DNA of 64,000 nt from an uncultured SAR86 cluster bacterium (GTDB lineage Bacteria; Pseudomonadota; Gammaproteobacteria; Magnimaribacterales; AG-339-G14): positions 69,583 to 133,582 of the forward strand of contig CACJRI010000003.1 of assembly GCA_902595715.1 (NCBI GenBank). Direction: 5' to 3'. The position numbers and the translations under genes were made by a program. Shown here one piece after another: positions 1-64,000 of the stretch. How positions within the stretch are numbered: the first letter of the stretch is position 1; each line of letters opens with the position of its first letter. The notes below the pieces were generated by a model. That model was given only the letters and a program-made list of their open reading frames with translations. It had not been told where the DNA came from and ran no database searches.

Positions 1-246
1 CTGGAGGCCATGTCTATTGGAATACCTTGCATGGTTTCTCCTCACACAAATATGAAAGAGATTATTTCTAACTCCAATTCAGGTTGGGTAGTTGAAACTG
101 ACCAAAAAGAGATAGAAACGTTTTTTCATTTTTTAGATGATATTCAAAAGTCTGACTTATTGGGTAAAGGTAAAAACGCTAAGAATTTTTTAAAAGATAA
201 CTTAACATGGGATAAAATCGCTAAGTTAGATTATCTAGAAAAATGA
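1..246 (+). CDS. Glycosyltransferase group 1 (GT4-like), C-terminal fragment, truncated by window start
   Basis: Frame open from base 1 (LEAMSIGIPCMVSPHTNMKEII...), typical GT4 C-terminal 'EAM..G.P.v' motif; overlaps next gene by ATGA. Confidence 0.75.
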   Translation: MEAMSIGIPCMVSPHTNMKEIISNSNSGWVVETDQKEIETFFHFLDDIQKSDLLGKGKNAKNFLKDNLTWDKIAKLDYLEK

Positions 247-1280
247 AAATTGGTATAAATGGTTTTGGCAGAATAGGTAGAGTCCTTCATAGAATAATTT
301 CTACAGATGATAATTTATCGTTAGTAGCAATTAACGACATTAATCCTGATATAAATAATATTGCTTATTTAGCAAACTATGATTCAACCTATGGCAAATT
401 GGAGGATAAATTTAAAGTAGAAAATGATTTTTTAGTTAACAACTTAGAGAAAGTAAAGGTATTTTCAAATCCAAAAATAGATGAAGTTCCATGGTCAGAA
501 ATAGGTGTTGATTTATTAATTGACTCCTCTGGGATTGAGCAAAATTTAAAAGATTCGATTAATCTAAAAGGAAGTTTAAAGAATATTATTTTTACAAATT
601 CCCCTGACCCTTCCTTAGTAGATAAAACGGTTATATACGGTGTGAATCATGAAAAAATAGATATTTCTAAAGATTTTTTAGTTGCTAGCAGCATTTGCGA
701 TGCCACAGCAATTTCTCCTATCTTGAAATTATTGAATGACATATTCACTATAAAAAAAGGTTTTGTGACAACTTTACATCCTTGGTTGGGGTACCAAAAT
801 TTGTTAGACGGACCTTCAAAATCTTATGCCGTGCCCGGAGAAATTATTGATAATTATGCTCTTGGAAGGTCTAGTACAATGACCTTAATTCCAAAAAACA
901 CTTCAGCAGTTTCAGCAACATATAAGGTTTTGCCTGAACTACAAGATAAATTTTTAGCATATTCTTATAGGATACCCACCAATATAGTTTCTTCTGCAGA
1001 CCTTACTATTCAACTAGAAAAGGAATTGGATATTAATACGATTAAGGATACTTTAAGCACGTATGCAGCAAAAAATCCGGATATTCTTTCCATAAATAAA
1101 GATGCATTAGTATCCAGTGATTTTATAAGAAGTACTTTTTCTGGAGTTGTTGACTATAGGTTTCTCAAAGTAAAAGAAGATACAGTAAAAATTATGGTTT
1201 GGTATGACAATGAATGGGGCTATAGCTCAAGAGTAGTGGATTTATTAGGTTATTTAAAAAAATCCCATAATGTTTCATGA
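243..1280 (+). CDS. Divergent glyceraldehyde-3-phosphate / erythrose-4-phosphate dehydrogenase-like protein
   Basis: MKIGINGFGRIGRVLHR Rossmann start; C-terminal VWYDNEWGYSSRVVDL; active-site region reads SSICDAT instead of SASCTTN; TTLHPW retains His. Confidence 0.85.
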   Translation: MKIGINGFGRIGRVLHRIISTDDNLSLVAINDINPDINNIAYLANYDSTYGKLEDKFKVENDFLVNNLEKVKVFSNPKIDEVPWSEIGVDLLIDSSGIEQNLKDSINLKGSLKNIIFTNSPDPSLVDKTVIYGVNHEKIDISKDFLVASSICDATAISPILKLLNDIFTIKKGFVTTLHPWLGYQNLLDGPSKSYAVPGEIIDNYALGRSSTMTLIPKNTSAVSATYKVLPELQDKFLAYSYRIPTNIVSSADLTIQLEKELDINTIKDTLSTYAAKNPDILSINKDALVSSDFIRSTFSGVVDYRFLKVKEDTVKIMVWYDNEWGYSSRVVDLLGYLKKSHNVS

Positions 1281-2407
1281 AAAAATTTTCCGCAAATGTT
1301 ATTGAGAATCAGAAAGTAAACTTTCTTTTTGATGATTCTAAAAATCTATCTGGCTTATCTGATATAGAATTTAAAAAATTTAAAAAGATATTCATTATTT
1401 TTGACCAAGCTCTCAAAAATTCTTGGGTGAAGGAAATTTCAGAAATAATAAAAAAATCAAAAAGCGAATTACATTTCATCCCGCTTAAAGGAATAGAAAA
1501 TATAAAAAGTTTAAGAGAAGTTGAAAAGCTTTTATATTTTTTAGAAGGCAGTAATTGTTCAAAAAATGACCTTATAGTTTCTATTGGTGGAGGGACTATA
1601 TTGGATTTAAGTGCATTTGTTTCGTCTATTTATATGAGAGGAGTAAAACTAGTAATGATCCCAACTACTTTGATGGGTCAAGCGGATGCAAGTTCTGCTG
1701 GAAAAACATGTATTAACGGAAGGCAAACAAAGAATTTAGTTGGAACTTTATTTATGCCTTTGTATGTATATAACAACATACATATTTTAAAAACGGCAGA
1801 TAGATATTCCCATCGACAAGGACTTTCCGAGATTTTTAAATACGGATTGCTAGGATCAAAAAAACTCATAAGATATTTAGAGCAATATGCAAGAGATTCT
1901 TTAGAAAATGACCCTCTTTTATTAAAAATATTAATTGAGACAATAAAAGTAAGAATAAAACTTAGAAAAATTGATCCATTAGTTAGTAATTTGGGACATA
2001 CCTTTGGTCACGCTTTCGAGTCTGAGTCAAAAAATTTAGTTGCTCATGGAGATGCAATCTCAGTAGGAATTATTTGCTCATTAAAATTAAGTCTTAAAAA
2101 AAGATATATATCTAAAAAGTTATATTCCCAATTAATGAAGATCATGAGAGATTTAAACCTTAATATTAATATTGATAAATCCTCGAATGTTGAGAGAGTA
2201 GTTAATTTAATGAAAAAAGATAAAAAATCCGATGGAGATCAAATAGGGTTTGTGCTTTTAACGGATATTGGAAAAATCGCAAAAACGAAGAATAAAAAAT
2301 TTTTATTTTTAGATGCAAAATATGTAAGTTCATTTTTAACTGAATTATATAAAGATAAAGATTTTCTTGTCACAAACCACTGGAAACAATTAACAAAAAA
2401 TGTTTAA
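1277..2407 (+). CDS. 3-dehydroquinate synthase-like sugar-phosphate cyclase
   Basis: GGGTILDLSAF, RGVKLVMIPTTL, GKT, GLSEIFKYG, NLGHTFGHAFES, HGDAISVG motifs; ATGA overlap with upstream gene. Confidence 0.8.
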   Translation: MKKFSANVIENQKVNFLFDDSKNLSGLSDIEFKKFKKIFIIFDQALKNSWVKEISEIIKKSKSELHFIPLKGIENIKSLREVEKLLYFLEGSNCSKNDLIVSIGGGTILDLSAFVSSIYMRGVKLVMIPTTLMGQADASSAGKTCINGRQTKNLVGTLFMPLYVYNNIHILKTADRYSHRQGLSEIFKYGLLGSKKLIRYLEQYARDSLENDPLLLKILIETIKVRIKLRKIDPLVSNLGHTFGHAFESESKNLVAHGDAISVGIICSLKLSLKKRYISKKLYSQLMKIMRDLNLNINIDKSSNVERVVNLMKKDKKSDGDQIGFVLLTDIGKIAKTKNKKFLFLDAKYVSSFLTELYKDKDFLVTNHWKQLTKNV

Positions 2408-3149
2408 TAATAAAACCATAGTTGTTACGGGCGGCTCATCTGGGATAGGGAAAAAAATAACTGAAGAAATCTTAGCAGAAAGGGGAAGGGTATTCGTTCT
2501 CTCAAAAAACGAAAAAAAAATAAATTCTCTTAATAAAAAATATATTTCAAATAAAAAATTCTTAGGCATTCAATGTGATATATCAGATGAAAGTGAAGTT
2601 AAAGAAGCTTTTAATTTTATTAATAAAAAAACTAATCACATCTATGGGTTAGTTAATAATGCTGGAATTAATCCTTCAAGAAACAACATTCTGAGTACTT
2701 CTTTGGCTGACTGGGAAGATACTATAAATACAAATCTTAAAGGAGCTTTTTTATGCAGTAAGGAAGCAATTAAATCCATGGAAAAAAATAGTCAGGGATC
2801 TATTGTAAATATTTCATCAGTGGCTGCGTTTGGAATGCAAAGAAGGGTAGCATATTCATCTAGCAAGGCTGGAATGATTGGATTTACAAAGTCTTTAGCT
2901 CGTGATCATGCTTCTAAGAGTATAAGGGTAAATTGTATTTGTCCTGGATACGTACCAACTAACCTTGTAAAAAGCTACCTAAAGGATTTATCTAAAAAGG
3001 AAAAAACAGATCTATTAGATAGACACCCTTTAGGAAAATTAGGTAATCCTGAGGATATAGCCTTTGCTACAAGCTTCTTACTCTCTTCTAAAGCAAAATG
3101 GATAACCGGTGCAGTACTAAATGTTGATGGCGGGTACAGTATTTTTTAA
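2400..3149 (+). CDS. Short-chain dehydrogenase/reductase (FabG-like)
   Basis: TGGSSGIGKKI, NNAG, YSSSK, ITGAVLNVDGG; overlaps upstream CDS by 8 nt. Confidence 0.9.
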   Translation: MFNNKTIVVTGGSSGIGKKITEEILAERGRVFVLSKNEKKINSLNKKYISNKKFLGIQCDISDESEVKEAFNFINKKTNHIYGLVNNAGINPSRNNILSTSLADWEDTINTNLKGAFLCSKEAIKSMEKNSQGSIVNISSVAAFGMQRRVAYSSSKAGMIGFTKSLARDHASKSIRVNCICPGYVPTNLVKSYLKDLSKKEKTDLLDRHPLGKLGNPEDIAFATSFLLSSKAKWITGAVLNVDGGYSIF

Positions 3150-3814
3150 GAAAGTGTAAAGCCTTTTAGCGCAATATTCGACTCTTCAATCGCGATAATT
3201 TCATTCACCTTTTGAAGCTTAAAATTTCTTATTGACCTATTTTTAATAAAGTTCTCTTTAGCAACTTTATAGAAATCCTTATTTAATTCCTTAGTTTTCT
3301 TAACATCTGCAAGAAAATGATATCTCAATTTTTCAGGCTTCCATGTTCTAAGATGGGATCTTATTTCTTTATTAAGGTTAGGGTTATATTTAGTTAAAAG
3401 ATCAATATATTTTCTTGAAACCGGAGGAAAGGTATCCACGTAAAATACTTTTTCTTTAGACAAAGTAAAATTTTTTATATGAGGATCCAATCCTAAGTTA
3501 TTTTTTTTACAATTTTTAAGAATTATTTCTATCTGTCTAACAACGTTCTCCATGAAAGATCTAGATAGTTGTTTACCTTTTAAAATTTCAATTAAGCTTT
3601 CACCACAAAACTCATATTTGAAAGTAAGACCTTTACTAGATATTAATTTTGGCATTGTTACGCCAGCTTTATTCAGCTCTAGATAGTAGCTATAAATCAA
3701 TTTTGAAACCTTTTCGATTTCTTTTTTTGGAATTGTTTTTAAAATATATGTTTTTTTTACAAATTCTTTTTTAAAAATAATTTGAGTATCGTTGATAGTG
3801 AAATATTTTTTCAT
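3146..3814 (-). CDS. Kinase-fold (APH/YrbL-like) protein
   Basis: LGLDPHIKNF (D-x4-N) followed by VFYVDT resembles the catalytic and metal motifs of aminoglycoside-phosphotransferase-like kinases. Confidence 0.5.
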   Translation of the reverse strand: MKKYFTINDTQIIFKKEFVKKTYILKTIPKKEIEKVSKLIYSYYLELNKAGVTMPKLISSKGLTFKYEFCGESLIEILKGKQLSRSFMENVVRQIEIILKNCKKNNLGLDPHIKNFTLSKEKVFYVDTFPPVSRKYIDLLTKYNPNLNKEIRSHLRTWKPEKLRYHFLADVKKTKELNKDFYKVAKENFIKNRSIRNFKLQKVNEIIAIEESNIALKGFTLS

Positions 3815-3868
3815 TATTTTTATGATAATTAGAATTTCCTATAAAATAAACCCTGCAGTTTAAAGGAT

Positions 3869-4579
3869 ATGGAAGCAGTAATATTAGCAGCAGGCTTAGG
3901 ATCAAGATTAAGGCCTTATACAAATAAAGTGCCAAAGGCGATGGTTTGTTTTAAAGGGACCGAAATCATAAAACATCAAATCGAAACTCTACTGTCCCAA
4001 GATATAGAAAAGATAACAATCGTTACTGGCTATAAATCAAAAATACTTTATAAATTTTTAGATAAGACTTTCCCAAAATTAAAATTTAATTTTGTAGAAA
4101 ATAAAAAATACAACGCAACAAATAGCGCATACTCTGCCATGAAAGTATTGCATAACATTTCATCATCATATATTCATGTAAATTGCGACATATTATTTTC
4201 TAAGGAAGTTCTAAATAACCTGATTAAATTACCAAAGAAAAATGTAATTTCAGCTAGAAAGGATATAACCCTTAAAGACTCTATGGAAAATATTATTGAG
4301 GTTGAAGGAAGAATAGTAAATATGTCTCTTAGAAAGTCTAAGCATGCAAAATTTAAGGCATTTGGTTTAGCAAAAATAAGTTTAGAAGCTTTACATGCAA
4401 ATATAAATTTTTTTCAAGCCTTAAAAAAAGAAGTGCAAAGGCAAGAAAATTATTTTGGTTTGATAAGGATGAATTTAGGAAAAATCGATTATCATTTATT
4501 AGAAACTAATAAAAAACATTTATCTGAAATCAATACTGTAGAAGATTTAAAAAATTGTAAATTTAGTCTTAAAGGCTAA
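3869..4579 (+). CDS. Sugar/choline-phosphate nucleotidyltransferase
   Basis: MEAVILAAGLGSRLRPYTNKVPKAMV signature; HVNCDILF. Confidence 0.85.
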   Translation: MEAVILAAGLGSRLRPYTNKVPKAMVCFKGTEIIKHQIETLLSQDIEKITIVTGYKSKILYKFLDKTFPKLKFNFVENKKYNATNSAYSAMKVLHNISSSYIHVNCDILFSKEVLNNLIKLPKKNVISARKDITLKDSMENIIEVEGRIVNMSLRKSKHAKFKAFGLAKISLEALHANINFFQALKKEVQRQENYFGLIRMNLGKIDYHLLETNKKHLSEINTVEDLKNCKFSLKG

Positions 4580-4593
4580 TTCTTATTTTTGAA

Positions 4594-5364
4594 GTGCAAA
4601 AGAAAGACGAATTTAAAGAAATCTTAGTTAACCATTTCAATAAGCAGGGTGCTAAAGATTTTCAGAGTTATGGGTCCTCGTCTTTTCTTAAAAGTTGGCA
4701 GGAACCATATGTTTATATGGAAAAATATTTAAACTCAAAAAATCTAGAGGATACTAATTTTTTAGATTATTGTTGTGGAACAGGTATTCATTCGATTTAT
4801 CCTGCAAAATTAGGAGCCCAAGTAACTGGAATAGATTTTTCGTCTAACTCAATAGAAAGCGCAATAGAAAGATCAAAATTTTTTAACGTAGAAGATAAAT
4901 GTCAGTTTTTAGTTCAAGATGCAGAAGAAGGCATTTCTATTCAGCAAAAATTTGATTATATCATTTGCGTCCAAAGTCTTTTATATCTTGATTTAAATGA
5001 AACTTTTAGCAAACTTTCAAAATTACTAAAAGATCAAGGCGAATTAATAATAATTGAAAGTGTTTCGGGCAATTATCTTTTTGACCTAAATAGAGTTAAA
5101 AATACTAAAAATATTTCTCTAAAATTTTCATCTTCTTTAAAAAAACTTCATTCCAAAGAAATCATCAAAAATACAAAAAGATATTTTAAGATTTTAGATG
5201 AAGATTATTTTGGCTTTACTACGACAGTTTCTTATTTAATTGAGAGTAAATTTAAAGTATCTTTTTTAAATAAGTTTTTTTTTGGCCTAGATTATCTTTT
5301 AAAAAAAATTCCTCTCTTAAGAAGATATTTTTTTACTATGTTAATAATTTTAAAAAAAGTTTAG
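4594..5364 (+). CDS. SAM-dependent methyltransferase (class I)
   Basis: LDYCCGTGIHSIYPAKLGAQVTGIDFS motif I; GTG start. Confidence 0.85.
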   Translation: MQKKDEFKEILVNHFNKQGAKDFQSYGSSSFLKSWQEPYVYMEKYLNSKNLEDTNFLDYCCGTGIHSIYPAKLGAQVTGIDFSSNSIESAIERSKFFNVEDKCQFLVQDAEEGISIQQKFDYIICVQSLLYLDLNETFSKLSKLLKDQGELIIIESVSGNYLFDLNRVKNTKNISLKFSSSLKKLHSKEIIKNTKRYFKILDEDYFGFTTTVSYLIESKFKVSFLNKFFFGLDYLLKKIPLLRRYFFTMLIILKKV

Positions 5365-6272
5365 ATCTTTGAAAAAATGTGTTCAACGGTTTTTTTTAAA
5401 CTTTTTTCTGGATCTTGACTTCTAAAGCCAATTTTTTTTATTTTAGAATTATTTCCATACCAGCTATCTCTTATCCCTTTATAGCTATTTTTATCCCATG
5501 AGATTTTAGTCTTTTCTAGTTTTAATAATTTTTTTATATCATTTGCTAAGGATTTAAGTTCAGTTTTCTTTCCACTACACAAGTTATATATTTCTCCTGG
5601 TTTTCCTCTTGAATTTATCAGCTTTAACCCTTTGACAATATCATTCACATGAAGGTAGTCTCTAAATTGATTTCCACTTCCATTAAGCGTTACTTCACTG
5701 GGATTATCTTTAATCTTTTTTATAAGGTCATATATAAAAAATCTGTCCATGTCCTCTCCGTAAACACTGAATATTCTGGCTATCCTTATGTCAATTCCAA
5801 AAGACTCGAAATATGACAGAGCTAGACCTTCAATAGCATATTTAGATGCAGAATAGGGTGAAGGAGGGAATAAAGAGTCTGTTTCTTTAAAATAAGTTTT
5901 CTTTCTAGAGTCATAAAGAGATCCAGAAGAACAAATGATCAACTTTGATTTTCGACTGGCATTAGAAATAACATTACTAAAGCCTTGGAGAGATTTTATA
6001 AATGAAATTTCAGGCTTCTTGATAGAGTCTTCTACAGAGCTTTCTCCAGCTAGAAAGAAAATAATAACTTTTTTATATTGAGCATTGAGTTTCTTTAAAA
6101 ATAAACTTATCTCTCTTTTGCTATTAATGTCTATGAAAAAATGATTTCTATTTATTTTATCTTTTTTATCATTCTTAGAGATAAAAAAAGTATTTTCATC
6201 AACAAAAGACTTAGATAAACCTCTTCCAATTAGTCCAGTAGCACCAATTATAAGGCGACAAGAAGGTTTCAT
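5361..6272 (-). CDS. NAD-dependent epimerase/reductase (RMD/GMER-like extended SDR)
   Basis: [22 protein letters not shown]; 4-nt overlap with gmd. Confidence 0.8.
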
Positions 6273-7351
6273 ATTTCGCCATCTTTGAAGAAAGAGAAAT
6301 CTTTTTTATTTTCTTTTTCTACTTTGGCTATATTCATATCGTATTCCATCATCTCTTCTACTAAATCATTAAAACTAATTTTTGGTTCCCATGAGAGAGT
6401 TTTTTTTGCTTTGGAGGAGTCTCCAAGTAGGCTATCAACTTCTGAAGGCCTATAGTATTTTTCATGAACGCAAATAATTTCATCTCCATTTTCAGAATTA
6501 ATTGCAACTTCATTAAGTCCTTCTCCAGACCATTCTATCTTTAAGCCAATAAATTCTGAAGCTTGGTTTATAAAATCTCTCACAGAGTGTTGTTGCCCTG
6601 TTGAAATTACAAAATCATCAGGTTTATCATGTTGTAAAATCAACCACTGAGCATAAACAAAATCTTTAGCATGTCCCCAGTCTCTTTTAGAGTCTAGGTT
6701 TCCAATATATAATTTTTTTTGAGTGCCCATTTTTATTCTACATAAGGCTCTAGTTATTTTTCTAGTCACAAAAGTTTCACCTCTTACAGGTGATTCATGA
6801 TTAAAAAGTATTCCATTTGATGTAAAAAAACCATAAGAGTCTCTATAGTTTTTTACTGTCCAATAAGAATATAGTTTAGAAATGGCATAAGGGGATTGCG
6901 GATTAAAAGGAGTGAGTTCATTTTGAGGACTTTCTAATGCCTTTCCAAAAAGCTCTGATGTGGATGCTTGATAGAATTTTGTCTCTTTTAATGAGAGTAT
7001 TCTCATTCCCTCTAGCAATCTTAAAGTTCCTATTGCATCAGCATTTGCAGTATATTCAGGTTCTTCAAAGGAAACATGCACGTGACTTTGTGCTGCCAGA
7101 TTATAAATTTCATCAGGCTTAACCTGTTGAAGAATTCTTATTAAGCTGGAGGAGTCTGTCATGTCTCCATGATGAAGAAATAAAGAAGTATTTGGAGCTA
7201 AAGGATCTGAATATAGATGGTCAATTCTAGAAGTATTAAAACTGGAAGATCTCCTTCTTAAACCATGAACTTCGTAGCCTTTTTTTAAAAGAAACTCTGC
7301 AAGATAAGCACCGTCTTGCCCTGTTATTCCGGTGATCAAAGCTTTTTTCAT
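6269..7351 (-). CDS. gmd: GDP-mannose 4,6-dehydratase
   Basis: [80 protein letters not shown]. Confidence 0.97.
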
Positions 7352-7438
7352 AATGTATTCTATGCTAATTTGCGTTTTTTTTGAAAAGGTCTATAAATAC
7401 GAGCGGAAATAAAAAAATTTTCTTAATTTTTACAAATT

Positions 7439-8656
7439 ATGACAAAAAAGTGCTTGTTGGTTAGCCCAGACTTCCCCCCACCTCTAATTGGAGGTTCTCT
7501 TGTTTATATAAGTACTCTTGTAAATAATTCACAAGATTCTTTTGACATTGTCTCAGGTGTAACAAAAAACAGAAAAGACGAAGTAATTGAGAGTCCTGAC
7601 AAAATATTAAGATCAAGCTTCATTGTAGACTCTTCAAATCCTACAAGATTTGAACTTTTAAAGATGTACATATACATATTTTTTTTGATTCCATTTATGG
7701 CTTTCAGAACTCCGTATAAAGCAATAATTGCAAATTCAGGAGTAATTGGTAATTCAATTTTAATATTTCTAGGTAAGCTACTTAAAATTAAAGTCATCTG
7801 CATTGCTTATGGTGAAGAATTAAACGCACCTCTCAAAAACAAAACTGTTAAAAATATCCTAAAAAAAAATTTAATTAAATTTTTTTATAAAAAGGCGTCA
7901 GGATTCATAGTTGTTTGCCATTTTTGTAAAAATCTCCTAACCAATAATTTTGGAATTGAAAATAATAAAATCGATGTGGTTGCTTCTTGTTTGTCATTAC
8001 AAAAATTTTCTGAAGAATTAAATATATCAAAGAAAAAAAATTCTATATTGAGTGTAGGACGGTTAATTGAAAGAAAAGGTTTCCACCTACTTATTATGTC
8101 AGTTTTAAGGTTAAGACAAAAAATAGAGAATTTAACTCTTACAATAGTTGGACAAGGTCCTAAAAGAAAAAATCTTCTTAAAATAATCCATGAAAATAAT
8201 GCATCAGACTTTATTTTGCTTCAGACTGAAGTAGATGATGAAAAACTAAAACAAATTTATGAGACATCCGAGCTATTCGTTTTAGCGAACCATGAACTTA
8301 AAAATGGAGATACTGAAGGATGTCCTTCAGTATTCTCTGAAGCAATGCTTTATGAGCTTCCTTCAATTGGAGGAAAGTATGCCGGTGTTGAAACTGCAAT
8401 TATAAATAATGAAAATGGCTTAGTTATAGATATGAAAAGTGAATCTGATCTTGATAAAGCCATATTAAAAATACTTGGAAATAAATCTTTAAGAGACAAT
8501 TTTATACTTAATGGAAAGAAGAAATTATTGAGAGATCATCATCCACATGTAGTGGGTAAACAGTTCGAAAAATCTATTGAAAGATTTTTAAATGATAAAC
8601 CAGCAGAAGATTTTCAAAAAAAATTTAATTCATCCACTCCATCAATAAATATATAA
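7439..8656 (+). CDS. Glycosyltransferase family 4
   Basis: SVGRLIERKGFHLLI..VGQGPKRKNL, EGCPSVFSEAM. Confidence 0.88.
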   Translation: MTKKCLLVSPDFPPPLIGGSLVYISTLVNNSQDSFDIVSGVTKNRKDEVIESPDKILRSSFIVDSSNPTRFELLKMYIYIFFLIPFMAFRTPYKAIIANSGVIGNSILIFLGKLLKIKVICIAYGEELNAPLKNKTVKNILKKNLIKFFYKKASGFIVVCHFCKNLLTNNFGIENNKIDVVASCLSLQKFSEELNISKKKNSILSVGRLIERKGFHLLIMSVLRLRQKIENLTLTIVGQGPKRKNLLKIIHENNASDFILLQTEVDDEKLKQIYETSELFVLANHELKNGDTEGCPSVFSEAMLYELPSIGGKYAGVETAIINNENGLVIDMKSESDLDKAILKILGNKSLRDNFILNGKKKLLRDHHPHVVGKQFEKSIERFLNDKPAEDFQKKFNSSTPSINI

Positions 8657-8662
8657 TCTGCC

Positions 8663-9775
8663 ATGCTCAAAAAAATTCCTTTTTTCGATTACCCTCAACT
8701 CTTTAATTCTTATGAAGAAGATCTAACAAATATTTTTAAAGATGTTGGTAAACGAGGCGCATTCATAATGCAAAAAGATTTAGAAGAATTTGAAGCAAAT
8801 TTAACAAATTACACTGGAGCAAAACATGCAATTGGTGTAGCAAATGCAACCGATGGTTTGCAGATTTGCTTAATGGCAGGAGGACTAATTAATAAAGGAG
8901 AGGTTTTGATAAGTTCTCATACCATGATTGCTACGGCTTCAGCCATTCATTATGCTGGAGGAATACCAGTTCCCGTTGAATGTGGTAAAAATTTAATGCT
9001 TGATATCAATTCTGCTGAAGAGGCATTAACAGATAAAACAGTTGCTATTATGCCGACACAACTCAACGGAAGAACTTGTAATATGGATGAAATAATACAT
9101 TTTGCAACCAAAAATAATCTTTCTATTTTTGAGGATGCTGCTCAGGCCTTAGGTTCTAAGTTTAAAAATAAGTATGCAGGAACATTTGGCATAGCTTCAG
9201 CTATAAGTTTGTATCCTGCAAAAATATTAGGCTGTCTTGGAGATGGTGGGGCTATTCTTACAAATGATTCAGATGTGTACGAAAAAATAATACTTTTAAG
9301 AGATCATGGAAGAGATCCTGTTTCAGGCGAAGTAATTTCTTGGGGATTTAATTCTCGACTAGATAATATTCAGGCAGCATTCCTTAATTATTTTTTTTCA
9401 AAATATGATGAAGTAATTTTAAAAAGAAGGTTTTTTGCACAACTTTATGATGAGGGTTTAAATGAAATTGAGGAAATTTATTTACCTGAACCTCCAAATA
9501 ATGGTGATCATTTTGATGTTTTTCAAAATTACGAAATCCAAGCAAAGAATAGAAATGAACTAAGAGAATACTTATCTAAAAACGGCATAGGCACATTAAC
9601 TCAATGGGGGGGTAAAGCGATTCATCAATTTAAGGGTATAGGCATGGATAAGAATTTACCTGTAACTGACAAAATTTTTTCAGAAATTTTAATGCTTCCC
9701 TTAAATTTATTCATTAATGAAGATGATGTGAAATATATAATTGAAAAAATTAAAGATTTTTACGTCAAAAATTAA
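8663..9775 (+). CDS. DegT/DnrJ/EryC1 family PLP aminotransferase
   Basis: IGVANATDGLQI, EDAAQALGSKF, SLYPAKILGCLGDGGAI (PLP Lys). Confidence 0.92.
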   Translation: MLKKIPFFDYPQLFNSYEEDLTNIFKDVGKRGAFIMQKDLEEFEANLTNYTGAKHAIGVANATDGLQICLMAGGLINKGEVLISSHTMIATASAIHYAGGIPVPVECGKNLMLDINSAEEALTDKTVAIMPTQLNGRTCNMDEIIHFATKNNLSIFEDAAQALGSKFKNKYAGTFGIASAISLYPAKILGCLGDGGAILTNDSDVYEKIILLRDHGRDPVSGEVISWGFNSRLDNIQAAFLNYFFSKYDEVILKRRFFAQLYDEGLNEIEEIYLPEPPNNGDHFDVFQNYEIQAKNRNELREYLSKNGIGTLTQWGGKAIHQFKGIGMDKNLPVTDKIFSEILMLPLNLFINEDDVKYIIEKIKDFYVKN

Positions 9776-10585
9776 ATGTCAAACAGCAAAGAATTAGCAA
9801 AAAAAATAAGATTACATGCATTAGAAATGACGCATTTGGGAGGAAGTTCTCATATTGGCTCAATATTCTCCATAGCAGACATTTTGGCTGTTCTTTATGA
9901 GGATATATTATTTTTTAATCCAAAAAAACCTGATCTTAAAAAGAGAGATAGGTTTATTTTAAGTAAAGGACATTCTGGAGCTGGAGTCTATGCTGCACTA
10001 GCGGAAAAAGATTTTTTTCCAGTATCTGAGTTAAAAAAACATTATTCAGATGGTTCAAAGTTTTCTGGGCATGTTTCTCACAAAGGAGTTCCAGGTGTAG
10101 AATTTTCTACCGGTTCTCTAGGACACGGTTTATCTGTGTCATGCGGTTTAGCTTTATCTGCTAAGTTAGATAAACAAAATCATAAAATTTTTTGCCTAAT
10201 GAGCGATGGAGAATGTGATGAGGGCTCTAATTGGGAAGCAATTTTATTTGCTGCTCACCATAATTTAGATAACTTAATTGCAATTGTAGATTACAACAAA
10301 CTGCAAAGTATTTATTCTCCCAAACAGACTCTAAATTTGGAACCTTTTAAAGACAAATGGGAGGCTTTTGGCTGGAATGTGCAAGAAGTAGATGGGCATG
10401 ATCAGAAAAAATTAAAGGAGACTTTTAATACTAAACCATCAAACAATAGACCAAATTGCATAATATGCCATACAGTAAAGGGTAAGGGGGTTTCATTTAT
10501 GGAAAATAATAATCTTTGGCATTATAGAAGTCCTCAAGGCAAAGAATATCTTGAAGCAAAAAAAGAATTGGAAGGAGAATCATAG
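9776..10585 (+). CDS. Transketolase, N-terminal subunit (split transketolase)
   Basis: KGHSGAGVYAAL, ThDP motif SDGECDEGSNWEA...VDYN. Confidence 0.93.
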   Translation: MSNSKELAKKIRLHALEMTHLGGSSHIGSIFSIADILAVLYEDILFFNPKKPDLKKRDRFILSKGHSGAGVYAALAEKDFFPVSELKKHYSDGSKFSGHVSHKGVPGVEFSTGSLGHGLSVSCGLALSAKLDKQNHKIFCLMSDGECDEGSNWEAILFAAHHNLDNLIAIVDYNKLQSIYSPKQTLNLEPFKDKWEAFGWNVQEVDGHDQKKLKETFNTKPSNNRPNCIICHTVKGKGVSFMENNNLWHYRSPQGKEYLEAKKELEGES

Positions 10586-11506
10586 TTGAGAGATGCTTTT
10601 GTAAAAAAACTTAACGAGTTGGCAAAAGAGGACGAGTCAATTTTTTTTATTACCGCAGACTTAGGATTTGGCGTATTTGATGAGTTTTCAAAAAATTATC
10701 CCAATCAATATCTTAATGTTGGTGTTGCAGAGCAAAATATGACTGGAATTGCTACAGGACTTGCTTTGGAAGGAAGAAAAGTTTTCACATATTCCATAGC
10801 AAATTTTGCTACTTTGAGATGTTTAGAACAAATAAGAAATGATGCAGCTTATCATGAGGTGAATTTAACAATTGTTGCATCTGGAGGCGGATTTACTTAT
10901 GGAGCTCTTGGCATGTCGCACCATGCTACTGAAGACATTTCAATTATGAGATCGATACCCAATATAGAAGTGGTCTCCCCCTGTACCGCATGGGAAACTT
11001 TTCATGCAACTGATGCACTTTCAAAGTCAAAAGGGGTAAGTTATTTAAGAATAGAAAAGGGAGGATTACAATCTCCTCCTAAAAAAGATACTGATTTCAA
11101 GCTTGGTGAGGCTATTGAAATGAAGAATGGAGATGATATTTCAATAATAGCAACCGGAGGAATTATTGTTGATTGCCTGAAAGCAGCAGATTTACTCAAA
11201 CAAAAAGGAGTGAATGCACAAGTTATTTCAATGCATACAATAAAACCTTTAGATGAGACTTTGATAAAAGATTGTGCTACAAAAAACAAAAAAATAATTA
11301 CTGTAGAAGAACACAATAAAATAGGCGGACTGGGTTCTGCTGTCTCAGAAGTAATCGCTCAAAATAATATAGATTGCGATTTAAAAATAATCGCACTTGG
11401 GGATACTTTCTCATCGGTAGTAGGTAGTCAAGACTTTTTAAGAAAATTTTATAAAATCGACTCAGAGACAATTTTTAGCGAAGCCTTAAAATTGATTGAG
11501 TCATGA
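10586..11506 (+). CDS. Transketolase, C-terminal subunit (split transketolase)
   Basis: NVGVAEQNMTGIATGLA, HHATEDISIMRSIPN, EEHNKIGGLG; TTG start immediately after N-subunit stop. Confidence 0.93.
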   Translation: MRDAFVKKLNELAKEDESIFFITADLGFGVFDEFSKNYPNQYLNVGVAEQNMTGIATGLALEGRKVFTYSIANFATLRCLEQIRNDAAYHEVNLTIVASGGGFTYGALGMSHHATEDISIMRSIPNIEVVSPCTAWETFHATDALSKSKGVSYLRIEKGGLQSPPKKDTDFKLGEAIEMKNGDDISIIATGGIIVDCLKAADLLKQKGVNAQVISMHTIKPLDETLIKDCATKNKKIITVEEHNKIGGLGSAVSEVIAQNNIDCDLKIIALGDTFSSVVGSQDFLRKFYKIDSETIFSEALKLIES

Positions 11507-12231
11507 TAAAAAGATTAACAGATATTTTACTTTCAATTTCTCTATTAATTTTTATAAGCCCAATCTTGTTTATTTTTTCTTTTCTAATATGGTTAGATGA
11601 TAAATCTAATCCAATTTATGTTGCTAAACGAATAGGAAAAGATGGCAAGGAATTTAATTTCTATAAATTGAGATCCATGATTATTAATGCTGATGCTTCC
11701 GGCGTGGACTCTACCTCAGTCTCAGATATTAGAATTACCTCTATAGGAAAATTAATAAGAAAATTTAAAATTGATGAACTTCCACAACTCTGGCATGTAG
11801 TTATTGGTAAGATGTCTCTTGTAGGCCCCAGACCAAATGTTTGGAATGATGTAAAAATTTATACTGAGGAAGAAAAAAAACTTCTATCAGTGAAACCAGG
11901 AATTACTGATTTTTCATCTATTATTTTTTCTGACGAAGGCGAAATTCTTTCAAAGTTTGAAGATCCAGATTTAAAATACAATCAATTAATAAGACCTTGG
12001 AAAAGCAGATTAGGCTTATTTTATATAAAAAAAAGAAGCTTTATTTTAGATACATTGTTAATATCCGTCACGTTGATTGCTATTTTTAAGAAAGAAATTG
12101 CTAATAATTGCATTGTCAAAATACTTGAATATTACAATGCTGATGTTGATTTAATCAGAATTTGCAAAAGAGATAAGGAATTAGAACCTTACCCTCCACC
12201 AGGAAGCAAGGAAATAGTAAAAGAAAGATAA
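11503..12231 (+). CDS. Polyprenyl-phosphate sugar-1-phosphate transferase (PglC/WcaJ-type initiating sugar transferase)
   Basis: N-terminal TM; FYKLRSM, KFKIDELPQLWHVVIGKMSLVGPRP. Confidence 0.93.
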   Translation: MIKRLTDILLSISLLIFISPILFIFSFLIWLDDKSNPIYVAKRIGKDGKEFNFYKLRSMIINADASGVDSTSVSDIRITSIGKLIRKFKIDELPQLWHVVIGKMSLVGPRPNVWNDVKIYTEEEKKLLSVKPGITDFSSIIFSDEGEILSKFEDPDLKYNQLIRPWKSRLGLFYIKKRSFILDTLLISVTLIAIFKKEIANNCIVKILEYYNADVDLIRICKRDKELEPYPPPGSKEIVKER

Positions 12232-12242
12232 ACTACAAACCT

Positions 12243-13076
12243 ATGATTTTTTCTAAGTTACACTCTTTCTATTGGAGAGTTAAAAATAAATTAAAAAAAA
12301 CTTCAAAAAAAAGGTCTTGGATAAAAAACCCTTCTAATTACTCCACCACTTTTTTTAAAGATGGTTTGCAACTTTTAGAGCCACATATGCTTGGAGAGGC
12401 AACTATTAAAAAACTTATTTCCAATAGCAATGCCATTGAAGAAGCTCTTTTGATCCTCAATAAGTTAGAAGCAAATCATGACATTAACTATATATTAGAT
12501 TTTTATAAGAAAGGGTTGAAATTGTATAAAGATAATTGGGTTTACGCTGACATCAACACTGCCCTGATAGGTCTTAGTAAAGTTATGAAAGTTGAAAATT
12601 ATATGGAAATAGGCGTCAGAAGGGGAAGATCATTTTGCATGTTAGCTTCTCAACATAATGAAGCTAATTTGTATGGTTTTGATATTTGGATTGAAGATTA
12701 CCATGACTCACCTAATCCTGGACCAGATTTCGTTAAAAAAGAATTAGAAAAAGTAGGTTTTCAAGGCAGCTCATTTTTTATAAATGGAGACTCAAAAAAG
12801 ACTGTTCCAGAATTCTTTAAGAAAAATCCTGATTTATTTTTCGATATCATAACTATAGATGGAGATCATTCTTTAAGAGGAGCAAAAAAAGATATTAAGA
12901 ATGTTTTACCTAGATTAAAGATTGGCGGAGCAATCATATTTGATGATATTAGTTCTCAAGAGCACTCTTATTTAAAGAAACTTTGGATAAAACAAATCAA
13001 AAATAAAGATAATTATTATTCTTATGAATTTACCGATGTTGGATTGGGTATTGCGGTAGGAATAAGAAAGTATTAA
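12243..13076 (+). CDS. Class I SAM-dependent methyltransferase (Methyltransf_24-like)
   Basis: YMEIGVRRGRSFCMLA, DIITIDGDHSLRGAKKDIKNVLPRLKIGGAIIFDD. Confidence 0.75.
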   Translation: MIFSKLHSFYWRVKNKLKKTSKKRSWIKNPSNYSTTFFKDGLQLLEPHMLGEATIKKLISNSNAIEEALLILNKLEANHDINYILDFYKKGLKLYKDNWVYADINTALIGLSKVMKVENYMEIGVRRGRSFCMLASQHNEANLYGFDIWIEDYHDSPNPGPDFVKKELEKVGFQGSSFFINGDSKKTVPEFFKKNPDLFFDIITIDGDHSLRGAKKDIKNVLPRLKIGGAIIFDDISSQEHSYLKKLWIKQIKNKDNYYSYEFTDVGLGIAVGIRKY

Positions 13077-13115
13077 TAAATTTGGTTTATTATAGTTCGT
13101 GACTTTTTAAATCAA

Positions 13116-13189
13116 GGCTGAGTGGCAGAGTGGTCATGCAGCGGATTGCAAATCCGTCTACGCCGGTTCGATTCCGACCTCAGCCTCCA
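13116..13189 (+). tRNA. tRNA-Cys (anticodon GCA), CCA encoded
   Basis: Acceptor GGCTGAG/CTCAGCC, anticodon loop with GCA, T-arm GGTTCGATTCC, terminal CCA. Confidence 0.95.
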
Positions 13190-13269
13190 TTTTAAAAGTA
13201 AAAAGCTAAAGATCTCATTAATTTACTTTTTTCTAAATAGCTTAATAAGGTAGAATGATTTTTTCGTAT

Positions 13270-13356
13270 GCCCGGGTGGTGGAATTGGTAGACACAAGGG
13301 ACTTAAAATCCCTCGAAGGCGACTTCGTGCCGGTTCAAGTCCGGCCCCGGGTACCA
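13270..13356 (+). tRNA. tRNA-Leu (anticodon TAA), CCA encoded
   Basis: GCCCGGGTGGTGGAATTGGTAGACAC..., anticodon loop CTTAAAA, long variable arm, GGTTCAAGTCC T-arm, ACCA end. Confidence 0.95.
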
Positions 13357-13358
13357 AT

Positions 13359-15245
13359 TTAAAAACCCTTAACGAATTCCGAAATAAGTTTTTTTGCCGA
13401 AGAAAGATTATCTTCAACGAGAAGCTCTTTTAGAGAATTTTTAAGATTTTCCATATCACTAAGCGGATATTTTTCTTCTACGGCTTTTTTTATATCATCG
13501 TGATCAGTAGGAATAGGTTTATCACTTAACAGCAATTCTTCATATAATTTTTCTCCAGGTCTTAACCCAGAAAAAACGATTTTTATTCCATTCTCTTCTT
13601 CATTATAAGCAACCGAATTACCTGAAAGTCTTATCATTCTCTCGGCAAATTCTTTAATCTTTATAGGATCCCCCATATCTAGTAAAAAAACCTCACCGCC
13701 TTTTGCCATAGCTCCAGATTGCAAAACTAAACTAGCAGCTTCTTTTATTGTCATAAAAAATCTGTTTACATCTTCATGAGTTACAGTCACTGGACCACCA
13801 TTACTGATTTGTTCCCAAAACAAGGGGACTACTGAGCCAGAGGAATTTAGAACATTTCCAAACCTGACCATAGAAAAAATTGTTTTATTCTCTTTTTGAT
13901 CCTGAAAAGCTTGTAGAGATAGTTCAGCTAACCTTTTAGTAGCTCCCATCAAATTTGCTGGATTCACAGCTTTATCTGAAGAAACAAGAACGAATGATTT
14001 AACATTATGCTTGCTAGCTAAAGAACATAAATCATATGTTGCGAAAAAATTATTTTCTACCGCAGAACTAAAGTTTTCATTCGATTGAAGTAAAGGCACA
14101 TGCTTGTACGCTGAAGCATGGTAAATGGAATCAATATTATTTTTAATTAATAGTTTTTCCATTTCTTTAAAATCTTGAACATTTTTTAAAATAAAATTCA
14201 TGGAGCTTAGGTTTTTGTAAGATTGAAAACTTTCTTTGAGCTTAAACAAATTAAACTCAGAAGAGTCTATAAAGAATAAATTGGCAGGCTTAAGGTTAGC
14301 TATCTGCTTTGATATTTCTGAGCCAATTGATCCACCTGCTCCAGTAATAAGAATATTTTTACCTCGAAAGCTATGATCAAGAAGATTTTTATCAGGTATT
14401 TTGATTTTTCGATCAATAAGGTCTGAAACACTAACATCTTCAATGGATAATTTAGTTTCTAAAGCTCCATAGTTATAGGGTATTGTTTTAACCTGCACTT
14501 CAAATTTTTCTAATTGAGAGATAATTTCTCTTCTTTCTTCAGCTGATATGCTTATTATTGCCATCACTATCAATACATTTGGAAAAGACTGTTTTATTTT
14601 TTTTATTTTCTTTTGATTTCCAATAACTTTATAGCCAAGGATGTTGAAATTTTTAAGTTTTAAATCATCATCTATAAACCCAATTATTCTATACCTTGGA
14701 TTTTGTGAAATAGAAGCAGCAGTTTCTCTACCTGCTTGACCAGCTCCATAAATTAAAATTGGAGATGAGGATTCCTCAGATTTCAGGGATAAAAAATTGT
14801 ATGCAATAGATCTAACCAAAACAATTTGAAAGAAAACCACAAATAGATTAATTAAACCTAAGATTATTGATTGTGAGATATCAGAAGATATAGAAAAAGA
14901 AGTAACGCTTAATAAAACACAATAGGTCAAAAGACCAAAAATTCTTTCAGACCCCACTAAATTCATTACGCCAGAAGATCTAAAGAACGATTTATAACCA
15001 TTCAAAAGACTTATAATCGACAATGAAAGTAGATTTATTAGCAGAACTTCAAAAAAAGAAAAATTAAGATACTCCAGCAAAATGGGGGAAAATCTTGCTA
15101 TTGATTCGTAAAAGAAATCATTCGAGGAAAAAACATAAACTGCCAAGAATATTGAATTTAAAATCGAAATATCTGTAAAAATAAGCAGAATTGTCTTTTG
15201 ATTTCTAGGCAGACGAATAATGTATTCTCTTATGATTTTTATCAT
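13359..15245 (-). CDS. Membrane-anchored nucleotide-sugar 4,6-dehydratase (CapD/FlaA1/WbpM/PglF-like)
   Basis: N-terminal TM helices; CoA-binding-like Rossmann then ITGAGGSIGSEISKQI; SSDKAVNPANLMGATKRLAEL (M-x3-K catalytic motif). Confidence 0.93.
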   Translation of the reverse strand: MIKIIREYIIRLPRNQKTILLIFTDISILNSIFLAVYVFSSNDFFYESIARFSPILLEYLNFSFFEVLLINLLSLSIISLLNGYKSFFRSSGVMNLVGSERIFGLLTYCVLLSVTSFSISSDISQSIILGLINLFVVFFQIVLVRSIAYNFLSLKSEESSSPILIYGAGQAGRETAASISQNPRYRIIGFIDDDLKLKNFNILGYKVIGNQKKIKKIKQSFPNVLIVMAIISISAEERREIISQLEKFEVQVKTIPYNYGALETKLSIEDVSVSDLIDRKIKIPDKNLLDHSFRGKNILITGAGGSIGSEISKQIANLKPANLFFIDSSEFNLFKLKESFQSYKNLSSMNFILKNVQDFKEMEKLLIKNNIDSIYHASAYKHVPLLQSNENFSSAVENNFFATYDLCSLASKHNVKSFVLVSSDKAVNPANLMGATKRLAELSLQAFQDQKENKTIFSMVRFGNVLNSSGSVVPLFWEQISNGGPVTVTHEDVNRFFMTIKEAASLVLQSGAMAKGGEVFLLDMGDPIKIKEFAERMIRLSGNSVAYNEEENGIKIVFSGLRPGEKLYEELLLSDKPIPTDHDDIKKAVEEKYPLSDMENLKNSLKELLVEDNLSSAKKLISEFVKGF

Positions 15246-15303
15246 AATTATTTTTTAATAGGTATTTGCTTTATTATAAGCCTTATTTAACAAAGGTTAT
15301 ATT

Positions 15304-16173
15304 TTGAAAATTAATAATTTAAACAAAGTCATTGTCCCTATTGCCGGTTTGGGAACAAGATTGCTTCCTGCAACTAAGGCAATTCCAAAAGAAATGTTGC
15401 CGGTAGTAAATAAACCGATAATCCAATATGTAGTTGAAGAAATTATTGAAGCTGGTTTTAAGGAAATTATCTTTATTACTCACTCTAGTAAATCTTCCGT
15501 TGAAAATCATTTCGATCAAAGCTTTGAGTTAGAGACTATTTTAAAAAAAAGGGTTAAGAGAAGATTGCTTAAAGAAGTAAAATCTATTTCAAACCTCAAA
15601 ATATCGATTCAGACAATAAGACAGGGACAAGCATTGGGATTAGGTCATGCAATATTATGCGCTAAACCAATTGTACAAAAAGAACCATTTGCAGTTGTTT
15701 TGCCTGATATGCTTATTAAAAAAATTAATGAAAAGAACGATTTATTTGAACTAAAAAAAGAATTTGAAAAAAGCGGTAAATCTCAAATCTTGGTAGGGAG
15801 GATTCAAAAAAAAGATGTATCAAGTTATGGAATAGTAAAATTACAAAATCACCTAATTAAGTCTATTGTTGAAAAACCATCGCTAAAAAAAGCTCCTTCA
15901 AATCTCTTTGTAATTGGGAGATACATCTTTAATAATGATTTTTTTAAATATTTAAAAAATAATAAATCTTCAAATTCAGGAGAATTTGAACTTACTTCAG
16001 CAATACAAAGTTTTATAAAGGATAATAATGAAATTTATTCTAGAAAGTTAAGTGGTAATTACTATGATTGCGGTAACAAACTAGGATATCTAAAAGCCAT
16101 TGTTGACTATGCACTTCAAGACGAAGAACATGGTAAAGAATTTAAAAAATACTTAAAAAATAATTATTCATGA
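15304..16173 (+). CDS. galU: UTP-glucose-1-phosphate uridylyltransferase
   Basis: KVIVPIAGLGTRLLPATKAIPKEMLPVVNKPIIQYVVEE; TTG start. Confidence 0.93.
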   Translation: MKINNLNKVIVPIAGLGTRLLPATKAIPKEMLPVVNKPIIQYVVEEIIEAGFKEIIFITHSSKSSVENHFDQSFELETILKKRVKRRLLKEVKSISNLKISIQTIRQGQALGLGHAILCAKPIVQKEPFAVVLPDMLIKKINEKNDLFELKKEFEKSGKSQILVGRIQKKDVSSYGIVKLQNHLIKSIVEKPSLKKAPSNLFVIGRYIFNNDFFKYLKNNKSSNSGEFELTSAIQSFIKDNNEIYSRKLSGNYYDCGNKLGYLKAIVDYALQDEEHGKEFKKYLKNNYS

Positions 16174-16961
16174 AAAATAATCCCAAGGAAGTTATTGTTA
16201 TAAGTGGGGGTTTTGACCCAGTTCACAGTGGTCATATTTCATATATTCAAGAGGCCAGAAAAAATGGAGACTATCTTGTTGCATTACTTAATAGCGACGA
16301 ATGGCTGATAAGAAAGAAAGGTAAATATTTTCTTCCTTTTGAAGAAAGAAAGATTATATTAGAAAACTTAAAGTACATCGATGAAGTACTGGACTTCGAA
16401 GATGATGAATTGGGCTCATGTATTGAAGGGCTAAAAAAAATAAAAGCTATATATCCAAATTCTAAAATCATTTTTTGTAATGGAGGAGATAGGCAGAAAG
16501 AAAATATTCCAGAAATGTCTCTAAAAGGCATTAACTTTAAATTTGGGATTGGAGGAAATAATAAAAAAAATTCATCAAGCTCCATCCTCAAAGAATGGAC
16601 ATATGAAAAAGAGGATAGAGTTTGGGGTACTTTTTATAATCTTTTTTTAGATAAAAATATCAAAGTAAAAGAGCTTATTATTTCTCCAAACCAAGGCATG
16701 AGCTTCCAAAGACATTTTCATAGAAATGAAATTTGGTTTGTAAGCAAAGGTTCTTGTTTGGTGAGACACAGCAAAGATGAAGAAAAAAATAAAAAGGAGT
16801 ATCGTTTAAATAAAGAAGATGTTTTTCATGTAAAAAAAAATGAATGGCATCAAATTATAAATCCAAATAAAGAAGAGTGTAAAATCATTGAAATTCAATA
16901 TGGAGATAAAGTAGAAGAATCTGATATTGAAAGATTGTATTACTTTGAGACTAAAGCATAA
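16170..16961 (+). CDS. Cytidylyltransferase-like (HldE-C/TagD-type) domain fused to C-terminal cupin (type II phosphomannose isomerase-like)
   Basis: SGGFDPVHSGHISYIQEA (HxGH); C-terminal VKELIISPNQGMSFQRHFHRNEIWFVSKGSCLV cupin. Confidence 0.82.
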   Translation: MKNNPKEVIVISGGFDPVHSGHISYIQEARKNGDYLVALLNSDEWLIRKKGKYFLPFEERKIILENLKYIDEVLDFEDDELGSCIEGLKKIKAIYPNSKIIFCNGGDRQKENIPEMSLKGINFKFGIGGNNKKNSSSSILKEWTYEKEDRVWGTFYNLFLDKNIKVKELIISPNQGMSFQRHFHRNEIWFVSKGSCLVRHSKDEEKNKKEYRLNKEDVFHVKKNEWHQIINPNKEECKIIEIQYGDKVEESDIERLYYFETKA

Positions 16962-16968
16962 AAGTAAT

Positions 16969-17826
16969 ATGAAAATTAAGTTCCTAATTAGGAGAAAATT
17001 AAGGAAAAAAAAAGAGTCTTATTTCATTCTCTCAAAGAAAGATCTAGCCTTTTTAGACTTGGAACTTTCAAAAAACAAGGTTATAGGTATTGATACAGAG
17101 TTTGATTGGAGAACAACTTATTTCCCAATTTTGTCCATAATACAAATTTCAACAAAAGATAACGTCTTTATAGTAGATTGCTTAAAAAATTCTGCAGAAA
17201 AAGTTTTAAAAAAATATCTAGAAGATATAAATTATCTTAAGATATTTCATTCAGCAAGAAGTGATGCAACAGTATTGAGTAATTCTTTAAACTGCAAAAT
17301 AAATAATGTGTTTGATATTCAAATAGCAGATAAGTTTTTATCTGGAGATGAAATTAAATCATATGGGAAAATTGTTAATAAGCATTTTGGAATCAAACTA
17401 GACAAAGCTGAAACCAATTCAAATTGGTTAAAGAGACCTTTATCAGATGACCAAGTTAAATATGCCTTTGATGATGTTGATTTTTTAATTGAAATTTACA
17501 AATTTCAAATTAAAGCTTTAGATAAACAAATGCTTCTTGAGGTTTTAAAATCTTCAAAAAAAGAGGCTTATTTGGGATCTCAACCATTAAAATACTCGAG
17601 GTTAAATAAAATACAAAACAAATCTTCGGAAAGAGATATAAATATTTTTATTTGGAGGGAAGAATTAGCAGAATCTAAAAATATTCCTCCAGCTCATATT
17701 GTAAAAGATAAATATTTAAGAAAACTTTCGAAGATTAAACCTCACGATGTTCACGCAAAAAGAAAAATAATGACAATTTTTGGCGATACCACTATAACTA
17801 AAGAATTTATATCCAATTTTTTATAA
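16969..17826 (+). CDS. rnd: Ribonuclease D-like 3'-5' exonuclease
   Basis: VIGIDTEFDWRTTYFPILSIIQIS, HSARSDATVL, YAFDDVDFL (DEDD), HRDC-like C-term; start moved to ATG 16969. Confidence 0.85.
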   Translation: MKIKFLIRRKLRKKKESYFILSKKDLAFLDLELSKNKVIGIDTEFDWRTTYFPILSIIQISTKDNVFIVDCLKNSAEKVLKKYLEDINYLKIFHSARSDATVLSNSLNCKINNVFDIQIADKFLSGDEIKSYGKIVNKHFGIKLDKAETNSNWLKRPLSDDQVKYAFDDVDFLIEIYKFQIKALDKQMLLEVLKSSKKEAYLGSQPLKYSRLNKIQNKSSERDINIFIWREELAESKNIPPAHIVKDKYLRKLSKIKPHDVHAKRKIMTIFGDTTITKEFISNFL

Positions 17827-17827
17827 A

Positions 17828-18124
17828 ATGTTTTGGTTTCTCTATTTATCTCTCTCTCTGATTATAAGTTTCTTGCTTTCTCTGTTTGTGAGCAAAAGAA
17901 TTTTTAAGATTATAGTTTTTAGCCTCTCTCTCTCAATAATGATTTCAATCTGGTTTTCTAATCCTGGAGGTAATAACCTTGCCCCAATATTAACCATATT
18001 CATTTTAGAATCCACAATCCTCGACAATAATGGTTTTATGAGAATTGCAAGGCCACTATTTTTTACGTCGCTATTTATAATATTTACTGTATTTTTCTTA
18101 TGGAAAAAAAATTCTAAAAATTAA
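17828..18124 (+). CDS. Small hydrophobic membrane protein of unknown function
   Basis: 98 aa with predicted TM segments; abuts rnd. Confidence 0.5.
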   Translation: MFWFLYLSLSLIISFLLSLFVSKRIFKIIVFSLSLSIMISIWFSNPGGNNLAPILTIFILESTILDNNGFMRIARPLFFTSLFIIFTVFFLWKKNSKN

Positions 18125-18602
18125 TTATTTTTGTTTCAATAGTTTCTAAATTTATAATGCCGACTTGGTTTTTGTCTTTCATTAATCCTGCGCATTCTCC
18201 TGGATTAAAAACAATGCATTTATCTATGGTTTCTAATCTATATCTGTGTGTATGTCCATGAAGTATCAAGTCAGACTTTGCAAGCGCTTCTTTGTCAATT
18301 AATTCAGGATGATGAAAAACTTTGATTCTTTTTTTATTTATTTCTATAGAAAAAGGCTCTGTTGAAATTTCGCATTCAAAACTATTTGATGCATCTATTA
18401 ATCCTTCTCGTTCTCCAATATCATTATTTCCAAAAACAGCCTTTAAAGGACAATTCAGATCTCTAAAGGCAAGCAGCGACTTTGGAAGGGAAATATCTCC
18501 AGTATGAAAAACCAATTCTGCTCTATTTTCGTTAAAAATAGAGCAGATTTTTTTTATGTTTTTTAAATTATTGTGCGTATCTCCAGTAACGCCAATAATC
18601 AC
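18114..18602 (-). CDS. Metallophosphoesterase (YfcE/MJ0936-like)
   Basis: GVTGDTHNN, HTGDI, GNND, HGHTHRY motifs. Confidence 0.88.
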   Translation of the reverse strand: MIIGVTGDTHNNLKNIKKICSIFNENRAELVFHTGDISLPKSLLAFRDLNCPLKAVFGNNDIGEREGLIDASNSFECEISTEPFSIEINKKRIKVFHHPELIDKEALAKSDLILHGHTHRYRLETIDKCIVFNPGECAGLMKDKNQVGIINLETIETKIINF

Positions 18603-18606
18603 AGAA

Positions 18607-19746
18607 TTAGACTTTTTCTAAGATATGTATTCCGCAAGCTGTCCCAAGGCCGATAACATGAGTCATACCCAATTTAGCACCTTCGACTTGTCTTTCTCCT
18701 GCTTCACCTCTCAGGTGTGTACAAACTTCATAAATATTTGCAATTCCTGTTGCGCCTAAAGGATGACCTTTAGATAGTAGTCCTCCTGAAACGTTTACAG
18801 GAACCTTTCCTCCTAATTCAACATGACCCTCATCAATCATTTTTCCTGCCTCGCCATCTTTGCAAAGACCCAAGTTTTCATAATGAAGCATTTCTGCAGT
18901 TGCAAAACAGTCATGTAGTTCTACAAGATTAATATCTTCTGGTCCAACTCCGGCCATTTCATATGCTTGTTCGGCGGCTAATCTTGTGCAAGCATTTACA
19001 TCTGGCATAACAAGATCTCTATCTGTATAAGGATCACTAGCCATTGCAGAAGCTCTGACTTTTACAGCTCTTTTCATGCCAAGTTCTTTTGCTTTTTTCT
19101 CTGAAACGAGGACCGCAGCAGCTGATCCATCAACATTTACCGAACACATGAGTTTCGTATTTGGATAAGAGATCATTTCTGCATTCATAACAACATCTAA
19201 AGGTGTTTCGATTTGATACATCGCTTTGGGGTTCATTGTTGAGTGATGATGGTTTTTTACAGAAATTTTTGCAAATTGTTCAAAAGTAGTTCCGTGTTCT
19301 TTTGAATGCTCCATTCCTGCTTCTGCGAAAACACAAGGCATAGTTCCAGAACCTAGTAATCCTTCCTTAGGAATGCCATCTCCGCCACCGGCACCGCCTA
19401 AAAGACCTTTACCCATTTGTTCGACTCCAACAGCCAAAACTACATCATACATTCCAGCTTTAATAGACATCCAAGCTTCTCTAAAAGCAGTAGCTCCAGT
19501 TGCACAAGCATTAGCACAATTCACCACTGGTATACCTGTTTGACCTATCTCTTGGAGAATTCTTTGTCCTACCATTGCATTTGCTTGGCCTAGGTTTCCA
19601 CAATACATTGCCTGCATATCTTTTATAGTTAAACCGGCATCGTCTAAAGCCATCAGTGCTGCTTCAGCACCAATATTTGGAACGGTTCGGTCTGGAAAAC
19701 GTCCAAACTTGATCATGTCAACACCTAATACGTATACATCACTCAT
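18607..19746 (-). CDS. Thiolase (acetyl-CoA acetyltransferase / SCP-x-type)
   Basis: CANACATGATAFREA, GGLLSKGHPLGATG, GLGTACGIHI. Confidence 0.92.
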   Translation of the reverse strand: MSDVYVLGVDMIKFGRFPDRTVPNIGAEAALMALDDAGLTIKDMQAMYCGNLGQANAMVGQRILQEIGQTGIPVVNCANACATGATAFREAWMSIKAGMYDVVLAVGVEQMGKGLLGGAGGGDGIPKEGLLGSGTMPCVFAEAGMEHSKEHGTTFEQFAKISVKNHHHSTMNPKAMYQIETPLDVVMNAEMISYPNTKLMCSVNVDGSAAAVLVSEKKAKELGMKRAVKVRASAMASDPYTDRDLVMPDVNACTRLAAEQAYEMAGVGPEDINLVELHDCFATAEMLHYENLGLCKDGEAGKMIDEGHVELGGKVPVNVSGGLLSKGHPLGATGIANIYEVCTHLRGEAGERQVEGAKLGMTHVIGLGTACGIHILEKV

Positions 19747-19769
19747 AATTTCTCCTTTTTTTGTATATT

Positions 19770-20219
19770 TTATGCTGGTTCAAAGAAATAACTCAAGTAG
19801 GAGTTTCCTTCTTTATCTTTTCGTCCTAAGGCATCCTGATATGTCAATTTTACTTTCATACCAAAGTCTATTTTTTCTGGATCTGGTTCTATGTTGATTA
19901 GATTTCCTTTTACAGTTCCGCCGCCATCTAAGTCAACAATTGCAGATACATAAGGGACGTCTATCCCAGGAAAAGACCTGTAGACGACTGAAAAGGAATG
20001 TAAAACTCCTGTTTCTTGTAGCTTAACAGCTGACATTTTATCTCTAGCAAAACATTTCGAGCAAACTGACCTCTCTCCTAGAAAAACCGCTCCACAATTT
20101 CCACATTTATGACCTTCCAGATAAGGATTTCCATCATCTGGAATTTTTAAATAACCTACAGCTGGTAAACTTTTTTCTGACACTTGTTCATCTCCCTTTT
20201 TAAAAGTACATTGAACCAA
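19770..20219 (-). CDS. Zn-ribbon/OB-fold (DUF35) acyl-CoA-associated protein, thiolase partner
   Basis: CGNCGAVF...CSKCFA Zn ribbon; [15 protein letters not shown]. Confidence 0.85.
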
Positions 20220-20248
20220 AAAAAAATAGAAATTTAAACACTTATATT

Positions 20249-20980
20249 ATGAGTATTTGGGGTGGAATAACCGGCGGCCTAGTTGGATTTGTTGTTTTGG
20301 GACCAATTGGAGCTTTGGTAGGAAGTGTCATTGGTTCAAATATATCGTCTAGATCAAAAAGAACAAGGCCTAATAACCTTGATCAACAAGTTGCCTTTTT
20401 TGCTGCTTTGTTTGCATGCCTTGCAAAAATAGCAAAAGCTGATGGAAGAGTTGATGAAGCTGAGATAAAAAAAATAGAAGAAATTATTTCTAGCAAATTA
20501 AACCTGAATAAAGAACATAGAAATTTTGCAATTAATATATTTCAAAAGGCAAAAGACGATAACGTAGATTTTGAAGCTTATGCATCAAACCTTTATCAGG
20601 TTCTCTCTTCTAGTCCAAATTCACTATTGGTTTTTTATGAGATGCTTTTTGAACTTGCTCTCGCTGATGGCATTTTGCATCCTAACGAAGACGCACTTCT
20701 AAAAAAAATTCCAAGAATTTTTAGGTTTGATGAAAAAGTTTATAAATCTCTATATGAAAAATTTGTAGAAAAAACTAATGATTACTTCAAAACTTTAGGA
20801 GTAGACGAAAATGCTTCCTTCAGTGAAATAAAAAAAGCTTATTTAAAAAAAAGAAAAGAGTTTCATCCAGATACTCTTATTGGCAAAGGACTTCCAGAAG
20901 AGTTTATTGAAAAAGCCAAAGAAAAATTTATTGAAATTCAAGAAGCTTACGAAGAGTTAGAAAAAAGATATCAAAAATGA
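20249..20980 (+). CDS. djlA: DjlA-like co-chaperone: glycine-rich TM, TerB-like domain, C-terminal J domain
   Basis: N-term [73 protein letters not shown]. Confidence 0.8.
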
Positions 20981-20992
20981 TAATTTAGCTTT

Positions 20993-21481
20993 ATGAACTT
21001 AATTAAGAATTTTCTTTTTAAAATTGACGACCTTCTAAAAAGTCTTGGCTTTCTGGATTTTGCAATTTTATTCATAATTAGAATTTATCTTTTCTTTATT
21101 TTTTGGGGTGCAGGTACTTCATCCAATAAACTTTCTTGGAATGACGGTGTGCCAAGCGTAAACCCAAGATTTGCAGAATTCTTAGGTCCTGGAGGGTCTG
21201 ATAATCTAAACTTTATCTTTCCAACTTTTTTTGCATGGCTTGTAATAATTGCAGAAGCTGGAGGAGCAGTTCTTTTATTATTAGGCCTATTTACCAGATG
21301 GGCTAGTGTTCCCATTATCTTTGCTATGTTTGTTGCTGCTTATTTTCATTTTCCAAATGGATGGAATGCAGATGCAGGCGGATATGAAATGGCAGCAACC
21401 TATATCGTGATTCTTGCTGTACCTCTGATTTATGGAGGAGGTAATTATCTTTCTTTGGATTATTGGGTAAGAAGAAAATAA
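20993..21481 (+). CDS. DoxX family membrane protein
   Basis: RIYLFFIFWGAGTSS...AEAGGAVLLLLGLFTRWASVPI. Confidence 0.8.
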   Translation: MNLIKNFLFKIDDLLKSLGFLDFAILFIIRIYLFFIFWGAGTSSNKLSWNDGVPSVNPRFAEFLGPGGSDNLNFIFPTFFAWLVIIAEAGGAVLLLLGLFTRWASVPIIFAMFVAAYFHFPNGWNADAGGYEMAATYIVILAVPLIYGGGNYLSLDYWVRRK

Positions 21482-22081
21482 GTGATTGAGAAAGGAAAAA
21501 TTTCTCAAGAACCATTCATAGGGATATTAAAAAATCTTGAGGAAGCCGAGTCTGCAAATCTTGTTGATTGGAATGCCATGAATATTGCGTCTGTCGGGCA
21601 AATGAACCAACCCAGCTCTAGGATGGTTCTTTTAAAAAAAATCTCTGATGATGGGTTAGTGTTTTATACAAATTACAATAGCCGCAAAGGAAAAGAGATT
21701 GAACTGAATCCCAAAGTAGCAGTCAATTTTTGGTGGAGAGAATTAAAAAAACAAATCAGAGTAGAAGGATTTATCAAAAAAGCATCAGAAAAAGATTCTG
21801 ATGATTACTTTAATTCCAGACCTCTTAAATCAAGAGTATCCGCAATCATTTCTAATCAAAGCTCAACAATTTCTTCATATGAAGATTTAACAAATCAAAT
21901 AGATAATTACCTTGAGCAAAATGACGAACATTCAATAAAAAGACCTGATCATTGCGGTTTATACATTGTAATTCCAAATGCGGTTGAGTTTTGGCAAGAG
22001 CGAGATAACAGAACCCACGAAAGACTAAAGTACTTTCTTTCAGATAATAAAAAGTGGAGTAGTCATCTTTTATCACCTTGA
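21482..22081 (+). CDS. pdxH: Pyridoxamine 5'-phosphate oxidase
   Basis: SSRMVLLKKISDDGLVFYTNYNSRKGKEI..., VEFWQERDNRTHERL; GTG start. Confidence 0.93.
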   Translation: MIEKGKISQEPFIGILKNLEEAESANLVDWNAMNIASVGQMNQPSSRMVLLKKISDDGLVFYTNYNSRKGKEIELNPKVAVNFWWRELKKQIRVEGFIKKASEKDSDDYFNSRPLKSRVSAIISNQSSTISSYEDLTNQIDNYLEQNDEHSIKRPDHCGLYIVIPNAVEFWQERDNRTHERLKYFLSDNKKWSSHLLSP

Positions 22082-22128
22082 TATTTTGTTTATAATCACC
22101 ACGAAGGCCCCTCGTATAGGTCACATTT

Positions 22129-24057
22129 ATGGTCACAATCACACTCCCAGATAATTCTAAAAAAACTTTTGATGCACCTATTTCAATTGAAGACGTTGCT
22201 GCAGACATAGGCAAAGGTCTTCTTAAAGCAACTGTTGCTGGAAAAGTGGATGGTATTTTGAAAGATGGCTCGGATCTTTTAGAAAAAGATTGTTCTTTAG
22301 AAATCATAAGGAATTCTGATGATGAAGGCTTGGAAATCATCAGGCATTCATGTGCTCATTTATTTGGCCATGCTCTAAAACAAATTTATCCAGAAGCAAA
22401 GATGGCGATAGGCCCAGTTATTGAGGATGGTTTCTATTACGATATTGATTTTGAAAAAAAAATAAATGAAGAGGATTTACTTAAGATAGAAGAAAGAATG
22501 AAAGAACTTGCCTCAAAAGAGTACAAAGTTATAAAAAAAATTGTATCCAGAAAAGAAGCGCAAAAAGTTTTTAAAGATAGAAATGAAGAATACAAGCTCA
22601 AAATAATTGATGATATTCCCGAAGACGAAATTATCGCTCTTTACTTTCATGAAGAATACATTGATATGTGCAAGGGTCCTCATGTGACTTCAATGAGGCA
22701 TTTGAAAAGTTTTAAATTGTTAAACGTTTCTGGTGCATATTGGAGAGGGGACTCAAAAGGAAAAATGCTCCAAAGAATATATGGCACTGCATGGAATACA
22801 GATAGGGAGTTAAAACAATATCTTTCAAATTTGGAAGAAGCGTCTAAAAGAGACCATAGAAAATTAGGTCAAAAATATGACTTATTTCATTTTCAAGAAG
22901 AAGCCCCAGGAATGGTTTTCTGGCATCCAAAAGGCTGGACTATTTTTAGGATATTAGAGGACTACATTAGAGAGAAACTCAGAATTTCAGGATATGAAGA
23001 AATAAAAACCCCCGAAGTTGTTGATCGAAAACTTTGGGAAAGATCCGGTCATTGGGATAAATACCGGGAAAATATGTACATAACTGAAATTGATGAAGAG
23101 CATGCTAATGAAAAAAGAGTAAATGCCTTAAAGCCAATGAGTTGTCCTTGTCATGTTCAAGTTTACAATCAAGGTTTAAAGTCCTATAGAGATTTACCTA
23201 TTAGATATTCAGAATTTGGTTCTTGTCATAGATATGAACCATCAGGTACTTTGCATGGTTTGATGAGAGTGAGACAAATGACTCAGGATGACGGACACAT
23301 CTTTTGTTCTGAAGATCAAATTGAAGATGAGGCTGGATCTTTTATAAACATCCTTTCAGAAATATATAGGGAATTAGGTTTTGATAAGCTAGATATAAAG
23401 TTGTCAACCAGGCCCGAGCAACGGGTCGGAACCGATGCAATCTGGGATAAAGCTGAAAAAGCTCTGGAGGCTGCTATAAATAAGCAAGGCATTTCTTATG
23501 AAATCGCAGAAGGAGATGGAGCTTTTTATGGTCCAAAAATAGATTTTGTCCTTACCGATTCTTTAAATAGGGAGTGGCAGTGTGGCACACTGCAAGCAGA
23601 TTTTAATATGCCGGAGAGATTGGATGCATCTTATGTTGGAACAGATGGTGAGAGACACGTTCCGGTAATGTTACATCGAGCTTTTTTGGGTTCTTTTGAA
23701 AGATTCATAGGCATACTGATTGAGCAATATGCCGGAGAGTTTCCTCTTTGGTTAGCACCAATTCAGGCTGTTGCAATTAATATATCGGAAAAACATGCTG
23801 AAAAAACCGAAGAAATCACAGATATTCTCAAAAATAAAGGATTTAGAGTGAATTCAGACTTGAGGAATGAGAAAATCGCTTATAAAATCCGCCACCACTC
23901 TATGCAAAAAGTTCCTTTCATCATAGTTTTGGGAGATAAGGAAATAGAATCATCTACATTGGCAATTAGAGACAGAAAGGGTTCTGATTTAGGTTCAATG
24001 TCGATAGATGCATTTAGTGACATTTTAATTAAAAAAATTGAATCTAAGGAGGTTTGA
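22129..24057 (+). CDS. thrS: Threonyl-tRNA synthetase
   Basis: N-terminal [24 protein letters not shown], full-length 642 aa. Confidence 0.98.
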
Positions 24058-24098
24058 TTGGTACATAAAAGATTTTTTTCTTTTTTAGCTAAGTAGAT

Positions 24099-24638
24099 AT
24101 GGCTTTAGCAAAAAGAAATTATAAAAAAGAAAATAAACAACCTATAAATAAGTTTATTAAAGCAGATAAAGTAAGGCTAATTTCAAGTTCTGGAGAGCAA
24201 TTGGGTATTAAAAGTATAGATGATGCCTTAAGTATTGCTTCCAAAGAAAATTTGGATTTAGTTCAACTTAATGATGATAAAGATACACCTGTCTGCAAAC
24301 TTATGAATTATGGCAAACATTTATTTGATAAGAAAAAACAAAAGTCTGCATCCAAGAAAAAACAAAAGAAAACTCAGATTAAAGAAGTCAAATTTAGACC
24401 TGGAACGGAAGAGAATGATTACCAAATTAAACTTAAAAAAATCATTAAATTTTTAGACGAAGGAGATAAAGCAAAAATAACTATGAGATTTAGAGGAAGA
24501 GAAATGGCTCATCAAAACATTGGTTTTGATCTTCTCAAAAGAGTAGAAGAAGATCTTATTGGCCGAGGTTCTGTAGAACAAGCACCTTTATCTGAAGGAA
24601 GACAATTAGTTATGTTATTATCCCCCTCCAAAAAGTAA
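24099..24638 (+). CDS. infC: Translation initiation factor IF-3
   Basis: VRLISSSGEQLGIKSIDDAL, VKFRPGTEENDYQIKLKKIIKFLDEGDKAKITMRFRGREMAHQ; ATG start. Confidence 0.97.
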   Translation: MALAKRNYKKENKQPINKFIKADKVRLISSSGEQLGIKSIDDALSIASKENLDLVQLNDDKDTPVCKLMNYGKHLFDKKKQKSASKKKQKKTQIKEVKFRPGTEENDYQIKLKKIIKFLDEGDKAKITMRFRGREMAHQNIGFDLLKRVEEDLIGRGSVEQAPLSEGRQLVMLLSPSKK

Positions 24639-24647
24639 TTAGAAGTC

Positions 24648-24845
24648 ATGCCTAAGATAAAAGTTCACAGTGGTGCAGCAAAACGGTTTAAAAAAACTGG
24701 ATCAGGTCTCAAAAGAAAACAAGCCAATAAAAGACACATTCTTACAAAAATGTCGACAAAATCTAAAAGACAACTAAGAGGCACCACTTCACTAGCAGAT
24801 GGCGATGAAAAATTAGTAAAAAGAATGTTTAGGGAGAGATCATAA
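24648..24845 (+). CDS. rpmI: 50S ribosomal protein L35
   Basis: [38 protein letters not shown]. Confidence 0.97.
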
Positions 24846-25201
24846 TGGCTAGAGTCAAAAGAGGAGTTGAATCTCGAAGAAAGCATAAAAAAGTTCTAAA
24901 ACTAGCTAAAGGTTATAGGGGAGCTAGAAGTAGAACGTTCAAGGTTGCCAAACAAGCAGTTACAAGAGCTGGTCAATATGCATACCGAGACAGAAGAGTT
25001 AAAAAAAGAGATTTCAGATCCTTATGGATTATTAGAATCAATGCTGCGGTTAGAGAAAACGGTTTAACTTATAGTAAGTTCATGTCCGCTCTTAAAAAAA
25101 TGAATATAGATTTAGACAGGCGTGTCCTTGCTGAATTGGCTGCTGAAGATAGCGAAGCTTTTTCTAATTTAGTATCTCTTGCAAAGGAAAATGCAGCATA
25201 A
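24845..25201 (+). CDS. rplT: 50S ribosomal protein L20
   Basis: [39 protein letters not shown]. Confidence 0.98.
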
Positions 25202-25207
25202 TGAAGC

Positions 25208-26185
25208 ATGGATTTAGATGCTTTAAAAGCAAATCTTAAAAAAGATTTTCAAAAAATAGTTTCTCAAGCAGAGTTAAATCAGCTTAAAGTTAAATACCTT
25301 GGAAAAAAAGGGCAGATTACTGAGTTTTCAAAAAATATAAAAAATTTACCTCCAAAAGATAGACCAACATTTGGCAAGAAAATCGGTGAATTGAGAACTC
25401 TTTATGAGAATTTTGTTCTTTCCTCTCAAGAAAGAATTGAGTTAGAGGTTATTAATGAATCTCTCAAAAAAGATCGAATTGACATAACCCTTCCAGGTTC
25501 ATTTAAATCGCAAGGCAAACTTCACCCCTTAACTATTACTACCAAAAAGATAGCAGATTTCTTTTCTTCTAAAGGATATTTGATTGAGGATGGTCCAGAA
25601 ATTGAGAGTGATTATTATAATTTTGATGCTCTGAATATTCCTAAAGATCATCCTGCTAGAGACATGCACGACACCTTTTACTTAGAAAATGGAAATCTAT
25701 TGAGAACACATACTTCTCCTGTTCAGATTAGGTCTATTGAAAAGAGAGGTGCGCCCTTAAAGATTATTTGTCCAGGGAAAGTATATCGAAGTGACGCAGA
25801 CAAAACTCATACGCCAATGTTTCATCAAATAGAAGGATTGGTAATAAGTGAGAATGTTAATTTTGGTCATCTCAAAAATGAAATAATGACTTTCATAGAC
25901 TTCTTTTTTGGACCAGATACCAAAGTAAGGTTTAGACCCTCTTATTTTCCTTTCACAGAACCATCCGCAGAAGTGGATATTATGGATAAAAAATCTAAAA
26001 ATTGGTTAGAAATCATGGGTTGTGGCTTAGTACACCCTAACGTAATTGATATGGCAGGATTGGATTCAAAAAAATTCTCTGGCTTTGCCTTTGGCATGGG
26101 GATTGAAAGAATGGCTAAGCTTTTATATGAAATAGAAGATATGAGATCTTTGTTTTCAAATGACATAAAATTTCTATCTCAATAG
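25208..26185 (+). CDS. pheS: Phenylalanyl-tRNA synthetase alpha subunit
   Basis: HPLTITTKKIADFFSSKGY, DTFYLENGNLLRTHTSPVQIRS, GFAFGMGIERMAKLLY. Confidence 0.98.
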   Translation: MDLDALKANLKKDFQKIVSQAELNQLKVKYLGKKGQITEFSKNIKNLPPKDRPTFGKKIGELRTLYENFVLSSQERIELEVINESLKKDRIDITLPGSFKSQGKLHPLTITTKKIADFFSSKGYLIEDGPEIESDYYNFDALNIPKDHPARDMHDTFYLENGNLLRTHTSPVQIRSIEKRGAPLKIICPGKVYRSDADKTHTPMFHQIEGLVISENVNFGHLKNEIMTFIDFFFGPDTKVRFRPSYFPFTEPSAEVDIMDKKSKNWLEIMGCGLVHPNVIDMAGLDSKKFSGFAFGMGIERMAKLLYEIEDMRSLFSNDIKFLSQ

Positions 26186-26187
26186 CT

Positions 26188-28206
26188 ATGAAAATTTTGT
26201 ACTCAAGAATTACTAAAGCTATTAATGCTAAACCTAAAATTGAAAGTCTTTGCGACGATTTAACATTAATTGGTATAGAAGTTGATGAAATAAAATCTTT
26301 TCAAGGAGACAAGATCATTGATTTTGATTTAACTCCTAACAGAGGAGATTGTTTTTCCACAAAAGGTCTAGCAAGAGACTATTGCGCATTTAAAGGTAAG
26401 AAATTTTCATCAGTAAAAAAAGTTTCCTTTAAAGGTGAGGCTAAATTCACCAAAAAAATTAAATTATCAGCCAGAGAAGCTTGTTCGGCATATTCAGCAG
26501 TTTCTATTTCCAATTTAAAATTAAAAAAGAAGTTTCCGGAGAATATAAAAAAGAGTTTAAAAGCGGCTGGCATTCAATCTATCCATCCTCTGGTAGACAT
26601 TGTAAATTTTGTAATGCTAGAAAGCGGTCAGCCAATGCATGTTTTTGACCAAGACAAAATTGAAGGAGATATCGAAGTAAGATTTGCTAAATCAAAAGAA
26701 CAAATAAAAATTTTAGGTGAAAAAAACCTTAAACTTACAAAAGATTGTCTTGTTATATCAGATAAAAAAGAACCAATAGCTTTTGCAGGAATCTCAGGAG
26801 GCCTCAATCACTCTGTCTCAAAAAAAACAAAAAACTTCATAATTGAATCTGCTTTTTTTGATCCCAGTGTTATTAAAGGCAAGGCCAGAAGATATGGATT
26901 TCAGACTGATGCTTCACAAAGATTTGAAAGAGGGGTTGATTTTAATCTCCATGAAATTGCCTTAAAGGAAGCGCTTCTGATTATCCAAGAAATTTATCAA
27001 GCAGACATTTCTCAGATAGAAACAACTAAGAATAAGTACTTTCCTAAGAAAAAACTCATAAGTATTTCTTCAGCAGATGTGAATCAGAAACTGGGTACTA
27101 ACCTCAATGAAAATACAATTAAATCAATTCTAAACAGACTCGAAATTAAATTAATCAAAAGAAATAAGTTCAATTTAACCTTTGAAGTACCTAGCCATCG
27201 CTTTGATTTGTCAATAAAAGAAGATTTAATTGAAGAAGTTGCAAGAATAGTTGGTTATGACAACTTACCTCAAATTAAAAGCAATCAAGTTTCCCAACAT
27301 TATGAAAAATCTAAATATGATTTTGTAAATGAAATGAAAATTTTCATGATAAATAAAGGTTTTAATGAAGTCATCAACTACTCTTTTCTTGATAAGCAGT
27401 CTTTAGAGAATTTAGGTATAGAAGAAAAAAGTATTTCTATAAAGAATCCTCTAAATAACTCTTTAAGTACTTTAAGAACCTCTCTACTCCCAAGCTTGGC
27501 TGCAAATTTAGAATTTAATATCAATAGAGGACAAAATTTCTTAAATATTTTTGAAATAGGTAAATCTTTTTCAAATACTAGCTCCAAGGAAGCTTTAAAT
27601 CTTGCTGGATTAATTTACGACGACGAAAAGTTTAAAAATTGGAATACTAATCAAAATTATGATTTTTTCTTCTTAAAAGGTTTATTGGAAGACTTTTTTG
27701 AGGAATTCAGAATAGAGAAGGTATCTTGGAAAAGATCTAAAAACGTTTTATTACATCCTTTTGCGTCTGCAGATATCCATCTAAATAGAAAGCTTATCGG
27801 TTCTGTTGGGAGCATAAATCCTAGCTTTTTGAAGTCATTAGGACTAAACAAAGCTTTCTTTTATTTTGAAATAAATATTGAATCTCTTCCCAGAAATGAT
27901 TTAGAAAAATTAAAAGCACCTTCAATTTATCCTATATCGCAAAGAGATTTCTCCTTTGAAATAGATAAAGATATTTCATATGAGCAAGTAACAGAGTGCA
28001 TTTGTAATTCATCAAAAAATTTTTTAATAAGTTCAAGAATTTTTGATATCTATGATGGGCAAAATATTTCCGATGGGAAAAAAAGTATTGCCTTCAGACT
28101 TTCTTGGGGCTCAGATAAAAAAACTCTATCTGAAGAGGATATCAGTAAAGAAGCTAATCTAATTATTTCTGGCATGCAGAAAAAACTTAATGCAATTTTG
28201 AGATAA
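26188..28206 (+). CDS. pheT: Phenylalanyl-tRNA synthetase beta subunit lacking the N-terminal tRNA-binding (EMAPII-like OB) domain
   Basis: 672 aa; GIEVDEIKSFQGDKIIDFDLTPNRGDCFS joins directly, with no intervening OB domain; B3/B4, B5 and FDX-ACB regions present. Confidence 0.95.
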   Translation: MKILYSRITKAINAKPKIESLCDDLTLIGIEVDEIKSFQGDKIIDFDLTPNRGDCFSTKGLARDYCAFKGKKFSSVKKVSFKGEAKFTKKIKLSAREACSAYSAVSISNLKLKKKFPENIKKSLKAAGIQSIHPLVDIVNFVMLESGQPMHVFDQDKIEGDIEVRFAKSKEQIKILGEKNLKLTKDCLVISDKKEPIAFAGISGGLNHSVSKKTKNFIIESAFFDPSVIKGKARRYGFQTDASQRFERGVDFNLHEIALKEALLIIQEIYQADISQIETTKNKYFPKKKLISISSADVNQKLGTNLNENTIKSILNRLEIKLIKRNKFNLTFEVPSHRFDLSIKEDLIEEVARIVGYDNLPQIKSNQVSQHYEKSKYDFVNEMKIFMINKGFNEVINYSFLDKQSLENLGIEEKSISIKNPLNNSLSTLRTSLLPSLAANLEFNINRGQNFLNIFEIGKSFSNTSSKEALNLAGLIYDDEKFKNWNTNQNYDFFFLKGLLEDFFEEFRIEKVSWKRSKNVLLHPFASADIHLNRKLIGSVGSINPSFLKSLGLNKAFFYFEINIESLPRNDLEKLKAPSIYPISQRDFSFEIDKDISYEQVTECICNSSKNFLISSRIFDIYDGQNISDGKKSIAFRLSWGSDKKTLSEEDISKEANLIISGMQKKLNAILR

Positions 28207-28482
28207 ATGACTCTTACGAAAGCAAATATTGTGAATTTATTGAAAGAGCAGCTCGGTCTTCCAAAAAAAGATTGCCTAAAAATAGTTAATGCTTATTTTG
28301 AAGAAATCAGCAAAGGATTAGAAAAAGGTGAGGAAATAAAGATTCCAAAACTTGGAAACTTTGTTGTCAAACATAAAAAAAGTAGGCCGGGAAGAAACCC
28401 TAAAACAGGAGAGCCCCATAAAATTTCTGACAGAAATGTTGTTTCTTTTAAAGCATCAAAAAAACTTAGAGAGTCTTTGTAA
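28207..28482 (+). CDS. ihfA: Integration host factor alpha subunit
   Basis: MTLTKANIVNLLKEQLGLPKKD...GRNPKTGEPHKISDRNVVSFKASKKL. Confidence 0.95.
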   Translation: MTLTKANIVNLLKEQLGLPKKDCLKIVNAYFEEISKGLEKGEEIKIPKLGNFVVKHKKSRPGRNPKTGEPHKISDRNVVSFKASKKLRESL

Positions 28483-28484
28483 AA

Positions 28485-28811
28485 TTGGAAATAGATTTAT
28501 CAAGCTTACCTGATCAAAAGTACTTTACGATGGGGGAGGCAAGTGAGATTTTAGCTGTGAAAGACCATGTCTTAAGGTATTGGGAGAAGTCATTTAAAAA
28601 ATATTTTTCGGTTAAAAGAATTTCCAATAGAAGAATGTTTCAAAAAGGAGACTTGATTACCTTCTTAAAAATAAAAGAACTCTCAGAGAGAGGTCTAAAT
28701 GTTAAAGCAATTAAAAAAATCTTAGCAGAAGGGGAACTTTCTTTGGAGTTAGATGTAGAAATAATAGAATCTCTCAGAGATATTTTAAAAATATTAAAAA
28801 ACGGGGTGTAG
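28485..28811 (+). CDS. MerR-family transcriptional regulator
   Basis: [25 protein letters not shown]; downstream of ihfA as in other gammaproteobacteria; TTG start. Confidence 0.85.
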
Positions 28812-28878
28812 CGCAGCCTGGTAGCGCACTTGACTGGGGGTCAAGTGGTCGTGGGTTCAAATCCCGCCACCCCGACCA
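28802..28878 (+). tRNA. tRNA-Pro (anticodon GGG), CCA encoded
   Basis: CGGGGTG/CACCCCG acceptor, loop CTGGGGG, GGTTCAAATCC T-arm, ACCA end. Confidence 0.95.
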
Positions 28879-28968
28879 AGTTTTATACTTGCATAAGCTG
28901 AATAAAATTTAGATTTTTGTCTCCTTTTATGCTTTTATTTAAATAAATATAATTTTTATGGAGAGAAA

Positions 28969-29679
28969 ATGAAGAAAATATTTTTATTATTATCCATCGC
29001 TATTTCCTTTGTAATCAGCGCACAAGCTAAAAATGGCGGAACTACAGATGGAGCATTTACTACACTGATGCTTTCAGCTACTGATGTAGAAAGGTATGTA
29101 GAAACCTTGAAATCTAATACTGCGGCGTTCAAAGCTACTGGAGCTACCGATGCAGGTGTTTGCATAACTAGATCAGGTAATGAATATGATGGTCAGATGA
29201 TGGTTTGGAGTGCATTTTCAAGCATACAAGCAGCTTTAGAAGGTTCTCTAAAATATGACCCTCAACAAGCTCCTTCCTCCTTCGCAAGACTTAGAGATGC
29301 AAAGTATGGAGTTACATGGAAGCCTCTCAAGCCGTTCAGGTTAGATCCCGGATATGAGAGAGTTCAACGTGTTGTAATATCTGGAAATAAACTTCAAGAG
29401 TTCATAACTGCAATGACTGCATTTGAGGAAGCTGTAATTGATGCTGGCAATGATTTCTTCGTAGGTGTTTTCGTTCCTTTGGGAGGCGGTACTCACGAAG
29501 CAAAAACATTGATGGTAAGGGCAATTACTCCGGATGCTGCATCACATGGGAAAATTTTTGATGATTATTTTGATGGAAATGCGCCTTGGGCATCTGAGTG
29601 GGCAGCACTTCAAGCTGTTGGATATGAAGTAATATCTGATAACTTTGAGGAATGCGAACAAACTTACTCTGCTAATTAA
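28969..29679 (+). CDS. Secreted protein of unknown function (signal peptide)
   Basis: MKKIFLLLSIAISFVISAQA signal sequence; GGAGAG RBS upstream; no recognised family. Confidence 0.6.
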   Translation: MKKIFLLLSIAISFVISAQAKNGGTTDGAFTTLMLSATDVERYVETLKSNTAAFKATGATDAGVCITRSGNEYDGQMMVWSAFSSIQAALEGSLKYDPQQAPSSFARLRDAKYGVTWKPLKPFRLDPGYERVQRVVISGNKLQEFITAMTAFEEAVIDAGNDFFVGVFVPLGGGTHEAKTLMVRAITPDAASHGKIFDDYFDGNAPWASEWAALQAVGYEVISDNFEECEQTYSAN

Positions 29680-29682
29680 TAA

Positions 29683-29705
29683 AAAGGGAGTCAAAGACTC
29701 CCTTT
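29683..29705. terminator. Perfect 10-bp hairpin, likely (bi)directional terminator
   Basis: AAAGGGAGTC-AAA-GACTCCCTTT immediately after stop of 28969-29679. Confidence 0.6.
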
Positions 29706-29724
29706 AATAAAAAAAGAAGTAATT

Positions 29725-30903
29725 ATGGACAGGCAATATCAAATAATTCTATACGGAGCTACTGGCTTTACAGGAAGACTATGTGCTGAATATTTTCATT
29801 CCAATTACCCAGATCTAAATTGGGCTATCTCGGGCAGAAACAAAGAAAAGTTAGAAGATTTAAAAAAGGAATTAGATTTAGATTGTGATGTTTTTGTTGC
29901 TGACTCTGAAGACTATGAAGCTATTCAAAATTTTGTAAAAAAAACAAAAGTTGTACTTTCAGCTGCAGGGCCTTTTGCAAGATACAGCACAAAAGTTGTA
30001 GAAGCCTGTGTTGAGAACAAAACTCATTACACAGACATAACCGGAGAAAATCATTGGGTTAAAGGTCTAATCGATAGATTTCATGAAAAAGCAGCTCTAG
30101 ATGGGACAAGGATCATTCCTTCTTGCGGTTATGATTCAATTCCCTCTGATTTGGGTGTCTTCTTTTCGGTAACCAGATCTGAAAAACCAGTATCCCATGT
30201 AACCGTTTATCATTCAGCAAAAGGAGGAGCGAGTGGAGGTACTACAGAAACCATGTTTACCATGGGCCCTCTGCCAAAAGAAATGAGAGATCCTTTTCTA
30301 TTAAACCCTCGAGATACTGTTTCAGAAATTCAAAAAAATAATAGCTCTGATGGGTTTACTATTAAACCTATTCCAGATACCAATGAATTTTCAGGAATGG
30401 GATTGATGGCATTTGCCAATACAAGAGTTGTGAGAAGAAGTGCAGCCTTATTTGATTTAAATCAAAAATCTTATGGCGAAGATTTTACTTTCCAAGAACT
30501 TGGAAGTTATCCGTCCAAAGCTGCAGCTCGAATAACTACCTTTGGTTTAATGGCAGCTTTTCTTGTTATAGCTACTCCATTACGGCATCTTGTGAGGCCT
30601 TTTTTGCCTAAGCCTGGAGATGGACCAGATAAAGAAACTAGAGACAAAGGTTGGTTTAAGGGTTTGTTTATAGCAAAGCTTCAAGATGGCAATGAAAAAC
30701 GTTTTAAAATTTTCGGTTCTGGAGATCCAGGTTATAAATCTACTTCAAAGATGGTTTGTGAATCTGCTTTAACCTTAGCTTTTTCAGATGATTTACCATT
30801 TGGGAATGAATTTGGAGGAGTACTCACCTCAGCTGTTGGGTTGGGAAATCCTCTAATTAGCAGGTTAATGAAAGCAGGCATCACCTTCGAAGAACTATCT
30901 TAA
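29725..30903 (+). CDS. Saccharopine dehydrogenase-like / trans-acting enoyl reductase family protein
   Basis: IILYGATGFTGRLCAEYF, SAAGPFARYSTKVVEACVENKTHYTDITGE. Confidence 0.88.
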   Translation: MDRQYQIILYGATGFTGRLCAEYFHSNYPDLNWAISGRNKEKLEDLKKELDLDCDVFVADSEDYEAIQNFVKKTKVVLSAAGPFARYSTKVVEACVENKTHYTDITGENHWVKGLIDRFHEKAALDGTRIIPSCGYDSIPSDLGVFFSVTRSEKPVSHVTVYHSAKGGASGGTTETMFTMGPLPKEMRDPFLLNPRDTVSEIQKNNSSDGFTIKPIPDTNEFSGMGLMAFANTRVVRRSAALFDLNQKSYGEDFTFQELGSYPSKAAARITTFGLMAAFLVIATPLRHLVRPFLPKPGDGPDKETRDKGWFKGLFIAKLQDGNEKRFKIFGSGDPGYKSTSKMVCESALTLAFSDDLPFGNEFGGVLTSAVGLGNPLISRLMKAGITFEELS

Positions 30904-31011
30904 TATAACTAAATTTAAGTATTTTATAACCCAATATAAATTTTATTTATATATCATATAAGTATTCAGATTTTCATTTTCTCCCAAAGAAACTCTCCTA
31001 AATCTGGATTC

Positions 31012-31047
31012 AGCGAGTCTTTTCCCCATAAAAGGCTCGCTTTTTTT
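31012..31047 (+). terminator. Rho-independent terminator
   Basis: AGCGAGTCTTTT-CCCCAT-AAAAGGCTCGCT hairpin followed by T7. Confidence 0.8.
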
Positions 31048-31112
31048 GGCGAGATGATGTGTGTTAAATTTTATGTTGGGCGCAACTATACACATCGTCT
31101 TGTCACCAAAAT

Positions 31113-32504
31113 ATGACTAATTTATTTATTTTTAATTCAGACCTTAGACTTGCAGACAATCCTGGTCTTTTTCATGCTGCTGAAAATGGGGAGTCTCTAG
31201 TAGCAATGTTTATTCATAATCCAAAAAAATGGGAAAGTCATAATGAAAGTGATGTAAAAATTGCCTTCCAAATTGAGCATTTAAAAAAGCTCTCGAAAAA
31301 ATTATCTGAGTTGAAAATATCTTTAAAAATTTTAGATGTAGATGGAATAGAAAAAGAAAGCCAAAAGATTATTGAGTTCGTAAAAAGCAAAAATATTAAA
31401 GAGGTATTTATTAATAAGGAATACGGTATTAATGAAATCAATAGAGATCTAAATCTAAAAAAAGAACTGGCAAGTATTGATGTAAACCTTAACTCATTCG
31501 ATTCTTCTGTTTTCTTTCCTGAAAGCATCAAGACTCAAAGCGATACATCTTTTAAAGTTTTTACTCCATTTTCAAAGGCATTTAGATCCAAGCTTCTTAC
31601 AAAAAAAATTGAAATATTAGGCTTTCCAAAAAAACAGAAGAATAAGGTCTTAGAAAGTGATGAAATTGAAGATTTCTCTTTAAAACCAGAAAGAAAAAAT
31701 ATCTTAGAACTTTACAAGGCAGGTGAAGAATATGCTCTTGATAAATTGGATGAATTTATTGACCATAAAATATATTCTTATAAAGATAAAAGGGATTATC
31801 CTGCAATCGATGGGACAAGTTCACTTTCTCCTTACCTTTCATCAGGAGTTTTATCCTCAAGACAATGTCTGTTCAAGGTGTTTGAAAAACTCTCAGAAGA
31901 AGAGGAGGGAATCAAGACCTGGGTAAATGAAATCATTTGGCGAGAATTCTATAAATATATTTTGTTTCACAATCCCAGGGTTAGTAAAAATTTATCCTTT
32001 TCAGAAAAGTATGATGATTTTCCTTGGTCAGATAATCAAGATCATTTTATTGCTTGGTCAAAAGGAGAGACTGGAGTTCCAATAATTGATGCTGCAATGA
32101 GACAACTAAAATCAACCGGTTGGATGCACAACAGGCTGAGAATGATTGTTGCGATGTATCTTACAAAAAATTTACTTATTGATTGGCGAAAAGGTGAAAA
32201 ATATTTCATGCAGAATTTAATTGATGGTGATTTTGCTTCTAATAATGGAGGTTGGCAGTGGAGTGCTTCAACAGGAGTAGACGCTGCACCATATTTTAGG
32301 ATTTTCAATCCTATTACTCAGTCTGAAAAATTTGATAAGAAAGGAGAATTTATAAAAAAATGGATACCTCAACTATCATCGGCAAAAAATATCCATGATC
32401 CATCATCTGATGAAAGAAATGACTTAGGGTATAGTATTCATTTAGTTGACTTAAAGGAGTCTAGAAAAAAAGCCATTGAAGTATTTTCAAACTTCTCAAA
32501 ATAA
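31113..32504 (+). CDS. phrB: Deoxyribodipyrimidine photolyase (cryptochrome/photolyase family)
   Basis: WVNEIIWREFYKYILF, TGWMHNRLRMIVAMYLTKNLLIDWRKGEKYFMQNLIDGDFASNNGGWQWSASTGVDAAPYFRIFNP. Confidence 0.96.
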   Translation: MTNLFIFNSDLRLADNPGLFHAAENGESLVAMFIHNPKKWESHNESDVKIAFQIEHLKKLSKKLSELKISLKILDVDGIEKESQKIIEFVKSKNIKEVFINKEYGINEINRDLNLKKELASIDVNLNSFDSSVFFPESIKTQSDTSFKVFTPFSKAFRSKLLTKKIEILGFPKKQKNKVLESDEIEDFSLKPERKNILELYKAGEEYALDKLDEFIDHKIYSYKDKRDYPAIDGTSSLSPYLSSGVLSSRQCLFKVFEKLSEEEEGIKTWVNEIIWREFYKYILFHNPRVSKNLSFSEKYDDFPWSDNQDHFIAWSKGETGVPIIDAAMRQLKSTGWMHNRLRMIVAMYLTKNLLIDWRKGEKYFMQNLIDGDFASNNGGWQWSASTGVDAAPYFRIFNPITQSEKFDKKGEFIKKWIPQLSSAKNIHDPSSDERNDLGYSIHLVDLKESRKKAIEVFSNFSK

Positions 32505-32510
32505 ATAAAA

Positions 32511-32963
32511 ATGAAAAAAGATAACACTCCAGAATATATGAAACAATTATCTGGAAAAGTCTTGGAGATTAATTTTAAATCTCAGTCTCTTAGAATGTCC
32601 TTTCTGGCTACTGAAGACATCTGCCATTCAAACGGAACAATCATTCAAGGAGGCTTTACCACGGTAATGATGGATTCATGCATGGCTTTTCTGGTTATGG
32701 AATTAACAGATTTTATCTATACGCCAATGTCGATAGATATTAACGTTTCTTTTTTAGCCGCAGGAAGACCAGGAATCTTAGAATGTGAATCTAAGATAAT
32801 TAAGTTAGGAAAATCGATTGGCTTTGCGAGCGCAGAACTTCATCAAGAGGGAGAAATAATTGCTACGGCATCTTCCAGTCTAAAACTAGTAAAAATTGAA
32901 GGTTCTCAGAAAGATTTTCTTAGAGATAATATAGCTAAGGACGCGAAAATAATTAAAGCTTAA
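32511..32963 (+). CDS. PaaI-like hotdog-fold thioesterase
   Basis: HSNGTIIQGGFTTVMMDSCMAFLV, ISVDINVSFLAAG-type motif. Confidence 0.75.
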   Translation: MKKDNTPEYMKQLSGKVLEINFKSQSLRMSFLATEDICHSNGTIIQGGFTTVMMDSCMAFLVMELTDFIYTPMSIDINVSFLAAGRPGILECESKIIKLGKSIGFASAELHQEGEIIATASSSLKLVKIEGSQKDFLRDNIAKDAKIIKA

Positions 32964-34177
32964 ATTCCAAAATCCCAGGATAAACCTTGGTGATATTTTT
33001 TTAAGACTTGTTTAGCTATTAAAATTCTGTGAACCTCATCTGGGCCATCAGCTAGTCTTAGGGTTCTGGCACCTTGATACATTCCGAACAAAGGAAGATC
33101 TGCTGAAACTCCTTTCCAGCCATAAACTTGAATAGCTCGATCGACTACTCTATGCATAGCTTCGGGTACATAGATTTTTATTGCCGAAATATCTACTCTA
33201 GGATCATTTTCACTGTCCATTACCTCTGCACAATGAATTGTCATCAATCTCGCCGTTTGAATATCAATGTATGAATCAGCAATAAAACCTTGAATTAATT
33301 GCTTTGTCTCAAGCTTGCCGCCGTGGACCTCTCGCGTAATGGTTCTTTGCAGCATTAGATCAAAAGCTCTCCACATTTGACCAATACTATTCATGCAGTG
33401 AAAGACTCTTCCAGCACCCAATCTATCTTGGGCTGCAGCATGTCCTGTTCCTCTGGCACCTAATTGATTTTCTACTGGAACTCTGACATTTTCATATTTA
33501 ATTTCGACGTGATCTCCTCCTGTATGTCCCCAAATAGGAACAGAACGAATGACATTAAATCCTGGCGTATCAGTAGGGACAATTATCTGAGTCATTCGAG
33601 AATTGACTTCGCCATCTTCACCTTCTTCTTCTGTTCTGCACATTACGATTGCAAAGTCTGCCTTGATTCCATTTGAAGTCATAACTTTGTGCCCGTTAAT
33701 AACCCATTCGTCACCTTCCTTTTTTGCAGTAGTTTGAATAGATCTTGGGTCAGATCCTGCATTGTCAGGCTCAGTCATAGAAAATGCTGATTCCATTTCT
33801 CCAGCAATCAAGGGCTCAAGCCATTTCTTCTTTTGTTCTTCAGATCCATATTTTAGTAAGACCTTTTGATTTCCTGAGTTAGGAGCAATTACTCCGAAAA
33901 GCCTGTTAGAAAGTGGTGACCAAGCAAGAATTTCATTCATGTAAGCATGAGCCATAAAACCGATACCCATACCACCATATTCTTCTGGAAGGTGAGGTGC
34001 CCACAATTTTTCTTTCTTTACTTGTTCTCTTATTTCTTTTCTAACTGAAGCAGAATTTTCGCTTTTTGAATAAATTTCTCTTTCATTAGGAATAATTTTT
34101 TCAGCAACTATATTTGCTGTTCTTGTTCTTATATCATTAATATCATCAGATAATGTAGGTATTGGTGAAATTTGCAT
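32960..34177 (-). CDS. Acyl-CoA dehydrogenase
   Basis: AFSMTEPDNAGSDPRSIQTTA, GRVFHCMNSIGQM, QVYGWKGVSADLPL, ADGPDEVHRILIAK. Confidence 0.93.
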   Translation of the reverse strand: MQISPIPTLSDDINDIRTRTANIVAEKIIPNEREIYSKSENSASVRKEIREQVKKEKLWAPHLPEEYGGMGIGFMAHAYMNEILAWSPLSNRLFGVIAPNSGNQKVLLKYGSEEQKKKWLEPLIAGEMESAFSMTEPDNAGSDPRSIQTTAKKEGDEWVINGHKVMTSNGIKADFAIVMCRTEEEGEDGEVNSRMTQIIVPTDTPGFNVIRSVPIWGHTGGDHVEIKYENVRVPVENQLGARGTGHAAAQDRLGAGRVFHCMNSIGQMWRAFDLMLQRTITREVHGGKLETKQLIQGFIADSYIDIQTARLMTIHCAEVMDSENDPRVDISAIKIYVPEAMHRVVDRAIQVYGWKGVSADLPLFGMYQGARTLRLADGPDEVHRILIAKQVLKKYHQGLSWDFGI

Positions 34178-34268
34178 GTTTCTTCCTATATTGCTTTATT
34201 AAATTAACTAATTAAATTTTACTATATACTTTTATTCATAATTCAAAAAATCCTTTTTAATAGTTCAT

Positions 34269-36053
34269 ATGAAAAAAATTTCTCTTTTATTTATAACAAT
34301 TTTTATCTCGGCTTGTGCCATTGATGCAACAAAAAAAGAGAATCTTGAAGAAACTAAACTTATTTCTTCAATCTCGGGTAAATATGATGGTATCGAACTA
34401 AAAAATAGCTACCAATGGCTGGGCATTCCCTATGCAGAGCCTCCTCAAGGTAGTTTGCGGTGGAAAGCTCCAAGAGCACTAACTAAACAAAAGGAAAAAG
34501 TTAAGGCTTTGAAATTTAGCGATGCATGTCCTCAGGTTCCTTCCATCTCTTTGGATAGAGGTGGTAATGGTGAATATACTGGATCGGAAGATTGTCTTTA
34601 TCTAAATATTTTTACTCCAAAAAAAATAAGTTCAGATAAAAAACTCCCAGTTATGTTTTGGATTCATGGAGGTGGTAATACTTCAGGAGAGGCAGCCTCA
34701 TATGATTTCAGCAAATTGGCATCCGCTCATGACCTAGTCATTGTTTCTATAAATTACAGATTAGGCTTTTTAGGTTGGTTTTATCACCCAGCATTTGCTG
34801 CAACATCTAATAATTTAGAAGATAAATCAGGAAATTTTGGAACACTTGACCAAATTATGGCTTTGAAGTGGGTAAAACAAAATATTGAGGATTTTGGAGG
34901 GGATAAGAACAACGTCACTGTATTTGGAGAGTCTGCTGGCGGACATAATGTTTTTGCTCTCCTCAGTTCTCCTCTTGCAAAAGGCCTTTTTCACAAAGCA
35001 ATTTCTCAAAGCGGGGCAACAAATACTTTTGATTTAAATGAAGCATCTAATTTTTTTGATAATAAAGAATCTTCCTTGTTAACTTCTTCAAAAGAAGTTG
35101 TCAGTAAATTATTGGTTTCCTCTAAAATTTCTAAAGATTTGTTTGAAGCAAATATTGCTCAAGATTCAATGAATGAATTCAAACTCTTTGAGCAAATGCA
35201 AGGATTAGATTTAGGTCAGATCTTTAAAGTTTACAAAGCAATAGAAAAATCCAAACAAGTTGGAAAAAAAATGATTCCGAGAGTTTTAAGCGACGGTCAT
35301 GTCATTCCTAACAGAGGTATGCAATTTTCTAGAAAAAGTTTTTACAACGATGTGCCAGTAATCTTTGGCACCAATCGAGACGAAACAAAACTTTTTGCTG
35401 CTATGGAATCAGATTACTCAACCAGTATATTCAATAGATTAATCGTTATACGCAATCAAGAGATGTATGACTTAACAGCTGAATATGCTTCAAATAATTG
35501 GAAAATATCGGCTGTTGATAACCCTGCAAGAGATATGGTTGCTTCAGGTAAAAAAGACGTTTTTGCCTACAGATTTGATTGGGATGAACAAGGAAAGTTG
35601 TTATGGATGGATTTTTCAAAAATCTTTGGAGCAGCCCACGCCATGGAAATACCATTTGTTACTGGGACCATGAAGCTTCTTGGAATTGAAAGATTTATGT
35701 TTAATGATGAAAATCTTCCAGACGCCATTAGATTGTCTATTGCCATGCAATCTTATTGGGCTGAATTTGCCTACACTGGAGACCCTGGTAAAGGTAGAGA
35801 CAATAACCTGCCAAAATGGAATACTTGGTCAAGTTCAGGAGAGAAATTTTTGATCTTAGACTCTCAAAACGACCAAGGTATTGTCATGAGCGATTTTGAA
35901 TTGAAAAGAATTGACGAATTCAAAAGGTTATATGCAGACTCAAGAATAAAAAAAGATAAAATCAAATGTAAATTTCTAAATAATTTGGTCCAAAACGCCT
36001 ATGAAAAAGATGCCATTTCTTTTTATAATGATAAGTGTTTACAAGGAGAGTAA
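34269..36053 (+). CDS. Type B carboxylesterase, predicted lipoprotein
   Basis: Lipobox-like ISACAID; GSEDCLYLNIF, WIHGGGNTSG, VTVFGESAGGHNVFALL. Confidence 0.93.
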   Translation: MKKISLLFITIFISACAIDATKKENLEETKLISSISGKYDGIELKNSYQWLGIPYAEPPQGSLRWKAPRALTKQKEKVKALKFSDACPQVPSISLDRGGNGEYTGSEDCLYLNIFTPKKISSDKKLPVMFWIHGGGNTSGEAASYDFSKLASAHDLVIVSINYRLGFLGWFYHPAFAATSNNLEDKSGNFGTLDQIMALKWVKQNIEDFGGDKNNVTVFGESAGGHNVFALLSSPLAKGLFHKAISQSGATNTFDLNEASNFFDNKESSLLTSSKEVVSKLLVSSKISKDLFEANIAQDSMNEFKLFEQMQGLDLGQIFKVYKAIEKSKQVGKKMIPRVLSDGHVIPNRGMQFSRKSFYNDVPVIFGTNRDETKLFAAMESDYSTSIFNRLIVIRNQEMYDLTAEYASNNWKISAVDNPARDMVASGKKDVFAYRFDWDEQGKLLWMDFSKIFGAAHAMEIPFVTGTMKLLGIERFMFNDENLPDAIRLSIAMQSYWAEFAYTGDPGKGRDNNLPKWNTWSSSGEKFLILDSQNDQGIVMSDFELKRIDEFKRLYADSRIKKDKIKCKFLNNLVQNAYEKDAISFYNDKCLQGE

Positions 36054-36056
36054 GAA

Positions 36057-36656
36057 ATGAAAAAAATAGATTTTTATTTTGATTTTGCTAGCCCAAATGC
36101 ATATTTGAGCCACAAAGTAATTCAAAAAATTAAAGAAAGTTCTGGAGCAGAAGTTAACTATATTCCTGTTCTGCTTGGAGGAATCTTTAAAGCAACAAAT
36201 AACAAACCCCCAATGGAACAGTTTTTTGGTGTTAAAAATAAAAATGAGTACCAAAATCTTGAAATGCAAAGATTTATTGAAAGACATGAATTACATGATT
36301 TTAAAATGAATCCCCATTTTCCAGTAATTAGCCTTCAAATTATTAGAGGAGCTATTGCTGCAGAAATAGATGGTTATTTGGAGGATTATATTGACAAAGT
36401 TTTGGTCCACATGTGGGAAGAGCCAAAAAAAATGGATGATCCTGAAGTCATAAAAGCGGCTTATGAAGAATCGGGTTTTGATGGTGAAAAGTTAATGACC
36501 CAAATGCAAGATCCAGAAGTGAAAGCCAAATTAATTTCAAATACAGAGGCTGCAGTTGAAAGGGGAGTTTTTGGCATTCCTACTTTTTTTGTAGACGATG
36601 AAATGTTTTTTGGAAAAGATACCCTTTGGCAAATTGAAGAGTTACTTAATAAATAA
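36057..36656 (+). CDS. DsbA-family 2-hydroxychromene-2-carboxylate isomerase-like protein
   Basis: IDFYFDFASPNAYLSHKV, RGVFGIPTFFVDDEMFFGKDTL. Confidence 0.88.
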   Translation: MKKIDFYFDFASPNAYLSHKVIQKIKESSGAEVNYIPVLLGGIFKATNNKPPMEQFFGVKNKNEYQNLEMQRFIERHELHDFKMNPHFPVISLQIIRGAIAAEIDGYLEDYIDKVLVHMWEEPKKMDDPEVIKAAYEESGFDGEKLMTQMQDPEVKAKLISNTEAAVERGVFGIPTFFVDDEMFFGKDTLWQIEELLNK

Positions 36657-37478
36657 TTAATTAAGAAAGCTATCGTCTTTTTCTAACATTAAGTCGTAAA
36701 GAGGTTGAAAACTAGCCCACATTGCCATTTCTGTTCCAACCTGTGTCTTAGTTAGTTTAGCGACATCATCTGATATTCTTTCCATTTGTCCAGCAGCTTC
36801 AGCGAGGAGTTGAGATTGACAGCACCTGTCCATTGATAAAAATGCCCATAGAGCTGCATCTACTGATTCTCCCGTTGTAAGTAAACCATGATTTTTTAGG
36901 ATAGCCGCTCTTTTGTCCCCAAGAGCTTCTGCAATTCTATCGCCTTCATCAGTTTCTAAAACAACTCCAGTATAGTCATCAAATAACACGTGATCGTCAT
37001 AGAAGGCGCAAGAATCTTGAGTAATTGGTTCCAAAAGTCTGCCTAGAGTTGAAAATGATTTTCCATACATTGAATGAGAATGAGCAGCAGCATTTACATC
37101 TGATCTTGCCTCATGGAGTCTGGAATGAATAGCGAAAGCGGCAGTGTTAAGCATCTTATCTTCGCCTTGAACAATATTTCCTTCTCTATCCACTAAAATC
37201 AAATCAGATATGCATATCTGACCGAAATGCATTCCAAAAGGATTGACCCAAAAATAGTGAGGATACTCTGGATCTCTCAGAGTTATATGTCCTGCAATAC
37301 CTTCATCATATCCAAAATGAGAAAACATCCTAAAACCTGCAGCAAGTCTCTCTAGTTGATGTCTTCTTATCTCTTCAATAGTTTTGCATTCAATTGGAAC
37401 AATGGAACCTTTGGTTTTTTGGGGTAGTTTTCCTAAAGAAGTGTCGATAGGTAACTTGATTTCTTTTTCATCTGACAT
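36657..37478 (-). CDS. Class II aldolase/adducin family protein
   Basis: GIAGHITLRDPEYPHYFWVNPFG, AAAHSHSMYGK, ILKNHGLLTTG. Confidence 0.92.
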   Translation of the reverse strand: MSDEKEIKLPIDTSLGKLPQKTKGSIVPIECKTIEEIRRHQLERLAAGFRMFSHFGYDEGIAGHITLRDPEYPHYFWVNPFGMHFGQICISDLILVDREGNIVQGEDKMLNTAAFAIHSRLHEARSDVNAAAHSHSMYGKSFSTLGRLLEPITQDSCAFYDDHVLFDDYTGVVLETDEGDRIAEALGDKRAAILKNHGLLTTGESVDAALWAFLSMDRCCQSQLLAEAAGQMERISDDVAKLTKTQVGTEMAMWASFQPLYDLMLEKDDSFLN

Positions 37479-37556
37479 TTCATCTTCTCCTTAAAATTCT
37501 TCGATATTCTAACTTAATATTTTGTACAATTTATATCTCATTTTAATAAAAAAATT

Positions 37557-38966
37557 ATGCCCAAGAAAAGAAAAGGTTTCAGAATAGAAAAAGACAGTTT
37601 GGGAGAAGTTTATGTTCCTAATGCTGCTTTATATGGAGCACAAACTCAAAGAGCAATTGATAACTTCCCGATAAGTGGAATCAAAATGGATTTTCCTTTC
37701 ACCAATTCATTTATTGATTCATTGGGCATTATTAAAGATGCTGCTGCTAGGGCTAATAAATCCTTAGGCCTTCTATCTTCTAAGAAAGCAAATGCTATAT
37801 CAAAGGCTGCAAAAGAGGTTTGGCTAAGTAAACACAACGATCAATTCCCGATAGATGTTTTTCAAACAGGCTCAGGGACAAGTTCAAACATGAACGCCAA
37901 CGAAGTCATTGCCAATTTAGCTAGCAAATTAGCTAAAACACAAGTAGATCCCAATGACGACGTAAATATGAGTCAAAGCAGTAACGATGTTATTCCAACT
38001 GCAATAAAGGTAAGCGCTCACATGGATTTAACTAAAAAACTTCTACCAGCATTAGACAAATTAATTGAAGTCACTGAAAAAAAAGGAAATTCTTTAAAAG
38101 GTTTGGTAAAAACAGGAAGAACTCATTTAATGGATGCAATGCCACTAGATTTTCATCAAGAACTTTCTGCTTGGGCAGCTCAATTAAAGAATTCAAAAAA
38201 AACTCTTTTATTTTTAGAAACCAGAATGTTGGAGATGCCTTTAGGCGGGACTGCAGTCGGAACGGGTATTAATGCTCATCCTAGATTTGCAAAGTTATTT
38301 ACAAAAGAGCTGAATAAGTTAAGCGGAGGAAAAAGTAGAAATGTCCCAAGCGATAATTTTTTTCATGAATTAAGTGCTCAAGATACCGCGGTTCAAGTTT
38401 CTGGAGAACTCAAAAATTTAGCAACCATTTTATTAAAAATCTCAAATGATCTTCGTTGGATGAACAGCGGCCCGTTGGCAGGTTTATCTGAGATAGAACT
38501 TCAAGCTTTACAACCTGGAAGTAGCATCATGCCAGGTAAAGTTAACCCAGTCATTCCAGAAGCAGTTGCAATGGTAGCTGCAGATGTCATTGGAAATGAT
38601 GTGGCTATAAGTATTGGTGCACAATCTAGCAACTTTCAACTTAATGTGATGCTGCCGGTAATTGCTTATAACCTTCTAAAAAGTATTAACATTTTAAGCG
38701 GTGGAATGAATGTTTTAGCATCAAAAGCCATAAAGACTTTTAAAGTAAACCAAAAATCAATTCAAGCTTCTTTGGATAAAAACCCAATTTTAGTAACAGC
38801 TTTAAATCCCATTATCGGTTATGCAAAAGCAGCAGCCATAGCAAAAAAGGCTTATAAAGAAGATAGGGCAATCATAGATGTTGCACTAGAAGAAACCAAT
38901 TTATCAAAAGCTAAGCTGCAAAAACTTTTAAATCCAGAGAAGTTAACCAAAGGTGGAATTAATTGA
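37557..38966 (+). CDS. fumC: Fumarate hydratase class II
   Basis: YGAQTQRAIDNFPISG, GSGTSSNMNANEVIANLA, GSSIMPGKVNPV. Confidence 0.97.
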   Translation: MPKKRKGFRIEKDSLGEVYVPNAALYGAQTQRAIDNFPISGIKMDFPFTNSFIDSLGIIKDAAARANKSLGLLSSKKANAISKAAKEVWLSKHNDQFPIDVFQTGSGTSSNMNANEVIANLASKLAKTQVDPNDDVNMSQSSNDVIPTAIKVSAHMDLTKKLLPALDKLIEVTEKKGNSLKGLVKTGRTHLMDAMPLDFHQELSAWAAQLKNSKKTLLFLETRMLEMPLGGTAVGTGINAHPRFAKLFTKELNKLSGGKSRNVPSDNFFHELSAQDTAVQVSGELKNLATILLKISNDLRWMNSGPLAGLSEIELQALQPGSSIMPGKVNPVIPEAVAMVAADVIGNDVAISIGAQSSNFQLNVMLPVIAYNLLKSINILSGGMNVLASKAIKTFKVNQKSIQASLDKNPILVTALNPIIGYAKAAAIAKKAYKEDRAIIDVALEETNLSKAKLQKLLNPEKLTKGGIN

Positions 38967-39307
38967 TGGAAAAACTTCTTGAAGGAAAATGTGAGGCTTG
39001 CAGAGCAGATGCTCCTTTAGTTTCAGCTGAAGAAAGAAAAATATTAATGCCACAAATTCCAGGCTGGGACGTAATCGAGGTAGATGGTATAGAACAACTT
39101 ACTTGTTCTTATGCTTTCAAAGATTACTTATCGGGTTTAGATTTTTTAAAAAAGGTCGCACATCTCGCAGAGGAAGAAGATCATCATCCCGAGATAGTTT
39201 TGGAATGGGGTAAAGTAACCGTTTCTTGGTGGTCTCATAAAATCAAAGGCTTACATAAAAACGATTTTATTGCAGCCGCAAAAACGGATGCTCTGTTTAG
39301 CGAATAA
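38963..39307 (+). CDS. Pterin-4a-carbinolamine dehydratase
   Basis: CSYAFKDYLSGLDFLKKVAHLAEEEDHHPEIVLEWGKVTVSWWSHKIKGLHKND. Confidence 0.92.
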   Translation: MMEKLLEGKCEACRADAPLVSAEERKILMPQIPGWDVIEVDGIEQLTCSYAFKDYLSGLDFLKKVAHLAEEEDHHPEIVLEWGKVTVSWWSHKIKGLHKNDFIAAAKTDALFSE

Positions 39308-40520
39308 TTATTCTAGAACCAATAATAAAACCAATGAGTGTAATTGCCCCCATCAACAAGAAAGATTCAAGATAGAGATTTAGGTCAAAAGCTGTACCAA
39401 CCAAAACCATGCCAACGGGCTGAACAGGTACGATTAACATTGCAGATACACCTCTGACAGAACCAAGATTTTGTGAACCGAAGGCTTTTAGAAAACAAGC
39501 ACTCATTAAAACCATTGCCCCACCAAACCCTAAACCAAAAATAAAACAAAAGATTGTAAAGAAAAGATAGTTATCAATTAAAGTCAAACCAAAAATTCCT
39601 ATTGATTGCATTGCCATCATGATCATCACAGGAATATTTGGCCTTAATCTATCCATTAAATAACCAAAGAAAACTTTTCCAACCACGCCACCAAGCGCTG
39701 CAAAAGAGTAAGCAAAGACGGTCTGTTTTATGGGGAAACCTAAAATTGTCCAAGTTTCAAGAAAACCCTGATTTTCAGAGTGCAAAGGCAAGTGCAGTAA
39801 AACTCCACCCATAGCTAAAAACTGAAAAGCAAAAGCAAGAGAGATAATCCAAAAAATTCCATGTTTAAAAAAATCTTTGATTCCCAATAAACTCTGGGAA
39901 GAATCTGGAGCTGGCTGATCAGGAAGATTATCTTTGTATTGACCGATTTCTTCGGGAGTATCAATAACAAAGTATCTAACGGTTGGAATTAATAAAAAAA
40001 TCACAATCAAGCCAAAAACCATATAGACACTTCTCCAACCTATCATTTCAATGAGCGGATCAACCAAAATTGGCAAGATTACACCTGAAAAGGATATTCC
40101 AATTGCAGCAATTCCCAAGGCCATCCCTGCATTACTTTCAAACCAATTAGCAACTAATTTAGTCACCGAAAGATTTCCCAAAGCAGGCCCGCCAATGGCG
40201 AGTAATGTGGCATAGATTAAAAGTAGGCTAAAGCTACTTTGCACAAATGAAATAGAGAATAGTCCTAAACTAAAAATAACTCCACCAATCATCATTATTT
40301 TCTTTATGGAAAATTTATCCAGCAACCTGCCTAGAAATATTGAAGCTACGGCAGAGCTTATGAACCAGAGAGACAGGGCTCCTGAAAGTTGAGACTGTGT
40401 TGCGCCTAAATCTCTTTCCAAGGCGGAAAACATCAAAGGAAAACAGTAAAAAATAAAACCCACAACGGAAAATTCCATCATCATTCCGGTATAAACCATT
40501 TGCCAGCCTTTAAATTTCAT
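39297..40520 (-). CDS. MFS transporter
   Basis: 12-TM pattern; [19 protein letters not shown] motif A-like. Confidence 0.88.
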
Positions 40521-40567
40521 TTTTTGCCTTAACTATGCTTTTTATTTTCTTTCTGTATAATTTGAAA

Positions 40568-42037
40568 ATGTTGCGTATTGAAGAGCAAGCTTTGACCTTC
40601 GACGATGTACTTTTAGTACCGCAATATTCTAGCGTCCTTCCCCAAGAGACCGATTTAAGCACAAAATTAACCAAACAGGTTAATTTAAAAATCCCTATAG
40701 TATCTGCTGCGATGGATACAGTAACTGAAAGCAGAATGTCTATTGCTTTAGCCGAGTTGGGTGGAATTGGTATTATTCATAAAAATATTTCGATTTCTGA
40801 TCAGGCTAAAGAAGTTTCTTTAGTTAAAAAATTTGAAAGCGGAGTAGTAAGAGATCCGATTACTATTTCCTCTAAAAAAAGTGTTGGGGAATTAATCAAG
40901 CTTACTCAAGATTTAAATATCTCAGGTATGCCGGTTGTTAACGATGGTGATTTAGTTGGAATTGTGACTTCCAGAGATTTTCGAAATGTCTCTGATTTAT
41001 CTGCTCCAGTTGAATCCATCATGACACCAAAAAAACGCTTAGTAACTGCAGAGGAAGATGCAAAGTTAGATATTATCAAAAACCTTCTATACAAAAATAG
41101 AATAGAAAAAATCTTATTGGTTGATAAAAGTTTTGCCTTGAAAGGTCTCGTAACTTTGAAAGACATAAATAAAAACAAAGATTTTCCTTTAGCCTCAAAA
41201 GATACCGAAGGCAGACTTCTCGTCGGAGCCGCTGTAGGAAATGGCGAAGAAACTGATGAAAGAGTGGATGCTCTTGTTGAAGCAGGCGTCGATGTTCTTG
41301 TGGTTGATAGTGCTCATGGGCATTCTAAAGGCATTATTGATCGAGTTAAGCGAATCAAGAAAATGAACAAAGGCGTTCAAGTCATTGGTGGTAATGTTGC
41401 AACAGGCGATGGTGCTTTAGACTTAATTAAAGCTGGAGCTGACGCAATTAAAGTCGGAATAGGTCCTGGATCGATTTGTACGACTAGAATTGTAACTGGC
41501 GTAGGTGTACCTCAAATTTCAGCTATTGCAAATGTAGTCAAAGCCATAGGTAAGAAGAATATTCCAGTAATTGCCGATGGCGGGATTAGATTTTCTGGCG
41601 ATATCGCAAAAGCCATAGCTGCTGGAGCTAGTACTGTGATGCTAGGAAGTATTCTCGCCGGAACAGAGGAAGCTCCAGGTCAGGTAGAGCTCTTCCAAGG
41701 AAGAAGTTATAAATCTTATAGAGGCATGGGCTCTGTAGGTGCTATGTCGGGGGAGACAAATTCCGGAGATCGTTATTTTCAAGAAGATGTTTCAAGTTCT
41801 GACAAACTAGTACCAGAAGGAATTGAAGGCAGAGTCCCATATAAAGGCTGGGTAGAAACTACCATCCATCAAATGCTCGGTGGTTTAAGACAAAGCATGG
41901 GTTATACGGGAAGCAAAGACATCAAATCAATGAGAACTAAAACAAAATTCGTGCAAATTACATCGGCAGGAATAAACGAAAGTCATGTTCATGATGTAAG
42001 CGTTACAAAAGAAGCACCAAATTACAGAATTAGCTAA
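40568..42037 (+). CDS. guaB: IMP dehydrogenase
   Basis: [28 protein letters not shown] pair, [18 protein letters not shown]; start set at ATG 40568. Confidence 0.97.
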
Positions 42038-42039
42038 AA

Positions 42040-43593
42040 GTGAATACTGCTATTGATTCAGAAAAAATAATTATTCTGGATTTTGGTTCGCAATATACTC
42101 AATTGATTGCAAGGCGTATTAGAGAACTTGGAGTTTACTCAGAAATTCTATCTTGCAATACCTCCTATAGGAACATTCGAAAAGCTAATCCCAAAGGCAT
42201 TATTATCTCTGGAGGCCCAGAGTCGGTGAATGAAAAAAATACTCTTAAAGTAGATCCTAAAATTTTAGAAAGTGAAGTACCCGTTTTAGGAATTTGTTAT
42301 GGCATGCAACTCATGTCAAAACATTTTAAGGGATCAGTAAATACTTCAATGAAAAGAGAATTTGGCCATGCTGAAATTAAATTAAACAGAGGCAAGTTAT
42401 TTAAAGATATCAAAATCTCCACACTTAATGTTTGGATGAGCCATGGCGACAAAGTAACTAAATTACCCAAAGGATTTAAAAAAGTTGCTTCCTCTAAAAA
42501 CAGTCCAATTGCAGCTTTTGAAAACCATTCAATTAAAAAATATGGCTTACAGTTTCATCCAGAAGTAACACATACTGAAAAGGGCGCTCAAATTTTAAAA
42601 ACTTTTGTCAGAGAAATATGTGGCTGTCAGACTAAATGGAGGCCGAAAAATATAGTCGAAAAACTTGTTGATGATATAAAAAAACAAGTTGGTAAGAAAA
42701 AAGTATTGTTGGGTATCTCCGGCGGAGTTGATTCTTCCGTGGTTGCTGCACTTTTATCAAAGGCAATAGGCAAACAATTGGAATGTATTTTTGTTGATAA
42801 TGGTTTGTTAAGAAAAGATGAAGCCAAACAAGTTCTTAGAGATTTAAAAAAAGCTTTAAAAATCAAGATTCATTTTTCTGATTCTGAAAAATTTTTCCTT
42901 AAAAATTTAAAAGGCAAAAAAGATCCTGAAGAAAAGAGAAAAGTAATAGGAAAAAATTTCATTGATGTCTTTTTGAAAGAAGCAAAAAAAATTAAGGATG
43001 TTTCCTTTCTAGCGCAAGGTACTATCTATCCTGATGTCATTGAATCTTCAGGAATCAAAGGCGGCAAGGCGCATGTCATTAAATCCCACCACAATGTTGG
43101 CGGCTTACCATCATATCTAAATTTGCCTTTAGTTGAGCCTTTAAATTCTTTATTCAAAGACGAGGTAAGAAAAATAGGTTTATCATTGGGCTTACCCAAG
43201 TCTTTGATTGGCAGACATCCTTTTCCCGGTCCTGGTTTAGCAGTAAGAACAATTGGAGAGATTACTAAAGAAAAATTAGATATCTTAAGAGAGGCAGACC
43301 ATATCTTTATTGAAGAGCTTGTAGCAGCAAATCTTTATGATAAGGTCAGTCAAGCATTTGCCGTGTTTTTGCCAATCAAAAGTGTCGGTGTAGTGGGGGA
43401 TGCTAGGCGCTATGAATATGTGATTGCTCTCAGAGCTGCAGAAACTATTGATTTTATGACAGCGAAAGCCTCTCAACTTAATCATAATTTATTGAATAAA
43501 GTTTCCGATAGGATTATCAATGAAATTCCAAAAGTTTCTAGAGTTGTCTATGATATTTCTAGTAAACCACCAGCCACTATTGAGTGGGAGTAA
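42040..43593 (+). CDS. guaA: GMP synthase (glutamine-hydrolysing)
   Basis: [51 protein letters not shown] start. Confidence 0.98.
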
Positions 43594-43606
43594 TTAATAA
43601 TCATTT

Positions 43607-44341
43607 ATGATATTTATAATGATGGAGGGGAACAAATTGAAAATTAATTACGAGAAATTACATGCGCTTAGCTTTCTTAATAGAGAAAATCTTTACAAAG
43701 ACAAATTTGGTATAGATTATGAAAAGTTCTCAACTAGATTAGGAGAAATAGAAAAAGATCCATTCATAGGATTCGTGGGAAGCAAATATTCTGAAGCTAA
43801 GGTTAGAGTGCTTTTCTTGGGAAAATCCAACGCAGAAAGTAAACCTAAAGATCAAGATAAAGATATCCTTATAAATCAATATCTAAAACAATTAAGAGAC
43901 TCTACAGGAAACTTTGAGCAAAGATATAGAGAATACGCAAATCAATATTCTGATAAAACCATAGGGGCCTTTAGGACTTGGGACATAAATAGATTTCCTG
44001 TTTATTTTAGGAATAGAACAAGGATTGATATTGAAGAAACGGCTTATGCAAATATTGTTCCTTTTAGATATATTGGAGCCCCTAGCAAGAGGGTTTATAA
44101 AATAGCATTTAATAATTTTACCAATGAACTTGTTTCTATCATTCAACCTCATCAGATAATTCCATTAGGAGCTAATTTAGATACTGGAATAATTAAAGAT
44201 TACCTTGATACTGGAGAATTAAGTGTAAAAATATCAAATGGAATTTCTAGAGAAGGAAGAGATAAAAGAATTTCTGATGAAGGTTATAGGACACTAGATC
44301 AAGCCATTGAAGATTATGAAGATTTGCTTTTAGAAAATTAA
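43607..44341 (+). CDS. Uncharacterised protein, possibly uracil-DNA-glycosylase-like fold
   Basis: VRVLFLGKSNAES ... ETAYANIVPFRYIG ... QIIPLGANL resembles UDG-superfamily spacing (weak). Confidence 0.4.
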   Translation: MIFIMMEGNKLKINYEKLHALSFLNRENLYKDKFGIDYEKFSTRLGEIEKDPFIGFVGSKYSEAKVRVLFLGKSNAESKPKDQDKDILINQYLKQLRDSTGNFEQRYREYANQYSDKTIGAFRTWDINRFPVYFRNRTRIDIEETAYANIVPFRYIGAPSKRVYKIAFNNFTNELVSIIQPHQIIPLGANLDTGIIKDYLDTGELSVKISNGISREGRDKRISDEGYRTLDQAIEDYEDLLLEN

Positions 44342-44343
44342 TA

Positions 44344-44694
44344 ATGTTTACAGGATCTTGCCATTGTAAGAAAGTTCGTTTTCAAATAAAGGCTGAGAAT
44401 ATTTATGAGGATGTTTACAGATGTAATTGTTCCTTATGCATAAAGAAATCTATTGTCATGAAAGCAGTACCAAAGGAATTTTTTACTTTGTTAGAAGGTG
44501 ATGAATATTTAGGTCTATACAAATGGAATAAAAATATTGCTGAGCATTATTTTTGTAAACTTTGTGGAGTTTATACTCATCACAAAAGAAGAAGATATCC
44601 TGATCAAATAGCAGTAAATTTGGCCTGTCTAGATGATTTAGAATTACCAAATGATATCAACATAAGTTTAGTGGATGGTGCTAGTCATGATTAG
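44344..44694 (+). CDS. GFA/CENP-V domain zinc protein
   Basis: MFTGSCHCKKVRFQI, CNCSLCIKKS, FCKLCGVYTHH. Confidence 0.88.
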   Translation: MFTGSCHCKKVRFQIKAENIYEDVYRCNCSLCIKKSIVMKAVPKEFFTLLEGDEYLGLYKWNKNIAEHYFCKLCGVYTHHKRRRYPDQIAVNLACLDDLELPNDINISLVDGASHD

Positions 44695-44737
44695 TCAGCA
44701 TGATTTAATACACAACCATGGTTAAAGAGTTATAAAA

Positions 44738-45433
44738 ATGCTTAGCAATATTTTAGAAAGACTAAAAGATGCTTTTGGTTATGGTTCTAAATATTATAAC
44801 GGAGATCTAATTGAATACTTTGATGATTTATTTAAACAACTTGAGAAAAAATTAATTGAACCCGAAAATGCTAAATCAAAAGTTAAAGAACTTTTTTTGG
44901 CTAATCAAGATTTGAAGTCACATTTTCTTGATACTTATTGTGATAAACAACAAGAACGGAAACATTTACAGATTATAGGAAGTAAAGTTCGTTTATTTAA
45001 CAGACTACGTTTTGGGATAATAAACCTCGAAGAAAATGGATACGAACCTATTCATTGTCATCAAGGTTTTATTTCTTTCCAAATAGTTCTTGCCGGAAAG
45101 TGTACTCTTGATGAATTTGATAAAATTTCTTTGAAAGGCAATAAAGTAATATTCAAACCATATAAAAATCAAGTATTAAGTAGCAACGATGTAATGTTGA
45201 ACTTTTCTAGATTTAGAGGCATCCATGGATTTGGTGCAATAGAAGGTCCAACCAGGATACTCACCATAGGTAAGTATTATGGTCTTTTTGGAAAATATCG
45301 GTTTTCTACCAATAATAGAGGGTATTTGGATATAGATAACCAAAAAAAGATTAGCTCACAGCTTCTACAAACCTCTTTAATTGAAGAACGCGAAGCTTAT
45401 AGTAAATATTCTAAGATAAATAATTTTTCTTAG
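44738..45433 (+). CDS. Uncharacterised protein with possible cupin region
   Basis: EENGYEPIHCHQGFISFQIVLAGKCTLDEF. Confidence 0.45.
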   Translation: MLSNILERLKDAFGYGSKYYNGDLIEYFDDLFKQLEKKLIEPENAKSKVKELFLANQDLKSHFLDTYCDKQQERKHLQIIGSKVRLFNRLRFGIINLEENGYEPIHCHQGFISFQIVLAGKCTLDEFDKISLKGNKVIFKPYKNQVLSSNDVMLNFSRFRGIHGFGAIEGPTRILTIGKYYGLFGKYRFSTNNRGYLDIDNQKKISSQLLQTSLIEEREAYSKYSKINNFS

Positions 45434-45511
45434 ATTTAAAGATAGCCATGCCAACTCTCTAAAGCCATAGGCTTGTTAAGCTATCTCTTCCTTACAAAGA
45501 AATATTCCAAA

Positions 45512-46234
45512 TTAAAGTTCAAATTCTTTTGAATTTTTCAGCATATGCGCAGGCCCATGGGTTAGATTTATAGCTGCATTTTCTCCATAAAGCATTTCTT
45601 TTTGAGCTGCATAATGCTTCCTATCTTTTGCAAGTGGCGCCAATTCCTCTGCTTTTTTTATTGCTAATTCAGGTAATTCTTCAAACGAACCTTTGCCTTG
45701 AACAATTCCTGCTGCAAAAGCATCTTCTCCAGTCCAACGTTTAGACAATTGAACAGTTTCAAAAAACGAATTCGCTGGAATTTTATGTCTAAATAAAGCC
45801 AATTCTGGTCTCGGTATTTTAAATCCAAGTTGCATTTCATTTGCGCAGAGGAATCCACGATCTTCTCTCATCAATCTCAAATCATGAGAGAGAGCCAACA
45901 TAAAACCTGCACCAAAGGCATGACCATTAACAACACAAATACTCGGGATTGGCAAAGTTATTATTCTTCCCATTAAGTACATGAACTCTTCGCCAAATAC
46001 TTCTCTATCTCCACCTTCTGGATGACCTTCGGGGTCTTGCATCCAGTCAAGATCTAGCCCATTTGAAAAGAATTTAGGATCTTTAGAAGATGTTACTAAT
46101 GCTCCTGGACCCTCGTCTTTTTCAATTTCATCTAATGCTCCAGCAAACTCTCTTACAAATGAAGTATTCCAGCGGTTTTCGCCAGCATTCATATATAAAT
46201 GATAAATAGATTCTTTTTTTTCTAGTTCAATCAC
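45512..46234 (-). CDS. Enoyl-CoA hydratase/isomerase family protein
   Basis: SNGLDLDWM, PSICVVNGHAFGAGFMLALSHDLRLM. Confidence 0.9.
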   Translation of the reverse strand: MIELEKKESIYHLYMNAGENRWNTSFVREFAGALDEIEKDEGPGALVTSSKDPKFFSNGLDLDWMQDPEGHPEGGDREVFGEEFMYLMGRIITLPIPSICVVNGHAFGAGFMLALSHDLRLMREDRGFLCANEMQLGFKIPRPELALFRHKIPANSFFETVQLSKRWTGEDAFAAGIVQGKGSFEELPELAIKKAEELAPLAKDRKHYAAQKEMLYGENAAINLTHGPAHMLKNSKEFEL

Positions 46235-46360
46235 AATAATTTCCTAAATTTTTATTATTCAAAATACTATACACAAAAAATAATGAGTAACTAAGAGGCT
46301 TTGCCTTGTAAAAAATACCTAAATTGTTTAATTTAAATTCTTATATATCAAGGAGAGCAT

Positions 46361-47170
46361 ATGACCAAAATAACTTCATCACCAGAATTCATTTCACTTG
46401 AAGAAGCCGTAGAAATGAAAGTAGGTACTAGAATTACCTTTGTTCCCGGAATTCAGGCAATTTATGCTGAAGCTTTAAAAAATATTTGTTATGTAAAAAA
46501 AATAAAAGTCATAAGAGTTTTACATCCTTTTATGGGTATTGACAAAAAAACCGGAGAAGATCGTCAAGCTAGGCTTTACGAACTTACCAGCCAAACATCT
46601 TTGCCTACAATGTTTCATGATGAAGAGCGTCCTAGAAACGTTTGGATAGAGCAACTTGCTTTGGCAGAAAAGATTGGCTCCTCGGATGGCATAAATTTAA
46701 TTCCAGATAATTTTCAAGAAAGAGCAGACATGTTTGGGTTGTGTGCCATAGTTTTGGGTGAAGATGGACTTGTTTGGAATATGAGAATCTTATCTGACAG
46801 TCCACTTGCTAGAAAATATGGTTATAGTGATGATGCAAGTTCTAAAGCTCCAAGTAAAATGGCAGAAATCATCAGGCTGATTGACCATCAGCTTAAAAAA
46901 CAACAAGAAAAAGGGTCTAAATATTTAGTTGGTGACAAAATTTCTGCAGCAGATATTTACTGGTCAACTATCAGTATGACAATACTCCCAGCTTCTTTGG
47001 AGATCATGCCAAAGACTAAACAAAATGAGGGCATGCTTTTTTTCTTTGAAGCAAATTCCAAGATTCCAGAAATCAAAGAGGTGTTGAGTGACAGAATTCT
47101 TTCTCATCGAGACTATATTTTAAAAACTTATTGCGAAACTCCTGCTGTTCTTGGCGGAGATCCTATTTAA
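46361..47170 (+). CDS. Glutathione S-transferase-like protein
   Basis: Thioredoxin-like N-term, C-terminal SKYLVGDKISAADIYWST. Confidence 0.7.
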   Translation: MTKITSSPEFISLEEAVEMKVGTRITFVPGIQAIYAEALKNICYVKKIKVIRVLHPFMGIDKKTGEDRQARLYELTSQTSLPTMFHDEERPRNVWIEQLALAEKIGSSDGINLIPDNFQERADMFGLCAIVLGEDGLVWNMRILSDSPLARKYGYSDDASSKAPSKMAEIIRLIDHQLKKQQEKGSKYLVGDKISAADIYWSTISMTILPASLEIMPKTKQNEGMLFFFEANSKIPEIKEVLSDRILSHRDYILKTYCETPAVLGGDPI

Positions 47171-47179
47171 AATCAAAAG

Positions 47180-48037
47180 ATGTCTATTTGGAACGACTTA
47201 TCGTGGGTTGAGGGAATAAGAACTCCTTTTCTTAATTTCTTTTTTTACAATGTTTCTTTGACTGGATATCCGATCTTTTTATTTTTATTTATAGCCTTTG
47301 GATATTTTTTTTGGTCGCCTCAAAGGTTTTCTAGAGTTGCTATGCTGCTATTTATTTCTGCAGTGATAAATAGTTTTTTAAAAGATCTCTTTCAGGATCC
47401 AAGACCTCCAGCAGACTTTATGTTGGATGAAGGAACTGGAACTAGTTATGGTTGGCCAAGCGGCCATGCCCAAATTGCTGTAACTCTTTGGGGGCTTTTA
47501 GCTTACGAACTAAAAAATAAATTTATATCTTTAGGAGCTGTAACTTTTATCTTACTAGTTGCCTTTAGTAGAATGTATCTAGGCGTGCATGATTTAGGAG
47601 ATGTAGCTGCAGGTCTTTTAATTGGAGGATTTATTCTTTTGCTTTGGCATTATGCTGTTGTTTATAAGCTTTATGAAAAATTTGATAGGTTATCTTGGTT
47701 TTTTATTCTTATTTCTTTTCAATTATTTGTTCATTTGCTCTATCCATCGCATGAAGGCCATGAGATATCCAATTGGTTATTGGGAGCTATGACTGGGTGG
47801 TATCTAGGAGCGTCAAACTTAGTTATCGCATCAAATAATTTAATAAAACTCTTGTTGTCACTAATTAGTACTGTGGCAGTTTTCTTTCTAATGATATTTC
47901 TCTTCCAACTTGAAGGGCTCGTCGAGTTATCCGGATTAATATCTATTTTATTCAGTTATTCCCTAGGTCTATTCTTCTCAATTTTTGTCTCTTGGGTAAT
48001 CCCAAGATTTTGGAAATTATTTAATCTTGCTAACTGA
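47180..48037 (+). CDS. PAP2-superfamily membrane phosphatase
   Basis: KDLFQDPRPP, YGWPSGHAQIAV, SRMYLGVHDLGDVAAG motifs. Confidence 0.93.
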   Translation: MSIWNDLSWVEGIRTPFLNFFFYNVSLTGYPIFLFLFIAFGYFFWSPQRFSRVAMLLFISAVINSFLKDLFQDPRPPADFMLDEGTGTSYGWPSGHAQIAVTLWGLLAYELKNKFISLGAVTFILLVAFSRMYLGVHDLGDVAAGLLIGGFILLLWHYAVVYKLYEKFDRLSWFFILISFQLFVHLLYPSHEGHEISNWLLGAMTGWYLGASNLVIASNNLIKLLLSLISTVAVFFLMIFLFQLEGLVELSGLISILFSYSLGLFFSIFVSWVIPRFWKLFNLAN

Positions 48038-48041
48038 ATAG

Positions 48042-48671
48042 ATGAACGAATCCGTAAAACTCTGGGGGGCAGGGACTGCAAGAACTCTCAGACCAATATG
48101 GATGGCTGAAGAATTGGAAATAAATTATGAATTAATACCAATTGGTCCTCGAACAGGAGAAACTCAAACAGAAGAATTTTCTGAAATCAACCCAAAGCAA
48201 AAAATACCGGCTATGGAACATAAGGAATTGAAACTATCAGAAAGCCTTACGATTTGTAGATATTTACAAAAAAACTTTGCTTCTAAGAAAATTTTTATTC
48301 CTAGGAATGATATTGCTATTTCTAAGGAAGACGAATGGTGTAATTTTATCTATGGAGAATTAGATGAAACCTCTCTTTATGTCATGAGAAGGCATTATGA
48401 TTTGAAAGATATTTATGGCGAGTCACCAATTGTGGTGGATGCCTGCAGAGAATATTTTATGCGACAAATTAAAGTAGTAGATCATCACTTAAATTCCAGA
48501 GAAACCATTCTCCAAGATGGGTTTGGACTAGCTGATATTTTTTTGATGACTTGTTTAGATTGGGCGATTTTTTATGAGTTTTCTTTACCTGATAATGTAG
48601 CACAATATAGAGATAGAATAGCTTTAAGGACTGCTTATCAAAAAGCGATGAAAATAAACTATTCAAACTAA
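48042..48671 (+). CDS. Glutathione S-transferase
   Basis: INPKQKIPAMEHKELKLSESLTICRYL; GFGLADIFLMTCLDWA. Confidence 0.88.
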   Translation: MNESVKLWGAGTARTLRPIWMAEELEINYELIPIGPRTGETQTEEFSEINPKQKIPAMEHKELKLSESLTICRYLQKNFASKKIFIPRNDIAISKEDEWCNFIYGELDETSLYVMRRHYDLKDIYGESPIVVDACREYFMRQIKVVDHHLNSRETILQDGFGLADIFLMTCLDWAIFYEFSLPDNVAQYRDRIALRTAYQKAMKINYSN

Positions 48672-48678
48672 TAAAAAT

Positions 48679-49866
48679 ATGGGACCTTTAAAAGGAGTAA
48701 AAGTTTTAGACCTAACTAGCATGGTTTCTGGTCCGGTTGGCGCAATGATTTTAGCAGACCAAGGCGCTGAAGTGATAAAGGTTGAACCTGTCTCAGGTGA
48801 ATTGGTTAGACATATGGCCGCAACCCATAATGGAGTAAATCCGGTATTTTTTTCTTGTAACAGGGGAAAAAAATCTATCGCATTAGATCTTAAGTCTCAA
48901 GAAGGAAAAGAAATCCTTTTTAAGCTTGCAGAAGATGCAGATGTTTTTATGCAAAATTTTCGACCAGGTGCTATAGATAGGATGGGCTTTGGTGAAAAAG
49001 CGATCAGAAAGATAAATCAGGACATTATTTATCTTTCTATAAGTGGTTTTGGTAATGAAGGGCCTTATGCAAATTCAAGAGTCTATGATCCTGTCATTCA
49101 AGCTTTATCTGGAGCTACAGACATACAAGCAGATCGAGACACTGGTAGACCAAAAATGTTTCGAATTATCATCGCCGACAAAGTTACTTCTCTGACTGCT
49201 GCTCAAGCGATTTCATCTGCTCTTTATGCAAGAGAAAAACTGGGAATAAGCCAACACATAGAATTATCCATGTTGGATTCAATGATTTCATTTTTTTGGC
49301 CTGAAGGTATGGCTGGAATCGTTTTTGCAGAAAATGAGGTGGATGTAAGAAAGCTTCAAGGTTCTCAAGATTTAATTTATGAAGCGAAAGATAGATTCAT
49401 TACTGCAGGCGCAGTATCTGACGCAGAATGGCAGGGAATGTGTAAAGCTTTGGAAAGGGAGGATTTGATAGACGATGAGAGATTTGCTACACCAGCAGGA
49501 AGAGTAAGTAATGCTCAAGAAAGAAAAGAAATCACAGGAGTAGAAATTTCGAAGTGGGAAAGCGAAAAAATTCTTGCTCGCTTTAAAGCAGAAGGAGTTC
49601 CAAGTGCGCCGTTATTAGATCGTATGGAATTATTAGATAATGAACAAATCATTGCTAACCAATCTGTTCTCAAACTGAACTACGAAGAATTTGGTGAAGT
49701 TCGCCAAGCTAGACCTGCAGCTAGATTTGAAAAAACTCCTAGCGAAATATCAAGACCGGCACCAAAGCTAGGAGAACATAGCAAAGAAATCCTCTTGAAC
49801 CTTGGCTATTCAGAAGAAAAAATCAATTCTCTTGTTTCAGAAAAAAAACTTTTCGTCACAGATTAG
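48679..49866 (+). CDS. CaiB/BaiF class III CoA-transferase
   Basis: MGPLKGVKVLDLTSMVSGPVGAMILADQGAEVIKVEP, NRGKKSIALDLKS. Confidence 0.95.
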   Translation: MGPLKGVKVLDLTSMVSGPVGAMILADQGAEVIKVEPVSGELVRHMAATHNGVNPVFFSCNRGKKSIALDLKSQEGKEILFKLAEDADVFMQNFRPGAIDRMGFGEKAIRKINQDIIYLSISGFGNEGPYANSRVYDPVIQALSGATDIQADRDTGRPKMFRIIIADKVTSLTAAQAISSALYAREKLGISQHIELSMLDSMISFFWPEGMAGIVFAENEVDVRKLQGSQDLIYEAKDRFITAGAVSDAEWQGMCKALEREDLIDDERFATPAGRVSNAQERKEITGVEISKWESEKILARFKAEGVPSAPLLDRMELLDNEQIIANQSVLKLNYEEFGEVRQARPAARFEKTPSEISRPAPKLGEHSKEILLNLGYSEEKINSLVSEKKLFVTD

Positions 49867-49875
49867 AGCAATTAT

Positions 49876-50985
49876 ATGAATGACCTAGATCTTTCTAAGC
49901 CAATTCTTCTTTATGGCTCTAATATTTCTTATTTTACTGGAAAAATGGAAAACTATTTTAGAGTTAAAGAAATTTCTTACGAGCAAAAGATTCTGAATTA
50001 TCCTAAATTTGAAAGAACCATGAAAGAAAAAGTCGGCATCCATCAAATGCCGGCTGTTGAGTTACCCGATGGCAGATGGATGACCGATACCACTAAAATG
50101 ATTCAATGGTTTGAATCTAAAATTCCAGAGAACAAAATTATCCCCGAAGATCCTGTTCAAGCATTTTTTGCTTTTTTATTAGAGGATTGGGCAGATGAAT
50201 GGTGGTGGAGAACCGCTATGCATTATCGCTGGCATTATTCTGAGGGAGCGCATTTTGCTTCAAGACATTTGGCAGAAGAATTATTAAGCTCTGTTCCTTT
50301 ACCTATTTGGATAAAAAAAATATTTTTAATTAGAAGACAAAGAAATGGCTATACAACTGGAGATGGAATCACAAAAGAAAATTTTAAAACAGTTGAAGAT
50401 GAATTTTTTAAACTATTGGAGAATCTTAATAATATTTTTGAAAAGAGAAAGTTTCTTTTCGGTAATTGTCCTTCAATAGCTGATATTGGTTTTTCCGGTC
50501 CTTTCTTTAGGCATTTTGCTTTAGACCCAGTTCCTTTAGAAATTATTCGCCAAAATGCTCCCAACGTTTTGAGCTGGGTAAGTAATTTATGGAATGCAAG
50601 ATTGTCAAAAATAGATAATGATTTTGAAGAGGGAATTCCTAAAGATCTGGAAACATTGTTCAGAGAAATTGGAAAAGTCTATTTGCCTTACTTATCGGCA
50701 AATGTAGATGCAGTAAAACAAAAAAAAACCAAATTTGATTTCAAATTTGGAAATGTCTTTCTAAAAGACGCAAGATACTCACTATATAGAGTATGGTGCT
50801 TGAAAGAGATAAGAGATCGCTTCAGCAGACTTAGTGAGGAGAATAAAAATCAAGTAGAAATTCTTCTCAAAAAATATGAATGTTGGGAACCTTTATGGAG
50901 AGATAAAAACCTTCCTTTGATGGATAATCAAGAGGAAGGATTACCTTTTAAAGCTGATAGAAAGATGATCGGAGTAAACGAATGA
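49876..50985 (+). CDS. Glutathione S-transferase family protein, extended (369 aa)
   Basis: LYGSNISYFTGKMENYFRVKEISYEQK, HQMPAVELPDGRWMTDTTKMIQWFE; FGNCPSIADIGFSGPFF. Confidence 0.75.
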   Translation: MNDLDLSKPILLYGSNISYFTGKMENYFRVKEISYEQKILNYPKFERTMKEKVGIHQMPAVELPDGRWMTDTTKMIQWFESKIPENKIIPEDPVQAFFAFLLEDWADEWWWRTAMHYRWHYSEGAHFASRHLAEELLSSVPLPIWIKKIFLIRRQRNGYTTGDGITKENFKTVEDEFFKLLENLNNIFEKRKFLFGNCPSIADIGFSGPFFRHFALDPVPLEIIRQNAPNVLSWVSNLWNARLSKIDNDFEEGIPKDLETLFREIGKVYLPYLSANVDAVKQKKTKFDFKFGNVFLKDARYSLYRVWCLKEIRDRFSRLSEENKNQVEILLKKYECWEPLWRDKNLPLMDNQEEGLPFKADRKMIGVNE

Positions 50986-51611
50986 AAAAAAAAATGAAGC
51001 TTTATGATTTTCCAAAAGCCCCAAATCCCCGAAGAGTAAAAATATTTGCTCACGAAAAGGACATTGAATTGGAACTCATAAATTGCGATATGGCAAAAAG
51101 GGAGCATAAAACTCCTGAGTTTTTAGCAAAAAATCCCAGTGGAAAGATTCCCGTATTGGAACTTGATAATGGTGAGTGCATCTCTGAGTCTGTAGCTATT
51201 TGTCGCTATTTGGAACTTATCAAGCCTGATCCAAATTTGTTTGGTATAGATGCTTATGAAATAGCCTACATCGAAAGTCGAAATAGGCATATTGAATTTG
51301 AACTTTGGACTCAAATTGGAGTATCTTGGGTTAATGGCCCTATAGTGGGTAGTCTAGGTTTGTTCGATCAAATACCTGATGCAAAAGCCGCAAGCGATAA
51401 AAATGTTAGAGCTTTTTATCAGCGGTTAGATCAAGAATTTTCTTTTAATAATTTTGTTGCGGGCAATCGCTTTACTATTGCAGATATTACTCTAGTATCG
51501 GCAATAGACTTTGCCTCAGAGATGGTCGATTTAAAACCAAGAAATGATTTGAAGAATCTGTATAGATGGTACGAGGAAGTTTCTTCAAGACCGAGTATGC
51601 AAATAGAATAA
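50982..51611 (+). CDS. Glutathione S-transferase
   Basis: MKLYDFPKAPNPRRVKIFAHEK, NPSGKIPVLELDNGECISESVAICRYLE, FTIADITLVSAIDF. Confidence 0.92.
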   Translation: MKKKMKLYDFPKAPNPRRVKIFAHEKDIELELINCDMAKREHKTPEFLAKNPSGKIPVLELDNGECISESVAICRYLELIKPDPNLFGIDAYEIAYIESRNRHIEFELWTQIGVSWVNGPIVGSLGLFDQIPDAKAASDKNVRAFYQRLDQEFSFNNFVAGNRFTIADITLVSAIDFASEMVDLKPRNDLKNLYRWYEEVSSRPSMQIE

Positions 51612-51645
51612 TCGAGTTTACATATACAAAACAAAGGAGAAAAAA

Positions 51646-52137
51646 ATGCCAGAAATGACAATGTTGGGATGGTTTCACACGATTTTAGGTATAGGTGCAG
51701 TTCTTACCGGATTCTATGCCATAGCAAAATTCAAAATTATTTCTTTAGAAAATAAGATTGGTCAAATTTACGTCATCTTGACTGCAATCGTGGCCGGCTC
51801 TGCCTTGGGTATATATAACCAAGGTGGATTTGGAATAGCTCATGTCTTGGCTGTCCTAACTTTGATAGCTTTATTTGGTGCCATTGTCATGGAGAAATTT
51901 AAGATATTTGGCGGTTTTTCAAAATATTTTCAAGCATTGGGTTACACCAGCACTTTTTTGTTTCATATGATTCCTGCAATTACAGACTTTCTAAGAAGAA
52001 TTCCTGTTGGCGATCCTTTTGTTGATTCTTTTGAAGCTCCCTTGCTAGTAAATTTTCAATTATCCTTTTTACTGATTTACTTTATCGGTATCATCATGCA
52101 GATGGTATGGCTTAAAAAAAATGGAGAGATTCAATGA
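51646..52137 (+). CDS. Four-TM membrane protein of unknown function
   Basis: Four hydrophobic segments; no catalytic motif; overlaps yghU by ATGA. Confidence 0.6.
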   Translation: MPEMTMLGWFHTILGIGAVLTGFYAIAKFKIISLENKIGQIYVILTAIVAGSALGIYNQGGFGIAHVLAVLTLIALFGAIVMEKFKIFGGFSKYFQALGYTSTFLFHMIPAITDFLRRIPVGDPFVDSFEAPLLVNFQLSFLLIYFIGIIMQMVWLKKNGEIQ

Positions 52138-52976
52138 CAGATGAAAAGTATTCACCCCCAAAAGTATGGACTTGGGATCAAGAAAGTGGCGGCAGATTTG
52201 CAAACATAAATAGGCCTATTTCTGGTGCAACGCATGATAAGGAATTGCCTGTAGGAAAACATCCTATGCAACTTTATTCACTTGGGACGCCAAATGGAGT
52301 CAAAGTCACAGTTCTTCTTGAAGAACTTTTGGCTTTGGGGCATGAAGGTGCTGAGTATGATGCATATTTAATTAACATAGGAAATGGCGATCAATTTGGA
52401 AGCGGGTTTGTTGAGATAAATCCGAATTCTAAAATTCCTGCTCTTTTAGACAGAACCTCAGAGCCTCATACAAGAGTTTTTGAATCTGGTGCAATTTTGG
52501 TTTACCTTGCTGAGAAGTTTGGTGAGTTCATTCCAACCGATCCAGCAGCAAGAGCAGAATGTATGTCTTGGCTTTTTTGGCAAATGGGTAGTGCTCCATA
52601 CTTAGGTGGAGGATTTGGACACTTTTATGCCTATGCTCCAGAAAAATTTGAGTATCCCATTAATCGTTTTGCCATGGAAGTAAAGCGTCAATTGGATGTT
52701 TTGGATAAAAATTTAGAGAATAGAAAATTTATCTGTGGTGATGAATACAATATTGCCGATATGGCAATTCATCCTTGGTATGGTTATTTAGTGCTTAAAA
52801 ATGCATACAATGCAGCTGAATTTTTAGATGTGAAATCCTATAAAAACGTTGTTCGCTGGGCTGAAGAAATTTCTGATAGACCCGCCTTTAAAAGAGGCGC
52901 AAGAGTAGGGCGACCTCCTAGCGGACCAGAAGATAATGCTATTCCTGAAAGGCACGATGCTAGTGATCTGGATTAA
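52134..52976 (+). CDS. yghU: Nu-class GST, disulfide-bond oxidoreductase YghU-like
   Basis: PPKVWTWDQESGGRFANINRPISGATHDKELPVGKHPMQLYSLGTPNGVKVT closely matches remembered E. coli YghU. Confidence 0.92.
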   Translation: MTDEKYSPPKVWTWDQESGGRFANINRPISGATHDKELPVGKHPMQLYSLGTPNGVKVTVLLEELLALGHEGAEYDAYLINIGNGDQFGSGFVEINPNSKIPALLDRTSEPHTRVFESGAILVYLAEKFGEFIPTDPAARAECMSWLFWQMGSAPYLGGGFGHFYAYAPEKFEYPINRFAMEVKRQLDVLDKNLENRKFICGDEYNIADMAIHPWYGYLVLKNAYNAAEFLDVKSYKNVVRWAEEISDRPAFKRGARVGRPPSGPEDNAIPERHDASDLD

Positions 52977-52978
52977 AA

Positions 52979-53722
52979 ATGGATAGTAAACTTAAGATTT
53001 TTGGCGTTCCAATGTCCCAAGCAGTCAGGACCGTTTTATGGATGATGCTTTATAAAAAATTACCTTTTGAATTGATCATCACTGCACCAGGTTCGCCAAA
53101 AGAAAATGGCACCCGCCATCCTTCTTATTTAGAAAAATATCCAAATGGAACTATTCCAGGCTTAGAGGATCCTGAAACTGGATATTTGCTATCTGAATCA
53201 ATAGCAATAATGTGCTACTTATGTAACAAGCACAAATGGGATGATTTGTATCCAGAAGATCCTGAGCTAAGAGGAAAAGTCGATCATTACCTCCACTATC
53301 ATCACCGAAGTATCAAGGAGGCTTCCACAGGTTATTTTGCGCCTATCTTAAGACCAGACTTGGGTCTTTCAGAAGACATAATCAATATGTCCCAAAGGAT
53401 GTTTAATAATGCTCTCAAAGCATTAGAAACTCAGTGGCTTCAAAAAAATAAATTTATCGCAGGAAACTTTGTCACCATTGCAGATTTTTCAGCCTATGTT
53501 GAAATTGCTCAATTGAATACACAATTTACCAATCTATTTGACTATAGTAGCTTTGAAAATATAAGCAGGTGGTTGGAAGATATGAGCAAGCTTCCTTATC
53601 ACGACGACGTCCATTTGGTTTTAACCAAAATGGGAGATATTAGCCAGAAAGCACCAACTATGGAAATTATTATGAACGCAAATCTAGAGACCTTTAATCA
53701 CTTAAATGAAATTGCCTCATAA
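52979..53722 (+). CDS. Glutathione S-transferase
   Basis: FGVPMSQAVRTVLWMMLYKKLPFEL, YPNGTIPGLEDPETGYLLSESIAIMCYL; FIAGNFVTIADFSAY. Confidence 0.9.
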   Translation: MDSKLKIFGVPMSQAVRTVLWMMLYKKLPFELIITAPGSPKENGTRHPSYLEKYPNGTIPGLEDPETGYLLSESIAIMCYLCNKHKWDDLYPEDPELRGKVDHYLHYHHRSIKEASTGYFAPILRPDLGLSEDIINMSQRMFNNALKALETQWLQKNKFIAGNFVTIADFSAYVEIAQLNTQFTNLFDYSSFENISRWLEDMSKLPYHDDVHLVLTKMGDISQKAPTMEIIMNANLETFNHLNEIAS

Positions 53723-53736
53723 GTAGCAATACAAAA

Positions 53737-54972
53737 ATGTTTTTTGAAAACTTTTCAAAAAAAGATGTTTATTTAAATCTCATTTCTTTCGTCATAGGCC
53801 TCACAATGCTCTCGATGATGCTAAAGACTCCAACTGAAGTGAGGATAGCTCTTTTATCGACATCTATTTTAGGTTTGATTTTTCTAAAGGGAAGTATTGA
53901 CCTAATGAAACAAATACTAAACAAATATTATATTTATTTGATATTTGTATTAATTTGCTTCATATCCTATTTCTTGTATCTGGATGACTCTTTTCCTTTA
54001 AAAAACTATCCTGAGGTTGAGAATTTCTTTATTTTTTTTATCTTTTTTATTTTTTTAAATCAAATCCAACATCATTATCTTTTAATTGTCAGGTACTGTA
54101 TTTATACAGCAGTATTTTTCCTATCTTTTTCCATACCTTTTCACTTATTTTTTTTGGAAAGCTCAATGCTAACCTCAAATAGTTTTATCTTTGACTTTCA
54201 GACAGAGTCATATTCCAATAAAAGTACGTTTGCAATATATCTAGCACTTTTATTTCCATTTTTAATTTTTGAATTGTCAAAAAGAATTAACCTAATCAAT
54301 TCCTACAATATTTTTATTTTTGCTATCTCAATTTTTTATTTTTTTTCTAGATCCGCATTAATTCTTACTCTGGCTGGCTTATTACTTTGTATTTTCAGTT
54401 TTGAAAGAAAATTATCTATAACAGCTATATTTATTTCGTCTGTAATATTTTCTTCCTTTTGGTTTTTCGAGATTACTCCTAAAAAGTACAACGAATTGAA
54501 AATGCAAACAAACATAGAGTATTTCAATAGCTTCTCCTATGACTCAAGTGAATCATTAAATAAATCTTTTTCTACTGATAGTGCTAGATTTAAGTATTTA
54601 AAAAATTCATACGAAGGTTTTATTGAAAAACCAATATTTGGCCATGGACTAGCAAGTTTTAGGAGAAATAATCCGGTATTTTCAGATGATGGAAAACTTA
54701 TTAGACACCCTACAACCCATAATGACTTTGCTCAGATAATGTATGAATTGGGCTTGATTGGATTAATAGTTTTCATTGGAATGCTTTATTTAAATTTAAC
54801 ATCGCTCTTCACAAATATCCATAAAACAGAAAATAAGATATTGGTTGTTCAGTTTCTTGTGTTGATCTTGGCGATTAATTCAATAAATCTCATAGACCAT
54901 ATTCTTTTTTGGTTCATAATGGCAATAACTTACAGATCTTTTAAAAACAAAAAAACTTTAGAATCAAATTAA
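53737..54972 (+). CDS. O-antigen ligase/polymerase-like (Wzy/WaaL family) membrane protein
   Basis: Multi-TM; periplasmic loop IFGHGLASFRRN...HPTTHNDFAQIMYELGLIGLIVF. Confidence 0.85.
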   Translation: MFFENFSKKDVYLNLISFVIGLTMLSMMLKTPTEVRIALLSTSILGLIFLKGSIDLMKQILNKYYIYLIFVLICFISYFLYLDDSFPLKNYPEVENFFIFFIFFIFLNQIQHHYLLIVRYCIYTAVFFLSFSIPFHLFFLESSMLTSNSFIFDFQTESYSNKSTFAIYLALLFPFLIFELSKRINLINSYNIFIFAISIFYFFSRSALILTLAGLLLCIFSFERKLSITAIFISSVIFSSFWFFEITPKKYNELKMQTNIEYFNSFSYDSSESLNKSFSTDSARFKYLKNSYEGFIEKPIFGHGLASFRRNNPVFSDDGKLIRHPTTHNDFAQIMYELGLIGLIVFIGMLYLNLTSLFTNIHKTENKILVVQFLVLILAINSINLIDHILFWFIMAITYRSFKNKKTLESN

Positions 54973-55883
54973 TGTCTGCGGAAAAGATAATTCAATCTAT
55001 TAAAGATCATTCAATAACTAACTCTGATGAATGGTTTGCAAATCTAGAGGATAGAAAAAAAGAGGAAGTTTTGCTTCATGATAAATTGAGAGATATGAAT
55101 TTTAGAAAAAAAATATCAAAAGAAGATTCCAAAAAATTCTATTCCAATACAAAGATGCTCGATGGCCTAGAAGACTCTGAAGAAAGTTTATTTCTGAATA
55201 ATGAAAAATGGTTTGATAATTCATATCTTTTGAAAAATAGTATTTCGGGTTTATCGGATGTTTACTTCAACGAGCTTATTTCCAAAAATAGCAAAGCTAA
55301 TATCGTATTGGATATGGCTTGTGGGTTTGGAAGAGAGTCAATTATCGCTGCAAAATCTGAAGCTGAATTAGTCGTTGGAATAGACCTGAGTCCTATTTCA
55401 GTCAAAGAGGGTAATGAGCTTGCTCAAAAAAATAACTTAAAAAATATAATTTTTTCAGTAGCAGATTGTGAAAATTTATTCTTTGATGATGATACTTTTG
55501 ACACAATAATTTGTGCAAGGATGCTACACCACATAGAGTTTGAAACGGTAATGAAAGAATTACAAAGAGTTTTAAAAAAAGATGGCAAAGTTATCTGTAT
55601 CGAAGCTTTGGGAATCAATCCGCTTTTAAACTTTTACAGAAAAATTACGCCAGAGCAAAGAACTCATTGGGAAACTGCAAATATTCTCACCTTCAAGCAT
55701 ATAAAAGTTGCTCAAAAATATTTTAAAGTTGAAAACATTAGGTACTGGCATTTTTTGAGTCCTTTAGCAAAATTTTTTAGCGCATTGTTACCTATGCTTA
55801 ACTTTTTAGATTCAAAATTTTTTTCAAAAATTCCATTGCTAAATAGATTAGCTTGGACATTTACTTTTGAATTAAAAAAATAA
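54972..55883 (+). CDS. Class I SAM-dependent methyltransferase (Methyltransf_11)
   Basis: VLDMACGFGRESIIAAKSEAELVVGIDLSPISV; DTIICARMLHHIE. Confidence 0.9.
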   Translation: MSAEKIIQSIKDHSITNSDEWFANLEDRKKEEVLLHDKLRDMNFRKKISKEDSKKFYSNTKMLDGLEDSEESLFLNNEKWFDNSYLLKNSISGLSDVYFNELISKNSKANIVLDMACGFGRESIIAAKSEAELVVGIDLSPISVKEGNELAQKNNLKNIIFSVADCENLFFDDDTFDTIICARMLHHIEFETVMKELQRVLKKDGKVICIEALGINPLLNFYRKITPEQRTHWETANILTFKHIKVAQKYFKVENIRYWHFLSPLAKFFSALLPMLNFLDSKFFSKIPLLNRLAWTFTFELKK

Positions 55884-55894
55884 AATTCTAAAAG

Positions 55895-56155
55895 TTATCT
55901 CTTCAATACCTTAATAATTTCTTCAACTTTATTCTCAAACTCTTTTTCTCCTCTGAAAGAGTCTTTCACACACTCTTCTAAGTGAGTTTTTAAGATTTTT
56001 CCTTCTACTGAGGCGATAGATTTTCTGACAGCTTTGATTTGATTGAGTATATCGATACAGTATTTTTCCTCTTCAATCATTTTCGCTATACCCCTGAGTT
56101 GACCTTCAATACGCCTTACGCTTGATAATTCTTTTTTGTGATTGGGATGACTCAT
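55895..56155 (-). CDS. csoR: CsoR/RcnR/FrmR-family metal-sensing repressor (Cys-His-Cys, CsoR-like)
   Basis: VRRIEGQLRGIAKMIEEEKYCIDILNQIKAVRKSIASVEGKILKTHLEECV. Confidence 0.85.
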   Translation of the reverse strand: MSHPNHKKELSSVRRIEGQLRGIAKMIEEEKYCIDILNQIKAVRKSIASVEGKILKTHLEECVKDSFRGEKEFENKVEEIIKVLKR

Positions 56156-56161
56156 GATTTT

Positions 56162-56527
56162 TTAAATTATATTAGGAACTAGATAAGTGAATATTGTAGC
56201 AAAAGTAAACAAACTCACTGATAGGTAGTAAATAAATCTAGAACGTTTTCTGGTTTGAAGACAAATTTTCCCTAACTCTGGATCTGCAGGACAAGGAAGA
56301 TAATAGGTTCTGTAATTTATATAGCCAGCAAAAACTAATACAAGAAGGGATACCAAAGTTATAGAAACTTTATATTTTGAAATCACTACTAAAAAAGGGA
56401 ATATAGAAATGATGCTAGCAAAAGTTGCCCCTGCTCCAACAAATATAAATACTGCAGGCAAGGCACAACATATCAATGTAGATGAAGATGCAAACAAAGA
56501 TATGAAATTAGCAGATCGGTCGAACAT
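56162..56527 (-). CDS. MerT-like metal transport membrane protein
   Basis: TM1 with Cys pair STLICCALPAVFIFVGAG; later C-x(8)-C (PCPADPELGKIC); three TM segments. Confidence 0.6.
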   Translation of the reverse strand: MFDRSANFISLFASSSTLICCALPAVFIFVGAGATFASIISIFPFLVVISKYKVSITLVSLLVLVFAGYINYRTYYLPCPADPELGKICLQTRKRSRFIYYLSVSLFTFATIFTYLVPNII

Positions 56528-56528
56528 A

Positions 56529-56936
56529 TTAAATTTTTATCAAGTTATAGTCTGTTGCGTTTTGACCATTCATTAATATTTTTTCTTTGATTTCCTTAAA
56601 TTCAATTTTTTTATCTAAAGAAAAGGCGATCACAACTTTTCCATTTTCAAGATCAACATCTATTTTTTTTACTTTGGTATCTTTGAGAAAAGCCTTTTCA
56701 ATACCTCGGGCACAAAAATCACAGACCATACCTTGAACATTAATTATTGCAACTTGAACATTTTTGAGATTTTTTTTAAATTTATCGAACCTTTCTTTGT
56801 CTAATTTATAATTGTTTCCATCCACGTACACATCATTTTGATGAATCGCATGACCGTGGTGTTCATGAGAATCATGATTTTTTTCAGCAAAAATTATTGA
56901 TGCAGTAAACATTACAATCAAACATATTGGTCTCAT
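56529..56936 (-). CDS. Periplasmic heavy-metal-associated (MerP/HMA-like) protein with His-rich N-terminus
   Basis: Signal peptide; HDSHEHHGHAIH; INVQGMVCDFCARGIEKAF HMA motif. Confidence 0.8.
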   Translation of the reverse strand: MRPICLIVMFTASIIFAEKNHDSHEHHGHAIHQNDVYVDGNNYKLDKERFDKFKKNLKNVQVAIINVQGMVCDFCARGIEKAFLKDTKVKKIDVDLENGKVVIAFSLDKKIEFKEIKEKILMNGQNATDYNLIKI

Positions 56937-56944
56937 ATTTCCTC

Positions 56945-57547
56945 CTAAAATCTGTACATGAGATGAGCATCGGTTCTTGTTTTTTTGTTGTAACCAAGCT
57001 CGATTAAAAAATCGCCTTTAAAAATTTTTACCACAGGATAAGTTGACCAGCTATCTCCTAAAGAATTCTTTTTTGTCTTAAACATCAACCAAGTATGCAA
57101 GTCTCCGTATTTTCCAAGGTAGGGCGCAATGCCGAATTGAAGATACTTTTCAGAAAAATCCATTAAGTCATTGAAGCTTTCTTTATATCCATAGCCAATA
57201 AACCATCTTCTAGTCTCCCAATCGCCATGGAAACCATAAAAATGCCGATCAAAGTTTTCAGGGTCAAAGCCTGATTGAAAATATAAATTGCTTTGAGAAT
57301 TTTGTGTATTTTTTCTGTTTAGCAAATAAGTAAATCTAAAAAAAGAATATTCATCATTAAAATAATCATCTTTTGCTAATTCCAAGCCTACAGAATATTT
57401 AAAACTAGGAGAATAATGAAAATACACTGAATCTTTGTAAATATCCGAATGAGACATCAGCGTATAACCCTCAGGATATGAAATTGGTCTAGCTTGGCTA
57501 TAGAAAGAAGCCAAAAGAAAAAAAAATAATACAAACCTTATACCCAT
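56945..57547 (-). CDS. Predicted secreted/outer-membrane protein of unknown function, first gene of metal operon
   Basis: Signal peptide MGIRFVLFFFLLASFYSQA; alternating aromatic beta-type strands, terminal ...HLMYRF. Confidence 0.6.
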   Translation of the reverse strand: MGIRFVLFFFLLASFYSQARPISYPEGYTLMSHSDIYKDSVYFHYSPSFKYSVGLELAKDDYFNDEYSFFRFTYLLNRKNTQNSQSNLYFQSGFDPENFDRHFYGFHGDWETRRWFIGYGYKESFNDLMDFSEKYLQFGIAPYLGKYGDLHTWLMFKTKKNSLGDSWSTYPVVKIFKGDFLIELGYNKKTRTDAHLMYRF

Positions 57548-57556
57548 GGGGGGTAT
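57540..57556 (-). promoter_or_regulatory. Candidate CsoR-type operator overlapping the start codon of 56945-57547
   Basis: ATACCC-ATGGG-GGGTAT on + strand; TACAAT -10-like hexamer at 57555-57560 on minus strand. Confidence 0.6.
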
Positions 57557-57582
57557 TGTATATCTTTTATTTTTAAAAGTAT

Positions 57583-58407
57583 TTAACCAGCTATACGCTT
57601 AAACATTTTCCCAGTTAAATTAAGAACAGCTTTTCTGCTCATGAAGCTAGTAACGAAATTTAATAATCTGTTGCCTCTGCCGCATAAGACGTATTGTTTA
57701 TCTTTTTCATAACCTTCTAGACATTCCAAAGCGACATCGTGTGAAGTTTGCATAGACATTCCAGAAGCTGAGTTATCTCGATTTTTATACCTTTCCGTTA
57801 GTTCCTCAGATTTTTCTGTAGCTACTCGGGCAAACTCTGATTCCGTTCCTCCAGGAAGAAGCGCCATAACTTTGATATTTTTATCTTGATATTCAAACCT
57901 AATAGCTTCAGAAAACATCAAAACATATGCTTTTGAAGAAGAATAAATACTTGCATATGGTATTGGTGCTAACGAAGCCATTGAACCGACATTTATAATA
58001 CCACCACCACCTTGTCGAACCATATCGGGTAAATACAAATGGCAAAGATCTGTTAGCGTCACAACATTGAGTTGCAACATCTCTGCATAATCATCCCTAT
58101 CAAAGCTAGTTAATTCTCCCCATCTACCGTATCCAGCATTGTTAATTAAGATATCGACAGATAAATTTTGCGATTTTATTTGGTTATATAAAGCTTCAGC
58201 AGAGCCTTGAATAGAAAGATCTTCAATAAAGACATGTGCTCTCCCACCAGACGCTTTAATTTTTTCAGCAAGGGCATGCAATTTATCCTCTGATCTTGCA
58301 GTTAAAATAACTTCCGCTCCTCGTTTATTTAATTCTTCAGCCAAGGCATAGCCTATGCCAGTTGATGCGCCTGTGATTAGGACTTTTTTATCTTTATATA
58401 TACTCAT
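57583..58407 (-). CDS. Short-chain dehydrogenase/reductase
   Basis: VLITGASTGIGYALAEEL, NNAGYG, YSSSKAYV. Confidence 0.92.
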   Translation of the reverse strand: MSIYKDKKVLITGASTGIGYALAEELNKRGAEVILTARSEDKLHALAEKIKASGGRAHVFIEDLSIQGSAEALYNQIKSQNLSVDILINNAGYGRWGELTSFDRDDYAEMLQLNVVTLTDLCHLYLPDMVRQGGGGIINVGSMASLAPIPYASIYSSSKAYVLMFSEAIRFEYQDKNIKVMALLPGGTESEFARVATEKSEELTERYKNRDNSASGMSMQTSHDVALECLEGYEKDKQYVLCGRGNRLLNFVTSFMSRKAVLNLTGKMFKRIAG

Positions 58408-58456
58408 GAATTTATCTTACTAAGTTTCAATACCTAAATAAATTAATTATCATGAT

Positions 58457-58906
58457 TTGATGAACGAATCTAAAATTAAAGAGTTTCTTGATTCATGGAC
58501 CAAAGGAGTAATTGATATAGGAAAAGCTTATTCAAAAAAAGAAGATTTTGAAAAAGAAGCTTTAAAATTTTTATCTAAGCACTACGCATTTAAAACTCAA
58601 CAGATACTTTTCAAACCTACCTTTACCAAAGAAAAAATATTTAGAAATAACTTGGAAGATGCTTTATCTTATTTCGTTAAGGGGAGATTTTCAGAAGATA
58701 ATGGTTTTGCTTTAAAGCCTTGGGAAGAAATAAATCTTCAAGAATTAAATATTTTAGATGAGAAAAATTTATCAACTGCAATGGGTACGCTCTCATTTAA
58801 ACCAGTTTCATCGAGTGAGACGACTTTGGTTGCTTTCACATTTATTTTTTGTCTTGAAGAAGGAGAAATTAAGATAAAGATTCATCATTCTTCTCCTGTT
58901 CTCTAA
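58457..58906 (+). CDS. Uncharacterised small protein (possibly NTF2-like)
   Basis: 149 aa ORF immediately upstream of FAD monooxygenase. Confidence 0.45.
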   Translation: MMNESKIKEFLDSWTKGVIDIGKAYSKKEDFEKEALKFLSKHYAFKTQQILFKPTFTKEKIFRNNLEDALSYFVKGRFSEDNGFALKPWEEINLQELNILDEKNLSTAMGTLSFKPVSSSETTLVAFTFIFCLEEGEIKIKIHHSSPVL

Positions 58907-58918
58907 CGATAAATTTTT

Positions 58919-60094
58919 ATGAAATCTAAACCCTTAGAAATTTCAATTGTTGGAGCTGGAATTGGAGGATTGGTAGCTGCCTTAGCATTAAAAAAAAGAG
59001 GGCACATACCGATAATCTACGAAAAGACAGAATCTTTAAGTGAACTTGGGGCAGGAATTCAGCTTTCGCCAAATGCGAACAAGGTACTCAAACATCTTGG
59101 CGTTATGGAAGAATTACAGGCTGATGTTTATGAACCGGAAGCATTTCAATTTGTTCATTATCGAACTGGAAAAGTTTTAGCTCAACGGGCTTTAAAAAAT
59201 TCTTCAGTAAAGATATATGGTTCTCCAAACTACGATGTTCACAGAGCTGATTTACAAAAAGCTCTTTTAAAAATTACTAATAGAGAGGGAATCCAAATTG
59301 AAAAAAATTCTGAAATCATAGACTTATATGAAGAAACAAATGGCGCCTTTATTAAAACCAAAGAAAAGATAATTGAGTCGGATGCTGTGATCGGTGCAGA
59401 TGGAATTCATTCAATTGTAAGAAAAAAGCTTTGGGGGGAAGATCAAGCTCGATATACAGGGAACGTAGCATGGCGAATGTTAGTCCCTATAGAAGAAATA
59501 TCTGCAAAATTTTTACAAAAAAATACCAAAGTTTGGTTGGGACCTAAGAAGCACTTTGTGCAATATTTGGTTAAAGGTGGAAATTTTTTAAATTGTGTAT
59601 GTCTTGTTGAACAAAATGACTGGGAGAGTGAGGATTGGTCTGAAAAAGGAGATATCTCTGAACTCAAGCATATTTTTTCCGACTGGCATCCTGAAATTCA
59701 AGAGATTTTAGAAAGTACAAAACCCGGCAGTTTATATAAGTGGGGATTGCATGATAGGGCGCCGATGAATAAATGGAGCAAAGGAAGATTTAGTCTGCTT
59801 GGAGATGCTGCACATCCAATGTTACCGTTTGTTGCCCAAGGAGCTGCTATGGCTATTGAGGATGGTATTGTTCTAGCCTCAAGCCTTTCTTCTTTCCATA
59901 ATGTTGAATTAGGACTAAATAATTATGAGAATAAAAGAAAGTACAGAACGGCAAAGGCACAAAGGACTGCCGCTAGGAATGCAACCATTTTTCATCTTTC
60001 GGATTTCTTTGCTATTTTTAGAAACTTGGTAATGAAATTTTTTATTAAAAAAATTATGGATAGTTTTTATAAATATGATGCCATCTCAAAATAA
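58919..60094 (+). CDS. FAD-dependent monooxygenase (salicylate hydroxylase-like)
   Basis: SIVGAGIGGLVAALALKKRGH, VIGADGIHSIVRKKL, SLLGDAAHPMLPFVAQGAAMAIEDG. Confidence 0.93.
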   Translation: MKSKPLEISIVGAGIGGLVAALALKKRGHIPIIYEKTESLSELGAGIQLSPNANKVLKHLGVMEELQADVYEPEAFQFVHYRTGKVLAQRALKNSSVKIYGSPNYDVHRADLQKALLKITNREGIQIEKNSEIIDLYEETNGAFIKTKEKIIESDAVIGADGIHSIVRKKLWGEDQARYTGNVAWRMLVPIEEISAKFLQKNTKVWLGPKKHFVQYLVKGGNFLNCVCLVEQNDWESEDWSEKGDISELKHIFSDWHPEIQEILESTKPGSLYKWGLHDRAPMNKWSKGRFSLLGDAAHPMLPFVAQGAAMAIEDGIVLASSLSSFHNVELGLNNYENKRKYRTAKAQRTAARNATIFHLSDFFAIFRNLVMKFFIKKIMDSFYKYDAISK

Positions 60095-60121
60095 AATCTT
60101 AACTTTAACTAGGACATACTT

Positions 60122-61099
60122 ATGAAATATAGAAACTTCACGCCTTTTGGATCAATCAGCGCTTTAACTTTAGGTGGAGGCGGGATAGGCAATGTATGGG
60201 GTAAAACAACCAGAAAAGAGGCGGTTGATACTGTTCTATATGCTATTGATTCCGGTATCAATCATCTTGATATGGCTCCAATGTATGGCAGAGGAGAGGC
60301 TGAACTAGTCGTTGGAGAAGCTCTCAAAGACAGAGATGTGTCTAAATTGAAAATCACAACCAAATGTCAGTTGGGCACTCTTCCGCAAGATAAGGTTTAT
60401 GAAAAACTCAATGAATCTCTTATTGAAAGTTTTGAGAGAATGAAAATAGAAAAAGTAAACTTATTTCTTTTGCACTCTCAATTGATCAAAGATGACTATC
60501 AACTACCCGTTTTAAATGATTTAAGAGATTCAATTACAACTTCTTTGTCTTGTTATTACGATTCTGTGATTCCAGCTTTCGAAAGATTGAAGTCTGAAGG
60601 GAAGATTGATTCTTGGGGAATAGGGCTGGGTGAAGAAGAAGCTTTAATTTCTGCAATTAACTATGAAAAACAACCAGAGGCTATGCAGTGTGCTGTGAAC
60701 GTGATGAATTCTATTGGAGCTATTGGTTACATAAGCAAAAAACCCGATCCAAATAGAATTCTTAAAGAGTGTCAGGACAAAAATATTCCCATTTTGGCTA
60801 TTAGAGCTGTTCAAGCAGGAGCATTAACATCAAAAATGGATCGCGAACCGCATCCATCAGGAAGAGACAAACCTGATTTTGAAGACTATGAAAGAGCAGA
60901 GCCTTTTAGAGAACTTGCAAAAAAGTGGGGTGAATCTCCAGCTTCTCTAGCACATCGTTATGCTCTTTCGACACAAAAAGTAAGCTCAGTGATTTTGGGT
61001 GTAAAAAATACTCAAGAGTTAAAAGAATGTTTAGATAGTGAAAATATGGGTGAGTTAAGCGAAGAACAATTAGAAGAACTTGAAAATTTATTTACTTAA
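60122..61099 (+). CDS. Aldo/keto reductase
   Basis: GINHLDMAPMYGRGEAELVVGEAL; LFLLHSQ; HRYALSTQKVSSVILGVKN. Confidence 0.92.
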   Translation: MKYRNFTPFGSISALTLGGGGIGNVWGKTTRKEAVDTVLYAIDSGINHLDMAPMYGRGEAELVVGEALKDRDVSKLKITTKCQLGTLPQDKVYEKLNESLIESFERMKIEKVNLFLLHSQLIKDDYQLPVLNDLRDSITTSLSCYYDSVIPAFERLKSEGKIDSWGIGLGEEEALISAINYEKQPEAMQCAVNVMNSIGAIGYISKKPDPNRILKECQDKNIPILAIRAVQAGALTSKMDREPHPSGRDKPDFEDYERAEPFRELAKKWGESPASLAHRYALSTQKVSSVILGVKNTQELKECLDSENMGELSEEQLEELENLFT

Positions 61100-61750
61100 T
61101 TTATACATAGAAAATATCCAGAAATAATTTCCATCTTTTTCAAAGTACATTTCATCTTTCAACAAATCTAAATTTGCCATCAGACGTTTAGAGAAAGGCA
61201 CCTCTTTTTCTAAAACTTTTTCCCAATTATCTGGAAAAGATTTTTGCATGGTATTTTCAATTTCCTCAATATTTGAAAAAGAGGTTGTGCAAATATTTAG
61301 ACAGCCATCTTCTTTAAGATGTTCTGGACTGCCTTCAACTACTCTTACAATCAAATTTGATCCGGTATCATCAGCCTTGGGAACTTCGGTAGGAAACCAG
61401 CCAGTTACTTCAGCAATATTTTTCGATACCCCCGAAACATCGCAACAAATTAAATCGTATTTATTAGTTACGTTTTGAAATAAGTCAGACTCAATAACAT
61501 TTATTGAGACATTGTTTCGCTTTGCATTAAGCCTGGTAAGTTCTAAATGTTTATCGTAAATATCGCAAGCATCTACTTCAGCAGCTCCATTTTTTGCGAA
61601 ATAGATTGCAAGAGGTCCAATTCCACATCCCATGTCTAAGACTTTTTTGTTTTTAAATTCAGCATTCAAAGCACATTCTTCACTTATTAAAGTAGGGCGA
61701 AATGCATCTTCAGTACTTTCTAGTTCTATGTTGTGAAAATTAACAATCAT
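61088..61750 (-). CDS. Class I methyltransferase (PrmA/MTS-like small domain)
   Basis: VLDMGCGIGPLAIYFAKNGAAEVDACDIYD. Confidence 0.82.
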   Translation of the reverse strand: MIVNFHNIELESTEDAFRPTLISEECALNAEFKNKKVLDMGCGIGPLAIYFAKNGAAEVDACDIYDKHLELTRLNAKRNNVSINVIESDLFQNVTNKYDLICCDVSGVSKNIAEVTGWFPTEVPKADDTGSNLIVRVVEGSPEHLKEDGCLNICTTSFSNIEEIENTMQKSFPDNWEKVLEKEVPFSKRLMANLDLLKDEMYFEKDGNYFWIFSMYKLSK

Positions 61751-61787
61751 TTTTTTAAAAGAAAGATTATAAGGGACAAAATTTTTC

Positions 61788-63170
61788 TCACACAGGATTT
61801 ATTGGCGAAGGACAAGGCTTTTCTTTCTCAATTATTTCAGCTGCTAACAAAGCCAAATCATCTCTGAATAAATCAGCATATATTTGAATGCCTGTGGGAA
61901 TGCCGTCTGAAACTCCAGTTGCTAAAGCAACCGCCGGCAATCCTAAACCATTAGCAGGCGCAATAAAGTAAAAACTTTTTTTAAGCGCTTCATTTCCTAA
62001 TTTTGGATCTAAATCTGTATCAATTGGCCAAGGTAAATTACACCAAGTTGGACCGATACAAACTTGGTATTCGTTTAAAAAATTTGACCAAACTTTTCTC
62101 AGTCTAAACCTCTCAGTGAACTTTTCATCCATTGATAAATTTATATGACTGAAAGTTTCAGACCATCTATCTAGATAAGCTGCAGTTTCTGGTTTAAAAA
62201 GCTCTTTAGGAGCAAGTTCCATACCACTCTCCACAAGAATTACTCCCCAAATGTCAAAGACCTTATCTAATTCTGGCGCTTGTACTTCCTCAACGTCCCA
62301 TCCATTTTCAGAAAGAATTTTTCCAGCTTCTTCAATCTCTCTAACTGTCGCTGGTGGAAGCTCAATACCGTCTATTTCTTTTACTAAGGCAGCTTTAAAT
62401 TTCTCTGGCATTTTTCCTTCCAATGGAACGTCAACCGAATTTGGATCATCAATATGTCTGCCTGACAAAATTGAAAGACCAGTTTTAATGTCTTCAACCT
62501 TCCTTGCCATTGGCCCATCAGTCAAAAAAGGCGCAATCAAGCCAATATTTTCCATAGCGCCACTATGTACTCCTGGAACTCTGCCCACAGTTGGTTTGAT
62601 TGAACTTATCCCACAACAGTAAGCAGGATTTCTAAGAGAACCACCAACATCATTTCCCAGTCCAATAGGAGACATTCCAGTTGCAATTGCCGCCGCTTCT
62701 CCACCGCTCGATCCTCCAGGAGTTAATTCTTTGTTCCAAGGATTGAATGTTCGACCTCTTAGAGGATTATCGGTATCCAAGCGCAAACCCATCTCAGGCA
62801 AGTTGGTTCTGCCTATTGGAATAGCTCCAGCACTCAACATTCGATCAACGATAGGAGCGTTTTTTGGCGGAAACTCTTCGGCAAAAAATGGTAACCCATC
62901 AGTTGTAGGCAAGCCTTCAAAATCTATATTTTCTTTTATCGTAAAAGGAACTCCATGAAGAGGTCTTGCTTTTTCTTCTTTAGAGGCATTATCACTTTTA
63001 ACAGCCAGTTCCAAAGCAGATTCTTCCAAAGAAATCGTAATTGCATTAATTTCTGGATTTACTTCTTTTATTCTTTTCAGATGAGCTTTTACGACTTCTT
63101 CGCTTGAAGTTTCTCCATTTTTAATAAGTCGACTTAATTCAACAGCACCTTTTTTTATTAATTCGTCCAT
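61788..63170 (-). CDS. Amidase (amidase signature family)
   Basis: TIKENIDF, PGGSSGGEAAAIATGMSPIGLGNDVGGSLRNPAYCCG; start likely Met at 63170 rather than 63239. Confidence 0.93.
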   Translation of the reverse strand: MDELIKKGAVELSRLIKNGETSSEEVVKAHLKRIKEVNPEINAITISLEESALELAVKSDNASKEEKARPLHGVPFTIKENIDFEGLPTTDGLPFFAEEFPPKNAPIVDRMLSAGAIPIGRTNLPEMGLRLDTDNPLRGRTFNPWNKELTPGGSSGGEAAAIATGMSPIGLGNDVGGSLRNPAYCCGISSIKPTVGRVPGVHSGAMENIGLIAPFLTDGPMARKVEDIKTGLSILSGRHIDDPNSVDVPLEGKMPEKFKAALVKEIDGIELPPATVREIEEAGKILSENGWDVEEVQAPELDKVFDIWGVILVESGMELAPKELFKPETAAYLDRWSETFSHINLSMDEKFTERFRLRKVWSNFLNEYQVCIGPTWCNLPWPIDTDLDPKLGNEALKKSFYFIAPANGLGLPAVALATGVSDGIPTGIQIYADLFRDDLALLAAEIIEKEKPCPSPINPV

Positions 63171-63253
63171 AATCTCTCCCAAAAAATGAATCTTTGAATT
63201 AAGATTATCATAGACTTTCAAAAATTTTGTTGAATTCATTTTAGGAGATAAAA

Positions 63254-63679
63254 ATGCATGCTATAGAAAAATGGTACGAAGTAATCAAATCGGATAACCC
63301 AGATAAATACGATGAAATTTTGGCTGAAGATTGCGTATTTTATTCCCCGGTGGTCTACACACCTCAAAGAGGCAGGGAGATAACCAAAATGTATTTGATG
63401 GCGGCAGGCGGAGTTTTCGGGGGAGAAGACTCACCCAAAGAAATCCTAGATGAAAAAAGTCCATCGAAATTTAAATACATTAAAGAAATCATTGGTGAAA
63501 ATTCAGCAGTTCTAGAATTTGAATCAGAAGTTGATGGAATTTATGTCAATGGTATTGATTTAATCTCTTGGAACGAAGAAAATAAAATCACAGAATTCAA
63601 GGTTATTGTAAGACCTCTTCAAGCAGTTAATAAATTGCATCAGCAAATGCAAAATATGCTTGAAAGAATGAAAGCATAG
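63254..63679 (+). CDS. SnoaL/NTF2-like protein
   Basis: AIEKWYEVIKSDNPDKYDEILAEDCVFYSPVVY...ITEFKVIVRPLQAV. Confidence 0.75.
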   Translation: MHAIEKWYEVIKSDNPDKYDEILAEDCVFYSPVVYTPQRGREITKMYLMAAGGVFGGEDSPKEILDEKSPSKFKYIKEIIGENSAVLEFESEVDGIYVNGIDLISWNEENKITEFKVIVRPLQAVNKLHQQMQNMLERMKA

Positions 63680-63684
63680 ATTAT

Positions 63685-64000
63685 TTATCTAGGACCCTGT
63701 CCATCATCGATCTTTATACAAGTTCCAGTGACACACTCTGAAGAAGGAGATACTAAGAACAATAAAGTTGAATCCATTTGTTCTGGGGTACAAATCCTTT
63801 TTCTTGGAAATGCCTGGCTAAAGTCACCAACTCTTTCTATCATGCCATCTAGCATTTCTGAGGAAAAAGCTCCTGGAGCAATTGCATTTACATTTATGTA
63901 ACTTTTCGACCATTCAACAGCTAAGGCCTCGGTCATTCTCACTACAGCTTTTTTTGTTATTGAATAAAGAGAAGCCGCTGATTGTGGCGTAGTATTGAAA
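63685..64000 (-). CDS. Short-chain dehydrogenase/reductase, C-terminal part (truncated by window end)
   Basis: Frame continues past the listed Met to the window edge: FNTTPQSAASLYSITKKAVVRMTEALAVEWSKSYINVNAIAPG; YxxxK. Confidence 0.88.
   Translation of the reverse strand, partial: FNTTPQSAASLYSITKKAVVRMTEALAVEWSKSYINVNAIAPGAFSSEMLDGMIERVGDFSQAFPRKRICTPEQMDSTLLFLVSPSSECVTGTCIKIDDGQGPR

Follow-up and report, generated by a model that had tools for sequence, protein, structure and literature searches.

The locus described here poses a compact question: is the inverted repeat that encloses the first start codon of a four-gene operon in a SAR86 cluster bacterium the operator of the CsoR-family repressor encoded in that operon, and would the resulting transcript be leaderless? 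The operon lies in the window, i.e., the whole 64,000-nucleotide stretch that was analysed, and its four minus-strand genes end with csoR (Table 1). On the minus strand, the region around the beginning of gene 1 reads GATA-TACAAT-ACCCCCC-ATG-GGTATAAGG. The sequence-only reading had reported an inverted repeat enclosing the gene 1 ATG, and both its coordinates and its sequence proved correct; the TACAAT hexamer, which was said to abut the palindrome, in fact overlaps it by two bases (57556-57555). The operator begins within the -10 box and extends into codon 3. Transcription is expected to start 6-8 nt past the -10 box, at 57547-57549, in agreement with the start ~ 0-2 nt 5' of the ATG that had been predicted. 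Moreover, the operator reads TAC-CCCCCATGG-GTA, and the CsoR-type form claimed for it fits the TAC-X9-GTA rule with G/C tracts, as given in the S. lividans CsoR study (PMC3902906). Its position is not that of an NreA-type spacer operator, which lies between the -35 and -10 elements.

Table 1 Positions of the operon genes and of the regulatory features in the window
Feature	Position	Strand	Basis
Weak -35 candidate, AATACT	57578..57583	-	17-bp spacing
-10-like box, TACAAT	57555..57560	-	TAnnAT conserved at -13 to -8 in relatives
CsoR-type operator, ATACCC-CCCAT-GGGTAT, 17-bp palindrome	57540..57556	-	sequence; half-sites and register invariant in relatives
ATG of gene 1 within the operator	57545..57547	-	sequence
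T9 tract early in gene 1	57518..57526	-	sequence; T9 at the frame break in five sister genomes
Gene 1: secreted protein of 200 aa with C-terminal YRF, probably a small outer-membrane beta-barrel	56945..57547	-	conserved family; model
Gene 2: His-rich, secreted, carrying a heavy-metal-associated (HMA) domain	56529..56936	-	PF00403, E=5e-10
Gene 3: MerT-like membrane protein	56162..56527	-	PF02411, E=6e-4, under the curated cut-off
Gene 4: CsoR-family repressor	55895..56155	-	PF02583, E=1.2e-27, above the curated cut-off

Searches in 101 SAR86-order genomes revealed the palindrome in 36 of them and the control pattern, read backwards, in none (0/101). All 31 genomes with a csoR gene (PF02583) carry the palindrome. 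Among the five remaining exact carriers, G019 and G058 have the operon at a contig end with csoR outside the sequence covered; in G046, G076 and G091, the exact motif occurs solely inside coding ORFs, where the extra exact sites of G043, G046, G076 and G091 also fall. Across 30 SAR86 loci, drawn from three families, neither half-site varies, and position 10 of the 17-mer is always the first base of the start codon, which is ATG everywhere except in L023 (GTG). Six spacer variants were found (CCCAT, CCTAT, CCAAT, TCCAT, CTTAT and ACCAT), all of which preserve the start codon; codons 2 and 3 are forced to GGT-ATN, and the gene 1 protein starts with MGI or MGM. The upstream sequence beyond the promoter signals is mostly unconserved across these loci. 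The operon itself is patchy within the genus of the window: neither csoR nor gene 1 is seen in 10 of the 16 genomes (G002, G005, G006, G008, G009 and G011-G015), several of which are more than 90% complete.

Is the arrangement confined to SAR86 and to a single operon type? The same start-codon register was detected outside SAR86, in several further families of Gammaproteobacteria (G145/L060, G103/L062, G353/L063, G241/L064 and G342/L066), and in the SAR86 genome G079 (L040:1974-3602), an identical arrangement precedes an independent operon type, whose products are a membrane protein with DUF4396, CsoR and a cation-diffusion facilitator. Natural controls are provided by four homologous g1-hma-merT loci with no csoR in the sequence covered (L065, L067, L068 and L009): they possess neither the palindrome nor an MG[IM] start, and in three of them (L067, L068 and L009), GGAG is found upstream of the start. 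In the CsoR protein tree, all 19 start-codon-type repressors fall on one side of a single branch (95/93 support, 98% of bootstraps), which, in a tree with few columns, fits a single origin. Among the class-wide palindrome matches, L049, L057 and L058 have no g1 or csoR match within the locus; at L059, the site precedes a CopA-like ATPase, whose likely start is apparently not embedded. Other gammaproteobacterial CsoR-family operons (L079, L081, L084, L087, L090, L095, L096 and L100-L102) likewise adjoin an operator, TACC-N7-GGTA, but their nearest start codon lies 14-65 bp downstream of it, not inside, and in several of them TTGAC immediately precedes the operator, as expected of a spacer operator. 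On the + strand of L092 (1732-1746), TACCCCCAGTGGGTA contains a GTG; the 91-aa frame that starts there (MGIKGSRI) runs divergently from a CsoR-family gene, and a -10 box is lacking. This site may be due to chance or may be a second case of the start-codon arrangement.

The residues Y32, C33, H58, C62 and E79 of the repressor are invariant across 17 homologues and form the Cu(I)-CsoR pattern, with Cys-His-Cys as the metal ligands and Tyr and Glu in the second shell; on the basis of the phmmer offset, we take them to be the counterparts of Y35, C36, H61, C65 and E81 of the M. tuberculosis protein. The best solved relatives are copper CsoRs, the nearest being S. lividans CsoR (4adz, E=6e-17). In that protein, R54, R57 and Q81 are DNA-contact residues and R54 is important for DNA binding (PMC3902906); the equivalents of R57 and Q81 are retained here as R15 and Q39, and the equivalent of R54 is Ser12. 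Judging from the C33/H58/C62 and Y32/E79 pattern, Cu(I) is the likeliest inducer, and other metals are also possible because His6 near the N-terminus is invariant. Because csoR closes the operon, it would be autoregulated. The direct autoregulation through a blocked core promoter that had been proposed for this operon gains support, since the palindrome tracks csoR and overlaps the conserved TAnnAT box.

Another important point is where transcription would begin. When one locus per genus was considered, TA was present at -13/-12 in 16 of 17 genera (p ~ 1e-13 against the local background, a nominal value, as the genera are related), and together with the operator's own AT it makes a TAnnAT box that spans -13 to -8 relative to the ATG and shares two bases with the operator. 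A Shine-Dalgarno motif (GGAG/GAGG/AGGA) was found upstream in none of these 17 loci; on its own this is weak evidence, because such motifs are infrequent in the window anyway (14 of 56 ATG genes). The background statistics for both Shine-Dalgarno and promoter signals are based on the 64 kb window. The best -35 matches at a spacing of 15-18 bp summed to 64 versus 48.4 ± 3.4 in shuffled sequences (0/2000), and the score peaked at and within one base of this register. TTGACA was present in L063 and L066 and TTGACT in L060; good -35 boxes occur in relatives only, and that of the window matches TTGACA at 2 of 6 positions. A -10 box ~ 7 bp before the start codon, a -35 signal across relatives and no Shine-Dalgarno motif together point to a leaderless mRNA, for which we infer a start 0-2 nt before the ATG. 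Overall, there is good support for a leaderless mRNA whose core promoter CsoR would block.

The palindrome could also be a CsoR operator on an mRNA that does have a leader, with transcription starting further upstream or reading through from the SDR gene and CsoR acting as a roadblock. Such a situation would be compatible with the weak -35 of the window and with the SDR gene, which ends just 35 nt upstream of gene 1 on the same strand. It is nevertheless unlikely, given that TAnnAT is fixed at -13 to -8 with a -35 at matching spacing in other genera, that the upstream neighbours differ among genera and include a tRNA 3' end, and that no locus has a Shine-Dalgarno motif. Far less probable still is a repeat that works in RNA, as a hairpin masking the start codon, or one kept solely for the N-terminus of the protein. 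The repeat does flank the AUG, and its arms could pair in a leadered RNA, but they are invariant, with 0 compensatory changes in 30 loci, and the hairpin was rejected on this absence of covariation. Furthermore, the 5' arm would be missing from a transcript starting at the ATG, the bases 5' of the ATG are conserved as well, which the protein sequence does not demand, and neither the repeat nor an MG[IM] start survives in the csoR-less homologues.

Finally, the palindrome could be a product of chance in an AT-rich genome (1.21 Mb, 1,208,559 bases; 33% GC), where hexamers such as TACAAT are frequent. The genome scan suggested in the sequence-only reading returned a single exact copy, located at the csoR operon, against 0.012 expected for the whole genome under a first-order Markov model; the palindrome is also conserved in several families and is lost along with csoR, and coincidence was rejected as an explanation. 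Allowing one mismatch in ATACCC-N5-GGGTAT added two sites, both within coding ORFs, and the shorter TACCC-N5-GGGTA with one mismatch gave 8 sites versus 22 for the reversed control, and of the seven with a mismatch, the four that were examined (L107-L110) all lie in open frames. Further regulon members in the genome were rejected on these grounds, i.e., the coding location of the extra sites examined and the rarity of the shorter motif relative to its reversed control. Since no second convincing operator was found with either pattern at one mismatch, the CsoR regulon appears to consist of this operon alone.

We consider it very probable that the CsoR of this operon uses the palindrome as its operator, with the repressor excluding RNA polymerase, the metal releasing it, and the mRNA being leaderless. 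Apo-CsoR would sit across the last bases of the -10 box, the transcription start and codons 1-3, thereby keeping RNA polymerase off; Cu(I) or another thiophilic metal would free CsoR from the DNA, and the transcript would then begin at the ATG or within 2 nt of it and be translated leaderless. The operator would double as the start codon and thereby fix Met-Gly-(Ile/Met). The palindrome, the fixed register of the start codon, the -10/-35 signals, the lack of a Shine-Dalgarno motif and the coupling to csoR are all directly visible in the genomes compared; CsoR binding, the identity of the metal and the leaderless 5' end are what we infer. Against this explanation speak the weak -35 of the window, the general infrequency of Shine-Dalgarno motifs there, Ser12 at the R54 position, and an ATG that is out of frame in five sister genomes.

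Six genomes of the window's genus carry the operon, and in these five of them (L011-L015), a 10-codon frame, MGIRIIFFFA*, begins at the operator ATG. Its TAA overlaps an ATG in the four sequences checked base by base, and gene 1 resumes one base out of frame immediately past a T9 tract. The downstream gene 1 protein is under purifying selection, with dN/dS of 0.05-0.10 among four of the five genomes (the motif filter dropped L014). One added T in the transcript would yield MGIRIIFFFCLMASLYSQARPISY, an ordinary signal peptide, and runs of nine are of a length recognised for transcriptional slippage in many bacteria (PMC1088944). It is possible that transcriptional slippage or reinitiation restores gene 1 in L011-L015; an assembly artefact common to all five seems unlikely, because separate single-cell and metagenome assemblies are involved.

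What, then, might the operon do? Gene 1 has no Pfam or NCBIfam match; it encodes a signal peptide, ~ 10 predicted strands and a C-terminal YRF. The alignment behind its structure model is shallow (pLDDT 57.5), and the Foldseek matches were generic small barrels, so no function was assigned from the model; with low to moderate confidence, the predicted protein resembles a small outer-membrane barrel. Taken together, the genes look like an envelope metal route in which this putative barrel is joined by an HMA protein in the periplasm and a MerT-like protein in the inner membrane. In two SAR86 genomes, a PepSY-TM-like gene directly follows the operon and overlaps the end of csoR (L046:3212-3889 and L047:3195-3854, the latter match being slightly under the curated cut-off). 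The usual target of CsoR is a copper P-type ATPase, which is common though not strictly defining. A search for E1-E2 P-type ATPases (PF00122) gave no match in the genome of the window (G000, 83% complete) or in eight relatives that carry csoR (G016, G017, G040, G041, G043, G044, G050 and G062; 92-97% complete), whereas all 14 control genomes gave one. With no match in nine genomes, CopA, the usual CsoR target, seems to be absent here. A broader scheme, in which CsoR controls a metal route free of P-type ATPases through an operator that is itself the leaderless start codon, and in which barrel synthesis in some species needs RNA polymerase slippage at T9, is conceivable, though, taken as a whole, we lean against it.

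How does this arrangement compare with known systems? In csoR-cueA of Bradyrhizobium liaoningense, as here, a CsoR box, TATACCCCTACCGGGTATA, lies over the -10 element, and 5' RACE placed the csoR start at the A of the ATG, i.e., the transcript is leaderless (PMC5057107). There, however, the promoters are divergent, the box is upstream of the start and overlaps the -10 elements, and the target is a P-type ATPase (PMC5057107), whereas in SAR86 the operator encloses the start codon of another first gene, with csoR in last place. The Mesorhizobium nreA operon also belongs to an autoregulated CsoR/RcnR-family system and is leaderless according to 5' RACE, but it is nickel-responsive, and its operator, TATCC-N9-GGATA, lies in the -35/-10 spacer and does not include the ATG (PMC12724321). 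S. lividans CsoR (PDB 4adz) shares operators of the TAC-X9-GTA form with two G/C tracts but controls copZA-type efflux operons (PMC3902906); start-codon embedding is not known to be described for it. Leaderless CsoR-family genes with an operator over or beside the core promoter are therefore already established (Bradyrhizobium csoR and Mesorhizobium nreA). What appears to be new is the inclusion of the start codon in the operator, as a conserved trait of one CsoR clade across Gammaproteobacteria and in two operon types, and its occurrence in genomes where a P-type ATPase was not found. The open-access literature, to which the search was confined with subscription papers outside it, yielded no description of a start-codon-containing CsoR operator and no paper that treats SAR86 together with leaderless expression.

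In this module, a repressor site, a core promoter, a start codon and an N-terminal protein sequence appear to be fused within ~ 20 bp and kept across several families. Leaderless expression conserved within Gammaproteobacteria would have a clear genomic example in it, and the promoter module is compact and directly testable. It also hints at a way in which streamlined bacteria that abound in the ocean and have no detectable P-type ATPase might deal with copper.
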